Assembly: GCA_037042915.1 (NCBI GenBank)
Contig: CM073203.1
Location: forward strand, 2,294,001 to 2,358,000
Direction: 5' to 3'
Length of the DNA: 64,000 bases
Origin: Auricularia sp. M13
Taxonomy: Eukaryota; Basidiomycota; Agaricomycetes; Auriculariales; Auriculariaceae
Shown here: positions 1-64,000 of the stretch, in pieces
Layout: every line of letters begins with the position of its first letter
Numbering within the stretch: the stretch's first letter is position 1
Program-made: the position numbers and the translations under genes
The notes under the pieces: model-generated
Databases searched by the model: none
Seen by the model: the letters and a program-made list of their open reading frames with translations, nothing else
What the model was told of the DNA's origin: nothing

Positions 1-282
1 GGCGGCAAAACGGTCGAAGGGCTGCGACGATGTAAGAGAGACGTACACAAAACGGCACCACTTACTGGATCTCTGTCCCGTAATGCATCCATCAACGCAA
101 GAGCGTCAGCAGTACGCATACTGGGAACTCACGGCCGGGTAAAACCGAGCACGCTCGCCGCGGAAACGGTCGTGGTCAATGCCGCAATGAGACACTGAAC
201 AATAGTAGCAAAAGACCGGCAGTCTCACCCACTGGGAGGATTTAAAAGCAAGCCTAACGAGCGAAGTGGTGGACGTACAACA

Positions 283-1003
283 ATGTCTGACACACAAAGC
301 CAGCCAGGCGCACACGACGTGGCGCGTACGCCGAAATCGCTGAAGTGGACCAACGCAACACTCCGTCAGGAAAACGAGCATCTACGCAATCTTATCAAGG
401 TAATCGTAGTCGCCTTTAGGGAGAGGGGACCTGTCTGATAGTAGTACTGTTAGGTCGCCCGCAAGCAGAAAGAAACTGTCACGGATGTCAAGGCGTTCTT
501 CGCAGGCGTACACTGCGACGACTTTATACAGGTCTCAGTGCCTGCGCTGGCGCCAATGAATCCGGCACGCCTATCGACCCTTCGCCCGCAAGTTTGGTTT
601 TATTCCGCCACGTACAACGACTGGAATATCACGCCCAAACTCGTTAACTGGCAGGAAACCGTCATCAGCGAACTGAAGGGGACGCGTCTTGTGAACAGTT
701 ACGCGATTTATACGGAAACAACGGCCGTCGGCGAGGTTAACCAGCCCGTGTACGAAATTACGCACGGGCAACCGGTTTTCGGCAACGTCATGGTCGTAAA
801 ATTGACGGGCGATGAGGATGCCTTCGCGGACGATGTCGAGGCAGAGGATCTAAAGATGATCGGGCAAGTTCTGCGTAGGTTGGTGCTGGGTTCATTGCTA
901 CAACACTGCTGATACCTCGTACGACAGCGTCCTACAGGACGGCAGGATTTCGCAAGGAACTGTCGTTCTTGCGAAGAAGAAGAAGAGTCAGGCCGCGCAG
1001 TAA
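283..1003 (+). CDS. Hypothetical protein, 205 aa, three exons
   Basis: Function not recognised. Exons 283-399, 454-878 and 928-1003 join in frame to 206 codons ending in TAA. Introns are 54 and 49 nt with GT-AG ends and a ctgctgat branch-like site in the second. The first 50 residues are polar and helix-prone with a leucine pattern (a short coiled coil is possible). The middle is mixed alpha/beta, and the C-terminus ends in a run of four lysines. A TATA-like tttaaaag lies about 40 nt upstream of the chosen ATG. It sits on the strand opposite the Helitron gene, downstream of its stop, so it could be Helitron cargo or a neighbour. The exon model is well supported by frame closure; the function is unknown. 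Confidence 0.6.
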
Positions 1004-1874
1004 GGGGTATATTGATGTTGATTGTAGGATTGTGTATAGGTTTTTGATAATTATGATGCGTTAATGTCGATCCGAAAGCGTCCAAGACAGCGATGAGCAG
1101 CAGAGTCAATCAGCGCGCACGGATACGGGAAAACCACAGATATATCGCCGTAAAGCATACGAGTGAGCGTTTAAAGTGTAGGAAGATGGTCTTGAGTATC
1201 ACGACAAGCAGTTTCTTGGAGCATACGGGCCCAAAGGTCGTTCTGCGATAAGGGAAACGAGACCGTCGGCGCCCGTTACGCACCGCTTGACGCCGGCGAG
1301 CGCGCGATGCTATCGATGGTGGTGCTCTGTCCGTCACACGCCCGTTGCAAGAAAATGGGCTCTCGGACACGGACGCGAGCGAGATCACAGGTATCGGCGT
1401 CCATGGTCCGCTTGCACAGGGCGACGTGCCAGACCATGTCAGCGTCCCGTCCTTTCCGACTGGCATCTTCGAGCAGCAGCCGAGATACCCAGGCCCCGAG
1501 TCGCGATGACTATCCGACGCGTGGATCGCGCCGCGATTGCGGAGATATGCGAGCCATGACATGCATGGGTACAAGCACGTGCTCGACAGTGGTTAGAGGA
1601 TCGATAAGCGAGAGTGCACAAGCTTTCGATGAGAATACTGGAAATTCCGGAGAGCCACAGACGAGGGGTTGATGAGCGAAAGGCGGTAGATATTCATTGC
1701 AAGCGCTGGACAACCTGAGACGCGGTGACCGGGACGCGCGTCGCGCGGAGTCTGAAAATGAAGCCGTCGTCACCGTGTAGCCTGGCTCTTACCATGAAAT
1801 CGACTCAATTACACCTGGGACACACGTGCTCGCAAAAGTGCTGTGGATGCATCTTCGACAGACTTGACGACAGT
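1004..1874. other. Gap between hypothetical gene and Helitron stop
   Basis: No gene I can support. About 1292-1530 on the plus strand is open in one frame with protein-like composition (starting near residues DAIDGG and ending PGPESR before a TGA), which may be an exon of an unresolved gene. The Helitron 3-prime end (hairpin plus CTRR) should lie here on the minus strand, but I could not fix it. Confidence 0.3.
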
Positions 1875-4800
1875 CTAAGCAAAGCTTTGCCGCAAGTAGA
1901 GCGCTACAGGTGAGTTATCCCATCCACGCGCGGTCACTTTATCCTGATCGGCAAGCGCTTGAAACACACGCTGGGATTCCGCAGAAAGAGGACTAGTTAT
2001 GTGTCGATTATTGAAGCGACGTAGCACTAAAATATTCCGAAGCGCGACTACTCTGCTCAGCATGACATAGGCGGATTCTCGCGAGCGTAGGGTGCTGTTG
2101 AAAACTGTTTGTTAATAACAACGTTATTAACAAAGTGTTATTAACATGTTAATAACAGAGGACCCCAGGAGGGCCTTGTTAAAAACAAATTTGAACACAT
2201 CAATTGCTGAGGCCCTGGCACATTGCAGGGACATAAATCTACTTTTGTATGAGCCTGAGTGCCTCAACATGAACTCAAGCTTGTGTTTTGTAATCTCAGA
2301 AGGTATGGAGACCTAGGCCAACACTCTCAGCTGTGAGTGTATGATGACTAAGCACTGCTCTGAGGCTTGGCCAAGGCTCCCAAAACCATCAACATGAGGT
2401 GTGAACACCACAACAGCTTGTGGCATCTCCTTCGTGCAGTAATAGTTGACAAGAACACTTACAAAGGGTCATAATTGGGTCATTACTGACTTTCTGAGCT
2501 TCCTTTGTTATATTATGTAAGTTTGTTATTAACAGTGTTTTTAACACCGTGTTAATAACAGGTTTTGTTAAAAACATGTTAAAAACTCCCCGGGAGTTTT
2601 TAACAGCACCCTACGCGAGCGAGCGGACAGCAGGTCGAGGATGGCATATATCAAGGTACGCCCCTGACTTTTATAATCAGTATAGGCGTAGGCTGGAAGC
2701 AGCGGTACTTGCCATCTGGACACGGTCATCGTCGTCTGATTTCGTCTTCGAACTTTGAAATATCTAGAATCCGGAAATACTGGCACGACACCGGGGTCCA
2801 GGTCGGGGTACTGTAAAATGGACCCTTCGACATGAACAAGTACACAAAGAAGATAACGACCCCCTGTAGGAGTAACAGAGTAAATAATCCGTCGCACTGT
2901 GCCTTCCGCGCCGTTGACGATGCCGCCCTTCGTCACAAGATTGCTTAGCACCATGACCTTCATGCCGACCACGAGAGGTAAACGGCCCATACGATCAAGC
3001 GTCTCCGAGCCCGGTTTGCTCAGGACTCGCTCTCGATTCGTATCTGTCAACAGGCGACCCTGTGCGCGATCGATGGCTTCATACTCGACGTACGCTTGAC
3101 CTGTACGGTCAGCATATCGATGTACGGCATGCCTGTTCCACTCGTCCCGCACCAGCTTACTTCCAGTAATCAAGGGTGCGTCCAGGAAGTCGTCACTGTC
3201 AGAGGCCACTCCCATCTGACGTCGTCGCAAGGTATTACAATCTGCATCCGATGCGGTACCTTCGCCAACACGTTGGACAAGTTCCTGATACACAGCGTCG
3301 TCCTTTTGACGATAGTTTTGCCTCAAAATGACCACGTGTGAGAGTGCCTTCCAAAGAGAGCGACCATACGCTAACTTCTGGCCTTTCGCAGTGGCCGATA
3401 GTGTAGCCGATGTTCGGTTCGGTGCGGTTCGGCGGCAATTTTTCCGAACCTCGAACCGAACCTGGTCCCGAACCATCAAACCCGAACCTGGGGTTCGGTT
3501 CGGGTTCGGTTCGGGGTTCGAACCTTGAACACACTATATAATCATAAATAGATACTTTAAATACTAGTACGAAGCACATATTGATGGTGGTTGATCATAA
3601 TTCATGATTATGACTCTCTGTTAATGTTATAAGGTCTTGCAGAGCCTGATTTTAGAGCTGCAAGCTTGCATATCACATTGTGGGAATGTATTATGTCATC
3701 TGATTGCCTCCTCAACTCCTTGCCAACAATGCCTAAGGTTTGATAGACACCTTCGTAGAGCTGATATACATGTTACATAAGCAGAACTGGGACAAAGGTG
3801 GTCTCTAAGCCAACAAAAGTTGAGATGTCTGAGCTTTATATAGGAGGAGGTTCGCAGGTTCGGTTCGGTTTGAACACGGTTCGGACAAGGTTCGGCTTGG
3901 CACTGAACCTGAACCTGAACCAGCCCGAACCTCGGTTCGGTTCAGGTTCGGTTCGGGGGTTCGGAGGTTCGCGAACCGGACTCCGGCTACACTAGTGGCC
4001 GAGCTAGGATCATTGTCGTTCGGTTCGCTCCATGCTGCCCTATCTCCCACAGGTGGTAACTGCCTCGGATCACCGATGAAGACGATGTTAACGCCGCCGA
4101 AAGGTAACTCGTTGCCAAAGATCAGCTGTAATCGCTGACTTATGTTTGCAAGCATGCGTGCCCCTACCATGGAGACTTCGTCAATAATGAGGTATCTCAC
4201 ACATCTCCACGCATGCTGTAATAATTCCAACGTAGGTCCTTTTAACATGGCGAGGTGAAGCTTTAGTAACGCATGTAGGGTCTCCGCTCTAATCAAATAG
4301 GACGCGATCCCGGTCGGCGCAGCTTTCTTCAGCTCCTCCAAGGCGGCTATGGTACTGAAGAATTCATCCCACGCCTTGACAATATGACTCTTTCCAGTGC
4401 CACCGCCTCCGACGACGAACATAGTGAGTTGATTATCAGTTACGTTGAGTCGATGTTCACACACAATACTAAAGGCTCGCGACTGTTCCTCATTAAACCG
4501 ATACTTACGTACGATATCTAGCATAACATCAGGAATGGATGCGTCGTCTACGGCCGTTTCTGGCGCTGTGACCAATCGCACTCGTTCTGGATCGTGAAAC
4601 CATCGATTTACGTGTTCATTCTCGTCATCCGACGCAATCCCATCTTCTGCGGCTTCAGTCCACATGGGCAGTTCCGCTTTCAATCGCGCTGTTTGCGCTC
4701 TGTATGTGCTGACGTCCGCGGCAGTAGACTCCGATTTTTCCTCTGCTCGATCAACTAATACGCTCCGTCGCTCCACAGGCTTCACGTGATTCAACGCGGT

Positions 4801-7800
4801 GAGAACGGCTTTCTTCGCAGATTCGGACTTTTTAATGCTATCCTTACTGACGAGGATTTCGTCTCCAGGCCCACCGGCAATGTATTCGCCCTCGCCGTCA
4901 AGATCGGGCCCGCCTACGTATCCAACAAGACCAGGGTGATGTTCGTTCAACCATTCGGCCAGATTATCATCCGTTTCATGGCGAGCGCTAGCAAGAGCTT
5001 TGTCGAATATCTCGGCACTGACGATGTCATGTACGATGACACCACTACGTCGAAGCTCGCGGTACGCATCACTCGCGTCTTTACACTCATGGACCGCAGC
5101 AAAATTCCGTTGAATCCGAAGACTATGTTTGTCGAAAGTATACGCATCAAAAGCTTCTACCCAAGTTTGCGTCGGTTCCCTCAAATCTGTCCATTCTCTC
5201 CACGGCTTAAATAGGACCAGCATTGCCCTACAGTAATCAGAGTATTGATCTGGACGGTCGGCGCGAGGCAGTGTAGGTCCTACTATACAAGGCACCGCGA
5301 TTCGATCACGCATTCTAATCATCTTGGAAACGTGATTCGGGTGAGTGTATAAGAACGGTATACGCGCAGTTGCCCTATCATTAGACTGATGCCTAGTACT
5401 GTAGCGATGCTCCTCACTTTTGGCAGTCAGAGTAGATGTACACGCGAAGAACCAGTACAGCGGAAGATGTGAGAGTTCCTGTCCTCGAAACCTGTAATCA
5501 TCTAACTGTGTGGACGGAGTACGCTTACTGCCGTTGAATTCGACGTCTTCGACCTCTGCGCTGGTATTGGACTGGACATGTTCCTCCGGCGCGGGAAGGG
5601 AATCGTCCTGCAACGCGGCCGTCTGCTCTTGACGAACAACCCAACGGATCAGACTGCCCCATAAGACGGTAACGAAGGTATCGCTCGTATAATGGTCGGA
5701 ACTGCCTGACTTATGGAAAAATAGAGCAACCTCCTGTGCGGAGACCTCGCGACAAGCTAGAAGTGCATTACAGGCTCTGGTGAGGAATCGAGCGCCATGC
5801 TCAGCTTCATCATAGTCCTCTTGACTCCCGACGACGCGCGACGCATCGTGGTTAAGCGGGTCTTGGATTCGATCAATAAGCTTCGATAACGCGCAAAACG
5901 CTGCATCCGTGGGCAGATTGTCCTTGGTTATATAATCCGTGATATAGTAAGTTAAAGCCTTCGCAGCTTCTCCTGATCCAATGAACTTAACATCGTTATT
6001 GCAGCGCGCCAACATAGAGAGCGTCGGATTATGTTGATTGATGTCCGGATGCCAGCGGCGTAACAGTATGGACCCACTAGGCTTATCAATTATGGTCTCC
6101 GGACGCGTCTCCCCGTTCATTCGCATTCGACACAAGGCTGGATCGCGAGCCTGCCCTTTCTTAAGGTATTTGTAACATGTAGCATTGTGCGTATGATAAT
6201 GAGATTCGTAGGTAACCTGGATGGACTGCCGCTGCCACTCCGCGTCGAAATCAGGATCGTCAGGGTGCGGACATTTCATAGTACTAGAATGAGGTGCTCC
6301 ACGCGGGCGATGCTGACGCTTGGCTTCAGCAGGTGGTACAACGCCAGTATTACCGGGAACATGCGTCGATATAATACTATGAAGCCAGTCAAAGAGCCTC
6401 GCCTTAAAAGAGTCGTCGCTGTCCATTTTATCTCTCAACAGCTGAGGCGGTAGAGACCCAGCTATCCATACAATAACATGACCGTGCAACGAACCGCGTC
6501 CCTGTGGCTCCACAGTTGCGTAATAGGCCGTCACCTTACCAAATAAACCTTCGCCACCGTTCTTCATGCCCAGGACAACATCGACGAATGCAGTAAACAT
6601 AGTATTAAAGAACTGAGCGGCCGCGGTAGGGTTCTTGGCTACCATATAAGCACGTTGATAAGCACTGGGATAATCGGCCTGTACTCTGTCGTCAAGATTG
6701 ACGTTCAAGCCTGCTAACTTCGCGAATAGGGGATGATACATGTCCGGCGGATTCAATGTAACGAAGAATGTCGGCAAGCAGTGAAGATGCATCAAACCTC
6801 TGATCTCGTTGCGCATTACTCTTTTCGCGGCCGGCGTGCCAGGAACATTAACAGGTACGTTCTTGAGCATGTTCATGAAGTCGACAACGGTTTTCTCAGC
6901 GGCGCCTTCAGGATTGACGTAGCCTTGTTTCTTTTCAGCGCGACCGCTCAGTCGTTTTATGGCGTCCACATCGACGTTCGCCAGGAAATCGTGCGCTGGT
7001 TTCCAGAACGATCGACCTACTTTCCACTTAATGCCCTGCCTAACTCGCCTCCGTTGCGCAATATTCATGGCAACATATTGAAACACGTGATCGGTTGCAA
7101 ATCGACGACAGCTGAGGTTGAGTAGATGCCGTACATGTTCTTCGAAACTAATAGGAACGCGTCTATTGCTGTCATTAAGTCCTCCAATACCATATGGAAA
7201 GAGGTGAGGGAATAGACGAGTGTAATAGCTGGGGTTATCCCACTCAGGTATTGGAGTTTCACCGTGACCTACCGCCCAAGCTGTAGCACCCTTTCGCTTC
7301 CACAGTAACATCGAGGTCAGCTTTTGCTGTTGTACACTCTGTGAATCAAAGCACTTGGACACAACACCGGCCGAAGTAAGCGGTATCTGAGAGATATCAG
7401 GCACATTAACGTCTTCGACGGGAGCTGTAGGTGCCGTGGCGTCTTCCGTTCCCGATTGAGTCACTAACTGCATTTGAATCCCGGAAGGCACGCCTTCGGA
7501 CTTAGACGGCAGAAGCCTTTCCATGTTGTCCTCGCAGTAAACAACGTTCGTAAATTCGGAATGATTACTTATCAACCACTTTAATATAGGAACTACAACG
7601 TGACGTCGCACAAGCAAAGGTGTCAGGCGATCAAGATCCTCAGGAGGCGGCAGAACCTTTCCGACAAAAATAACGGATATGGTCGCACGAAGATCGTCAG
7701 GACCCGGCGGTAATTTGTCCAGAATATCAATATTACCATTAACGAAGCTGATGACATTCCCCTTTGTGTAATACTGCGATGGATAATTGCCAGAAGGTTC

Positions 7801-8997
7801 ACCATCATCTGCGTCGGACGCCTTGCCGCTGAACTTGAAAATCGTGCACCTGAGGCGATTTCGTGCAATGAGAGACAATTCCATAGGCGTTGCCTTCATG
7901 AACAGCTGTTGAATATTATCTGGGAGGTTATCCCATCCAAAGTAATTATCATTAGCGAGCGACAAGGGAGGCAATTTCAGTAAGCGTAAATTGGACCAAC
8001 AAGGATCACACACTACTGCGATACATTCAGGCTGACTGCTCAATATACCTCTCGCATCGAGAAGGGCATTTTCGAAAAGGCGCCGATCGTATCCCACCGG
8101 AAAGATGTGACTAGGCAGCGAAGGATTCGTTAATACGCGCAACTGTTCTCTGGATAGCGTCCTTGTGGATGAATGACAACGCAAAACGAGTGCGGAGCAG
8201 GGGGCGCAGGTGTGTAATCGGAACTGATCATTTGAAAAGATGTGTAACCACCTACGAATCGCATCTAAGCGTGTCTGTGGATTAGACAACGGTGGGAACT
8301 CATCTTCATCCTCTCCGACGGACATGAGACGCTCGCAAAGGGCAAGCAACTTGTCCATATCAACCTGTGCCAAATCACGACGTTGTGCCGATACGGTAAA
8401 GCGAATGTCACGACAGATATGTGTGCACCTATGCCGCACTGCCAAATGTCTGTAGCGTTCTTGCGTGCGAGGTCCGCTGCGGGATACATGATGAGCATTA
8501 AGTACGATGCTGAGTAGATCGCTATTCAGGAACTCGAGGGGTAGTTCATGGAAAGCGAGCGATTCCAAGTCCTTGCTGACCTGGACAGATACGACAGGAT
8601 CCATCGCAGCACCATATCCATCAGCATATAAAGAAGCAACACCAGAAGCAGTAGCATCAAGGGCATCCAAATGAGCATCCAAGGGCGCGACAACGCCAGC
8701 ATCCGATGAAGCAGCATCCAGTTGAGCATCCAAAGGTGTAGCATCCATAGCATCCAAAGGCGCACGATCGATCGCGCTGGGCTGAGCACGATGCAATGAG
8801 ACCGAAAAGGTGAACATGGAGGACGCCATCGATGGCGCAGCAACTGTCTCAGAAGGCCCATCGGCTGGAGACTGACGTTCGACGGTAAAGGAAGGTTTTG
8901 TTGTATAGGGTAGAGGTACGCGGGACGATTTTCGACGCTTGGCACCACTGACGTCGACGTCACTGCGCATCCAGTGCGGAGTTGAACATGTACTCAC
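1875..8997 (-). CDS. Helitron replicase/helicase (RepHel), split by two TIR elements
   Basis: Rolling-circle transposase of a Helitron. When the two inserted elements and one copy of each target duplication are left out, 8997-1875 reads as one frame of 1,995 codons including the stop. In order: an N-terminal low-complexity stretch rich in Leu-Asp-Ala repeats; a Cys-rich segment resembling the domain before Helitron Rep; the HUH motif in GRGSLHGHVIVW near residue 836; a Tyr motif (YITDYITK) near 1015; then a PIF1-type SF1 helicase with Walker A GGGGTGKS (near 1530), IIDEVSM, GDPRQLPPV, ILRQNYR, and a C-terminal YKSQGRTL and AYVMLSR. All key catalytic motifs are present with no stops or frameshifts, so the copy was coding when the insertions arrived. 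Start chosen at the first in-frame ATG. Element termini were not located. Confidence 0.93.
2088..2613. mobile_element. TIR element (hAT-like MITE), 526 bp, inside Helitron gene
   Basis: Flanked by perfect 8-bp duplications CGCGAGCG at 2080-2087 and 2614-2621. Ends are inverted repeats starting TAGGGTGCTGTT(A/G)AAAACT. Subterminal zones are packed with the 9-nt palindrome GTTANTAAC (GTTATTAAC, GTTAATAAC). No coding capacity, so non-autonomous. The 8-bp duplication suggests hAT; KDZ (Kyakuja-Dileera-Zisupton) elements also make 8-bp duplications and cannot be excluded. Removing the element plus one duplication restores the Helitron helicase frame between residues LLSARS and ESAYVMLSR. A related element lies at 49393-49887. 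Confidence 0.9.
3399..3994. mobile_element. TIR element (hAT-like MITE), 596 bp, GGTTCGG-rich ends
   Basis: Perfect 8-bp target duplication GTGGCCGA at 3391-3398 and 3995-4002. Terminal inverted repeats begin TAGTGTAGCCG. Both subterminal zones (about 3410-3530 and 3850-3975) are built of GGTTCGG/CCGAACC repeats in both orientations; the middle is AT-rich without an ORF. Non-autonomous. It interrupts the Helitron helicase between the residues DPSSAT and AKGQKLA; deleting it with one duplication restores a continuous frame. Confidence 0.92.
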
Positions 8998-9494
8998 ATG
9001 GCGGGTTTGGCGTCCCCTCCAGCGAATTCGTGATGCGATCTCTTTGCTGGCATCTACGCAGATAGTGAGATCACAGCTGCCAGACAGTTTGGACGGTGAC
9101 GAACGTGGAACGACGATGAAGCGCTGAGTCGAAAGCTTCAGTCGCTCGCAAGCCCTCGGACGGAAATAAGAGCGTCGGAGGCCAAAACATGACTCAGATC
9201 ACGCAACAAAAAGAAAATGGAACAAGGGAAACGTCGATAATGACGATGAGACATGTGCGAGAGAAACCGGCTGAGATTAGAGCTGCTGCCGGTTACTATC
9301 GAGATCCAGGCGCAAACGCGTCCAAGACAACAATGTGTATGAAGGCGAGAGCCGTTCCAATTCAATAAGGGATGGGTACAGTGCGAGTAGAAGGGCAGGA
9401 TGCGGAGCAACTGAGCCACGGAGGCGCGACCGCCCGTGATCGGACGGCGCGTATCAGGTCAGCGTCCTATCTAGCTATCAAATGCCGCAGCTAT
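8998..9494. other. Gap upstream of Helitron gene
   Basis: Expected to contain the Helitron 5-prime terminus (TC) and promoter, not located. A 59-codon plus-strand ATG-to-TAA frame (9189-9368) is present but has nothing else in its favour. Confidence 0.3.
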
Positions 9495-9940
9495 TCAATC
9501 CCGAAGCTCGCCGCGAAGAAGACCAAGTTTGACCTGGGCTGATACTGCGCACAGAAATCAAAGACACGTTAGAAAGGGTGTAAACGATAGCGTCAACAAT
9601 TACCTATCTCCAGGACCAATTCATCCAGCCGCTCAGCGTCCGCGACATCCATGGGAAGAACGCGTCCTGTTGCGATATGATATTTAATCGCAATCACACC
9701 GCCGTATGCGTGAACTCGACCGTGCGACATCATGTAGATGCAATCGTTCAACTCGAGGGTGTGCGCGCGGGAGGCCGAAGGGTTTTCAAAGTATAGGAGG
9801 AGCGCAGTCGCTTCTTCGCCGATGTCACTGAGGGGAACGATCACTGATCGTACCTCTTGCATCCAGCATCGAATATCAACATGGTGAACGGTCGCCGAGG
9901 AGATACGGGTCACAAGAGGGACGATGATGAAAGCGGACAT
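9495..9940 (-). CDS. Small beta-rich protein (OB-fold-like), 128 aa
   Basis: Function not recognised. Two exons, 9940-9604 and 9544-9495, joined across a 59-nt GT-AG intron (9545-9603); 387 nt close in frame. The start is the ATG giving MSAFIIVPLV; an upstream in-frame ATG at 10123 exists but gives a Cys/Ser-rich extension that looks non-coding. The pattern of alternating hydrophobic strands (VDIRCWM, ALLLYFEN, GRVHAYGGVIAIKYH) followed by a short helix resembles an OB-fold nucleic-acid-binding protein; that is a visual inference, not a family match. It is the first gene of the unknown cluster next to the Helitron. Plant and animal Helitrons can carry RPA-like OB proteins, which makes the location suggestive. 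Confidence 0.5.
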
Positions 9941-10564
9941 GTCGAAAGACGTAGGATAGCATCTCGCGCTCAAGAAGGATGGATAGGGCTGTCTGTCATA
10001 AGGCCTCATAGAACGCGGGAATAGCTTGTATGCCACGTACGGGGTTTTGTGAATGAATACGATGCATGATACGGACGATGTCGATGGACCGCATGAGTTT
10101 CGCAAGAACGAAATGACAAGCACAAAGGTACGTTCGAAGAGGGTGAATTCACAGTCGCGAGGTAGCGAGCCTGTATAAAAGACCTCGTGCAGAGCCAGTG
10201 AGTGTTGAGGGCAGTCTCAGTTTCCAGGAACCAGAGCGCGCGAAGAAAGAGAGGCGAGGCAGGGGGAGGAGGTTAAGGCCTCGGTCCAAGTCAGAGCGAC
10301 GCGTCGGACGTGTTGGTGGTCAACGCAACAAGAGACAAGGTCATAACGCAGACTATGTGGAGACGAAAAAGCGGACGTAGCCTATACAATACCGACTCAG
10401 TTCGAGACGGTCCAAATAAGCGAAACAAAAGAACGACGTGTCGCAAACATGGTGTGCTAGGATCATGGTCCATGGATGGCGCGGTGCAGAAGGATATGGC
10501 CATAGATCTGGGACAAGGCGAGTGGGGGCAAGTTGATTATTGCGAGACAATCGCCGAAGTGACC

Positions 10565-10571
10565 TTATAAG
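10565..10571 (+). promoter_or_regulatory. TATA-like element of the 10603 gene
   Basis: TTATAAG about 38 nt upstream of the ATG at 10603, on the same strand; supports this start over the next ATG inside exon 2. Confidence 0.45.
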
Positions 10572-10602
10572 AATGCGGAGAGTGGCAGGATGAAGCACGG
10601 CA

Positions 10603-11198
10603 ATGACGAACGACGAGGAACAACCTGTCGCGAACGACCCCGCAGGTATGCAGGACATAATGTTATGGGATGGGACCTGACGATGCATAGCAGCTTGCCT
10701 CTGTTCTACGTCGGATGGAGTGTGCCCTCTCGGGGCAGAGATGTCGCAGCTGGCGTATCCGGATGTTGCGAAAGAATATCTATCGGTGAGAAAGAACAGT
10801 CGTCATCCGCATACCTTATCTGATGATGCCGAAAGTGTTATCTCACGGTTTATAACCCATCTATGCGCGCGAACGTCGAGCCGTTGAAGTGGAACGCCGA
10901 CGGTACGTTCGACGTCGACGATGCGCAGGCGGACGAATGGGCGATGAAGACTCTGAAACGGAACGATAAGGACCCTATCAAATATCTGGAAGCGATAGGC
11001 GCACTGATCAAGGAGGCTTCGGCGTTGTTGCACCGCGTGAAGCGCGAAGTCGCAGCATCCCGTTTATCGCCCGGAGAGAAATACGAGCATCTTCGCTTCA
11101 TATCCGATTGGACCAGCGGGCTGCGGGCGTACATCGACAGTGGGATGCAGGTAGGCGATGTTCTCCACGAGCTAGTCATGAATATGAGCGATAGCTAG
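10603..11198 (+). CDS. SCY-x-T-NP family small protein, copy 1, 150 aa
   Basis: No known domain recognised. Exons 10603-10645, 10739-10785 and 10836-11198 (introns of 93 and 50 nt) close to 151 codons. The short acidic N-terminus leads to AYPDVAKEYLS, then the intron, then CYLTVYNPSMRANVEPLKW and a helical C-terminal domain ending ELVMNMSDS. It is clearly related to the minus-strand genes at 13681-14283 and 11941-12490: all share S|CY-x-T-x-x-NP, an L-x-W-(D/N)-x-x-G segment about 15 residues later, and the same phase-0 intron between Ser and Cys. The C-terminal half (about 90 residues, amphipathic helices) aligns best with the 13681 gene. No signal peptide or membrane segment, so probably intracellular. 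Confidence 0.72.
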
Positions 11199-11940
11199 AG
11201 GGTGCCGATATATAAATACGACGTCGTTACTATCTTGCATGCAATACGAACGACACGGTGTACGAACACACGCCGTTGACGGCGTTGGATCGCGGGTCAT
11301 CTGGGCGTCCAAGTTCAATCCGGAAGACTGGACAACGGCAGGGTAATTCCAGGGACCTGCCTGTTAGTTACCACCAGCGCGTATAGGGCGAACGACACAC
11401 GCCACGTACGGTCTATGACATGTAACCGCATTGTAGACGATACGTAGCCGTCATGCGCGGGGTAGCGCACTCGCATTCTTTTCCTAGTAAGTCGCCATAG
11501 ATGGGACTCTGATGGGGCCGAGGGCTGCGTCAGCAGAAGTGCAGACGCGGTTAACTGCCATGGTCTGAGTTCGGTTATAACGTGTCTGGCAGCTGGATGC
11601 GGCGAGGATCTGAACTAATATGATCATTTGTATGGTCGGAGGGTCTTACAGAGTAAGAGATCAACTGTACGGACCTTCAGTTCATATCGAGCAGTATCTG
11701 GCCTGTTCGTGACGGACGCCAATACGATGAACGCCATGGGGGCTCTTTGGTGTCATCGGAGGCCTCTTGCAATAAAAAGCACGTCGATTAAATGCTGATT
11801 CGCGAAGTGCACGGTATACAGCACGTAGGGCGTGCGCGAATAAGACGACGTTTGCAAGGACGGGTGATGATGGAGTTTTAAAATAAGGGCCGCTCCGCGG
11901 TCCGGAAGAAAGAAAGGGTGCGACTATTGCGTATCCATAT
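11199..11940. other. Gap inside the unknown cluster; possible small plus-strand gene
   Basis: A good TATA box (tatataaata, about 11206-11216) precedes an ATG at 11239 whose frame runs about 35 codons to a GT near 11343. A second exon ending at a TAG near 11450 is possible, but splice sites are weak. Nothing else supported; 11682-11940 is probably 3-prime flank of the next gene. Confidence 0.25.
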
Positions 11941-12490
11941 TTAAGGGAACCGCTCTTCCTGTTCGATATCATACAAGCAAATATCAAGATGGCGGATAGT
12001 ATGCTCGGCCCAGGTGAACAAAATTGCGTAATGCATATTCAATACATGACGATGAAGCATGGTCTCGTCCAGATCATGCAGACTCTTCATAAGAAAGTTG
12101 AGCACGTCGCGGGCGGCATTTGTAATGACGGGACGAAGATATTTCACGTGGGTGTATTCTGCCATGGCCTGCTGCATCCAGGCATGATCACCGGGTGCGA
12201 GTAACAAACGACCGCGAGAGTCCCAGGCCAAGGGGGGCAAGGAGGTCAACCGCATGGGATTGTGCCACGTAATGTAACACTAGGAACAGACGTTAACGCG
12301 CCGTGCGGGGATATGCATGACAGTTGCGCACGGAGATACAACGCTGGGGTACGTAACCAAACAAGAGAGTGCCGGACCAGGCGGACACAACGCACAATGC
12401 ACCGACGCGCTCGCGTGTGCAAGCACCTATATCTACGGCGTAAGCTCCTCGAATATCGTTGAGTAGATGACAAACAAGGGTACGGGTCAT
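11941..12490 (-). CDS. SCY-x-T-NP family small protein, copy 3, about 165 aa
   Basis: Exons 12490-12332 and 12279-11941 with a 52-nt intron close to 166 codons. The exon junction reads ...VPQRCIS|CYITWHNPMRL..., the same junction and phase as in the copies at 10603 and 13681. It is followed by LPPLAWDSRG and a helical domain. Copies 2 and 3 share the V-P before the junction (EVPIDSLS, YVPQRCIS). The helical domain has diverged strongly but keeps length and helix spacing. The 5-prime end is less sure: the ATG at 12490 lies about 75 nt below a minus-strand TATA (tataaat, 12563-12569), but a small additional intron within exon 1 would not alter frame. Function unknown. Confidence 0.62.
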
Positions 12491-12736
12491 CTTGCATGAA
12501 GGTGTGAGGAAGGAGAGGTTAAAGTGCGCAAGCAGACAGAAAGACATGATACGAGTGCTGAATTTATATTCTTAGACGAACAATGCAGATAGGACCACGT
12601 TCATAGCATTTGTGCATGGGCCAGTCTCACATGTATAAAGCTGGCTCGTGCATAGCAATGATATTAGTAAAGATATCGGACGGCTAAGCTGAAGAGCGGA
12701 GGAGACCATATAACATTCTCTTCTGTCACGTATGGC

Positions 12737-13327
12737 TTAAGAGACACTGAGGAGCGACAAATATGCCATAGTCGGAACCTGGCGCGTCTTCGGGCGCCCG
12801 CCCGCGACGTTCGAGACGGAGAGCATAGAAGTACCCTTGACAATGCGGACGTTGAACGTGCAGACATTGCCGACCACGGCCTTGGAAGCGCAGTCACAAT
12901 CCTGTTGCTGATAGTATTATTAACATAAGGGTATACGGAAAGTAGCATAACTTACGTAGACGTCGAGGTGGGCAGTGTGATGAACCACGACAATCTTCCC
13001 GTCATACCCAAATCCCGCTGCGATGAACGTCAAACCGCGTAGCCCGATGTACGAAGAGCGCAACGAACCATAAACGCCGGTAGACAGCTTTCTCAGAAGC
13101 GCGGAAGACTCCATCGCATCCGCAGCGTCGTCGGGGGCGATAGTGAGGCTGAAGTAGGCCGAACCGGGCATGGTACGAATGGACGTTATGGTACCGCGAA
13201 AAGCAACGTCGACAGCGCGTTGTCCTCCGAAGAAGCATAAGAACTCGGCGGTGTCATTCTGGACGTCTCCCCATTCGAGATTGTCAGGTAGGTCAGAGAA
13301 GGAGCGGTGCGTAGTGGGGCAAGACAT
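12737..13327 (-). CDS. Small beta-rich protein (OB-fold-like), 178 aa
   Basis: Function not recognised. Exons 13327-12956 and 12901-12737 with a 54-nt intron close to 179 codons. Start at the ATG giving MSCPTTHRSF; an upstream ATG at 13390 is possible. The core (about residues 40-120) has strand-like blocks VDVAFRGTITSI, AYFSLTIAP, GLTFIAAGFGYDGKIVVV, reminiscent of an OB-fold. A second beta segment follows in exon 2 (VVGNVCTFNVRIVKG), with a Cys-Asp-Cys at its start, then a basic stretch RPKTRQ. Sits between two SCY-NP genes on the same strand and is spaced closely, so cluster co-expression is plausible. The OB-fold call is inference from pattern only. Confidence 0.55.
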
Positions 13328-13680
13328 AATGGTAGTGGAGGCCGACTGGCGCGCCCTTCGGGAATAAATAGACGGCAGTGTGAGACACACTCTTGTTGCG
13401 GCTGTACAAAAAGGTCATTGCGTTGCAGGAGAGGCGTTGTGGATATAGGTAAGCGAGACACGGGGCCTAGAAGGCGTCTTTACAATAAGAAGGAATGCAT
13501 TGGCCGCCCGAGATGCATGGGCCCGCCGTAGACGCATTGACCAGCCAAGCGCGCATGGACCCGCCAGAGTTGCATTGGCCGCAAACGACACGGAACGAAC
13601 AGGCATGGCCAAAGTCGTGCCAGGCGGATGCGAATAAGGACTGAGACAATGGAATGCAGATTATGATTGGATATAGGGCG
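13328..13680. other. Gap with short GC-rich tandem-like repeats
   Basis: No gene seen. About 13494-13580 holds four imperfect repeats of a segment like GCATTGGCCG / GCATGGACCCGCC spaced about 24 nt, an irregular short tandem array between two cluster genes. Confidence 0.4.
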
Positions 13681-14283
13681 TTACGATCCTCCAAAATACT
13701 CATTGACAAGTTTGTGCAACGCTAAGGAGGCCATATAACCAGCTTCAATGAATTTCAGAGCGCCGAGTTGCCAGTCGAGAACGAACAAACGGCGAGCCTT
13801 CTCCTCGTGAATGGGCAGATCGGCGAGTTCGATGTCGACGCTGATTTCATCGGCGAAGGTCTCGATGTCCTTGCGTGCCTTGCTAAGGACATCGTCGAAA
13901 GCAGCGTTATGCAAGTTCATGCGTATCACCTGATCTGCCCAGGACTGGTGAGAGACATCGTCTGTGAATTGACCGGTTTTATCCCAGGAAAGCACAGGCA
14001 GGTTGAGGCGAGCGAGGGGGTTATGGGCCGTGAAATAGCACTGATATACGGTAAGTACAGGGTAGTTGAGTACACCTCCTAAATCGCACTCACCGAGAGA
14101 CTGTCGATGGGGACTTCTGCGAACGAGAGATGGGCAACGGTTAGACCTCGAGGACAGGGCCTTTGCGCTACAGGACACAAGCACATGCCTGCAGTCGACC
14201 TCGTCAGCCATGTGCATCGCCATGTAAGATCGATTAGATCATAACTCACCGAGAGAAGACGTGGGAATGGAAGGGGCAGCCAT
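13681..14283 (-). CDS. SCY-x-T-NP family small protein, copy 2, 162 aa
   Basis: Exons 14283-14250, 14188-14094 and 14040-13681 (introns 61 and 53 nt) close to 163 codons. The junction exon 2/exon 3 is EVPIDSLS|CYFTAHNPLARLNL, the same position and phase as in the paralogues. Then come LPVLSWDKTGQF, a helical region with ARKDIETFADEIS, and a C-terminus similar in pattern to the 10603 gene (LDWQLGALKFIEAG against SDWTSGLRAYIDSG). The three-exon layout matches the 10603 gene: tiny exon 1, short exon 2, one long exon. A TATA (minus strand, within 14346-14355) lies 60-70 nt upstream of the start. No known domain; likely intracellular. Confidence 0.72.
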
Positions 14284-14345
14284 ACGTAATCGGTCAAGGT
14301 AGATTTCACGGTGGGACGGGGGTGTAGAGAAACGGGTTGTTCCTG

Positions 14346-14355
14346 ATATTTATAG
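14346..14355. promoter_or_regulatory. Shared TATA between divergent cluster genes
   Basis: ATATTTATAG reads as a TATA-like box on both strands. It lies about 25 nt before the plus-strand ATG at 14379 and about 63 nt before the minus-strand ATG at 14283, so one site may serve both genes. Confidence 0.4.
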
Positions 14356-14378
14356 CGAAGACAAGGACGGGAGATGCT

Positions 14379-14657
14379 ATGACCGAGCGGCGCTACGACC
14401 AGAGGTTGGGCCAGACTCAAAGAATATGGAAGAACAGTGTGCTCGAACACTGCGCTCAGATTGCAACGATGCAGGTACGTTGAGCATATTATGAGGGATG
14501 CCAGAGCGTAGCGTATGCGGGCCCGAAATACTGACCAGTTGCGTACGCGCAGTAGTAAGACAGACAGGATGGGGAGCTCGGACGAAAAGAAGCCAACAAC
14601 GAACCAAGAAGTGGATCGCCCATAAGGAGGGAGTGGGGATCGACGAACATGAAATAG
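14379..14657 (+). CDS. Possible small protein, 61 aa
   Basis: Exons 14379-14474 and 14568-14657 with a 93-nt intron (ctgac branch-like site at its end) close to 62 codons. The N-terminal 32 residues (MTERRYDQRLGQTQRIWKN...) are polar and helix-prone; the rest is charged. The spacing from the shared TATA and a strong donor (CAG|GTACGT) support it; the length and lack of similarity weaken it. Confidence 0.35.
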
Positions 14658-15291
14658 AGCGTGCGAGTCAGCGCAAAGCGCATCGTCGCTACAACGGTCA
14701 TAGCGGAAAGAAATTACCAAAAGCGGACATTAAAATTTCAAAGTCAACGTTTCGGGAAAATCCGCAGGAATGAATTGAGAGACCTGAACTAGGGTTCAGG
14801 AACTGCATCGCCCTGATTTTTTTTTTTTTTTTTGGCTGACTTTACCCCTTCTGTCAAGATCGCACCCCCATCACATCACAATCAGAGATAAAGCTACGCC
14901 TTCGTTCCCCCAATCTCCCTCCAAGTGTTTATGCCATGCTTCCTGTTGCTGAGGTCCCAGCTCTGTCTCGGCTCCCTGAGCCATTTTGACAAGCTCATTC
15001 CTGCTCGACGCTTGGTCCTTCCTCGTCGGTGCCGTCAAGAGCATTGAATTATCCAGTCCGGAGCGCCGTGTCCATCTCGGTTCGAACTGGCGGGATATTT
15101 GAATGTCGACCACGGAATCGACGCCGGATGAGCGGTACCGATCTCGGGAATTCCACTTTGACTGAACACCTAGTCCGCTCTGAAATTTCATTCCCTATAT
15201 ATGTGACCCCACGCACGCATTCTCCGCCATCATAACAACTCGAACCAGTTTCACTCAAATCACTCTCGACAGTCCACAACCTACACTCACT
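14658..15291. other. Intergenic: hairpin, 17-T run, promoter-like end
   Basis: Holds an inverted repeat CCTGAAC/GTTCAGG (about 14783-14800), a run of 17 T (14817-14833) and, near 15195, a TATA-like ctatatatg before the next open frame. No gene seen. Confidence 0.4.
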
Positions 15292-16259
15292 ATGTCTACC
15301 GAGACCTTTGCCCTCCCCATGGAGATATTCGCCCAGGTGGTGACATCTTCCACGGCCACGAGAATTCCGTCCACCCGGACCTCGTGCTCGCAGACGAGCC
15401 TAACACCGACCACGATGATTACATCATCGACGGTATGAACTTCCCCAAAACCGCGAAGCGGGTGTTGGCTCGGGCGAATATGCCTGACCTCATGCCTCCC
15501 CTCGCCAGAAGCAATTCAGAGACTTCGAGTATCGCGCCGGGGACCTCCACCGAGGAGGTGAAGACAGTCTCGCGTATGTGACCTCGGAATTGTCCCCTCG
15601 GTCATCGTGCCGCCTATTATTCCCGCAATTGCGTTCAACCTGGAGGCCAAGTCAACTACATTGTGTCCGCTGCTGAATCCGGAAACCGACTCATTCGACT
15701 ATCCAATCGCGACTTTCGACTCCATCCCTATGCCGTTCCCGCAGTTCTGTGCACCTGCGCCGGTCGCAGCCCATCAACTGCCTTTCTACAGCTTTGCTGC
15801 CACGCCACCGCCGGCGTTCCCCCCCTACGACATCGCCGTATACCAGCAGATCATGGCTATGTATCAGCTCGCCTATATGGCGCAAGCTCAATACCATATG
15901 CCCTCTGCATCGCGCACCTCCGAGTCGGGCCCAACACGCACGTCCAGCAAATCTAAGCAGGCCCGCACCGCTCCCTACGTCGTGTCGAAGCCAGTCACCA
16001 CCGCCGAAGCCTGGCGACGTGAAAAGGCCGCTGTGCGGGCGAGGTTGAACGCCTCACTAGTCACCGGTTGGCAGCCCAGCGAATCACCCAAGCCGAAGCC
16101 GAAGTCGCGCGGCCGCAGGACGGAGCGCCCTGTTCTGCCTATGCACCTCTGGCCCAAGGGTATACCACTTCCTGGCAACCCTCCGCCTACTATGCCGCCG
16201 GTTGTTCAGGCCGTGGATAGGAGGGGAGACCATATTGATACACCCATTGTAATTGACTA
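15292..16259 (+). pseudogene. Decayed proline-rich gene, function unknown
   Basis: A TATA box and a pyrimidine/A-rich leader precede ATG 15292 (MSTETFALPMEIF), but that frame stops after 48 codons. A second frame is open with protein-like composition to a TGA at about 15579-15581 (VHPDLVLADEPNTDHDDY...). A third runs from about 15580 to the TAG at 16259 (Pro/Ala-rich, then a basic tail KPKPKSRGRRTERP). No convincing introns join the three frames, so it looks like one gene with at least two frameshifts, or a badly resolved model. Product not recognised. Confidence 0.4.
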
Positions 16260-16841
16260 GTACGAATCTCAAATGAAATCCCGTCGTTTCAGTACCTTAT
16301 TCCAAGTGTGACATCGGTCAGAAATCACCATATCTCTTCGTAACCGTCTTATTCGCAAAACGTGAATGGCGCCAATCGCATGTTTAACGATCGGATCCTC
16401 ACCAACCAATGCCAAACGCATTAGGCGTCCGTTGCAGTACATACCTTTGCATCTCATCTCAGGCAGTCATAGCGATTCTCGATCTGAGTCATTTTCAGAT
16501 TGTGCTCTCCATATTAAATCTGCCGTGGCATAGATTCCGCGTCTAAGACGAAGGGCTTGGTCTTCGTGCGTTGCGGAGGCTGTTGGCATTGGTCTCACGT
16601 CACGAGATCCTGCGGGCGTCCCGTCTCAATAGGTGGCTGGAATCTCCAGGCATCTTGGAGACCATCATGTCTGTTCTTGCCTACAACTGATCTCGTCTAG
16701 ACAGAGCGCCGTCTCTCTTGCTCTTTGGCCCTGCCCATTAATATTTACGAATCAATGAGGGTTTTTGATAGGACACCCTCTGGACTGCGTAAACCACAGT
16801 AGTCTGACACGTTGCGCTCGGCATGGTGGTGCCGTTGTCAA
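16260..16841. other. Intergenic
   Basis: No gene or repeat seen before the element starting at 16842. Confidence 0.4.
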
Positions 16842-17632
16842 AGGACCCCCGAAGACCAGTTTAGAGGTGACATCCCGGGCGCGTATAAAATCAATTGAGT
16901 TGACTCGCCGAGGTGACATCCTGCGCGTATAAACCAGCCGGCGCCTACCCTGGAGGTGACATCCCCCGCGTATACGGGGAGGCGGCCCGCAAGGTGACAT
17001 CCCTCCGCGTATACGCGCATCCGGCGGAGCGATGTCACCTCGCGACGTGAGAAAGACAGCCAATGCCATTGCCGAGCCGAGCTGGACGGGTCGGGCATAT
17101 CGCTTCATTTATATTGGTGGGACCGCTGTCTCAGGTATCAAGCTACTAATACCCTGCTTCTCAGGTCGGATATACTACTCCTTGACCAAGAACTTGCCGA
17201 GAACCAGACACGAGCCTTGTAAATCCCGCATTCAAGGAACAAAAGCAGTCTCCATGCGCTAGATGCCCAAATACTCGAAGTACTGCAATACTTATCAAGG
17301 GACGTGCAGTTCCTGTGAGGTGGTTGTAGTGTTCATCGGCGGTTGTTGGATGACCCATCGGATTTGCATGTCCCGCATTGTTTGCATCATATGCATGGAA
17401 GACTACTAGGCCTGTTATGGCCCAATTTGACGGCAGGAGCGAGAGAAAAAGCCATTGTACGGCTGCAGGAAGCAATTCAGTCATATTCGGAGATTGCCGA
17501 GGCGCGTATAAACTTGTCCTGGCCGAGGTGACATCCGTTTTTTATACGCGTCGGGGCCTATAGACGGGCGTATAAACCGGAAGCAACGGACCTCCAAAAG
17601 ATGTCACCTCTGAACTGGTCTTCGGGGGTCCT
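16842..17632. mobile_element. Non-autonomous TIR element, 791 bp, 8-bp target duplication
   Basis: Inverted termini of 33 bp with one mismatch, beginning AGGACCCCCGAAGACCAGTT, flanked by the perfect duplication GTTGTCAA at 16834-16841 and 17633-17640. Inside, both arms carry repeated modules: GAGGTGACATCC (or its complement) followed by CGCGTATA, at least four times on the left (16865-17040) and about three on the right (17500-17610). No ORF of note. The 8-bp duplication fits hAT or KDZ. Structure is clean, suggesting a fairly recent insertion. Confidence 0.88.
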
Positions 17633-17755
17633 GTTGTCAACCCTTGCGCCACCGCGGTTCCTGGCCAGGAGGCCTATAAAGCCATGCACTTGCGCGGCGG
17701 ACATCTCTCTGATTTACCATCAATCCACCTTGTAAAGGCAATCACTAAACTGGCG

Positions 17756-18095
17756 ATGCCTATGGAAAAAACTCAACGATTCCCGAACCTTGATCTACGT
17801 ACAGGAGCTGATCGGCTGCATGGAAAGTAAGTCACACCCTCAGTGCATATTCTTCATTCTTATGTTGCGAAAATTGCTCCGATGATTGAAGCCTGAGAGC
17901 ACATGGTTTCAGTGGGCTGTGGGCGAAAACACGTTCCTCATGTCCCCCGGGATATATCAGACGTGGCCATGTCCTACTCGCCGGCGTGGGGATGAGGCGA
18001 GATTGTTGCATTTCGTGACGTGGGAGCTGGCCCAGGAGACCGGCTTTTACTTCACGAAGTGCTTCAATCACACCATATCCCCGCCCGGTAATTAG
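17756..18095 (+). CDS. Possible two-exon small protein
   Basis: A TATA box (ctataaag, about 17674) stands just outside the element ending at 17632. ATG 17756 opens 23 codons to a strong donor (GTAAGT at 17827). An acceptor at 17891 leads into either of two frames: the frame dictated by exon 1 ends at an early TGA, while the more protein-like frame (FQWAVGENTFLMSPG... to TAG 18095) is out of phase by one. Either the 5-prime exon is wrong or the gene is broken. Not recognised. Confidence 0.3.
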
Positions 18096-18175
18096 GCTCC
18101 CTTTTACGCAGTCTCAAGACTATCCTCAGCTGTCCAATGCGTGGAAAAATACACAAGTGTGCGACTTTATTTCAC

Positions 18176-21100
18176 TCACTTCAAAGCTAATGCTAATTGC
18201 GATGCCAAGAAAAGCAGCAGAATCCAAGACCAGATTTGACAGATTCTCGTGCCCAATGCGATGCGATGTTCAATTCGCTCCATAGACTGCTCGATCACTG
18301 AGAGTCTAGCCTCGAGCGTTGCATTGCTCATTGCTGATTCCGCGACCAATTGGATCGAACCCTGCCTGGATGTGCAAACCTCGCAAATGAAAGTCTCTGA
18401 AAGTGAATCAGAGGATTAACAGAGGAAAGTGAATGACGTACCACTCGCGCATTCCGTACAGCACCAGGACGACTGTGTCATGGTATTTCCGCAACGGTGC
18501 AGGCTGCGAGAGTCATGCTCTACTAACATGGCATCACGCCTTTGATTTTCGCATGCGTGCGAGACCGGGATGACTGCTCGGCGAGCATATGCAGGCGACG
18601 CTGTGCTGATGCGTCCAATGTTGCACGCGTATGGGGCACGTGACGACTTCATGATCACGCGATCACTGCCCGTGAAGGATGGGCTCAAGCACATATAGCA
18701 ATCAGTTATGCTCTCACCCCCAACGCATCTAATGGCGTAACTTCAGCTTGTAGTGCTGCACACCAAGACGGCTCGGCGCCGGTAGCACACACCTATATCT
18801 TGCGTGGGTGGGAGTGGCATCGCAGTAGACGCATTTCACGTTGCTATATTGCGCTGTAAGCAGGTAGAAACAAATGAAATTGATATACTGACACTTCAAC
18901 GCGTTCCAGATTTAGCCTGCGTTCCGCCAGAAAGCGACGGAAGGCTTCATCCTCGTAGGTCCATCGAGTGACAATTGATGGTGAGCCGTCGTGTGATATT
19001 GGCCAGATGCGTGAGTAGCGGTGCGGATCTTTGACTATGAGCAGTCGCATGTGCGCTTCGACCGCTGCCTTGCGGTCAAGTAGTCGTTGGCGGAAGAAAC
19101 TCCAGCTCCATGAGCGACGGCGAATATCATTCTTCACAGATCGTAGCGCCATATTCCATCTCTGACGGGCCGATGGAAGAGTAGAATGGAGCGATGGTTG
19201 CCGTATCAGGGGTGAGGCACCACGACTGAGGCGGAAGGAGCCCAGAACGGCCATATCTTCATCGCCGTCGCTCCATGCGCCCCAGGATCCCTGGATATAG
19301 TCTGATATACGGTCAGGATGGCGTTGGAGCTCTCCGACATACCGCCAGATAGGTCGCCGTCCCGAGAAGACGTAAGCCTTCCTGAGCACGACTCGGGAAT
19401 TGGAGGCCATGCCGTTTGCGTCGGAACGCGCAGTAAGAGTTCCAGTTATCGTGAATTTCCCGATTGTATCTTGACCATTACCAGAGATCGTGTCGTCAGC
19501 ATGAAAGCACAGAGTGAGTCCAAGCCAGCCTTGACGATTGCCATCGACGGAAAGATAATATCCAGCCCATATACCTCCGAAAGATGCGTTCGCCGCATTG
19601 TCACTAGCATAAAACTGCTCGGGCATGTCGCAGCTTGATATACCATATACCAGAATTCGGGCATCTGGTTCTGGTTCTGGACGAGCAGAGTCGCCTGAGA
19701 TCGTCTGCTCATGCAGATGGAGATGAACACTTTTGTTCAGGTGCCAGTGGTAAAGGGATGAAAACTGCGTGAATAGTCATAAAATGGCTTCCAACCAGAA
19801 GATATGACTTACCATTCCATGCAGGGCGTGTGTGAACTGAGACTTGGGGTCGAGGCTCTGATTTTCGTAACTTGCTGTCGCAGATCAATCAGGTGAAGAA
19901 CGACTCGAGTTCCGGAATACTCACATATCAGGGTGGCCATACGGTAGTAAACACCCTGCGCTACAGTTTCTAGAGACTTCTGGGCGTCATAGAGCTCGAG
20001 GTCATTGAGCGGAAAGGTTGCGGCGAGATTCATGATGTCGGCATGCCTCTGGAGGAGTAACGTGAGGAGGGGGATGACAAGCTATGAGGCCTTAGTTCAG
20101 AGAAAAATAAAAGATGCGGTACAACACCTACATGCTCGATCGGTCGGTTATCCATTATGAGGGACAGGGTGTTTGACATGTCAATGTGCCATTGGTATAG
20201 GTCTAGATTCTGTTCGACACGGGCGTACTCGGCGTCAACGAAGTCATTGAACCGGCACAGCACGTCGCTGTCGTCCTCAGGATGATCAACGGAATTGAGG
20301 CCATGGAGGAGACAGTCGATGATGGTCAGACTCGAACTAGACAGATATCTTTCGACACGGGCACGATTGCAGGGTAGCACTTGCTTCGCAAGTCGCATCA
20401 TTCTCGCTCGTTGTGACAGCGCTTTGCGCGCATATTGAGCAGAGACGAGCCGAAACCCTGACCAATGCACCCTCAGGTACCTGTACGCCAGAGAAATAGA
20501 AATCTGACGAACCTACGGACCAGAAGGCAATCCACTTGAGCACGGAATACCCGTCCGGCCGACTCGTAGTGAAAGCGTTTACGTCTCGGACAGTGACCCA
20601 GCCAGTAGCATCGGGATCAAAGGCTTCAAGGATTGGGCGGAGGCGAGATATTGCGATGTAGCGAAGTGCCCAGCGGTCTTCAAAATCCTTTCGGGACCTC
20701 GACGACTGCCTTGACTGCGATGCATTTGTGCTACGCGCCGGACTGGCGCCAATCCGGCGGCTGAATAACAGGGAAGCGCTGGACGACAGTTTGCGGCCCC
20801 GGGCAATGCACGACGCATCATATTCCACGTCGTTTTCTTGCACAAAGCACTTCTCAAAGAAGTGATCGTGAATAGCAGCGACGAAGTCTCTGCCCTTGAC
20901 GCGGGTCTTCCAGGCCTGGAGGGCAAGTTAGTGGCTTGGTGGACTTGAGGGCTCGCGCTGACCATGTCCTTCCATATATGCTGCATATCCTGTTGAGCGA
21001 GCTCAGCTAAACTTCCCTCGTGAGCGCAGATAGCGCACCGGGTCGATGAGACGGTAGTGTGGACTCGTCCCAGGTGCAGTGATCACGCGCTCTTCGCTGA

Positions 21101-22491
21101 GTCGCATCGAGTTCTTCATTTCCGCGAGCTGAATCTGAACGGCATCGAATTTATTGTTGAAATCTTGACGATCCTCGGCCAACGCATGCCCAAGGTCGGA
21201 CCTCATCTCGAGGCGAATTGCGGCCATTACTAGTCGGACGTCTTGCACGTCAAATGTATCCCAAGCTTGATCTGCGCCTTCTTTCATCTTGACCTGCAAT
21301 TCGGCAAAGATCTATAGATCGTTAGTATTACCGACACGTGAATACATGGCAGCAAACCTTTTCGTCTTCGGCGCACACATCGGCGCCGCCGTGCGTTTCG
21401 ATAAACCGCAGCAACTCTCGTTCCTTGGGCCGTTCGAGTTGCTTGAACAGGAGCAACGTCGATGTCGTGTCGCGCGTAGACTCAGCTAAGCCCTTCATCT
21501 CATCCACCACGCTTCGCAGGTCACCCACACCGCGAGCGGTATAGCTGGCCAGCGTCAAGGAGATGTGGGCCCTATGATCGCTGAATACGGCGTCGTATTC
21601 AGCGAGCCGATTCTGCCAGCGCCCCCCGTCAAAGAGCTTCACTAACAGCACCATCAGCTCACTTGGATCGCTATTGTTATAAAATCCGTCCAAATACCTA
21701 TAAACCGCTTCTGCACGTATTTCTCGCAGACGGCACTGCAGTCGCGAATGTCCTTTGCCATGGCACGCAGACGAGGTCGTAGGCGTCCTTCAAGCGTTGT
21801 ACCATCGGCGTCGGGCTTGCTCGCACTTTTTATGTCCTTAAGACTGCTCAGAATCAGCGACAGGCGGAAGGCATATAGCACTGAGTGCATACTCAATCAA
21901 AACTGTAGCGACTCCGTAAGAAAACGAACTCGAACCAATACTACAAGCAGCCCACCTTCAACGGCATCCAGCATGCGACTCTTGATGAGCAGGACCTTGG
22001 CATCGTTCTCCCGCCGCGTCAGCTCGAGCTCCATCGCGGCCTTCAAGGCGAGCACAACGACTGCAGGCGGTGTTCAGCTCATGGCGCCCAAGTCAGGATA
22101 AGGAGACCCGTACCCGCAACGAACGGATGCGCCTGCTGCACGACATCGAGGGCGCGTACAATGGCCTGGCAGGAATCGGCGAAGCTGCTAACTGTCTGCT
22201 CGACGACTTCGCGTTCTGCTGAGGCCGAGTCGCCTTCAAGAAGGCGGACTGCAGCATTCTGCTGAATGATATCTGCGGCATCCACGGCTCGGTCGCCTGC
22301 AGAATCTGTCAGAAAGTTGGCAGTCACAATTAGGGCTCATACACACTGAACGCAGTGAAGGACCTTTTGCCGCCGCCGCCGCTGGGATTGATGGAATTGT
22401 CAACGACTTGCTTCAGGTCCTCGTAGGTTTCATGAGTCGAATGGTTACTCGCGTCGTCAGAAGGAGCTCCAGACACCAGTACCCTGGACAT
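18176..22491 (-). CDS. EF-hand / double ZZ-type zinc-finger / C-terminal anchor protein, 1,195 aa
   Basis: Fifteen exons (22491-22347, 22305-22114, 22060-21956, 21880-21698, 21641-21358, 21311-21039, 20989-20963, 20915-20513, 20457-20132, 20081-19925, 19874-19813, 19764-18893, 18843-18793, 18728-18442, 18396-18176) close to 1,196 codons. The N-terminal 300 residues are helical with AHPFVAG, ELELTRRENDAKV and VCEKYVQKRF segments typical of a large Agaricomycete family whose N-terminus resembles the membrane-active helical domains of fungal STAND/MLKL-like proteins. An EF-hand loop DPDATGWVTVRD sits near residue 503. A beta-rich region follows, then two Cys-rich ZZ-type fingers (CVYC...CVGGESITDCYMC and HRCGNTMTQSSWCC..C...CEVC), a short coiled coil and a C-terminal hydrophobic segment (about 1177-1194). 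Likely a membrane-tethered calcium-responsive signalling protein. Two donors are GTCAGN. A minus-strand TATA at about 22552 supports the start. Confidence 0.82.
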
Positions 22492-23179
22492 AGTTGCGCG
22501 TGTGGGAATGGAAGCCAAGTGACGTTGGGGCACCTCAGCACAGTCAAGCTGTTATATACCCTGCCGCACCGAACCGTGTCAGCGGGCAGCTGTGCAGATA
22601 GCGAGTCGGCGGACGAAACCTGGGCTGGACGTACTAGGCACGCGTCCTAAATCCGACCGGACAAACACGCTTAGCCGACGGAAGGAGCAACAGATTGTTA
22701 GAAGTCACAGTCGGTCATGCCACGAAGCTCCAAAGGGATAGCTCTGAAGGAAAAGTTCCCGTCCGAGCATAGAGGAGAGCAGGCAGGAAAGCGGAATGGA
22801 ATGATCACGAGAGCAATGCTGAGGCCGCAACTCGTATTTAGCAAAGCCCATGGTCCGTGGTGCCCGAGGAAGCTGACATTCGAGGAGCAGGACCGTTGAC
22901 AGTTTGCAAAGAGTAGCTCACGGTTCGGCCAGAAAGGAAAGCATCGGGCTTTGAAAAGGTCCGTTATCATTTGTGATAACGGTCATTAGACCTGACTGGC
23001 CTGACCCCGCGAGTGACTCAGATAGCGAACGAGAGCTCTCTGTGAAACAAAACCAAGACAGGCCGCAATAAAACGCATCAAGACGCGGGAAATGTGATGC
23101 GGGATAGTAACTAATAGTACATTGACTGAGTGTCCATCGTGTATTTCAGTTCGTTTGACTGAGTCAGTCCACGCTCTGT
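22492..23179. other. Intergenic
   Basis: Promoter side of the 15-exon gene (TATA on the minus strand near 22552) and 3-prime flank of the EEP gene. Open frames here have no supporting context. Confidence 0.4.
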
Positions 23180-24523
23180 TCAATTCCACTGTGCTGCAAC
23201 GAGGTGTGCAATGACCGGGCGGTGATCACTCGCGTACACGCCATCATCCGAGAGGGTCTCGGTGACCTTGTACAGTATCGAATTCCTGATCGGAGCATGA
23301 TCAGCTAACGCGCAACAAGCCACAGCATGAACTTACCAAGACCGGTTGGACCCTCCGAGAATGAAATCGATACGCTTGTAGTCGCCCGAGTGGCCCACAT
23401 TGGTGAAGCCTCCACGTGGATATGAGTTCATCTAGTCATCAGATAATAACAAAGACACATGCCTGTGTACGTGGCAAAATGGCCCTCAATGCGGTCCGGC
23501 CGCGTCTCACCTCGGAGGTCGACCAGCTTGAACGACGGCGCGCCGTTAGGTACCGCGTATTTCTTGGCGAACGCGCTGTCGATGCTGAGTGGGGGACGCT
23601 GGCCCGTGGCAATCTGGTATGCTCCGCTGTCGGGGCCGTCCTGTTGGCTGGGAGGCAGGTGTCAGGTTTGGACACGGAGTGGCACCAGGACTAATTTCAA
23701 TGCTGTACCTGTTAAAGTCGCCTGTCAGGATGACTGCAGCGCCTTCGACCTGTTCCTCGTAGCGTGCGCGCGCGAGGACGAGCGACGCGCCATATTGGCG
23801 TTGCTTGTCGCTCCGGTCGTCCAAATGAGTGTTCAACACCGATACGTCGGGGCCTCCTGCTTTGGGTCGCAGACGGACGACGGTACAAAGGCGGAATGAA
23901 CCCGCGCCGGGATAGCGCGAAGGCTTCGAAGGAGAGTCGCTGGTGGCGTTGATCAGTAACGCAGTACAGCTTCGTAGACTCGCGACGTACGAAAGCCAGA
24001 ATGTATCCCAGTTCAGCAGGTCATATCGGGACCTGCGCTTGTGTGAGAGCCATTACTGGGAGTTAGGGAAGGATGCCGCACTTGCGGTAGTAAATCGGGT
24101 TGAACTCTCCCCTGTTCTGCCCATCATCGCGTCCAACACCAACCTGCCAGTGGGGTGCATTTTCAGCCTATATTTCTAAATAATGATACTGCATGGCCTT
24201 ACCCAACCCCAGTCGCTTCCCAGCAGCTCCTGTAGGTCCTGGCACTGCCTGACAACGGCCTCCTGGAAGCCTGAACACGTCAAGGTCGGCTTCGAGCGAA
24301 AGAAACGCCACTGCTCACCAATAACGTCGAGGTCTTCAGTTTCGAGCTGGCGCCAAACGCGCACACGGCGCTCGCTCCAAGGCCGCTCGCGGTTCATATC
24401 CTTGTAGAACTCGGGCTTCTGTAGCGGCGGCGGAAGACGGTCCAGCGACTCCTTGACCGTGCGGCCATCTGGCCAGATGTCAAAACGCAGGTTGTATGAT
24501 GCGATCTTGAGCGGGCGCGCCAT
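23180..24523 (-). CDS. Endonuclease/exonuclease/phosphatase family hydrolase, 323 aa
   Basis: Metal-dependent phosphodiesterase/nuclease fold. Eight exons (24523-24319, 24270-24203, 24143-24082, 24032-23991, 23939-23709, 23647-23463, 23409-23337, 23285-23180) close to 324 codons. The family motifs are all present in order: KIASYN (Asn11), GFQEA (Glu72, metal ligand), NTHLDDRS, TGDFN, and the C-terminal YASDHRPV with the catalytic Asp-His. No signal peptide. This is the fungal clade with the SRYPGAGSFR segment before the NTH motif; the natural substrate is not known. Intron 6 (23410-23462) appears to use a GC donor (ACAG|GCATGT) with an acceptor after GTGGAG; all other introns are GT-AG. Confidence 0.92.
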
Positions 24524-24935
24524 TGCTCGTTGTTGTCACGGTTGAGCGCAACGTTGACAGGAGAGGCAAACTCCGGTCCCGTCGCCGATCTCTTTCTTGT
24601 CAATCTCAGAACCGTGCCTCGCGGACTGTCAGCAGCTCTGGGGTTCGCAAGCTGTCAGACGCGTCCTGATCACTGCGCACTATTTCAGCGAACCACGTGC
24701 AATGTCGGGACTACATTTGAACCTCGCCAACACGCCTCTCGCGACTTTGCAGGGGCTTTTTCCCCTTGCGAAACGACTGCTCATACGCCGAGCGATGCCT
24801 CAGGACTCCGTCTGCACTTCGGGCGTCTCACGTGCAAGAACGATAGAACACCCGGGTACGGACCGCAGGGCACGCGCTCACGCGCTGGTCACGACGTCTC
24901 CCGCATCCGTCATTGCTGGCGAACCATCTTCTCCC

Positions 24936-24943
24936 ATATAAAT
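24936..24943 (+). promoter_or_regulatory. TATA box of GH79 copy 1
   Basis: ATATAAAT 50-57 nt upstream of ATG 24993. The preceding segment GGTCACGACGTCTCCC also occurs upstream of GH79 copy 2, so the promoter was duplicated with the gene. Confidence 0.6.
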
Positions 24944-24992
24944 GGGATCCGTCTAAACCCCAGAACAGCAAGCCCTCGCTTCACCGCCCACC

Positions 24993-27900
24993 ATGAAGCT
25001 TCAAGCAGGCCTCGCCGCCTTTTGCGCTCTCGCAGTGTGTGCGCACGCCGAGACCACGATTGCGCCCACCAAGACTCTCAGTCACTTGAGATTTATCTCC
25101 AGTGTTCTGTAGAACACATGAGATAAATCTTAAGGTGTTCTGGAACACATACATGTATTATGTGCTGCGCCACGGCGCGGCATGAAGAACATTGTAATTA
25201 TCTGAGTGCAATCAAGATATATCTCATTACGGCTGCACGGCGAGATGCCAGCGCTTATCCTCTTCCCACCACCGGCGCTTATCCAGCAATCATGAGACCA
25301 TCTCGACACCGGCGCTTATGGACAAGTGTATTGACAAGCGGTTGTTATCATACAAAGTGCAGGCCGCTTTCACTAATGGCGGAGCACCTTTACAACGACC
25401 GTCCACATCGCCAGGCAACATCGTGGCTACTCAACTCTCCATGGCCTCTCAGACTGCGAGCCTTGGTCAGATGAGGAGCATTGTTCCGGATGCTGGCGCA
25501 CGTCTTGCAACTGCTCCACTGCCGTCACGCGCGAATCCGACACGTCTCAGCAATTCTCTGCCTCTTGCAAACTGGTGCAGCCTCTGCCACACGTGATGCA
25601 GATACTTATCAGCGTTATCCGGCGGTGCTGCAACCTGCAGCAATTGGAACACCATTACGAGGACTGCTCATCGTAGGGAGAAGGTCTGAGGCTTGATCCG
25701 TTTGTCACCGGCCCACCTTTTCACTATAATACAAGAGTCATTGTATTGTTCGACGCCAAGCTTGATGCGGGGAACGGGAATCAGCGAGAGGTTCGGCCGA
25801 CTTCATTCTCCGCCAGCTCTCTTGCTCTCTCCTGCCGCGACAACCCTGTGGTGCGGCCTCCATTTGGAGGTCGCTCGCTTCTTCTATTACTCGTCGGTGT
25901 CGCTCCATTTGGTGCGGTGCCATCGTTCCGCGGCTGTCGTCATTGTTGCTGCATATAGGCTGGCGCTCTACAGTTGTCGCGGCACTCGTCGCGCGCACAC
26001 GGCAGCGCGCTGTCGGTACGGCCGAATGCCCCCTCTGCCTTGTCGATCTTTTGCTGACGGATGCCGCCGAGCAGCAGCACAGCGGCCCGTGCGCGCGCGC
26101 GCGGCCCGCTGAGCGCTCGTGCACTCAGCCTTTATGCCGTCCCATATAAAGCGTGCGTGAAGTTTTGCAGAATATTGTCAATGCTTGCTAATTTTTATTT
26201 CTCGCCTTTGCCACATTTTGCTTTTGCCCATGTTTGCATCGACGGCATTTATCTCGTTTGCTGATGCCGTGGATTTATCTCGATACCCGTTGACTCCGGG
26301 ATGATCGTTCCGCCTCCCTGATATCCCGTTTTGGGATATATCTCGATTGGATATATCCTGACTTATCCTATGTCATTTTTGCTTGGTTTGCGCGATATTC
26401 GTCTGAATTTATCCCGATTTATCCCAAATCTTTTTTCATCTTCGCGCGATCTGCAACTCTTTCTATCCCAACATATTCCATCCACTCGTGCATGCCCATG
26501 CTGACATCTGGTGTGTACTCACTCACATTTATCTCAATTCACTATATGCTATCTGTTGTACATACTGGTGTTCCGGAATCACATTGGATTTATCTGAACA
26601 TGCTCTGGAAACACACAAGATAAATCCCAAATGACTGAGGAGGCTCCGCCCACCATCGCGCGGACGCCTCCAAAGTCTGCCAAAACTCTGGACAGGCGCG
26701 TCGCGAGCTTTAGCATCGAGTTCGCGTACCTTCCTTCGTTTGGCGGCAACGCGAGCGCGCCGAATGAGCTCACGCGCGCGCTTGTCGACCGCATCGTCGA
26801 GCGCACTGGTGTGGGCCCAGACGTCCGACCGGGTGGAATCACGGTGGACAGTTCCGTCTATGATCCCAACCTCAAGGTCGCGGTGGACCGCGTGACGAGT
26901 TCAGTGAGTCAAAGCAACGTATTGTACGCAGCCCAAGTTTGACTTGGGGAAACGCGTAGACTGGAGGCATCTACAAGACAGTGTTGTTCGTACTTCTGCA
27001 CTGGAGTGCGATGGAATGGTATCATCTAACATTATATTTGCAGCGGTCCTGCCTATTTCGAAGCTCTCGACGTCTTCCCAAAATCATCGCGCATCCTCTG
27101 GAGTGTTAACCTGGGCAATAATACAGTTAGCTTTGCTCAGGCTGGCGTGAAAGGTAGGACGTAGCTTCCTCCATCCGAAACGCGCGTCTGAATCCTCTAT
27201 GTAGCTGCGATCAAGTATATTGGATGGAAGCGCTTGTTCGCGCTCGAACGTAGGTGACATCAAGTTGTCCCTTTGAAGCTCGCGCTGACGCTGCTTCAGT
27301 GGGAAATGAGGGTACCTGCATCTTGCACTCCAGGACGAATGTTGACATTGACCTTCCAATCGGACAGCTGATCAGTATCCCAAGGGCCCAATTCGTCCCT
27401 CCACATGGGGTTCTCCAGATTACACGTCCCAATTTCTGGTGCGCAAACCTGAGCTCATATCACTCCCGCATATCTCACGCTCCCTCCGTAGGGATGGACG
27501 TCCTACCTGACGCGCAACCTCTCCTTACCGTCGCACATATGGTTCGCAGGCGGCTTCGTCGAGGATCCCACTCCTGCGGCGCCAATGACCATCAAGTCAA
27601 TAATCAATGAGGGCATAGAAACCGGCGGCGCAATCAAGCTCTTTGGCCAACATACCTACCAATATTCCACGTGCGATCCCGCGCGGAATGCTATCGCGAC
27701 ACTCGAGCATCTTGTTGACCATCGGAATATCACGGTGCGCCAGACTTGACCTCCGCAAGAACATTAACTGAGAAATTCCATAGGCATACCTCGATCTATG
27801 GAAGCCTCAGATAGCCGCCTCGAACGCCAATGGCAAGGAATTCATCGTCGGGGAGTATAACAGCGTGTCGTGTTCAGGCAAACAAAATGTCACGAACGGC

Positions 27901-28601
27901 TTCGGGCAGGCGTTGTGGACGGCGGATAGTAAGTACTCATATAAAAATGGTTTCTCTGTCTCACAGACTTTGAAAGCCGTTCTTTACGGCGCATCTATTG
28001 GCATTTCGCGGTTGTATCTGCACCAGGGCGCCACGCTCGTATTCCAAAGCAATCAACAGGCTAACAGGTGTGCCTCCAGCTCTTTCACACGGGCGCAGCT
28101 CTGAAGATGAGACGTCGCAGCCCGGGATACAGCTGGTACGACATGTGGTACCCAACCGACTCGGAGCGCTACGGCGCCGCACGCGCCGGGCCGTCCTACG
28201 TTTCGTACCTCCTTCTCGCCGAGGCCGTCGGTCGCACCGACTCCGCGCGTATTTCGGTACTCTCCCTTCCCGCCGGCACGTCGGAGCAGGTCGCCGGATA
28301 TGCTATCTGGGAGCGAAACACCCTTGCGCGCGTCGTCATCCTCAATATGGAGCCACGCACTGCGGACGGTGGCGAGACTGTGCTGGTCGACCTCAGCAAG
28401 TACGCGACGCAGGGGAGCAAAGCTAGCGTGAAGCGTATGACGGCGCCCGCGCTGCAGGAGACGGATTCAACGAAGACGACGTGGGCGGGGCAGTCGTATG
28501 CGCAGGGTGTGCCGCAGGGCGCGCTTGTGGTTGAGAAGCTGGATAGTCGTGGGCGTGTGAGTGTCCGTGGCTCTGAGGGCGTCGTTGTCTTTTTGCGCTG
28601 A
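24993..28601 (+). CDS. GH79 beta-glucuronidase-like glycosidase, copy 1, exon 1 disrupted by an element
   Basis: Secreted retaining glycosidase family. Exon 1 is 24993-25071 plus 26656-26903, split by the element at 25072-26646. The remaining exons are 26960-26985, 27044-27153, 27205-27249, 27300-27311, 27368-27438, 27492-27734, 27784-27928, 27977-28067 and 28121-28601. Without the element and one duplication the gene closes to 516 aa. Signal peptide MKLQAGLAAFCALAVCAHA; PDVRPGGITVDSS; acid/base Glu in LGNEADQY, encoded on the 12-nt exon 5; nucleophile Glu in VGEYNSVSC; C-terminal GH79C-type beta domain with VKRMTAPALQETDSTK and TWAGQSY. Every exon and junction outside the insertion is intact, so the loss is probably recent. 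The insertion lies right after the signal peptide and brings in-frame stops, so no normal product is expected from this allele. Confidence 0.88.
25072..26646. mobile_element. Non-autonomous TIR element, 1,575 bp, 9-bp target duplication (MULE-like)
   Basis: Inserted in exon 1 of GH79 copy 1. Flanked by the 9-bp repeat CGCCCACCA (25063-25071 and 26647-26655). Termini are imperfect inverted repeats that share CTCAGTCA(C/T)TTG(A/G)GATTTATCT. The element carries many GATTTATC/GATAAATC and TATCC motifs near both ends. No long coding frame. A 9-bp duplication is typical of Mutator-like (MULE) elements, so that is the best class; no transposase is present to prove it. Removing it restores a frame matching the paralogue at 29017. 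Confidence 0.8.
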
Positions 28602-29016
28602 GTACCGTACGGAATGAAAATTCGAGCCTTGGAGCTTCTTGGGACGTACTGCCACCCGTGAATTCCCGGCATGATTGGCGGGATTGCCCAATGATTGCTG
28701 GCTGTCATTCACTCGTTGAACGTTGAACTTTGCCTCTACAGCCCTTTCCCCGGCAGAAATATGCTTCATCAATGCATATTCCATGGTGATTTCCCCACAC
28801 CTTCACGGGTGTTGCTGCTCGGTGTTGCAAGATCAGATAATTAACCAATCCGGGACTCGGACCGCGCCGCGCCGCGGCTCGCTTTGGCTCACGCGCTCAG
28901 GCCTGGTCACGACGTCTCCCACGCATTCGTCATCACTGGCGGGCCTTCTCGTCGGTATATAAACCCTCAATCAATAGCCATGCACTCCTGCAGGTGCGCC
29001 GCCTCCCACCGCCGGC
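28602..29016 (+). promoter_or_regulatory. Intergenic and promoter of GH79 copy 2
   Basis: Contains TATA box tatataaa at 28956-28963, 54-61 nt before ATG 29017, and the shared upstream block GGTCACGACGTCTCCC (about 28901-28922). Otherwise empty. Confidence 0.6.
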
Positions 29017-31040
29017 ATGAAGCTTCAGACCCGTATCAAGGCCCTTGCAGCCCTCTGCGTAGCCGCCGCTGCAGTTGTGCACGCGCAGAGCCCCATCACG
29101 CTCGACATTGCGCGCACGCCCCCAAAGTCCGCGCGGACGCTCGACAGGCGCGTCGCGAGCTTCAGCATCGAGTTTTCGTACCTCCCGTCGTTTGGAGGCA
29201 ACAACAGCGCGCCGAACGAGCTCACGCGGTCTCTGGTTAACCGCATCGTTGAGCGCACTGGCGTGGGTCCAGACGTGCGGCCCGGCGGCATCTCTGTGGA
29301 CAGCTCCGTATACGACCCTAACCTCAAGGACGCGATACAGCTCATCACAAGTCCAGTAAGCACATGTGTACCAAAACTTCTCCTATTTAGGCTCACGAGT
29401 AATGAATGTAGTCGGGAGGAATCTACAAAACTATCTTGCAAGTTGAACAGCCCGAATTGTATCGGCGAGAGGCTAAACGACGCCTTGCAGTGGTCCAGCT
29501 TACTTCGAGGCTCTCAATGTCTTCCCTAACTCATCTAGGATTACCTGGAGTGTAAATCTGGGAAATAACACCATTGGATTCGCACAGGCTGGTGTAAAAG
29601 GTTTGTTTTCATTTTCACTGTTGAACCCTGCTGACGATTACTGCATAGCTGCGGTTCAGCACATTGGCTGGAAGCGTCTCTTCGCGTTTGAACGTGCGTC
29701 AGCTGCGTTTACCTATGATCCTAATCTGAAAGCCCGATTGCAGTGGGGAACGAAGGTGGGAATACACTCAAATAATAGATGAAGATTGACTTAACGCGTC
29801 TGTCTGCAGCTGATCACTATTCGTGGGGAACTACTCGGCCGTCTACATGGGCATCGGCGGACTACACCGCCCAGTTCCTCGTCCGTAGCATCTTCCGCGA
29901 CTGGCGCTCATCTAATATCTTCTCGCAGGGTTGGACATCGTATCTCACTCGCAACCTCTCGCTTCCCCAGCACGCCTGGGTTGCGGGCGGCTTCGCAGAA
30001 GACCCCACGTCCGCCGCGCCGATGACGACGCGCTCGATCATCAACGAGGGCGTTGAGTCCGGCAACGCAGTAAAACTGTTCGCCCAGCACACATACCAGT
30101 ACTCGACCTGCGATCCTCCGAGGAATGCAATTGCCACACTTGAGCACCTTGTGGATCATCAAAACATCACCGTACGCGCTCCCGCTGTGTCTAAGATGAG
30201 AAAATGGCTGACGCTACTTGCCCTTGCAGGCTTACCTTGATCTCTGGAAGCCTCAAATAGCTGCTGCCAATGCGAATGGCAAGGAGTTCATCGTCGGCGA
30301 ATACAACAGCGTTTCGTGCTCCGGCAAGCAAAATGTCACCGACGTCTTTGGCCAGGCGCTCTGGCTCTCGGACAGTGAGTCTCATCTGCATCACATTTTC
30401 ATACACCATAACTCACTATACGCTCACTATAGCAATCCTTTACGGCGCGTCCATTGGGATTGCGCGTCTACATCTGCACCAGGGCGCCACACTCGTCTTC
30501 CAGAGCAGCCAACAGGCAAACGGGTGCGTCTCTCACGCTCCGGCATTCGCTGCGAGTGCCGACTGACTTTGCCTCAGTCCCGGGTACAGCTGGTACGACC
30601 TCTGGTATCCCACAGACTCAGACCGCTACGGCGCCGCGCGCGCCGCGCCGTCCTACGTCGCGTACCTCCTGCTCGCCGAGGCGGTCGGCAAGACCGACAG
30701 CGCGCGCATCGCGCTGCTCCAACTGCCCGCGGGGACGTCGCCGCAGGTCGCCGCGTACGCTATCTGGGAGCGCGGTGCCCTTGTGCGGGTCGTTATTCTC
30801 AACATGGCGCCGTCCGGGGACGTTTCGGTCGACTTGAGCAACATTGCGAAGGGGAGGACGGCGACGGTGAAGCGCATGACGGCGCCGTCGATCGATGAGA
30901 AGGATTCGACGAAGACGACGTGGGCTGGGCAGTCATTTGCGCAGGGAGTTGCGGTGGGAAAAGAGGTGATTGAGACGCTCGACAAGCAGGGCCGTGTCGG
31001 TGTGCGCAGTGCTGAAGGCGTTGTCGTTTTCTTACACTGA
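29017..31040 (+). CDS. GH79 beta-glucuronidase-like glycosidase, copy 2, 514 aa
   Basis: Ten exons (29017-29355, 29412-29437, 29491-29600, 29649-29693, 29744-29755, 29810-29880, 29929-30171, 30230-30374, 30433-30523, 30578-31040) close to 515 codons. N-terminal signal peptide with cleavage likely after VVHA. The catalytic acid Glu177 (LGNEADHY) is on a 12-nt exon; the nucleophile is Glu306 (VGEYNSVSC). A C-terminal GH79C-type domain ends VVVFLH. GH79 enzymes release glucuronic or 4-O-methyl-glucuronic acid from arabinogalactan-type or other glycans; which one cannot be read here. Intron 2 uses a GC donor (CTT|GCAAGT) where copy 1 has GT. It is a tandem duplicate of copy 1 and, unlike it, intact. 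Confidence 0.93.
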
Positions 31041-31235
31041 AGTGAAGAAAGAAACTGCAACCATCAATTATTACAAGCTTGCAGGAACAACTCAAAGTTG
31101 AAGCTTTGGAGTGACATTGACTGATTGAGAGCGAGAAGAAATCGTGTATGCATTTCAGACGTAATAATATATGTGCGCTGGACAGTGAGTGGTACCGAGT
31201 GACAAAGGTACAGTGGTACTTTTGGAAGGATGCTA

Positions 31236-32421
31236 TTAGATGTTTGTTACTCCGTTGGAGACAGGCGCGATGTGCTGCCCCTTCTCAGCCCTCGACATCG
31301 CCGCCTCGTCGGAAGGAGCAGACGCAGAGGGGCCGGCGACCGTGCCAGTACCGTTGCGCATGAGAGGCATCGGCACATCGGGGCTCTTGCGGTAGTCAGT
31401 GGTGTCCTGGTCTGGCGCGAGCTTCCAGTACTTGGAGCCCTTAATCAAGATGTAGATGATGGAAGCGAGTACAGCGCCCATGGTCGGCCCCAGCCAATAG
31501 ATCCAGTGGGTGCTGGAGAAGGATGTGACGACGGCAGGGCCGAAGCTGCGCGCGGTGTTGACGGAGCCGCCGGTGAGCGGGATGCTCCAGAGTTCGCAAA
31601 TGAAGAGGGTGATGCCGACGCCGACCGGTGCGAACGGCGTCGTGCGATGCTTCTCGACGGCAAGCATGAGAACCGCAAGTGTGAGCTATATAGAATATGG
31701 TAAGGACTCTGCTCTCTCTGGGCGAGGGAATGCTTACGAAGGACGTGACAAACATCTCGATAAACAGGGCCTGAGCGCGGTTGATGCGCGGGCTTGGGAC
31801 AGTGTTCACTGCGAGCGGCCCTGGCATCAATCCCTGCACAATTGCAGCAGCAACAATGCCGCCAAGAAGCTGTTGTAAGGATGAGCATTTGCCTAACTGC
31901 TTGCACGGAGCATGCACGTACCTGCGCGATGACATATAAGATGTAGCGGAAAGGCCTGATGACACCGATGATAAGCAGCGCCGTGGAGATGTTGGGGTTG
32001 AAGAGAGCGCCGGAGACGCGGAAGAAGAGCCAGGCCGCCACCAACAGCGCAAAGCCGAAGCCGGCGGAGATGTACATGAAGTCGGCTGCATTCGAGGCGT
32101 CTCCCGAAGGGTTGTACTGTAGTCAGAACGAGATGAGTGTCGTAGATGTGAAAAGCATGGAGAGAAAGCTCACCACTGAGTTCAAGTAGGACGCGGATTG
32201 CGCAGTACCTAAGCTGAGGATGAGGAACACGCTGCACAACAATGCTTTAGCGGGAATTGAATGAAAAAGGCATGGAAGGCGTACCATGTTCCCAAGAACT
32301 CGAATGCAGCAGCAGTGAGGTCATTCCTCCAGTCTCCGAGGAATCCCTTGTTTTTCATTTCGTCGTCTGTCGTGGTCTGCGTGCGCAGGGGTATCGCGAG
32401 GTGAAGCTGCTTGCGGGCCAT
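31236..32421 (-). CDS. Aquaporin / aquaglyceroporin (MIP family), 323 aa
   Basis: Membrane channel for water or small solutes. Exons 32421-32285, 32231-32174, 32116-31922, 31869-31738 and 31685-31236 close to 324 codons. Six hydrophobic segments in two repeats. The two pore loops are SGALFNPNISTA (Asn-Pro-Asn at about 105-107) and GGSVNTARSFGPA (Asn-Thr-Ala at about 217-219), so both NPA boxes are altered, though the selectivity-filter Arg after the second is kept. Long polar N- and C-terminal tails are usual for fungal members. Specificity cannot be told from sequence alone. Confidence 0.92.
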
Positions 32422-33227
32422 GGTTAAGAGCGTGCGGAAGACGGCAGATGCGGAGGCGAGCGGCGGTAGGAGCGGCGGAATGTAGAAAGGACGCTTTTCG
32501 CACGAGGGATTAAAAAGGTCAAGACGAGACCCTATTTGGCACGGGCCCGGATGTGGGCCGCGCACACCCGCAGGCGCGTTGAAGACATGGCTGGCGCTGA
32601 CGTCGCAGCCAAGACTCCACAGCGCCACATCGTTTCAAGACAGGCTGGAGTCGGCAGCTTGTCTCGGGGACGAGGTCCGCCAGCGCCGGCCAACAACTGA
32701 TTGCGAGACAGAGACGCGACCGAGATCGAAGCAATCGAGAAAGCTCGAGGACAGCGCGCCGCCGTGCGCGCTGCATCCAACAGGGGCGATCGCGGTGACA
32801 TGCGCGAGCCGCGTCTTGCAAGCTATACCGTCTGAGCTTAGACTGCTCGCTTGCCAGTAGTGTTTTGTCGTCATTCCGAGAGGGTTATGTCGTACAGTAG
32901 CGCATAGCCAGTGCAGCCGTGAATACGCCATGGTCAGCCACAGGAGGGCACAAGCCGGGCGCCAGGTCGCCATTAGGCTGCGTGTGATAGATGGGAGAAG
33001 CAGGGGTACAGAAATCGGGCGTCCTCGAGACAGAAAGACGCCCTGTACTTGCAGATATGTGAGCATTGCACAAAGTTATGGCATCGACAAGGCGTACATG
33101 TTGAAAGACAGGAAGAACCAAAAACAGGAGGTTGACAGCGAGCGGACCTAGGATCCTAGGACCGATGTGCCGGCCGCAGGAAAGCTGCCGTTCCAGCCAG
33201 TGCGCCCGCGCCGTTCATCTCCACACC
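32422..33227. other. Intergenic
   Basis: Shared 5-prime side of the divergent aquaporin and deaminase genes. No further gene seen; open frames at 32519-33121 have no motifs or splice logic. Confidence 0.4.
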
Positions 33228-33915
33228 ATGCTCGTCAACATTCATAGTACTGGCCCGAAAGCAACGCCGGCAGCGGAATCCCCATCGGCAGTGGACATGA
33301 AGAACATTCAGCACGCCATTGCCGAAGCTGCGACGGGCCTCGCGGAAGGCGGCGTGCCCATCGGCGCATGCCTTGTGAATAACCGCACGGGTGAGGTCCT
33401 GGGCGTGGGGCGCAATAGGCGCGTTCAGATGAATAGCGCCATCCGACATGGGGAAACGGACTGCCTCGAACGCATCGGCCGGCTGAAAGCATCAGTGTAC
33501 AGGGAATGTACCATGTACACCACCCTTAGCCCTTGCACCATGTACGTTGTTGCTTTGCGCAATAGGCTGCGGGATGTAAAGTCGATTAACAGTGGATGAC
33601 CAGGTGCACAGGCGCATGCATTCTGTATGGCATTTCGCGCGTCGTGGTTGGCGAAAACGAGACGTTTGTTGGGGGCGAACAGATTCTGAAGGACCACGGC
33701 GTCGAGGTGATGCTACGACTGTTGCATTTCGAGTGTCTTGAGAGGCTGACGATTTTGCAGGTCATCAATTTGAGTGTGTCGGGCGCGCCTGTGGGTTTCA
33801 TGCACTGACAAAGGAGCTAGATCTCGACGAATGCAAGGCGATGATGAAGCAATTCATCAAAACGAGGCCAGACGTTTGGAACGAAGATGTCGGAGAGGAA
33901 GACGCGTCTGAGTAA
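33228..33915 (+). CDS. FCY1: Cytosine deaminase, 172 aa
   Basis: Converts cytosine to uracil in pyrimidine salvage; cytosolic zinc enzyme. Exons 33228-33541, 33604-33706 and 33814-33915 close to 173 codons. Zinc and catalytic residues are visible: His74 and Glu76 in HGETDCLE, Cys103 and Cys106 in SPCTMC (split by intron 1). Then come CTGACILYG and RVVVGENETFVGGE, both hallmarks of the yeast-type family, and a C-terminal KTRPDVWNEDVG. The start at 33228 gives a 23-residue N-terminal extension relative to the ATG at 33297, which would give a protein near the usual 150-160 aa. The last intron boundary is ambiguous (acceptor at 33813 or three bases later). Confidence 0.9.
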
Positions 33916-34404
33916 TAGCGGGACCTTGAGCTGAGGCGGAAGCGCTTTTCGAGCAGTCGACAGTCGCAGAGCGCGAAACCTTGTCACATGCGGCTTGGAA
34001 CAAGAAGCGTATGTATATTGCGCACTGGACATACAGTAACGTAGACGAAGGCGAAGGAGATGTATGGAACCACCGACCCACCCGGACAACGTAGAAACCC
34101 GGAGTCAGGGCATGGGTGCTAAGACGCTCCAGTCGTTCTAAGCGCGCGTTGACACTCTTGAAGAACTGCCTCGTGGACGAGGGAGGCAGCGAGCAACGTT
34201 GGGAAACTGCTTGTCGATACACGCGCTGCCGCACGAGGAAGAAAACTTTGCTTCCGGCGCGGGAGAGCCATTTGTACCCCCGAGTTCAGGGCCGGTCATC
34301 CTGGATATTCAAGACGGTTAGATTGAACAATGCACAATTTCTAACTTGGTACACGAGGCCTTTGTAATATACACGTTCAAGAAGAGGTATTTGGAGACGT
34401 CGAG
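33916..34404. other. Intergenic between convergent genes
   Basis: 3-prime flanks of the deaminase and the membrane-protein gene; nothing else seen. Confidence 0.4.
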
Positions 34405-35294
34405 CTACGTCGGGACAGGAGCGACAGAGTCAGATAGCAATTTCGATATTTTGGAGGCCTTGCGCATGGTCTGGCCAATGAAAAACATCCAGACAGCGAT
34501 CTGGGAAACATATGCTACGGCCGCAAGAAGTGTGGCATAGCTTCCATCGCTGAACTTGTGCGGGAATTCGTATGCGACGAAGAACAGCGCGAGGGGAGGC
34601 AAGAGGACACCGTCGACCATCCAAATGCACAACGTGCGAGAGTTTTGTAGAAGCGTTCGACCATTAGAGTCGTATGAGGCCTTGGAGTCAAGTGAGAGTA
34701 TGAGGGTCATCCACTGTTTCATACTCAATTTGATGAAATGACGCGGTTGACTACCGAACGTACCGGCACCTCAAAAACCCAAAGAACCACGACGGCGCGA
34801 TGGAGCCGATAGAAGGATTCCCAGTTACTGGGTGGCTCTATCTCCTGCCTTTCCGCCGTCCACTGACAATTCACTAAAGAAGCCACTGGAATCAGAACTT
34901 TATCAGAATGTAAAGCTGCCAGTGGCGATCTTGCAAGTACTTCACCTTCGCGATTGAGTATTGCCGTCACCGTTGCCCACATGATCAGAGGAATAGACCA
35001 TGGCATCAACGACTGGGTGAGATTTGCAGGTTTCTTGCCGGCATCATGGCTGAGAAGCTGCGTATCGTCGAGCATTTCGATGGAGTTGTGCGATTCACGC
35101 TTCTCGGGAATGCGGATGGGAAAGTAGATTTGCTTGAGACAATAGTAGCCAATGAGTAGAATGAAGAGAGGCAGTCCTTGGGCGAGCCAAATGCACCAAC
35201 TGCGCCAGCCATTGTCGGTCTCCTGCATTGCGGGAGGTGCAAAGGTTAGCCTGCTCTCACCGAAGCTGGGACGGCCTTTTAAGTTCGTCAACAC
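34405..35294 (-). CDS. Polytopic membrane protein of unknown function, 257 aa
   Basis: Exons 35294-34946, 34885-34770 and 34713-34405 close to 258 codons. About five hydrophobic segments: WLAQGLPLFILLIGYYCL, MPWSIPLIMWATVTAIL, the segment spanning the last junction (VVVLWVFE|WMTLILSL), VDGVLLPPLALFFVAYEF, and AVAYVSQIAVWMFF. Two tryptophan-rich stretches (WCIWLAQGLPL and CIWMVDGVLLPP) look like an internal repeat. An upstream exon is possible, since residues before MQETDNG look less ordered. Family not recognised. Confidence 0.65.
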
Positions 35295-35666
35295 GTGTGC
35301 ACCGCCGTAAGCAAATCCGCTCGGCTGTCACAGGCAAAGCTTCTCTATAGACTTTTCGAAGGCGGAATCTATGAGGCAATGTCCAGTTCAGGGTCGGCCA
35401 TTCAACTTTACAGCAAGTCACGTTCCGATCACGTGCCATGCGGAATTCGGTCCACGAAATCCTCGGGACAGCTCTGACTCAGCTTAGTCATAGTTAGCAA
35501 TAATTATAAAGCGCTTATTTACAGTACAGTCCTGCGATAAAATTGGTCTAGCCGGTGCCAAAACCTCCGGTCGCAGCGTCATGGTGGATGCTGGAATGCC
35601 GGCAGTCGGTAGTATTAAAGCAGCTTGCCTTTCAACCACCATCGCACATCCAGAACCTTTATCTCT
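35295..35666. other. Intergenic, divergent promoters
   Basis: Lies between the membrane-protein gene (minus) and the dehydrogenase (plus); no gene supported. Confidence 0.4.
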
Positions 35667-36659
35667 ATGTCAGACTTTGCATCCTCGCTCAAGGGGCGCA
35701 TTGCGCTCATTACTGGTGCGAGGTAAGAATGCACTGCGGCGCAACGAGCACATCACAATTGATTCGTGATTTCGTTTGCAGCGGCGGCATCGGTCGCGCA
35801 ACAGCGCTCGCACTCGCCGCGCGCGGATGCATGCTCGCTTTGCACTACAACTCCAACACAGATGCAGCACTGGCGCTTTCTGAGGAGCTAAAGCATCGCT
35901 TCTCTTCGAACAACGCTCAAGCTGTACTCTTCAAAGCGGATCTCTCGACTTACGACGGTGCGCGCGACCTGCACGCGCGCGTCGTCGAGACGCTTGGCCA
36001 CCCGGACATACTGTTCAACAATGCGGGTGCTGGGCTCGTCTCGGGGGTCAAGAAGCTCGAAGACGTCGATACTGAGACCTTTGAGCGCACGTGGCGCGTG
36101 AACTGCGGGACCGCATTTGAGCTCACGCGGCTCTGCCTGCCGCACATGGAGACGCAGGGCTGGGGCCGTGTTATCTTCTGCTCGAGCGTCGCAGCGCTGG
36201 TCGGCGGTGTCGTAGGTCCTCACTACGCGTGCGTGTTCCGTTATCTGTGGCTAAACTGTCCCGCTGATGAAATTGTACCTGCCCAATAGGTCAGCCAAGT
36301 CCGCCCTGCACGGTCTCATGCACTGGATTTCGCAAACCTACTCGGCCAGCGGAGTCACCGCCAACTGCGTCGCTCCGGCTCTTATCACGAACACTGGCAT
36401 GCTGCCTGGAGAGCCTGAAGCATTGAAGGTACGCGCTTCAAGCCATTTCTTTGCGCTTTGTCTGATTTTACTTGCAGAAAAGGATCCCAGTCGGCAGACT
36501 AGGCAAGCCGGAAGAAATCGCGTCCACAGTGGAAATGATCGTCATGAACGGTTATCTGACGAACAAGGTATGATATATTCCATGTAATCGCGGCTCCGAA
36601 AATGCTCACAGGGATCTCAGGTCATCACAGTAGACGGAGGCTTGATTGCACGAGACTGA
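35667..36659 (+). CDS. Short-chain dehydrogenase/reductase (3-oxoacyl-ACP reductase type), 256 aa
   Basis: NAD(P)H-dependent oxidoreductase with a Rossmann fold. Exons 35667-35722, 35782-36228, 36290-36428, 36478-36567 and 36621-36659 close to 257 codons. Classical SDR motifs: TGASGGIGRA at about 16-25 (split by intron 1), FNNAGAG near 105, catalytic Ser in FCSSVAALVGG, Tyr167 and Lys171 in HYASAKS, and the C-terminal VDGGLIARD ending typical of FabG-like enzymes. Length is normal. Substrate not predictable. Confidence 0.93.
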
Positions 36660-36819
36660 AAGCGTACACGTGTGAATATCTACAGAGAACAAGAATTGTA
36701 CACAAGGCTTAAGTATCCTAAAACTCGTTCCGTAAGCCTCGACTCATCCCAAACCTGGAACGGAGAACCTACAGAAACGCCTCCGAGTCACAAATACGTC
36801 GTGCGTGGAGCCGATGCTC

Positions 36820-37095
36820 TCACGCGTCCGTGGTGGTGGTATCCGGTGCCTCCGCTTCCTCGGGCTCCTCGGAAGCAGCTGCAGCTAAGCGCCTCTCCTC
36901 CTCCTCCCTCGCCTCCCTCTCCCTTCTCCACCTGCGCCGCATAGCGGTGAGTCGCACCATCTCTTTATGCATGGGGGACTTCAGGTGCGCACGCGCGGCC
37001 GTGCGGTACATCCACTCCGAGTCGCAGATCCGGCAGCAGACTTTGTTGTCCTCGTTGCGCGCGACGAAGCATTTCGGTAGCTGTTTCCTTGGCAT
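36820..37095 (-). CDS. Small U1/matrin-type zinc-finger protein, paralogue 1, 91 aa
   Basis: Single exon. N-terminal MPRKQLPKCFVARNEDNKV leads into one finger, CRICDSEWMYRTAARAH then LKSPMH: Cys-x2-Cys-x12-His-x5-His, the U1/matrin spacing. A basic helix of arginine and glutamate (MRRRWRREREAREEEE) and an acidic/Thr tail follow. It matches four neighbours at 37501, 38056, 38672 and 39253 in layout: basic start with LP-x-CF, one finger, charged helix. Probably binds RNA or DNA; nuclear location likely from the basic stretch. Function otherwise unknown. Confidence 0.75.
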   Translation of the reverse strand: MPRKQLPKCFVARNEDNKVCCRICDSEWMYRTAARAHLKSPMHKEMVRLTAMRRRWRREREAREEEERRLAAAASEEPEEAEAPDTTTTDA

Positions 37096-37500
37096 CGCCT
37101 GTGAGTGGGACTGGGGATGGGTGAGTGTTGAGGCCAGGCCGCGAACGTCCCTTTTAAAGAGGTCTATAACCACAAAATTTGCCACCGTGACAACTGGAAC
37201 CCTGAAGCGTGGGCACATCACCAATCCGGAGAACCACTGAGGCAATGCTTGAACAACGATGCGAGGGTGGCAATTCATAGTCCTTCTCGAAGGATATCGA
37301 TACTCTCTGACAATTTGATAGTAGCACGCCTCAACAATGCGTCGGACAGTGCGTTCCGATAGGTCAAACCGTCTAGTTGCACAATACTAGGACCGGTGCA
37401 GCTTGAGGTCGAGTCAATTGTTCATTGCCTATTCCGAAGCAACTCTGTGGATCTACATCGCTATTCTGCAGTACGATCCCATACATATGCAGGTCATTCC
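37096..37500. other. Intergenic between zinc-finger paralogues
   Basis: Upstream region of paralogue 1 and 3-prime side of paralogue 2; nothing else seen. Confidence 0.4.
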
Positions 37501-37785
37501 TCACGTCGAGCCCGTCGTTTCTGCTTCTGCTTTGTCCCCAGCCTGCGCGTGAGCCAGCTGCGTCTTCTCGGCCAGGCGCCTCTGCCTCTCCTGCTCCTCA
37601 TTCGCGCGCCGTCGCATCCGATGTATCTCATGCATCTTCTTAATCTCCTGGTGTCTGCGAGACTTGAGGTGCCGGTGGGCGCTCGTGCGTTTGATCCAGT
37701 CTCTGTCGCAGATCCGGCAGCAGACTAGCTTGTCCTCGCTCCGCGTTTTGAAGCATTTGGGGAGCGGCTTCGCCTTGCGGGGCAT
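37501..37785 (-). CDS. Small U1/matrin-type zinc-finger protein, paralogue 2, 94 aa
   Basis: Single exon. MPRKAKPLPKCFKTRSEDKLV, then the finger CRICDRDWIKRTSAHRH-LKSRRH (Cys-x2-Cys-x12-His-x5-His), then a charged helix HEIHRMRRRANEEQERQRR. Closest to paralogue 1: the CRICD-x-(E/D)-W and HLKS segments are shared and the orientation is the same, so the pair likely arose by tandem duplication. Confidence 0.75.
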   Translation of the reverse strand: MPRKAKPLPKCFKTRSEDKLVCCRICDRDWIKRTSAHRHLKSRRHQEIKKMHEIHRMRRRANEEQERQRRLAEKTQLAHAQAGDKAEAETTGST

Positions 37786-38055
37786 CGTAGGGCAAAATGC
37801 GGGATCTTCTGGGGTGGTGGTTTAGGTTTATTCGCGCAGGACAAGCGGAGCGAGGTCTTTATAGGGTTCGCGACGGCCACCACGACCACGACCATGCTGT
37901 AGCCACAACTGCGACCACGCCTCTTCTGGCGCACCGGCGACACAGCGATCGTTTCCCATAAGACAAGGCATAGTCATTCATATCGGCATACAGCATAATC
38001 CGGTCGAAGATACAGTACAGCAGTACTACAAATCTGTCATGCAAGTCCGTTCCAG

Positions 38056-38286
38056 TCAAGCGTTACGGTTCGCGGCCGCACGAGCGGCGGCGATCCGCAG
38101 TCTCTCCGCCCTCCTCATCCGGGCCTTGTACAGGATCAGGTTCGCCTGGTGCTTCTCCGTCCTGAGGTGCACGCGCACGCTCGTGCGTAGCATCCAGATC
38201 GCGTCGCGCCCGCAGACGAGGCAGTGCACTCTGTCGTCCGTAAGGCGCTCGCGGAAGCACAGCGGCAAGGTCGTCCAGCGCGTCAT
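38056..38286 (-). CDS. Small U1/matrin-type zinc-finger protein, paralogue 3, 76 aa
   Basis: Single exon; start taken at MTRWTTLPLCF because the family begins shortly before LP-x-CF, though the frame is open upstream to an ATG at 38364. The finger CLVCGRDAIWMLRTSVRVH-LRTEKH has two extra residues in the loop. It is followed by a basic helix (YKARMRRAERLRIAAARAA). It lacks the acidic tail of paralogues 1 and 4. Confidence 0.68.
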   Translation of the reverse strand: MTRWTTLPLCFRERLTDDRVHCLVCGRDAIWMLRTSVRVHLRTEKHQANLILYKARMRRAERLRIAAARAAANRNA

Positions 38287-38671
38287 TACTGCAGTGAAGT
38301 TTTTGTAGTTGCCAATGAAGGAGGAGTGAATGTGTAGGGCTGTTGCGTTGGTTGTTGAGTACAAGTTTGAGGTTGATGATATGTTCAGAGGGTGAGATTT
38401 ACATAGGTGCGCTTTTTATACCATCCGCGAGGTGCAGGTTACCACAATTCCCAGGTGTTGGCGCAAGCTCGGCCACACACCGTAGAAGCGTACTGGTCGG
38501 TCTCAGTCCGAGGCGCCGTGGTGCAAGCACAATGCGGTTAAGGACTCAACCACCACCGCCTGCCGCCACCCCACCACCGCTCTCTCAGGCTTTAAATCTA
38601 GCTGCGCAGTCCCAGCTCTAATCCACTCTCACAGACCCAAAAAGCCTCACAGACGACCCTCAACTCTCACC
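38287..38671. other. Intergenic, divergent promoters
   Basis: Lies between paralogue 3 (minus) and 4 (plus). A TATA-like tttaaat is present about 80 nt upstream of the plus-strand ATG at 38672; no gene. Confidence 0.35.
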
Positions 38672-38941
38672 ATGCCCCGCAAGAAGAACTCTCTCCCGGA
38701 ATGCTTCGTCACGCGCGACGAAGACGCCAGGGTCCACTGCACCATCTGCGGCGGGCGGCAGTGGATGCTGCGCGCCAGCGCGCGCGAGCACGTTAAATCC
38801 CGCCGCCACAAGTTCTTCGCGGAGATGCGGCGCCAGTGGGAGGAGAAGGAGGAGAGAGAATGGCAGCGCCGGCAATTGGTGGCCGGACAGGAGGGTGACT
38901 CCGAGGAGCAGGCTGGCGGGGCGGCGGGCGATTCAGGTTGA
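38672..38941 (+). CDS. Small U1/matrin-type zinc-finger protein, paralogue 4, 89 aa
   Basis: Single exon, the only plus-strand member. MPRKKNSLPECFVTRDEDARVH, the finger CTICGGRQWMLRASAREH-VKSRRH, a charged helix WEEKEEREWQRRQ and an acidic, Gly-rich tail. The leader is typical of basidiomycete genes (C/A-rich with CACC before ATG). Shared residues W-M-x-R in the finger loop tie it to the others. Confidence 0.75.
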   Translation: MPRKKNSLPECFVTRDEDARVHCTICGGRQWMLRASAREHVKSRRHKFFAEMRRQWEEKEEREWQRRQLVAGQEGDSEEQAGGAAGDSG

Positions 38942-39252
38942 TGATCATGAGGGAGGAGAGGACAAGGCGTTGGCTAGAGTATTTGCATTACGAGTCTGCG
39001 CATCCAATCGTTGACTGGAAGGAAACAACGATTGCATTGATATTCTCGATGATATGTACTTTACTCTCCTTCGCCTCAGGCTACTGTATGATACAACAAA
39101 CGATATTCAAAGTCAGGCCCGCTCGCGGCCTCACGATGCGTTCTCGGCGCCCCGTTCTCCGAGTCCCTCCGCTTCTATTTCGCCCTCCTCCTCCTCCTGC
39201 ACCAAGTCCTCTTCGGCGACTCTCACGTAGGAACATAAATAATCGTTCCCAG
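38942..39252. other. Intergenic between convergent zinc-finger paralogues
   Basis: 3-prime flanks of paralogues 4 and 5; nothing else seen. Confidence 0.4.
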
Positions 39253-39480
39253 TTAGGACTTGTCCTTCTCAAGCCGCGGCGCCGTCTCCTCCTGTAAGTT
39301 CTCCCCCGGGCCCGCCCGCCGCTTCCCCTCCTCATTAACCTGATGCTTAAAAGTCCGCATATGCTTCCTCAAGTACGCGCGGTTCATCCAATCCGACTCG
39401 GTGCCGCACACGCAGCAGTAGATCTTGTCGTCCTCGCTGCGGGCGACGAAGCATGACGGGAGCGGCTTCTTGGGCGACAT
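39253..39480 (-). CDS. Small U1/matrin-type zinc-finger protein, paralogue 5, 75 aa
   Basis: Single exon. MSPKKPLPSCFVARSEDDKIY, the finger CCVCGTESDWMNRAYLRKH-MRTFKH, and a short basic/acidic tail. Retains LP-x-CF-(V/K)-(A/T)-R-(S/D)-ED from the family N-terminus. Fifth member of the array. Confidence 0.72.
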   Translation of the reverse strand: MSPKKPLPSCFVARSEDDKIYCCVCGTESDWMNRAYLRKHMRTFKHQVNEEGKRRAGPGENLQEETAPRLEKDKS

Positions 39481-41108
39481 AGCTGGCTGGTATGGGAGGT
39501 CCGGGGATTACTGAAGATGCGCACTGCCTGCCCGTGGGAGATTTAGAGCGCTTGGACATGGGCCGCGCAGCGCTCCTTAATAGGGCATTTGAAGACCAAC
39601 CACGGGCGTGGAGGATGGTGACCACGCCTCACAGATGAACCACGCACCGAAGCGAACTCTACACACCCCGCCCGTCCGCTGTGAGTGGCAGGTCGAAAAA
39701 GGAGGCTGGTACCCACACGCGACCAGATGAATCCTCATCCTCACCATGCCGGGCCCAAAAACCCGTCCCACGCGTACCAAAGTCCGCTGCACCATCTGGA
39801 GGGAGGCGAGGGACGCCGAGATCCGCATGTGGACTCGGATCTGGCGCGCACATCTTATTCCGTTCGGCGGGCGATGCAAAACTGACCGGAGAGGTGGCGA
39901 GTTCGCAATGTGGATGTGGATGTGAATGGAACCATGTCGCGACTCGGACGATAGTTTGCAATTTGCGAGACCGCATGCGCATCGATGATCCTCCGAGTCA
40001 CGACTTCACACTGCCCATGTACAAACAAGACTTACAGTAGACTGAATATCCCATCGAATCACCCGAGAGAACCGGCCCAGCTGTGCGACAAGTAGCAGCC
40101 TCGGTGCGATTCGCGATTCCAGAGAGCGTCAAGCCAAGCCGCAACATACAGGAGAGTCTAGCCGATACGAATGTGATGCCATCGGAGAAACAGCAGCGCC
40201 CAATGAGACAGTTTTTTTTTAGCCTTCTAGATGCCAGTCTTTCCCCATCCAGAGCAAGAAGACAGAACGCATCCGAGTCGTCGCTCAGCAAGTATTGTAT
40301 TCAAGAACAGCGTGAGAATCAATCAAGAAGCAAGTCTCGAAGCTGCAGCCGAATTAAACGAGAACCGGTTCCCCTCGAAGACGCTTCCCACTTCAAGTTC
40401 CCGAGCCTCGAAGACGCGCCGGACGAGAACCGCTTCCCAAGCCTCGAAGACGCTTCGCAAGGGTCGAGCCGGGGCAGCCTCGGCATTCAGCCTCAGAGAA
40501 TCCGGTCGAAGACAAAGCTCGAGCCCTTGGATAAAGAAATATCGAGGACTTGAAGAACCGTGCCAGTGGGAAGAACGGAAATCATAAATGGTCACGGCTC
40601 TTCGCGCAGGCGCAGCGGAGTTGTGGGTCTGCGGCGAGAGAAAACAAAGCACAGGGGCAAGGCCGCGCGAAAACCAGCCCCTGAGCACCCGCAGCTGACC
40701 ACTTGGATTCGCCACGCGAAGACGGTCGGCAAAACATGAAGCGGTATCCCGGGGAAAGGAAGACCGATAATCGTATGGTGCGTACGTACGCGCAGCAAAA
40801 GGGCAGCAGGTGGGGTCCAGAAACTTGGCCAGTATGATAGCGGACCAATAGCAAACGTCCGCGACAGACCAAACTGTGCGCGACACTGATAAGTTCGGGG
40901 CGTGCCTTGTCGCTCGGATCGCCGGCGGGGAGATGTCGGCGAAGACGTCGGACGCGTGAAGCAGCGCGAGACGCCGGGAGCTGTTGGTTGCAGGCGCGGA
41001 CGTGGGATCTGAGAAGCGCGACGTGTACTGGGTATTATGTGGACTTGGGACAGTGCAGAGTGTAGCAAGAAAGCAGCGAATAGTACATGGATGGATGGAT
41101 GGGATAAT
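39481..41108. other. Gene-poor stretch with a short in-frame-like repeat
   Basis: No gene I can defend. About 40370-40465 holds three imperfect copies of a roughly 33-36-nt unit containing CTCGAAGACGC. An open plus-strand frame (40083-40553) covers it, giving repeated SLEDA-like residues, but has no start context or domain. Confidence 0.35.
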
Positions 41109-42068
41109 TTAAGTCAGCTGTGAGCTGCGGGCGGCGTCAGCACAGGAAGGAACCCAGCATTCGACGCACGGCTGACTGGCGGACGCGGCGTCGGGCGACC
41201 AGCACTGGACGCCCTCGTCAAAGAGCGCCTCCTCTGCGCGGACGTCGTGGCGGATGAGGAGGCGGATGCGCTCGTGGGTGTGCTCGCTGGCCTCTGCGCG
41301 GTCGTCGATGAAGAGGCGGGTCTCCCTGAGCATGGCAGCGACCTCGCGCACGGAGGCCTTGAGGGCGTCTGAGGCGACGCCGCCGGGCGTGCGGACAGTG
41401 CGGACGACGACGCGGCGCAGGGCGGGGAGACGGGCGAGCAGGAAGGCCTGGACGTCGCGCATGAAGAGCAGCAGGTCCTCGGAGCGGGGCACGTCGGCGT
41501 CGAGGATGAGATGGGTGAGGCGCGGGGTGAGCGACGAGATGGGCTGGGCGGGCACCTGCGACGGGCGGAAGACGAGGTGGAGGTGGGTGACGGCGGCGAA
41601 GGAGCCGCGGACGGCGTAGTCCGTGTACCGGTAGCTCGCCCGGTCGAGCAGGAAGACGAGCGTCGGCCGAAACGCCCGGGAGATGGCGAGCACGGCGAAG
41701 GCCTCGTAGCAGCCCGAAAAGCGGCCGACGCGGCAGAAGGCGTCGACGACGGTGCGCGGGTGCACCTCGGCCGGCGTCGAGAGGCCCAGCTCGCAGATGA
41801 GGTGCCGCGTCCAGCAGCGGAACATGGCCCCGCCGCCGTCCGTCGCAGCGAGCAGGAAGACGCGCGTCCGGTTCTCGCGCGTGACCTCGACGACCCGGTA
41901 CAGCTGCGGCAGCGCAACGCTCGACAGCCGCCGGCACGTGCGCGCGACGCCCGCCAGCCACGCCCGCCGCCGCTCGCCCTCGTTGTCCGCGTCCTCCGCC
42001 ACCGCCGCCGCCGCGTGCCCGACGATGATCGACAGCAGCTCGCAAGGCAGCCGCTCCAGCGCGCCCAT
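41109..42068 (-). CDS. F-box-like protein, 319 aa
   Basis: Single exon of 320 codons. The N-terminus LERLPCELLSIIVGHAA followed about 30 residues later by VARTCRRLSSVALPQLYRVVEV is the F-box pattern seen in hundreds of Agaricomycete genes (LP-x-E-hh...hh...C+...A...LY). F-box proteins link SCF ubiquitin ligase to targets through Skp1. The remainder is Leu-rich without clear LRR periodicity. GC-rich; both other frames are also open on this strand, a composition effect. Confidence 0.75.
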   Translation of the reverse strand: MGALERLPCELLSIIVGHAAAAVAEDADNEGERRRAWLAGVARTCRRLSSVALPQLYRVVEVTRENRTRVFLLAATDGGGAMFRCWTRHLICELGLSTPAEVHPRTVVDAFCRVGRFSGCYEAFAVLAISRAFRPTLVFLLDRASYRYTDYAVRGSFAAVTHLHLVFRPSQVPAQPISSLTPRLTHLILDADVPRSEDLLLFMRDVQAFLLARLPALRRVVVRTVRTPGGVASDALKASVREVAAMLRETRLFIDDRAEASEHTHERIRLLIRHDVRAEEALFDEGVQCWSPDAASASQPCVECWVPSCADAARSSQLT

Positions 42069-42123
42069 AACGGGAAGACGGGCGGAGTCGGACTTTGATT
42101 TACATTCTCAACCTTGTCCCACC

Positions 42124-42291
42124 ATGCCAACCCTCAGTCCAGAAGACGCGAAGAAGAGTGCGTCCTTTTGTCCAAAACTCATGTCTCTCGCAGAGATTAT
42201 CGACTTGAGCGACGAGGAGCTTATCAGTCTCGGGCTGGGTCTAGGGAGGGCGTGGGTTGCTGATTTCGACGGCACGATCATGCAGAGTTGA
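42124..42291 (+). CDS. Possible small protein, 55 aa
   Basis: ATG 42124 to TGA 42291, starting 55 nt from the divergent F-box start. Residues look protein-like (MSLAEIIDLSDEELISLGLGLG). No domain; could be the first exon of something or a chance frame. Confidence 0.3.
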   Translation: MPTLSPEDAKKSASFCPKLMSLAEIIDLSDEELISLGLGLGRAWVADFDGTIMQS

Positions 42292-42376
42292 GAGTAACCT
42301 ATGTATGCCATTGATGCTGCATAAAAGGGATTCATAGAGACAGACTCGGAAGTTCTGGTCAAGATAACGCTGCGCT

Positions 42377-44631
42377 TCACGGCGCTGCCACAGCCGCCGC
42401 CGCGAGTTTGGTGAAGTTCGGAGTGCCGAGCCCAGTGGCCTGTTGTCCGACGCGTTAACTCCCACCGCTGCGCATTCTGCAGCGGAGAAAGACGTAAGAC
42501 TCACAGGATCCCAGCCAGTCTTTGCCGGCCATCCGTTCGTACCTGCATAAAAGATTGAATATCACTAACCGCATCTCACGGGTACCCATCCGCTAAGCCA
42601 ATTACGCACCACATCCAGGATTCGAGCCGGCCACAACATCATTGAACGCCTGCCCATTCTGATACAAGAACGGCCCGAGGAATTCCATCGCCGACTTGCC
42701 CGCTGCCGCGCGCAGGTCGTTCAGCAGCGCGACGACGGCACCGAAGACGGCCGCCGGGCCCGCGGTGCTCGATATTTGGAGGTTCTGCCCCGCCCAGACG
42801 ACAGAGTAGCGATCTCCGACGAGGGAGACGTCCGGGGTGATGGCGCCGGAGGTGTTGAAGTAGCCCTGGTTCAGGCCGGGCGTCTGGTTGCGGTAGGAAA
42901 TAAAGGCGTCCAATTCGAAGCGTTCCAGCGCGAAGATGTTGGAGTAGCCGCCGCTGGAGAATGCTGTCACGGTGGCGAGATATCGGAAAATGATCGCATG
43001 CAGCGTGGTAGTAGGACGTACGTGCGGCCGTTTCCACACCAGCTGCGTTTAGGGTGGTCGCACCGACGGATGTTACACTGCCAAAGAAGTTGTGGTGAGC
43101 AAAGTTTCATGTAGCGGAGGGAACGCACTATGGGCAGCTTGCGGGGAATGTCGAGCGAAACTTCGTGCATTCAGAGTCGGCCTGCGATCCCGCGACGCCT
43201 CCGTCGCCAGAGCTAACGACGATAGTGATTCCCCGGGCCGCCGCCGCGGAGAATCTGTTGACACACAAGAAACTGCCAGTCAATGTCAGCATCCATTATG
43301 AACACAGGTGACGTTTCCTGATCACGCACTAAGCTCTCAGATAGCCAATGGCGTCCTCGCTGGAAGCGTATGGGATGACCACAACTTTAGGCGGGTCGGT
43401 TTGCGCAAGGAGGTAGTCGACGGCGTCTTCCATGGCTTGGAGCTCGCCGTTTGACCCCACAGAGATGAAAGTCACAGGGCTTCTCGCAGTGCCCATAGTG
43501 TACTGAGTGACGGTGTTCTAGGACGAGATGAGACCGGACAAATGCTTCAATATGAGAGAGAATTCGAGGTACTGCGAAGACGCTAGCCGCGAAGGGGTTC
43601 TGGGGGTTTACACCACCGTTCACGAACTGCTCGCTGAACGTCGTATTGGCAGGAATATCGGGTCGCTGCTGAACAAGGAATTTCTGCAGGGTTGGAATTC
43701 GGTTGGAAAGATTTGCCGTCCAAACCGTTGAATAGGGGAGCTACTCTAGGGTGAGAACTCACTCGGAGATCGGCCTTGTTAGAATATTGGTTCGAAATAC
43801 CTAAACAGTCGACGTGGCGTGAGCGCGAGGCGGCTTTGATAAGCATGGTGCACGAGCGCGTACCAAGTACACCAACAGTTGACGGCTGCGTCGCGGGAGT
43901 GCTCGGGATGCCGTACCGGGACTGCAGGCATGCGGGCGTGACAGATGTTGTGCAGTCTGCCGAACCCTGGCGCTTTTCGGCGTGGGACATGCCAGTAAGC
44001 GTGTCACCTTCAGACTGGGTGATAATCGGGGACTGTGGCGCCCAGAAGGAGATGCCCGGGGACAGGAATGCGATGTGCGCCTGCAACGCGGCCGGAATCG
44101 AATATTTCAGGGTGCGAGTGCCCTCCGTACCGCTCTCCTTGTGGCGGAAGACGGTGAAGTCCGCGTGGAAAATGGCGTTGGCCTTGGAGACGGGGATCGT
44201 GAACTCGATGCTGTCCCCGGTTGAGGAGATCGGCGTCGCTGCGATTCCCTGGTCGGAGAGCCATTCCTTAACCGCGGATTGCGTCTCGGCAGTCGGTGCG
44301 ATGAAAGCTTCAACCTGCGTGTTCCATCAGTGCTGCCAGAGTGAATGCGACGCTGTTAGAGACTTACCTCTGCCTTCGAGAGATGCTTCCCGTAATCCAG
44401 ACTATGAGGGTCGCTGACGCGGTAGAGGGCCTTGATGAGACCTTCTCTGTCGCGCGACTTGAGAGCAAGGCGCAGCGTGAGCGATGCCTGCGCATCGGCC
44501 TTATCCAACGCGACAAATCCACCGGGAGGGCTGGCGCGGTGCTCATGCACGCGCATCGCGGGCTTCGACGTCGTCGCTGTGAAAAGAGTAGCCAGAAGAG
44601 CAATGAAGAGGGGGCGAATGAGAGACCTCAT
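42377..44631 (-). CDS. Sedolisin (S53)-like protein lacking the catalytic triad, 568 aa
   Basis: Ten exons (44631-44368, 44314-43864, 43800-43763, 43683-43573, 43517-43330, 43272-43129, 43077-43022, 42963-42610, 42542-42505, 42439-42377) close to 569 codons. Layout is that of a secreted fungal tripeptidyl peptidase: signal peptide (MRSLIRPLFIALLATLFTA), pro-domain with SDPHSLDYGKHLS, then CLQSRYGIPS and a catalytic domain ending GWDPATGLGTPNF. The catalytic Glu and Asp (E-x3-D before QYT) read Phe287 and Val291. The Ser motif GTSAS reads Ser-Thr-Ala-Gly-Pro with Ala485 in place of the nucleophile. The oxyanion Asp of SSGDGGV is kept. The intact frame with three lost residues points to a non-peptidase role, or very recent loss of constraint. 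Confidence 0.9.
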
Positions 44632-45198
44632 TGCGTGCTGAGGTCGGTAGTTCGTGCGCAGCGAAACCACCGTCATCGGCGAGTTCTTATCGGACGTTCT
44701 TATAGCAAGCCATCAGTCATCGAAGTCGAAGACGTCAATTACGAGGAGAACGTACGCCACAGCTCCTCATGATTCACAGCTGATCGCCTTCCCCAGCGCT
44801 GGCAAGTCGTCGGGCACTGTGGAGGGATGGTTCTCAGTATGAAGAAGCATTGTCTATCCTCACCCGGTGGCTAATCGTTGATCATACTAAGCCTGAAACG
44901 AGCTCAACACGAAGCGCCATGAATCACCTCCGAAGAGTGGCACCGTTTCAACTATGATCCTCGCAAAGGAGATAAGTCTGTGTTTTTGCCCGGAACTTGA
45001 AGTCAACAATGAGATCCTTCATAGAGCAGCAAGTCGACGATGAGATCCTTGGTAGTGCAGCAAGAAAGAGAGTCCCGAAGCCGTAATTATGTCTGATTTC
45101 GGATGGGCAGACGAAAGTGGGGATGTAACATTGAGGAGGTCAGTCAACGTCCGATCGGTCAAACGTCCTGTCGGAGAACAAGTCAAGCGTTCAGATCA
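44632..45198. other. Intergenic
   Basis: Promoter side of the sedolisin-like gene. Around 45003-45065 two similar 30-nt segments (TCGACGATGAGATCCTT type) form a short direct repeat. No gene. Confidence 0.35.
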
Positions 45199-46224
45199 TT
45201 AAGTGTCTGCTTTGAGAATCGTCAGGCCAGAGCGCTTCACATCAGAGTGACCATAAGCCGGAGGCCCTTCCGATTCAGCGACCGTACCAGCCGCAGCATC
45301 CTTAGGAGGGACGAGCGGCATGGGCTGCGCGGTGCTGGCGGATGCGGAATGAGGGTCGTATTCGCTAGACGATGGCCGGAAGACCTGTGGCGGGCGAAAC
45401 TGATTGTTTGGGTCCTCCGGGTCGATCTCGGTGCGGCGCTGTTTCTTGGGTTGGCGGCGGCGCCGTTGTCTGCGGCGCGTGTGATGAATGAAGAGTGCGA
45501 CGAGAGCCGCGACGGCCGCGATACCGCCGAGCGTGCCGCCCACCGCTGCGCCAACGTTGCTATGCCGCGAGGAATTGCCGTCCCCGTCGTCATCATCATC
45601 GTCGTCGTCGTCGCGCCCAGAGATTCGCAGCTTGAGCTTGTCCGTATCGATTATGGGATGAGCGACCTCGTCCGTTGATTCTCTAAGGCGCGATTGAGTC
45701 AGAACTGCTGAGAGGGTACTACGGGAGGGAAGCGCAGCAACATCCGCAGCGAGGCAGTGCGACCGGGAACAGAAGAATAAGGATGGTGAAGGGCGACAGG
45801 GTCAGGCAGCCATGCACAGTGCACTCACATCTTGAACAACAAGTTTTGTTGAGGCGGAACTCGTTGAGCTTGCTGTGTTGCATTAGTACGTCATGGTAGA
45901 CGGAGAACAAGTGAGTACTGACACTAGGGGCGCAAAATATGCGAAGAATGTCTTCCATCTTGACGTGCTCGTCCGGTGTGCACGCGAATTCTGCGCATAC
46001 GGAGACTGCAGCACTAGTATGACCCGACGAGCAAAGCAGAGTTGTGTCCGTGTCTTTTGAAATAGGGCACTCCGGTCGGACACGAGACATGCACGAGACG
46101 GCGCATTCTACCACATCATCAACGGTGCCTCCAGCCAAGCCCATGTGCGTGACATACGAGGTAGCTCAGCAAGCGCGAAAGTGTAGAGCAAGAAAGCACA
46201 GAGCAGAGTCAGATGCAGAGCCAT
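45199..46224 (-). CDS. CFEM-like Cys-rich surface protein with one membrane span, 269 aa
   Basis: Exons 46224-46158, 46107-45925, 45868-45829 and 45718-45199 close to 270 codons; the two middle junctions are the least certain. Signal peptide MALHLTLLCAFLLYTFALA, then a Cys-rich domain starting LPQCAVSCMSRVRPEC and continuing TTLLCSSG...CAEFAC, with spacing like a CFEM domain. A Ser/Thr-containing linker and an Asp run follow, then the membrane span VGGTLGGIAAVAALVALFI, a basic stop-transfer HTRRRQRRRR and a roughly 70-residue cytosolic Pro-rich tail with PPAYG. A fungal cell-surface protein with a sensor-like layout; no proven role. Confidence 0.75.
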
Positions 46225-47577
46225 GGTGCGTAGTCTGAATGGCTGCCACGGTAAATGTGTACGGCGCGCGGGTTCCGGAAGGCCGGGCAGCCTTCCCCTG
46301 TGAAAAGAACCTTCGCGGGGCCAATGGTCGGCCTATGGCGATTGCATTCGGGGGTTATTCACAAGTAAGCCAAACAGCGGCCAAGCAAGAGCTGAAGCAT
46401 CGTGACAGGGAGGCATGGGCCGGCGTGCAATGGCTAATGCGCAGGAGAATCAGGAGCACAACCGGAATCTCCGCTTGAAACTCTTCACTCCTTCCGAGCA
46501 CTTCCTCGTCCTCGCCGTCGCGTGCCCCACGACCACAGCAGCTCTCCCGGCAGCTGTCCATTGAGGGAACTCAGAGAGTTATTGACAGTGATTGTTAATC
46601 CCGCAGCGCGGAAGAACAATACATTTTCTCGCGGTTCTACGTCTGTCCATGTCCACGATTGCTACAGGCTGGCGATACACGGAGTTCTGGCAGAGAGCCC
46701 TATCTCGACAAGCTGCAAGACTGCTCAGCTAGGAGCGTAATACCTACTATCTGCCACTGGCAGTGCCAGCGTATCCGTCCGCCGCACTTGGCCGCACTTG
46801 GGCCTCCCGCTGGCAAAAGCTCGTTTCGAATTCGGCAGTAGGCACTCGCTGCAGAACGCTGTCTCGTTACTATGTCGCGTATAGTGTCTCGCCCGGGCGA
46901 CGCGCCCCTCCGACACAACAGTGGCAGAATGGCTGCGCGCAGCACGAGTGGCTTCTTCTCCTGACGCTGACAAATAATTATACAGGCCCTCACGATCATG
47001 CAGCTCAAGAGTGCTGTCAGTGGGAGATCATTCCATATTCCAAATTCGGAAGATGATAGCTATCTGCGTTTTGAGACCCTCTCTCAGTATAGTATCTGGT
47101 GCATATGTAAGTACCAACACAAAACGGCTGGCTGTGCGATAACGGCTCTAATTCAGGCTTGAATTCTGAGCCTGTCGGGGGAGGAGGATATCTGTGGAGG
47201 AGCAGGATGGTCTTCCAGCTTCAAACATCCCAGATGCAATTGACCCCCGGCAGCCATCTCGCCACTGCATGACGACCGCCATCGCTCCACATCAGACCAT
47301 AGCGACCCCACCGACAAATCCCCTGCCCACGGCCCTGAGTGTAACATCGATACCGCAGCTTACGACAGCTGATTCATCATGACCGGCCTCCGTACAGAAC
47401 AACATGAGTGTCATACGCATTGCATCAGCACTCCTGTGGGCGGCGCTGCAGCTTTCGCGCTGGGCTGATTCATCGACGCGCTGCGCTGACTAATGCATAG
47501 CTCCGAGAGCATAAATATCGACCTGCCGAATGCGGTAGCGGCCCCTCCCTCACTGTCTCGCAACTCTAGCTTTCAGA
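46225..47577. other. Intergenic, 1.35 kb
   Basis: No gene supported. A short direct doubling CGCCGCACTTGGCCGCACTTGG lies near 46780. The last 100 bases are the promoter/leader of the dehydrogenase at 47578. Confidence 0.35.
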
Positions 47578-48732
47578 ATGCCGTCCTACGTCGTCGTTGG
47601 CGCCTCCCGCGGGATCGGGGTCAGTCAAAGCTCTTGTGCTCGCCTTCCCTGCGTTCAATCTTCAACTGATGATCATGATCTTCGGGTTCGCCGATCGCCA
47701 GGCTGCATTCGTCGACACGCTCTCCAGCAAGCCGGAGAATACCGTCTTCGCCGTCGCGCGCAACCCGGACGGCGCGCCGGACTTGCAGAAGCTGAAGGAC
47801 CGGACGAACGTGCACTTTGTTAGGGGAGATATGACGGATGCTGCGTCGCTGACGGTACGCGCTGGCAGTCCATTCCTCGCGAGAATAAAAAGGTTTTGAC
47901 GCGACGCATAGGTTGCAGCGGACACCGTGGCGAAGGTGACGGGCGGCACGCTCGACGTGCTGATTAACAACGGCGGCATCCAGGGCGAGAAGTGGGTTGC
48001 TATTGATGAGTTGTGCGTTTCCTCACTGTCGGGCTCATCCCACGCCGCTTTTCACCGCGTCTCATCACATTTCGCACACTCGCAGCCCGACGCCCGAGGA
48101 CCTCGTGCGCGACTTCCGGCGCACATTCGACACGAACGTTATCGGCGTGATCCTCGCGACGAACGCCTTCCTCCCGCTCCTGCGCAAGGGCGAGCTGAAG
48201 AAGGTGCTCACCGTGAGCTCCATGGGCGGCGACGTGACGAACGTCCGCGAGACCGCGCGCAAATACGCGCCGGCGTACGGCGTGTCGAAGGCCGCGCTCG
48301 AGATGGTCGGCGTCAAATACGCCGGTGCGTCTGAATCCAAAAAGCACGCCTTTATATCGTTGTTTGTGTGTCGCTGATGCATGCCCTCCGCGTGCAGTCA
48401 AGTACAAAGACGAGGGGTTCGCGTTCCTCACGATCTGCCCGGGCGTGGTCAACACCGACATGATGGCGCCGCCGGGTGCGACTCCCTTCCTTTTCTATTT
48501 CTTTTTTCTCTGCCCAGGTGCCTGCTGAGCATACGGAACAGAAAAACCGGAGGACCAAGCCAAGTTGCAAGAATCGATGGTCAACCTCAAGAAGTACATC
48601 CCGCCGAATTGGAAGGGGCCCATACCGCCCGCGGAGTCCGTCGCCGCGATGCTAGCCGTGCTCGATAGATGGACGCCGGAGGACTCGGGCAAGTTCGTGA
48701 GCCACCATGGCAATCGCACCGATTGGTTGTAG
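47578..48732 (+). CDS. Short-chain dehydrogenase (C-factor/sniffer-like), 267 aa
   Basis: Exons 47578-47619, 47702-47854, 47912-48012, 48086-48324, 48398-48475 and 48542-48732 close to 268 codons. GASRGIG cofactor motif at residues 8-14, VRGDMTDAASL (acidic after strand 3), LINNGGIQG, VSSMGG with the catalytic Ser near 143-144, and Tyr163/Lys167 in YGVSKAA. NAD(P)-dependent. Intron 1 has a GTCAGT donor. The C-terminal KFVSHHGNRTDWL replaces the usual short SDR tail. Substrate unknown. Confidence 0.9.
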
Positions 48733-48817
48733 TTTCTGCATGACGGAATGCGGAAATTTCCTATATATTGTTATCTCATTTCGTTGGCTACCAATAGCCC
48801 CAAAAGATGGTCTCGCT

Positions 48818-49195
48818 TCAATCAAGCACAATGATCACGTGATTTAGAATGCTCTCGCAGAGAAGGACTTGCGATGTGACTTGAGCGAGGATGGGCTCGT
48901 CAGCCTTGGGGTTTTGAGCAACGTAACCCCAGCCATCTCGCTCATCATAACCCTGTAAACATCTCTCCGGTCCAAAAGATGGTGTAGCCAGCCATCTCAG
49001 CTTGCAAAAAACCTGACGGGCTATACGGAAATATAATTCCGATGGCCCCTTGTTCCCGACTAAGTCCACGGCAATGACGGTAGAGCGATCCAGGCGCACG
49101 CATAAGGCAGGAGTTGGATTGACAAAAGTCGATTCCGCAAGGAACAACGATATCTGGGCAGCGTATCGAAGAAAATAGCTTGGCAGTCCGGACAT
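48818..49195 (-). CDS. Hypothetical protein, 125 aa
   Basis: Uninterrupted frame, convergent with the dehydrogenase. Composition looks like a real protein (PSYFLRYAAQISLFLAEST, RDGWGYVAQNPKADEPILAQV). No domain or signal peptide recognised. Could be the last exon of a longer gene whose 5-prime part was displaced by the element at 49393. Confidence 0.4.
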   Translation of the reverse strand: MSGLPSYFLRYAAQISLFLAESTFVNPTPALCVRLDRSTVIAVDLVGNKGPSELYFRIARQVFCKLRWLATPSFGPERCLQGYDERDGWGYVAQNPKADEPILAQVTSQVLLCESILNHVIIVLD

Positions 49196-49392
49196 TGAAA
49201 TTACAGATCATGCAAAGTCCAACAGTTACCGGAAGGTACTGTATTACCTAAAAAAATATAAGGGGAATACCGGGCCACGGTCGACGGAATGCAGCAAAAA
49301 GGAAGGCCTCTTATTGGCGTACATGTGGCTTCAGTTTCATGTTGACTGTAGGGATGCGAAATCTTGAACGGCGTCAAATAGTTACCGTGCAC

Positions 49393-49887
49393 TAGCGCTC
49401 AGTTAGTTACCAAAAGTTACTAACTTTGTTACTAACTAACACGTTAGTAACATGTTAGTAACGCCTGTGCTGGGGGAAGGTCGTGTTATTAACTTCAGAG
49501 GCACATCAGAGCCGCCAGCTCAGGAAGGGATCCTGGCCCTTGAATGACTTTGATCGGGTGAATCTCACTTTTCACAGCCTCCGAATGTCTTATATCACCT
49601 GGAAGTGGGAAATTTGGCTAGTCCTCATATATCTGAGTGTTCCACTTGCTGTTTGGAACTCGATGAACTGTCCCAGAGAGCTTAACATGTGCATTTGACC
49701 TCAGAGCTTGCTGAGAGCACCACTAGTATGCTATTCACTGACCCCGGAGAAGACCAAGATACACCCTCAACCTGCATTGTATTATATAAGCGCAACTGTT
49801 ATTAACAATGTTACTAACACGGTGTTACTAACACCTAACGTTAGTAACGTGTTAGTTACCTCACAGGAGATAACTAACTGAGCGCTA
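49393..49887. mobile_element. TIR element (hAT-like MITE), 495 bp
   Basis: Perfect 8-bp duplication CCGTGCAC at 49385-49392 and 49888-49895. Inverted ends start TAGCGCTCAGTTAGTTA. Subterminal zones are packed with GTTANTAAC palindromes (GTTAGTAAC, GTTACTAAC), the same architecture as the 2088-2613 element with a different central base. Non-coding core. Confidence 0.9.
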
Positions 49888-50047
49888 CCGTGCACCATCG
49901 CAGTCCGCGCCTGTACATGCAGCCGTCCAGAAGCGAAGGGAACGACAGCTAGACGATGGGATCTTGAGGTCGTCATACAGCAAGCGGACAGAACCAGCTT
50001 ATAACCGAGCAGCGCGGCACAGGCAGAACGGAGGCAGGACGTCCCAT

Positions 50048-51041
50048 TTAGAAGTCATCAGTCAGACATGTGTAGCCAGAGTGTGTTATCCGTGCACAGC
50101 GATGCCGGCAAGCCGCGCGGATGCCCTCCATGAGCAGCGGCGGACAGGACGGCATACGGCTAGATGCCTCATTGAACGGGCGATGCTGGAATCTGAGATC
50201 GCGCAGCGTCAGCTGCGGCAAGAGATCGAGCAAGTTCTTCAGGCCTATCGTCTGCAGCGTGAAGAACATCGTCCGCTCGTCCGGCTTCTCCCATCCAAGC
50301 GCAAGATGGCGCAGCGACGCCTTGCACGCGATCAGCGCCTGGTGCGCGCGCACCAGATTAGTCACTTTGATCTCGAGCCTCCGAAGGCGCGGAAGCGCTG
50401 CGAGGAGCTGGTGCGCCGAATATGTCGGGCTGCAGCAGCGTCGTCACGCGGTTGCCCTGCTCGAGGCAGGCGAGAAATTCAGGAGTCGCGGCACCGGGTG
50501 GGGGGATGAGCCACTCTATCGTCGCGCGCGACTGCTCGAAGAGGTGGCAGAACAACTCGTCGCCGCCGCCGCGGTACGCGAGCCGGCGCAGCCTGAACAC
50601 GTACCTGGTCCGCGCCGCGGGCAGCCCCATGCGGAACAGCTCCTCGCCCACCGGGCCCTCGAACACGTCGCGGGCGTCGTAGCCTGGTCCCCGTACCGGG
50701 AATATACTGAGCACCTCGAGTCGCGGCGTGTGCAGCAGCATCGCGGAGATGACAACGACGGAGAACGGCAGTCCCATGCAGAGCACCCGTAAGTCAGACA
50801 GAGAGTGGCACTGCAGGCCGAGATATAGCAGCGTGGCTCCATAAGAATCCCAGAAATCGTGGGGCGTGTAGAGGCTCAGGCGCAGGACACGCGCGCGTTG
50901 CCAGAGATAATGTGAACGTTCAGTCAGACTATCGGCGGCCTGCCAGAGATATAGATCGTCATCTGAGCCTTCTACGGGGCCGGTGACACAGATGATGTTG
51001 CTTCTGATTACCTCGGCGTCAGCGTCGCATAGTTGTCGCAT
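50048..51041 (-). pseudogene. LRR/F-box-like paralogue 1, one frameshift
   Basis: Paralogue of the gene at 54582. The upstream frame (51041 to about 50410) carries LTERSHYLWQRARVLRLSLYT, HTPRLEVLSIFP, ATIEWLIPPP and CLEQGNRVTTLL. The homology then continues in another frame (LPRLRRLEIK ... LLMEGIRAACRH) to a stop at 50048, with no splice sites between. So a single indel near 50,400 breaks the frame, or the assembly has one error. The 5-prime exon is unresolved. Function unknown; such families are often F-box/LRR substrate adaptors. Confidence 0.6.
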
Positions 51042-51580
51042 TTTTTCTTCTACATCGTAGTACTGATCAGTATCGAGCGGAAGCTGTCACCTGTTTCAGC
51101 GTGGAAGAATCAACCGAAGCACTTGTACAAACCGCGATTGGAAGAGCCTCCGGGTCTGTTCTCATGGGTTTAGGGCGAGCCTGGTGCAGGAAGAGACAAG
51201 GAGTAACAGTATTTGGCCATGTTGACCATCACATCATCCTTTCAAGGACAGATTTAGAGCTCTGAGACTTCAAGGAAGCTTTCTCATTGTCTACAATGTT
51301 CTTAGTCACCCGTAATTCTACTTGAGAGTAAACAACGACTCGGTGGCGGCTTAACATGCGCCGCGAGCTGCAGCTGCAGTGCTTCATATCTAGACTGTCT
51401 GTATGGCATTGAACCAGTGAAACCTGTTGCGACTGTTTGGTCGCTATTCGTCGTTATTGATGACGATGAGCAGTGAGCTCAACTGCGGGAACACCACTAG
51501 CACTCACTGTCATTCTGACCGTCACAGAAATGGAAGAGAAGTTTATAACTTAAATTACAATTGGGATGCTGGACAGAAAG
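51042..51580. other. Intergenic
   Basis: 5-prime side of the paralogue-1 gene and 3-prime flank of the GH71 gene; an upstream exon of the former probably lies near 51085-51165. Nothing else. Confidence 0.35.
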
Positions 51581-53212
51581 TTACAGGTTGCGGCGTTTCC
51601 GGGATGCGTTGCAGACTGTTGGTGCGGGAGCCGGCGCCTCGGTGGACGGCGGCGCGGGCGCGGGCGCCTCGGTGGACGGCGGTGCGGGGGCAGGCGCCTC
51701 CGTCGAGGGAACGGGCGCGGGAGCCTCGGTCGTAGGAACGGGTGCGGGCGCCTCAGTCGGCGGGGCGGGCGTGGGCTCCTCAGCCGGCGGCTGGGCAGGG
51801 CCAGGCGGGGCAGGCGCAGGCGACGGCGCGCCGCCGCCCGCGACCTCGCCGACATACGCGTTGAAGTCGTTGACGTCGCAGCTGGTCTTGATGTCCTGGT
51901 ACCCGTCGCCCTTCATCACGCTCGCGCCGCCGCGCACGAGCTCGAACGTTTGCTTGCCGGCGCCCATGGGCGCGGAGACAGTGTGGATGCCCGCCTCGAC
52001 GTCGATGCTGACGGGCGCGTTGCCGCCGGACGTGATCACGATCGTGCCCTTGTCCTTGAGCATCGCGGTCACGAAGACCTCGTCCGCCACGAGGTCCGCG
52101 CCGTCGGGCGGCGGGACACTGTCGGAGCATTGCAGCGACTTGGACTGCCCGCGGTAGTAGTACACGACGTGGTCCGCATCGATGTACTGCGTCGGGTCGG
52201 ACGAGCCGGCCTTGAACGCTGCGATGTACGGCGCGGCGACCGTTGCCCAGTGGCTGTGGTCGTGACCGGGCACCCAACTGGATTTCATTTGTCAATGAGA
52301 ATGGTACGGGGAAAGAAGGGAAACGGCATACCGCTTAGCGCCATTCTCGCCACCGGCGTAAACATCGTCCTTGCCGTCGTCGTCGTGCAGCGGGCCGATG
52401 TAGTGGCTCTCGCCAAAGTCGTTCCACGTGATGATCTCGACGAACTGCGGCTGGAGCTCGAGAATCTGTGCCCAGCGGTCGGTCCAAAGGGTGTCGGCCT
52501 TGAAGAGCCAGTTCTTGTTCCAGCTGTCCGCGCCGTAGTGGGTGAAGAACCAGGGCGAGACGGGCGCCATGTACGGCTTGCCGGCCAGGTTCTGGATCCA
52601 CCACTTGTCGCCGTCGGTCGTCATGGGCGAGTCGACGGGCTTGTTGTCTTGGCTCGGCCACGCGTTCCACTGGAATCCGCAGTCGGCGTCGGCGGTCTTG
52701 AGCGCGTCGGGGCCCCAGGCGGGGCACGAGAACAACGAGACGCCGGCCTGCTGCTCCGCGGCGCGGAACGGGAAGCCATCGCCGATGAAGCTCGAGACGA
52801 AGGTCTTGTCGCCGACCTTGAGCTGCGCGGGCTCACCGGCGAACTGCTTGATGAGCTCGGCGACGGGGCCAGCGTCGGTGGGCGAGAAGGACGAGAAGTC
52901 GAACGAGATGAAGAGCTCGAAGCCGCCGACCTTCGCCGCGGCGTCGTAGGCGAGCTTGAGCTGGGTGGGCGTGTACTCGTCGGTGCCGGCGTTGAGCGCA
53001 AAGCCGTCGATGCCGACCGCCTTGGCCTGCGCGATGTCCTTCTCCCAGTCGGCAGCCTCGTAGGACGCGACGATGCCCAACATAAAGTGCGCAAACACCT
53101 TCTTGGGCCCCGCGTCCTGCCGCCGCGCGAGAGTCGCGTTCACTGGCAGCCGCATCGAGCTCGCCGTCGCCACGAAGGCCGCGAGCGCCGAAAAGGTCGA
53201 AGAAAGACGCAT
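51581..53212 (-). CDS. GH71 alpha-1,3-glucanase (mutanase-like), 525 aa
   Basis: Secreted enzyme acting on alpha-1,3-glucan of fungal walls. Exons 53212-52332 and 52277-51581 close to 526 codons. Signal peptide MRLSSTFSALAAFVATASS, then KVFAHFMLGIVASYEAADWEKDI and GIDGFALNAG at the family start, LFISFDFSSF, WWIQNLAGKPYMAPVSPWFFTHYG, and EIITWNDFGESHYIGP, all GH71 hallmarks. The C-terminal half of exon 2 is a beta domain, then a linker of about five repeats of (S/T)TEAPAP(A/V)P ending VCNASRKRRNL without a carbohydrate-binding domain. A MITE lies 105 bp upstream of the start. Confidence 0.93.
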
Positions 53213-53317
53213 TGTAGAAGAAAAGAAAGTAAGAGAAAAGCAAAAGGGAGAAAGGAAGGGAAGTGGAGTTCAGATCGCGTACAAGCACGCCCTTTTAAGC
53301 AGCGTTGCCGTGGCACT

Positions 53318-53643
53318 GGATGACTTCCCGTCGCGTTTAGGGAGAGTTTAGGACGAGTTCAGGAAACGTGATGGAGAGGATGATGCTCCGCATCACTCAC
53401 TGATGGCTTTTCTAAACCTCTATTCCTGCTCAAACGGGCTCAAAAGTCCCTGGGGTTATGGGCATGGTTCAGGAGCAAATGAAGAGCTCAGTCAGTCTGT
53501 AACGGCGTAAGAGATTCCCTTGCAGACAGGAGGAGGAATGCGGACTTGATGTAGGCGTCGCAAATTGATAGCCGAGCGAGAGCGATCGACGAGTCCTCCT
53601 AAACTCTCCCTAAACTTTCCTAAACTGCGACGGGAAGTCATCC
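53318..53643. mobile_element. MITE-like TIR element, 326 bp, in the GH71 upstream region
   Basis: Inverted ends starting GGATGACTTCCCGTCGC, continuing with TTTAGGGAGAGTTTAGG-type repeats on both arms, flanked by a possible 3-bp duplication ACT (53315-53317, 53644-53646). Core non-coding. A 3-bp duplication would fit PIF/Harbinger or CACTA, but so short a repeat can be chance, so the class is open. Confidence 0.65.
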
Positions 53644-54581
53644 ACTGATGCATTACCGCCCTGCGCATGATCAATTTACTGGCGCTCCCGCATGGCCTCC
53701 CGTCCACAAGCATAACACATGAGTGCCAAAATATCTGAACATATGCTCTGTATACAGAGTGTCGCCGTAGTCGAGCTGGTTGGGCAAAGAAAGACTGAGC
53801 GTAGTTTCTCCGATGAGGACGGGATCAAGCCGGCCTCGGCCATTGAAGTCCGTGAGCCGATTAGACGCGCTGTGGCGCGGCGCTGCAGATCCGCAGCTCA
53901 CAGGCTCCTGAAAATCCTCGACCCGAACTCGTCCAGACGCACCTAATCTCACAGGACGTCGTATGAATTATACGAAAAGAGGACGAAGATCCCTAGCTGT
54001 ACATAGAAACGGATGATGCAGTTGAAGTTTGAAGAAGGAGAATACTGTACGCCGAGGCGGTGTACATATTGCATTAATCTCATTCATCTAGGCGGGAACG
54101 GGCATCGCTGATGCGGAGGCGCGCGAGTGACGCTGACGGATTTCCTTAAATAGCGAGAAGACACATCCTGGAATCTCTGGGCATTTCTGTGTACATATGC
54201 GACGAGCACGAGTGTGGCCACAGGTGCAACTTGAACGTTCATTTTTGTCAATACGTCACAAACGCCTCACAACTTCTAAGACTGTTGAAAAGACAAGCAA
54301 GGGAGGATCTACATGAATTCTGAAGCATGCGATGAAGCCGGAACGTCCAGTACAAATGCATTAATGTTGTTGGACTTGCGACTTGTCCGACTCGGAGGAT
54401 AGCACCACAGGTTTAAGGGAATCCTGTCCAGATGTATAACATTAAGAAAGTAGCCAGGGACCGGACAGTTCATCTGTCCCGCGCAGTCGTGGTGTATGGA
54501 GGAGTACAGTATACTGATTCCAAGTGCGCTTCTGCATCTCATTACTCCACTGATTCAGTATGCGATCGTTGAGCTGCGGAA
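53644..54581. other. Gene-poor stretch
   Basis: A minus-strand frame at 53671-53952 ends with a segment like FNGRGRLDPVLIGETTLSLSLP, possibly a remnant, but has no context. Nothing else supported. Confidence 0.3.
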
Positions 54582-55611
54582 CTAGCAATAATCTGCGAGA
54601 GATGTGATGACAGAGTGCGTAATCCGCGTACGACGACGACGGCAAGCCGCACGAATACCCTCCATGAGCTGCGGAGAAAATGGCATACTGATGGACGCCC
54701 CGTCACGCCGGTAAGTCGCGAACGACAGTTCACGAAGCACCAACTGAGGTAGGACGCCAAGTAGGTTCTCTAAGCCCGTCTCCTGCATGCGCCGGTCGTC
54801 GAAGAAATTGGACCCGCATTTGCCTCTAACCGGAATGTACCATCCGACCACAAGGTAGCGCAGCGAGGCCTTGCTCTCAGGCTGGATCAACGTTGGCGCT
54901 AATCCCATGAGATCCCTTGCGCCAAGGACGAGCCGACGGAGGCGCGGGAACGCTGTGATGAGCGGGTGCCCAGCGTCCGACCAGTAAATGCCAAAGGGAT
55001 ATATGAGGGTGGTCACGCAGTTGCCTTGCTCCAGGCACTCCATGATCTGCGGTGTCTGAACGATGATCGGGGGAGACAGCCATTCTATCGTCCAGCGGGA
55101 CTGGTTGAAGATGTGGCAGAAGAACAGCGCGTCTGTGCCGCGGAACGCGAGCTTCCGAAGCTTGAAGGCGAACCGAGCGAAGGGAATTCCCTTGTGGAAA
55201 AGCTCCTTGCCCACCGCTTCGTCGAAGATGGGGTGGACGTCGCAGTCCGAGTCACCGGTCGGAGTCACGTCGAGAACCTCCAGCCGAGGGGTGTGCAGCA
55301 GGATCGCGGCAATGAAGATGCTGGAAAACACCTGTCCTAAGCACAACTCCCGCAGATGTGACAGCGGGCGTTGCTGCAGGCCCCGGTATAGCCTGGTGGT
55401 CCCCTGGGAGTCCCAGCCGCCCTTGGTCGTACGGTGAATCAGACCCACACGCAGGACGCGCGCACGCTGCCAGAGATAGTGCGAATGCTCAGTCAGGCTT
55501 TCAGCGGCCTGCGAGAGCAAGAGATTGTTCTCTAGGTCGTCCCCGGCGGCGGCGACACGGGCAATGTCCTTGCTTATGAGCTCTGCAGCGGCGTCGGATA
55601 GTATTTGAATT
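54582..55611 (-). CDS. LRR/F-box-like paralogue 2, main exon
   Basis: One long open frame from an apparent acceptor near 55612 (ILSDAAAELISKDIARVAA...) to TAG 54582, about 340 residues. It contains SLTEHSHYLWQRARVLRVGL, HTPRLEVLDVTP, WTIEWLSPP, FPRLRRLVLGARDL, LLGVLPQLVLRELSF and LMEGIRAACRRRRTR. Alternating Leu-rich strands suggest irregular leucine-rich repeats. Same order of blocks as the frameshifted copy at 50048-51041, about 4.5 kb away and in the same orientation. The first exon (an ATG near 55734 is likely) could not be joined in phase. Function unknown. Confidence 0.6.
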
Positions 55612-56173
55612 CTTTGGGGTGCATCGTAAGTGCGATCGACTCGCGCGAGCTGTGACCTAGTTCAGCGTGGAGGACGTGGTTGCTGCTTGAAAAATGACAA
55701 CAAACCACGATTGGAATGGCGTCCGACGGCATTGGGTGATGGTGAGTGTTCGAGGAAGACAACGTGTTCTATTTGTTCATGTTGAGCGCCCAAATCTTCA
55801 CAGCGTATGAGCGGGCCCGATCGGTCGCGACAAACTCCTAATGCAACAGTCCGCGTTCCACCGCCACGCGCAATTTCTTTGTGCCATTGACAAGGGTTGC
55901 TAGTATCAGATAATGGTGTAAAATTCTTCAGATGCTCGACATTGCGGCAAATGTGAATCGAAGCGGGAACTCACATAGTGGGACTCGAGCGACTCTTGAC
56001 GCATTGAATCCAAAGACTAACTGTTACTTGCAAGTTTGCTAATAGCATAGTCTACAGTAAGCTGCTATGATGGGGGCAGAGGTAATGACAGCGAGTGACA
56101 GCGGGGAGCAAAAGATGACGCGCAGCAATGAATAATGTTATGTAGCAAGCAAAGCGAAGCAAATGCGGATGCT
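55612..56173. other. Intergenic
   Basis: Presumed first exon/promoter of paralogue 2 and 3-prime flank of the next gene. No other feature. Confidence 0.35.
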
Positions 56174-59100
56174 CTAACTCGGCGAGGAAGACGAAGAGGC
56201 AGCGCTGTTGCTGGTGGAAGGAGGGAATCCGAGGTGCGACAGGGCGCCGCGCTCGATGGCCGCGAGAACGTAGTTGGATTTCTCGACTGGTCGCATAGAG
56301 TAGTCGTCAGCCAGCCAAGTAACGAAAGGAGAATGGCCAGAATATACGCACTGTGCGACTGCAGCATCTCATCGAGTTTCTCGACGCTGCTGATCTCAGG
56401 GGATCCCTCCGGGCGGGGATGCAGGCGCGCAACGGCACGCATATGCTCCGTCGCGTCCATACCGTCCTCCTCGAGCCTCCGCGGCCGCTCGAACTCGTTC
56501 AGCATGAGCATCAGATCCTTGAAGAAGCCCTCCTTCGCAGGGCGCACAGCCGGCTCGGGCGTCGCATCCGGCGTGACGATACCATGCGAAGGGTTGACAG
56601 CCTCGCGCAGCACGAGCGCACGACTGCCGTCGTCCTCGACGAGGCTCTGTACGACGTCGCTCTGGTCAGCCACGTCATCCTCGTCCATCGCAACCTCGTT
56701 CCGCCGCCGCAGCTCGCGCTCAACGGCAGGCAGACTCGGCGGCAGCTGTCCAGCGGGCGTCTCGGGGCTAGGCGGTGCGAGCGCGCGGCGCTGGTGCGCC
56801 TGGATCTGCTTGAGCACCTGCGCGCTGGGCGCATTGAGCCGGCGCCACTCGTCGACGTACGGCCCGACAAGCGCGCGCCGCTCGCCACGCGACGCAAGGT
56901 CGCCGAACGCCAACGCAGGGGGTGGCACAAACATGTCGGGCGGCGCTCGCGCGCAGGCGTCCAAGTACGCAAACACGGCCTCGCGTTGCTGCATCTGCTC
57001 CTCGACTGAGATGGGGGAGGGCACGGCGGACGCCTCCCTGCTGATCGGCTGGGAAGATATCTGCGCGCGAGGCGCCGCGGGCTGAGGCGGCAAAGGAACG
57101 GATGCCACGGGCTGAGATGACAAAGGAGCGGATATGGGGGCGACAGCAGGGGCAGCAGCGGCAGGTCGGGACGGTCCCGCATCATCCTCGAGAAGCTGAG
57201 GCTGAGGCACCGGCGGCGTATCCGGGATGACGATGACCTCCCGCGGCGGACGGGCAGAAACGGCCTGCGGCTGGTTCGGCCGCGCAGCCGCAGCCTGCAC
57301 GTATGCCCCAGCAGGTCGCGTCGGACCGGGACCTGCTTGTCAAAGAAAAGGCAAATTAAACTACTCCGTCATCTGCAAAAGTTATAAGACTGCTCACCAA
57401 CAGGATGAGGCGGCGCAATCAGGCCCTTGGCCACCAGGCTCCCGATCCACGCGTCGACCGCACGGATACGCACCCTGCAGTCCTCGGCGTATCCCGGCTG
57501 CGTGTTCGCGGCGTCGGACCTGAGCTCGTTCATCCAATGCTGCCGCTCGCTGATGCAATACTCGAACTGCTCGCCCGGAGGCGCTGAGCGCAGCTCCTGC
57601 GGATCGCGCGTCTCGAACCCGTTGTGCATCATCCTGCGTGAGCGACCTGCATTTAGGTTTGCTTCCGTTAGCCACACACGTGACCGGGGAAAAGAAAGGA
57701 AAATAAGAACGCACGATGACTCGGAGGAGCTGCTTGAGATGGTGCAACGTTCTGTGAAGGCGCGAGTCGTATCTGCTGCTGCGCTGCTGCGAATATACAC
57801 ATCGTTAGCCACACCGGAACAATCCGATCAAGAACACAAAAGAACTTACGTTGTCGCGGCAACTGAGAATGGGACGGCACAACGACGGTCGGCTGGGCAA
57901 GATGACGCTGCTGAGAGTGGGGGTGTGGAGGAGGAGCATGTCGTTGCTGTTGATGCGGGACTGAGATATGCGGCTGTCCGGGAGCAGGAGCGGGATGCTG
58001 CGAGGCCGCGGAGTGCTGCATTGGCGGACGGGACAGCTGCTGCTGCGATGGAGGGGGATGGTACTCGATGGGAAAGAAATTGTTACCGACCTGGACGCAT
58101 TCGCGTCCGTGCTGGTCGATAAACCGGGGTGCATCCACAGGCACCGGGTGGAGAGATGTTGCGGCAGGCTGGGAGGGTTGGGGTTGGCGGGGAGCGAGCT
58201 GCGGGAGGACGGCTTGCTGCCTCTGAGCTGTTGGCAGCGGGGGCGGATGATGTACTGGCGGAGCACCGACGTCAGGCGGATAATACACCCCCATACCATG
58301 AGCGGCAGCATGCAGGGCAGCGGACTGCTGCTGCGAGGGAGCCACGGTTTGCGACCTCTGGAGTGGCGAAGGTTGCACCGGAGAAGGACCGGCATTCGGA
58401 GGATAATACACTCCCATGCCGTTGGCCAAAGCTTGCATCACCTGCTGCTGAGATGGCACAAACGACCCGTCTACAGGAATCTGAACCGGAACGGGACGAG
58501 CGTTCGGGAACAGAGGTGTAGTCGTAGTTGTTGGCGTGGCCGGGGAGACGCTGGTCATGGATGTAGCAGAATTCCTCCGGGTTTGAAATGAGGGACCAGG
58601 ATGAGCCGCAGGATGTTGACCAGCAGGCGGCGCGGGTGGATACATTTGATGCGAATGAGCTGATGCGTCAACACGAGGGCGAGAAATGCGTTGCTCTCTA
58701 CCCACAGGATATTGCATCATCTGAGGGTGTTCATTTGGCGTAGCTGGCCAGGATGCGTTTGGGTGGACGGGTTGACCGTGAGCGGATTGTGGTCGGGACG
58801 ACGGTAGTTGATGCTGCTGCGTGGATACCGGAGTGCCGGAGCTAGAGGCTTGAGATGGTGGCCGAGGGAAAACAGGGACTGAGACTCTGGGCCGTTGATT
58901 TTGGTTTGATGCGGACGACGTCGAATGCGAAGACGAGGGTCGAACGATGGCGCCAGACGGGATATAATGCAGCTCGCTTGGGTTCACTGTCGTGGGTTGT
59001 GGTGGCAACATAATTGGGACCGGCGCGGCCGATGCGCTAGCGGCATGCGTGCCTGGAAAAGATAGATTCTAGACAACACCGCATGGCGTGTGACAGTGAG

Positions 59101-60207
59101 CACGAACCTGAAACGGAATCATGGTGAGGAGTAGCGATCGGCGCTTGGGTAATCTCGGCGGAATTGGTGCCGATCACTGTGGATTTCGCCTCCTCATGGG
59201 GCGACGCGACCCCGAAACCGGCTGTCGACGCTGTGGGACTCTCGAGCTTGACGTGGGCGTTGGAGACGGCGGGTGAGAGCGTGGCGGCGTCCGAGGACGA
59301 GCGGTTGTGCGAGACCTTACGCCGTTTAGGCGCTGGCGCGCGCACGATGCCGTCCTTCGCGTGCTGCACGGCGAGCCAGCGTCGGATCTCGTCGGCTGAC
59401 ACCCCCAGCGTCGTCGCCCACGAGTCGGACATTGCGTCCGACGGCGTCGGCGTGACGCTGTACAGCTGCTGCAAAATGAACAATGTCGTGCCGGCCAGCG
59501 CTGAAGACGCTATCCACGGCCTCTAAGTGAGCAAATGCGACGGCTGAGCACTGTATAAGCGCACCTGGCTGCGCGTCGCCTTGCTCGGCTTGCGCCGTCG
59601 CGTCCGCGGGCTCGATCTCCATGGCGCTACTGCGTTTTCGCGTCAGGTCCCGTTTCTCTTCCTGAGCGTCTCTGCACGCGTCGTCAACGGCCCTGAGCGC
59701 GCGTTCCGGCGGAGATAACACGTACGGCGCCGGCGTAGAGTTGTTGTCAAGCGCAAAACTCTGTGGGGGAGGAGGACAGGAGGCGGCTTCTGCCGACGGA
59801 CGTGTCAATCCCGATTTCATACAGGCTTTAGGCTGACCGTCATCAGCATCAGCGTTCCCTTCGCCTCCTGCTCTGCGCTCGCAGCTGACGCTGACGCTTG
59901 CCTGTTCGGGGAGATTGTCCGCGTCCACTCGGTTTGCGCCCGAGATTTGCACCGCCAGCTGAGGCTCAGGCTGAGGCTTGCAGCCCTCGCTAGCCACGAC
60001 CGTGTCGGACCGCGCGGGCGAAGGGGACGCGTCGCGTTCCTCGTCCTTGGTCGCGGCCATCTGCGGCTTGACCGGCACGATGCACCGTCTATTCCACGCG
60101 GGCATCGCAGGTTTGCAAGTTTTCGGAGCTGAGACGGGCGCGGGGATGCCAACTGAGATCGGGTGGCGACTGCCAGGGAGGACTCGAGGGTGAGGCTGGC
60201 AGAGCAA
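56174..60207 (-). CDS. Large, mostly disordered nuclear-type protein, about 1,218 aa
   Basis: Seven exons (60207-59565, 59500-59108, 59052-57850, 57786-57715, 57646-57398, 57335-56352, 56286-56174) close to 1,219 codons. The start could instead be 60060 (MAATKDEER). Most is Ser/Pro/Gln/Ala-rich. Ordered-looking islands: MSDSWATTLGVSADEIRRWLAVQ followed by a basic KRRKVS nuclear signal; a duplicated unit GMGVYYPP in the Gln/Pro region; RDPQELRSAPPGEQFEYC...WIGSLVAKGLIAPP; and FFKDLMLMLNEFERP near the end with EKSNYVLAAIERG in the last exon. Looks like a transcription or chromatin co-factor; family not recognised. Exon 1 reads open through its intron, so that junction rests on frame continuity with exon 2. 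Confidence 0.65.
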
Positions 60208-62596
60208 AACAGCAGCGCGCCGCCGCCGCGAGGCAATCGACGCTATTTATTACACATCAATATCATACGGTCCGAAAGAACCCAAACGAACATGCGCTTG
60301 CGATCGTGTGGGAAAGGCCGAGAGCAGGCACATGGCGCGGCGGGACCCCAAAAGCATGAGGCTTTTTGGCTGCCCGCTGGTTCTGCCGCAGCGGAACTTG
60401 AATCCTGTCTGTCACCTTGCCCTCCGACGTGTTCCCCGCCAGTTCTTCGACTTGTCCGCCTGCCAGCAAGACGGGTTTGAAGTGCTCCTGAAGCAGTATC
60501 AAGACGATGCACATATCGCTCAAGATCCATATCAAGACCAATATCTCAGTATGATGGACCCTGATGATACCGGACCCTCACACCATCGGTTTTGCGTTGT
60601 CAACGCACCCAGGCCAATAACCAGGGGCTCACAAACCCTCATCATGTTTTCAAGATTCGATTTTGGGGCACAGTTCAAGCCGGGGTGGCCTCATTCCAAA
60701 GCATAATCTCAAACTAGTGCCAAACCTTGCACTAGTACTGACCTTGGTGTGCACAGGCAACAAAGCCAGCGTCAAAGAAATTATTCAATGTTATAACACA
60801 ACTTTATGAACTATCAGCTTGCTCCAGGACACGGGAACCTTGGTGAAGAAGTGAGCACGTCATGAAAGGTTGCCGCTTGTCAAAACTGTCCATGAGCGCA
60901 CAGCACGCTGTTATTTTAGCATTCTCGACCAATCGGATATAGCAACAAGTCGTCAGAGCCGACGTTGCGCATGCGGGTCATTGTAGTACGCCGTGGGATC
61001 CATTGTGTAGGACATGAAAAGACAAGGTACGCGCGTAGCGAGCTCCACGCACCGTAGCTGTTAGTATTTCCCACTCTCAACACCCGTCCTGTCGCGCCCG
61101 CATGTCCAGAAGCTAATCGCTCCAAAGCGGTAGTCCATACAGTATCTCGTTGCGCAGGACCCCGGACACACGAGGAGAACAAGGAAGAGCGAAGCCAAGA
61201 TGCGGAAGCGAAATTCCCGTGCCGACTCCGCTTCTCTCTTTCGTTTTTGGTTCATCAAGCACACCACCACTGACTGGCACATGCGGTCGAGGCTCTCCGT
61301 CACTTGTTACTGCGCCGTACACAGCACCCGCTCCGGCTTCCTCTGTTACCGTCGTTGTTGAACAAATACTTGTGCGCCTCATCATTGCTCGTCTGACTGG
61401 GCTTCGAATTCTCTGAGTCTCCCGGTCCGCGTCCAACTTCGACCTCGTGCGCGCGCATGTGCCCACTGTCAGTGTTTGTGTGCGGGACGAAGCTCAAGCT
61501 GCTTCTTCTCTGAGCACATATTTGCTCAGCGACCCTTCCTGCGCAGCCGAATCCCAAGTTCTTCCGCCACAGGCCCCGCGCGGTGTCAGCTGTTCTTATC
61601 TCTTTTACCTATCGCGGCATACTCTCCTCCACAGACACCCAATCCACAGCCTGGGATCTCTCCCTCTCCCACACCCGGCCGCGTCGAGCGCTCGCCGTCT
61701 GACTCGTGGGAGCACTCTGAAGGAGCAAGTTCGGCGGAGACTTCCACTTCAGGTTGCACCCCTGGACCCCTGCCACTGGCGCAGCAGGGTAATGGCAAGG
61801 CACTCACACACACTCACACACACCCAGAAGGAGCACGGCCCCTTGAAGTTGAATCATCACTCGGCCCTGCTGGCCCTGGCCCTTGCAGTTCAGCGAAGGC
61901 GAATCCGAAGGGTGGATGCCGCGGAATGCGAAGGGTCTTGTTACAGTTGGACTTTGCATCTTGCATTGCGAGCCTCGGTCCATACAGTAAGTGCGCTAGC
62001 CGTCGCGTGCCAGATACCGCTCGACGTCTTCGAAGGCGGGTCTTGTCTGCGTCTATTCCGCGCACGCGTCCACATACACAAGAAGGGCGCAAGTGGAGGC
62101 GTGCCAGCGCCGCGAAGCCTTCGCGACGCGTCACTGGGTACTCGTGGGGCCAGGCGCGCTGGTGTGCATCGCGCCGAGTGGCGCGCAGAAGGTGCATTGC
62201 ATTGCGCGCTGGGTGTACGATATCGCGCTCGAGTGGCACGAAGTGCATCGCGCTTCGTGGCACGAACAGATGCATTGCGCTTCGTGGCACGAACAGATGT
62301 ATTGCGCTGCGTGGCACGGCGAGGTGGCACCAGAAAATTAAGGCGTGCATTAAGTAGACTGTGTATGATAATCCTACGATAAGACTTCCTTCCTCCCTCA
62401 ATACAAGAACGGCTCGTGGCACGACGTCCATGGCGGGAATGAACTGACGCCAAAAAAACGCCACTTGCATCCCCCGAACCGTGCGCGCGCTCTCCCGGAG
62501 CGGCGGCGCCACCATCATTTTTGCAAGTTGAATACTGTACTGTCCCGCCGCCATCGGCGATACTGCAGCTCGTAGTCCGGGCAAGCCACGACGGCT
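60208..62596. other. Gene-poor stretch, 2.4 kb
   Basis: An open plus-strand frame at 60308-60706 (132 codons) has protein-like residues (GFEVLLKQYQDDAHIAQDPYQDQ) but no context. Around 61805-61825 there is a CACACT microsatellite. Long GC-rich open frames at 61447-62720 on both strands look compositional. No gene is defensible. Confidence 0.3.
62233..62319 (+). repeat. 27-bp tandem repeat, about 3.3 copies
   Basis: Unit GTGGCACGAACAGATGCATT plus GCGCTTC (27 nt); the copies differ at a few positions and the first lacks three bases. A minisatellite-like array. Confidence 0.7.
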
Positions 62597-63613
62597 TCAC
62601 GACTGCGCGATGAGCGGGAAGGTGCTGCCCGTCATGGTGCCGGGCGCGGGGACCATCTGGAACGCGACCTACGACGAACGACGAATCAGCAACGAAGGGA
62701 AACGAGGAGCGGGGGGACAAGAAAGCGCACCCCGATGTGGCTCATGAACCGATTCAACATGCGCTCGCGCGTCTCGTCCTCGCGCGGCTCGGGCAGGCCG
62801 TGCTCCTTGAGCAGCGCGCGCGCCGTGCTCGCCGTCGCGCCGAACAGCGTCGCCAGGTCCTTCGGGAAGTTGGGCGACGGCGTGCCGGACGGCGTGAGCA
62901 GCGGATGGAGTGGCTCCGTGAGGTGTGAGGAGCGCAGCTGGGCGTTGGCGCGCCGGGCTTCGCTGTGTGAAGGTGAATGGCGTTAGACGGGGAAGAGTGG
63001 GAGAGAGGGGGGCGGAATGGGACGCACGAGTTGTACAGCCCGTGCCGCACGTCCTCCAGCTGTTTTTTGTGCTCGGCGAGCTGGTCTTTCAGTTGCGCGG
63101 GCACTTGCTTCGTCAACTGAAATTGAAAATGACACGGTCAGGATCGGCGGGTGATGGGGGACGGGCCGCGCACCTCCTCCGCGACGCGCTCCTGGACGCG
63201 CTTCTGGATGCCGTCGCGCACCATCTGGCGCACGGCGCCGGTGAGATGCTCCGCGATCTGGCTCTTGAGCACGTCGCGCAGGAGTACCTCGACCTCGCGC
63301 ATGCGCTCCTCCTGCTTCGCCTCCTGGCGCTGCAGCTGTCTCCGAAGCTGGTTAATCTGCGCGTGGTCAGTCAGGAATGGGATCGACTCCGGCAACGGAC
63401 CTGGTGCGCGGTGTCGATGGCCGGCCCCAAGCGCGCGACACGCGCCGTCTGCTCGCCCAGGTGATCGAACGTGTTGCCCAGCGCGGCGAGCGTCTCGCGC
63501 ATCGTACCGAGCAGCTCGTGGATGGCCTCGAGGTCCGGCGGCGGCTCGGTCACCGTCGTCTTGGGCGTCGCCGTCGGGTCCGGGGACACTGCGCGCGACG
63601 TCGCTCGGGACAT
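62597..63613 (-). CDS. Coiled-coil protein of unknown function, 262 aa
   Basis: Exons 63613-63401, 63356-63174, 63116-63028, 62962-62731 and 62668-62597 close to 263 codons. Residues about 25-160 are heptad-rich (AIHELLGTMRETLAALGNTFDHLG; INQLRRQLQRQEAKQEERMREVEVLLRDVLKSQI; LKDQLAEHKKQLEDV), so a long coiled coil. The C-terminal part contains FPKDLATLFGATASTARALLKEHGLPEP and RERMLNRFMSHIGV, a compact helical unit also seen in other basidiomycete hypothetical proteins. No signal peptide or membrane span. Likely cytosolic or nuclear scaffold; not recognised by family. Confidence 0.72.
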
Positions 63614-64000
63614 GTCGTCGTCGAAGAATGGAGAGAGGATAAGGATACAGAATTGGCTGTCGCTGAGATGAAGTGCCAGCCAGGATCGCGCAGGGAGCAG
63701 ATTTTATAGCATGCTGGACCCAGGTGACTTGGCCGTGCGCAACGTGGGCTGCGCGTGTGCGGCCTCGAGGCCTGTATTCCCGGTCGCGCATCGTGCATCC
63801 TGAGAAGGCGGTCGAACACACGGGAAGGCTGCTATCGACCATCGATAGGAGCCCCAGTGCTGCGCGCAGTGTCATAGAAAACCCGGACTGAGCTCGGTTC
63901 GCTCGTGGACGTCTTCCTTGCCATCTCACAACCGTCAGCATTGTACCAACGAAGTAAAAGTGTATTAGAACACGTAGCGTCAAGTAAGGAGAAATGTACA
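63614..64000. other. Intergenic to window end
   Basis: Promoter side of the coiled-coil gene; nothing else seen. Confidence 0.35.

Follow-up and report, generated by a model that had tools for sequence, protein, structure and literature searches.

Probable accessory genes of a giant Helitron2-like element in Auricularia sp. M13

Described Helitrons and the Auricularia locus

Helitrons are usually portrayed as encoding a single large Rep/Hel protein that sometimes includes an RPA or another domain, and their capture of whole genes has been termed exceptionally rare (PMC6431247). FoHeli, a Helitron2 of Fusarium oxysporum, spans about 5-11 kb, has hairpins at both ends in FoHeli1 and 2, and has been proposed to form circular intermediates; no RPA-like genes were found in it (PMC5148889). 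HELPO1 of Pleurotus ostreatus spans about 7-14 kb and carries one to four cap genes, interpreted as captured. In the same source, capB adjoins RepHel in four of five other basidiomycetes, and 1.5-kb non-autonomous copies hold one cap gene (PMC4289320).

We analyzed a window of 64,000 nucleotides (positions 2,294,001-2,358,000 of contig CM073203.1, here C11) in the 52-Mb genome of Auricularia sp. M13, the single genome examined. A preliminary description had placed a cluster of small genes beside a Helitron. The linkage held and the position did not: five small genes at 9.5-14.3 kb of the window sit inside the Helitron. A 26.3-kb copy at C2:2014496-2040808 and a third copy at C10 contain the same gene families in the same order around the same Rep/Hel gene. 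Thus, the accessory genes, Rep/Hel, and the ends form one collinear unit in the C2, C10, and C11 blocks. The same description had offered an independent selfish or defence module as another option, which is contradicted by the recurrence of genes, Rep/Hel, and ends as a single unit.

The element resembles FoHeli in its Rep/Hel gene and asymmetric terminal inverted repeats, and apparently also in its hairpins and a TC start after a T-ending target (TNAT in FoHeli), but is 26.3 kb long with about 15 genes, many of them with introns (PMC5148889). Like HELPO1, it is a basidiomycete Helitron with uncharacterised genes beside Rep/Hel, although it has more genes and is larger (PMC4289320). Should V, OB1, or Y prove to bind single strands, the element would also resemble plant Helitrons with RPA-like genes in encoding a helper of that kind. 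However, plant Helitrons have one known RPA-like family, whereas the Auricularia element has a set of uncharacterised families in which RPA homology was not found (PMC4683698, PMC6431247). Many genes in either orientation are also a feature of the 15-25-kb Polinton/Maverick elements, but those use a DNA polymerase and integrase in place of Rep/Hel and Helitron ends (PMC6431247). Among the open-access titles surveyed, we found no account of a Helitron with a comparable gene set.

Ends and genes of the element

The element ends are common to the C2 and C10 copies, and the window boundary matches both (Table 1). From its 5' end, the window copy continues leftward beyond the window start, probably to about C11:2252 kb, based on V, NTase, and Z matches there. 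The 5'-terminus pattern occurred at eight sites in the genome and a reversed-pattern control at none. The 5' end hairpin, TCCTGAACCCT, has a matching inverted AGGGTTCAGGA that lies 31-32 nt short of the 3' end, giving the asymmetric terminal inverted repeats of Helitron2-type elements; one of the four element copies compared, C10:164968, bears a mismatch in AGGGTTCAGGA. The 5' hairpin was more stable than shuffled sequences (z -4.6 and -3.9). A 3' hairpin was predicted in all three folded copies but stood out from shuffled sequences in a single copy (z -3.4, against -1.0 and -1.3 in the other two).

Four copies with both ends visible have these ends in common and differ in their flanks. T precedes TCC at 8/8 five-prime ends and follows CCCTAAA at 4/4 three-prime ends. 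The borders thus appear to carry a T at each side, as in Helitron2-type elements, though the T is possibly the element's own. Small copies bearing the same ends have spread: two complete 1.39-kb copies at unrelated sites are 97.8% alike and share 94-95% with the first 560 bp of the window.

A Rep domain and a PIF1-type helicase occur together in a single gene, as expected for a Helitron, with matches of window:3805-9198 to PF14214 (E 1.8e-27) and PF05970 (E 4.9e-18). The protein contains LHGH and YYITDYITK, which we take to be HUH-like motifs. Two inserts break the gene in the window copy.

Table 1. Features of the Auricularia element within the window.
Feature	Position	Strand	Description
Giant Helitron2-like element, window part	1..14801	-	Boundary common to C2 and C10 copies
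5' terminus	14781..14801	-	TCCTGAACCCTAGTTCAGGTC, 7-bp-stem hairpin, T before it; genome-wide pattern scan and folding
Rep/Hel gene	1878..9198	-	Helitron_like_N, DUF6570, PIF1; open pieces 3805-9198, 2568-3533, 1878-2111
MITE-like insert	2078..2623		Within Rep/Hel; 546 bp, 29-bp inverted ends (90% complementary)
GGTTCGG-repeat insert	3492..3958		Within helicase part of Rep/Hel; approximate limits
SCYa	13681..14283	-	Three-exon model, 162 aa; exons 14250-14283, 14094-14188, 13681-14040
OB1	12737..13327	-	Two-exon model, 180 aa, small beta-rich-looking protein; exons 12956-13327, 12737-12907
SCYb	11941..12547	-	Two exons, 12332-12490 or -12547, then 11941-12279; start 12490 or 12547
SCYc	10741..11198	+	Opposite strand; first exon ends 10785, exon 2 10836-11198
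OB2a	9593..10009	-	Open frame, possible extra exon, exon ends uncertain
X	454..912	+	Accessory gene (exon); distant OB2/Z family member

Exon models of the small genes were derived from sequence and conservation. The genes are not chance frames, because homologues of them are found again, in collinear arrangement, at C2 and C10. This bears out the earlier view that the small genes are real, with five of them supported; the one or two tiny frames also listed were not confirmed as distinct genes. OB1 has homologues at C2:2039851-2040458 and C10:804338-804945, and X is 45-47% identical to its C10 and C2 copies. OB2a belongs with X and Z to a 'YGDVLVVK' family.

The three SCY paralogues described earlier are present in the window, and a fourth lies about 0.5 kb to its left (open frame C11:2292760-2293452). 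SCYa has a CxC..C motif, then SCYxTxHNP, then a probably helical part. In each of the element's four SCY genes, a candidate phase-0 intron 50-53 nt long (52 nt in SCYb, 50 nt in SCYc) directly precedes the Cys-Tyr codons, which places 'SCY' across an exon junction. The true start of SCYc is probably upstream of the modelled one.

Families, folds, and linkage

No accessory protein reached the cut-off of any Pfam family or had a match near it, in agreement with the initial impression that none belongs to a familiar family. PDB sequence searches with V, Y, NTase, OB2/Z, and SCY and a PHROGs search with OB2/Z/X gave no match. An OB fold had been proposed for OB2a, and we rejected it based on AlphaFold and Foldseek results for a relative from the same element. 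The model (mean pLDDT 87.4) resembles DUF3846-type proteins, and OB-fold names were absent among the best 50 of its 318 PDB structure matches. The predicted OB2/Z/X fold appears closest to phage DUF3846 (Pfam PF12957; Foldseek probability 1.00, TM 0.51) and giant-virus proteins. There was, however, no sequence match to DUF3846: in Pfam at E 1, 0/19 OB2/Z/X members matched, and the PF12957 model found nothing in this genome, where the search's own controls were equally silent. We know of no function for DUF3846.

The motif GS..D[LM]DI, presumably nucleotidyltransferase (NTase)-like, is present in the C2, C10, C1, and second C11 copies; this reading covers those four, the C7, C5, C6, and C2:353-kb copies being left out. 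Two NTase paralogues, W g10 and g13, are missing either the N-terminal portion or the Asp residues, and 0/6 NTase pieces matched Pfam at E 10. The Y model had a pLDDT of 38, perhaps from exon-piece rows and a probable unspliced intron in the first row. Comparison of V with OB1 by hhalign gave a probability of 5.7%, and that of Y with V gave no match.

The accessory genes evolve under purifying selection. Between C2 and C10, dN/dS was below 1 for all 13 genes compared (range, 0.05-0.44), with dS of 0.8-2 for 12 of them. Of the 11 Rep/Hel loci in this clade, 10 have Y, NTase, Z, and V, and the remaining one, C10:1801656, lacks all four families; none of 16 more distant Helitron loci in this genome has them. 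Places less than 60 kb from a clade Rep number 10/10 for Y, 14/14 for Z, 14/15 for NTase, and 12/17 for V. Of the five remaining V places, four are no more than 8 kb from a copy of the element's 5' end, and one adjoins an NTase piece at C3. None of the 24 SCY matches, of which three are weak (E 0.07-0.64), is more than 15 kb from a Helitron Rep gene. They extend the family into a second Helitron lineage, where 4/16 Rep loci are without SCY at that distance. Matches to the accessory families thus adjoin Helitron Rep genes almost exclusively, with the proviso that the family searches score top candidates alone and a few host relatives may escape. In this genome, the genes did not prove to be dispersed independently of Helitrons or of one another. 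The earlier suggestion that they are accessory factors of the Helitron is the most likely one.

Origin and possible role of the accessory genes

We consider it likely that the cluster makes up the 5' portion of a giant rolling-circle transposon of Helitron2-like type and that its small genes are long-standing accessory genes owned by the element, not recent host captures. The accessory proteins could be element-encoded helpers for rolling-circle transposition. The Rep HUH domain would nick the element at its 5'-TC end, and one strand, about 26 kb in length, would be peeled away by the PIF1 helicase. V/OB1 and Y, small proteins of beta-rich appearance, might coat or process this strand or a circular form. 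The NTase-like protein and Cys-motif SCY proteins may assist replication, ligation, or regulation, or may act against silencing by the host. Giant elements may keep helper genes because their single-stranded intermediate would be large, while short Helitrons may borrow host helpers.

Accessory genes that shield the element from silencing, with no part in replication, are a possible alternative, though we doubt that it is the correct one. Presumed anti-silencing genes occur in fungal transposons, e.g., TET/JBP dioxygenases in some Helitrons (PMC12730594). The SCY genes are also many and varied. Among the 13 genes, just one exceeds SCY g1 in dN/dS (0.30), though the value for SCY g6 is 0.10. The core of Y, NTase, Z, and V, however, is retained across Rep proteins that are 46-56% identical to the C2 copy, as expected of machinery and less so of fast-changing counter-defence.

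Recent acquisition of host genes or fragments by read-through, carried passively, is highly improbable. Capture is an established Helitron habit, illustrated by the genes of HELPO1 (PMC4289320) and by maize Helitrons of up to 39 kb with as many as nine gene fragments (PMC6431247). We rejected it here, as no host paralogues were detected at the thresholds used and family places cluster near clade Rep genes or element ends. Mostly open frames, purifying selection, and collinearity at the dS values of 12 of the 13 genes are poorly compatible with passive freight. Least likely is an endogenised virus or plasmid employing a Helitron-type Rep, which would fit the Polinton-like size and gene number and the viral affinities of the predicted OB2/Z/X fold but not the Helitron2 ends, the failure of Pfam to recognise a capsid, packaging ATPase, or polymerase, or the searches that found no confirmed relatives of Y or V in viral contigs (pattern scans), of Y in plasmids, or of X in phages.

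Our preferred reading, that of element-owned genes, suggests that some Helitrons are much more complex than assumed. Tentatively, giant Helitrons of this fungus, and on this view probably of mushrooms at large, may be complex replicons with their own conserved DNA-handling set (a nucleotidyltransferase, several small beta-rich proteins, and Cys-motif SCY proteins). Such elements might be intermediate in complexity, with simple rolling-circle transposons on one side and DNA viruses or plasmids on the other, and could pass through an extrachromosomal phase. Their accessory families would be largely uncharacterised, with one common to two Helitron lineages. A Helitron2-like lineage retains about fifteen genes of its own under purifying selection and has SCY in common with a second lineage. 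These genes are concrete candidates for new helper proteins in rolling-circle transposition, and a group of fungal protein families, so far uncharacterised, would be explained as transposon genes.

Collinear gene block and element ends

Models of the five window genes were derived from sequence, and searches covered the 52.1-Mb genome of 14 contigs (window, C11:2294001-2358000; w is the C11 coordinate minus 2294000). Single-protein searches with the accessory proteins SCYa, OB1 and OB2a gave their stronger matches in three regions, on C11, C10 and C2, and only weaker matches, followed in part, at other places. Frame-against-frame comparison places the Helitron Rep and PIF1 helicase gene (Rep/Hel) itself in the block common to the three regions. 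At C2, Rep/Hel is an open frame of 2060 codons, the only uninterrupted one among the three copies in which it was read; its identity to the window's two large pieces is 64% over 1552 aligned columns and 73% over 265, and to the two largest C10 pieces it is 83%.

The gene order at C2 is SCY(-), SCY(+), OB2(+), Rep/Hel(+), X(-), SCY(+), OB2(+), Y(+), Z(-), W(+), NTase/W(+), Z(-), W(+), V(+), OB1(-). The C10 copy has the same gene set, but inverted and broken up by inserts, while the window copy follows the C2 order leftwards from Rep/Hel and, unlike C2, has OB1 and an extra SCY on its 5' side. The window copy is damaged, with Rep/Hel interrupted by two small repeat inserts; its accessory frames are still open. 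Between C2 and C10, dS is 0.30 for OB1, the 3'-terminal gene, and 0.77-2.06 for the remaining 12. The low OB1 value suggests that sequence close to the 3' end was exchanged recently.

Beyond both ends of the C2-C10 nucleotide alignment the flanks are not alignable, and the first end is also common to the C11 copy. The 5' end reads T|TCCTGAACCCT(A)GTTCAGGTC and the 3' end AGGGTTCAGGA-hairpin-CCCTAAA|T. Genome-wide, the 5' pattern was found at eight sites and a reversed control pattern at none. Two of the eight belong to complete elements of 1.39 kb that lie at different sites and are 97.8% identical to each other; they show that the ends have been mobile. Their first 560 bp match the window's 5' end at 94-95% identity, after which they jump to the last V exons and the 3' end. 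Judged by sequence, they look like internal-deletion derivatives.

Coordinates of the element copies and associated features
Feature	Location	Observation
C2 copy	C2:2015-2040 kb (search); C2:2014494 to 2040810 (C2-C10 alignment)	
C10 copy	C10:804-849 kb (search)	
C11 (window) copy	C11:2292-2308 kb (search)	
1.39-kb elements	C9:1986369; C10:164968	
5'-pattern site	C7:2688444-2688464	only about 25 bp common with other sites
Inverted 0.67-kb pair	C2:2011040-2011707; C2:2041923-2042592	96% identical; both sides of C2 element, outside its ends
1972-bp direct repeats	C10:828374-830345; 841027-842998	identical; 0.4 kb of Rep gene plus 1.57-kb repeat; bound segment splitting C10 Rep/Hel
Further copy of 1.57-kb repeat	C11:2283930-2285500	98% identical to C10's
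0.79-kb element	w 16842-17632	33-bp inverted repeats (97% complementary), MITE-rich zone
OB1	C2:2039851-2040458; C10:804338-804945	
OB2b	C11:2291815-2292225	
Two related ~15-kb Helitron elements	C6:1110-1125 kb; C6:1128-1144 kb	search-match coordinates only; mirror image, back to back; each with Rep/Hel, NTase, Z, Y, V
Copy with Rep and Y search scores close to those of C6:1128-1144 kb	C5:3459-3474 kb	
Pieces of NTase and V with no Rep gene of this clade	C3:455908-458130	putative remnant or non-autonomous element
Lineage-2 loci with more small proteins	C5:165-175; C1:5313-5323; C6:1587-1597 kb	OB-like by eye (PDGT.VR..G pattern)
Lineage-2 Rep loci without SCY match	C5:3978319; C7:3730107; C3:3515432; C2:4352796	

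Predicted proteins

Pfam searches with the seven proteins tried first and ten from the C2 and C10 copies brought no family near the cut-off (best E 0.06-0.3). OB2, Z and X form a single family, joined through profile matches. AlphaFold modeled OB2b from a 19-row alignment with mean pLDDT 87.4 and pTM 0.84. A Foldseek search of this model against the PDB gave nothing at E 0.001; HEN1 came first (3htx, E 0.012, TM 0.49), followed chiefly by PH domains at low probability. Against viral models, six matches passed 0.001, led by a Gordonia phage Aleemily DUF3846 protein (E 3.4e-4, TM 0.51); six of the best 50 were named DUF3846, and several others were giant-virus proteins. As modeled, the relation to DUF3846 is a resemblance of fold only. 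The AlphaFold run for Y yielded no usable model. V and OB1 are alike by eye (VEW or LEW, GT[VI][VTS]S, LLRR or LIRR), and their profile comparison is weak. NTase is a putative nucleotidyltransferase-like gene, read from its motif alone.

SCY genes in a second Helitron lineage

Weak SCY matches at C1:5318 and C6:1591 were found to adjoin another Helitron, here lineage-2. At the C1 locus, PIF1 was matched in two frames (E 1.6e-18 and 5.5e-27) and Helitron_like_N weakly (E 0.00037). We grouped the 27 search rows for lineage-2 Rep into 16 loci, 12 of which have at least one SCY match. Searching this genome with a lineage-2 SCY protein returned 24 matches, 21 of them no more than 15 kb from a Rep of that lineage; the other three are weak and all within the window's element, and no match fell outside the two Helitron lineages. 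These positions indicate that, in this genome, SCY proteins are Helitron-linked in two lineages. The eight small frames scanned from the three lineage-2 loci, whose further proteins are OB-like by eye, reached no Pfam cut-off.

The element and its accessory genes

Helitron2 ends (PMC5148889), basidiomycete Helitrons carrying one to four unknown genes (PMC4289320) and maize Helitrons with gene fragments, up to 39 kb (PMC6431247), are already known; our search of open-access papers found no 26-kb Helitron in which about 15 genes are conserved as a set. On our reading, the element is the unit of inheritance, and the small genes are the element's own. The main rival account of their function is an anti-silencing role; as the simplest mechanism, the small genes would help Rep/Hel, which would have to deal with single-stranded DNA tens of kilobases long.
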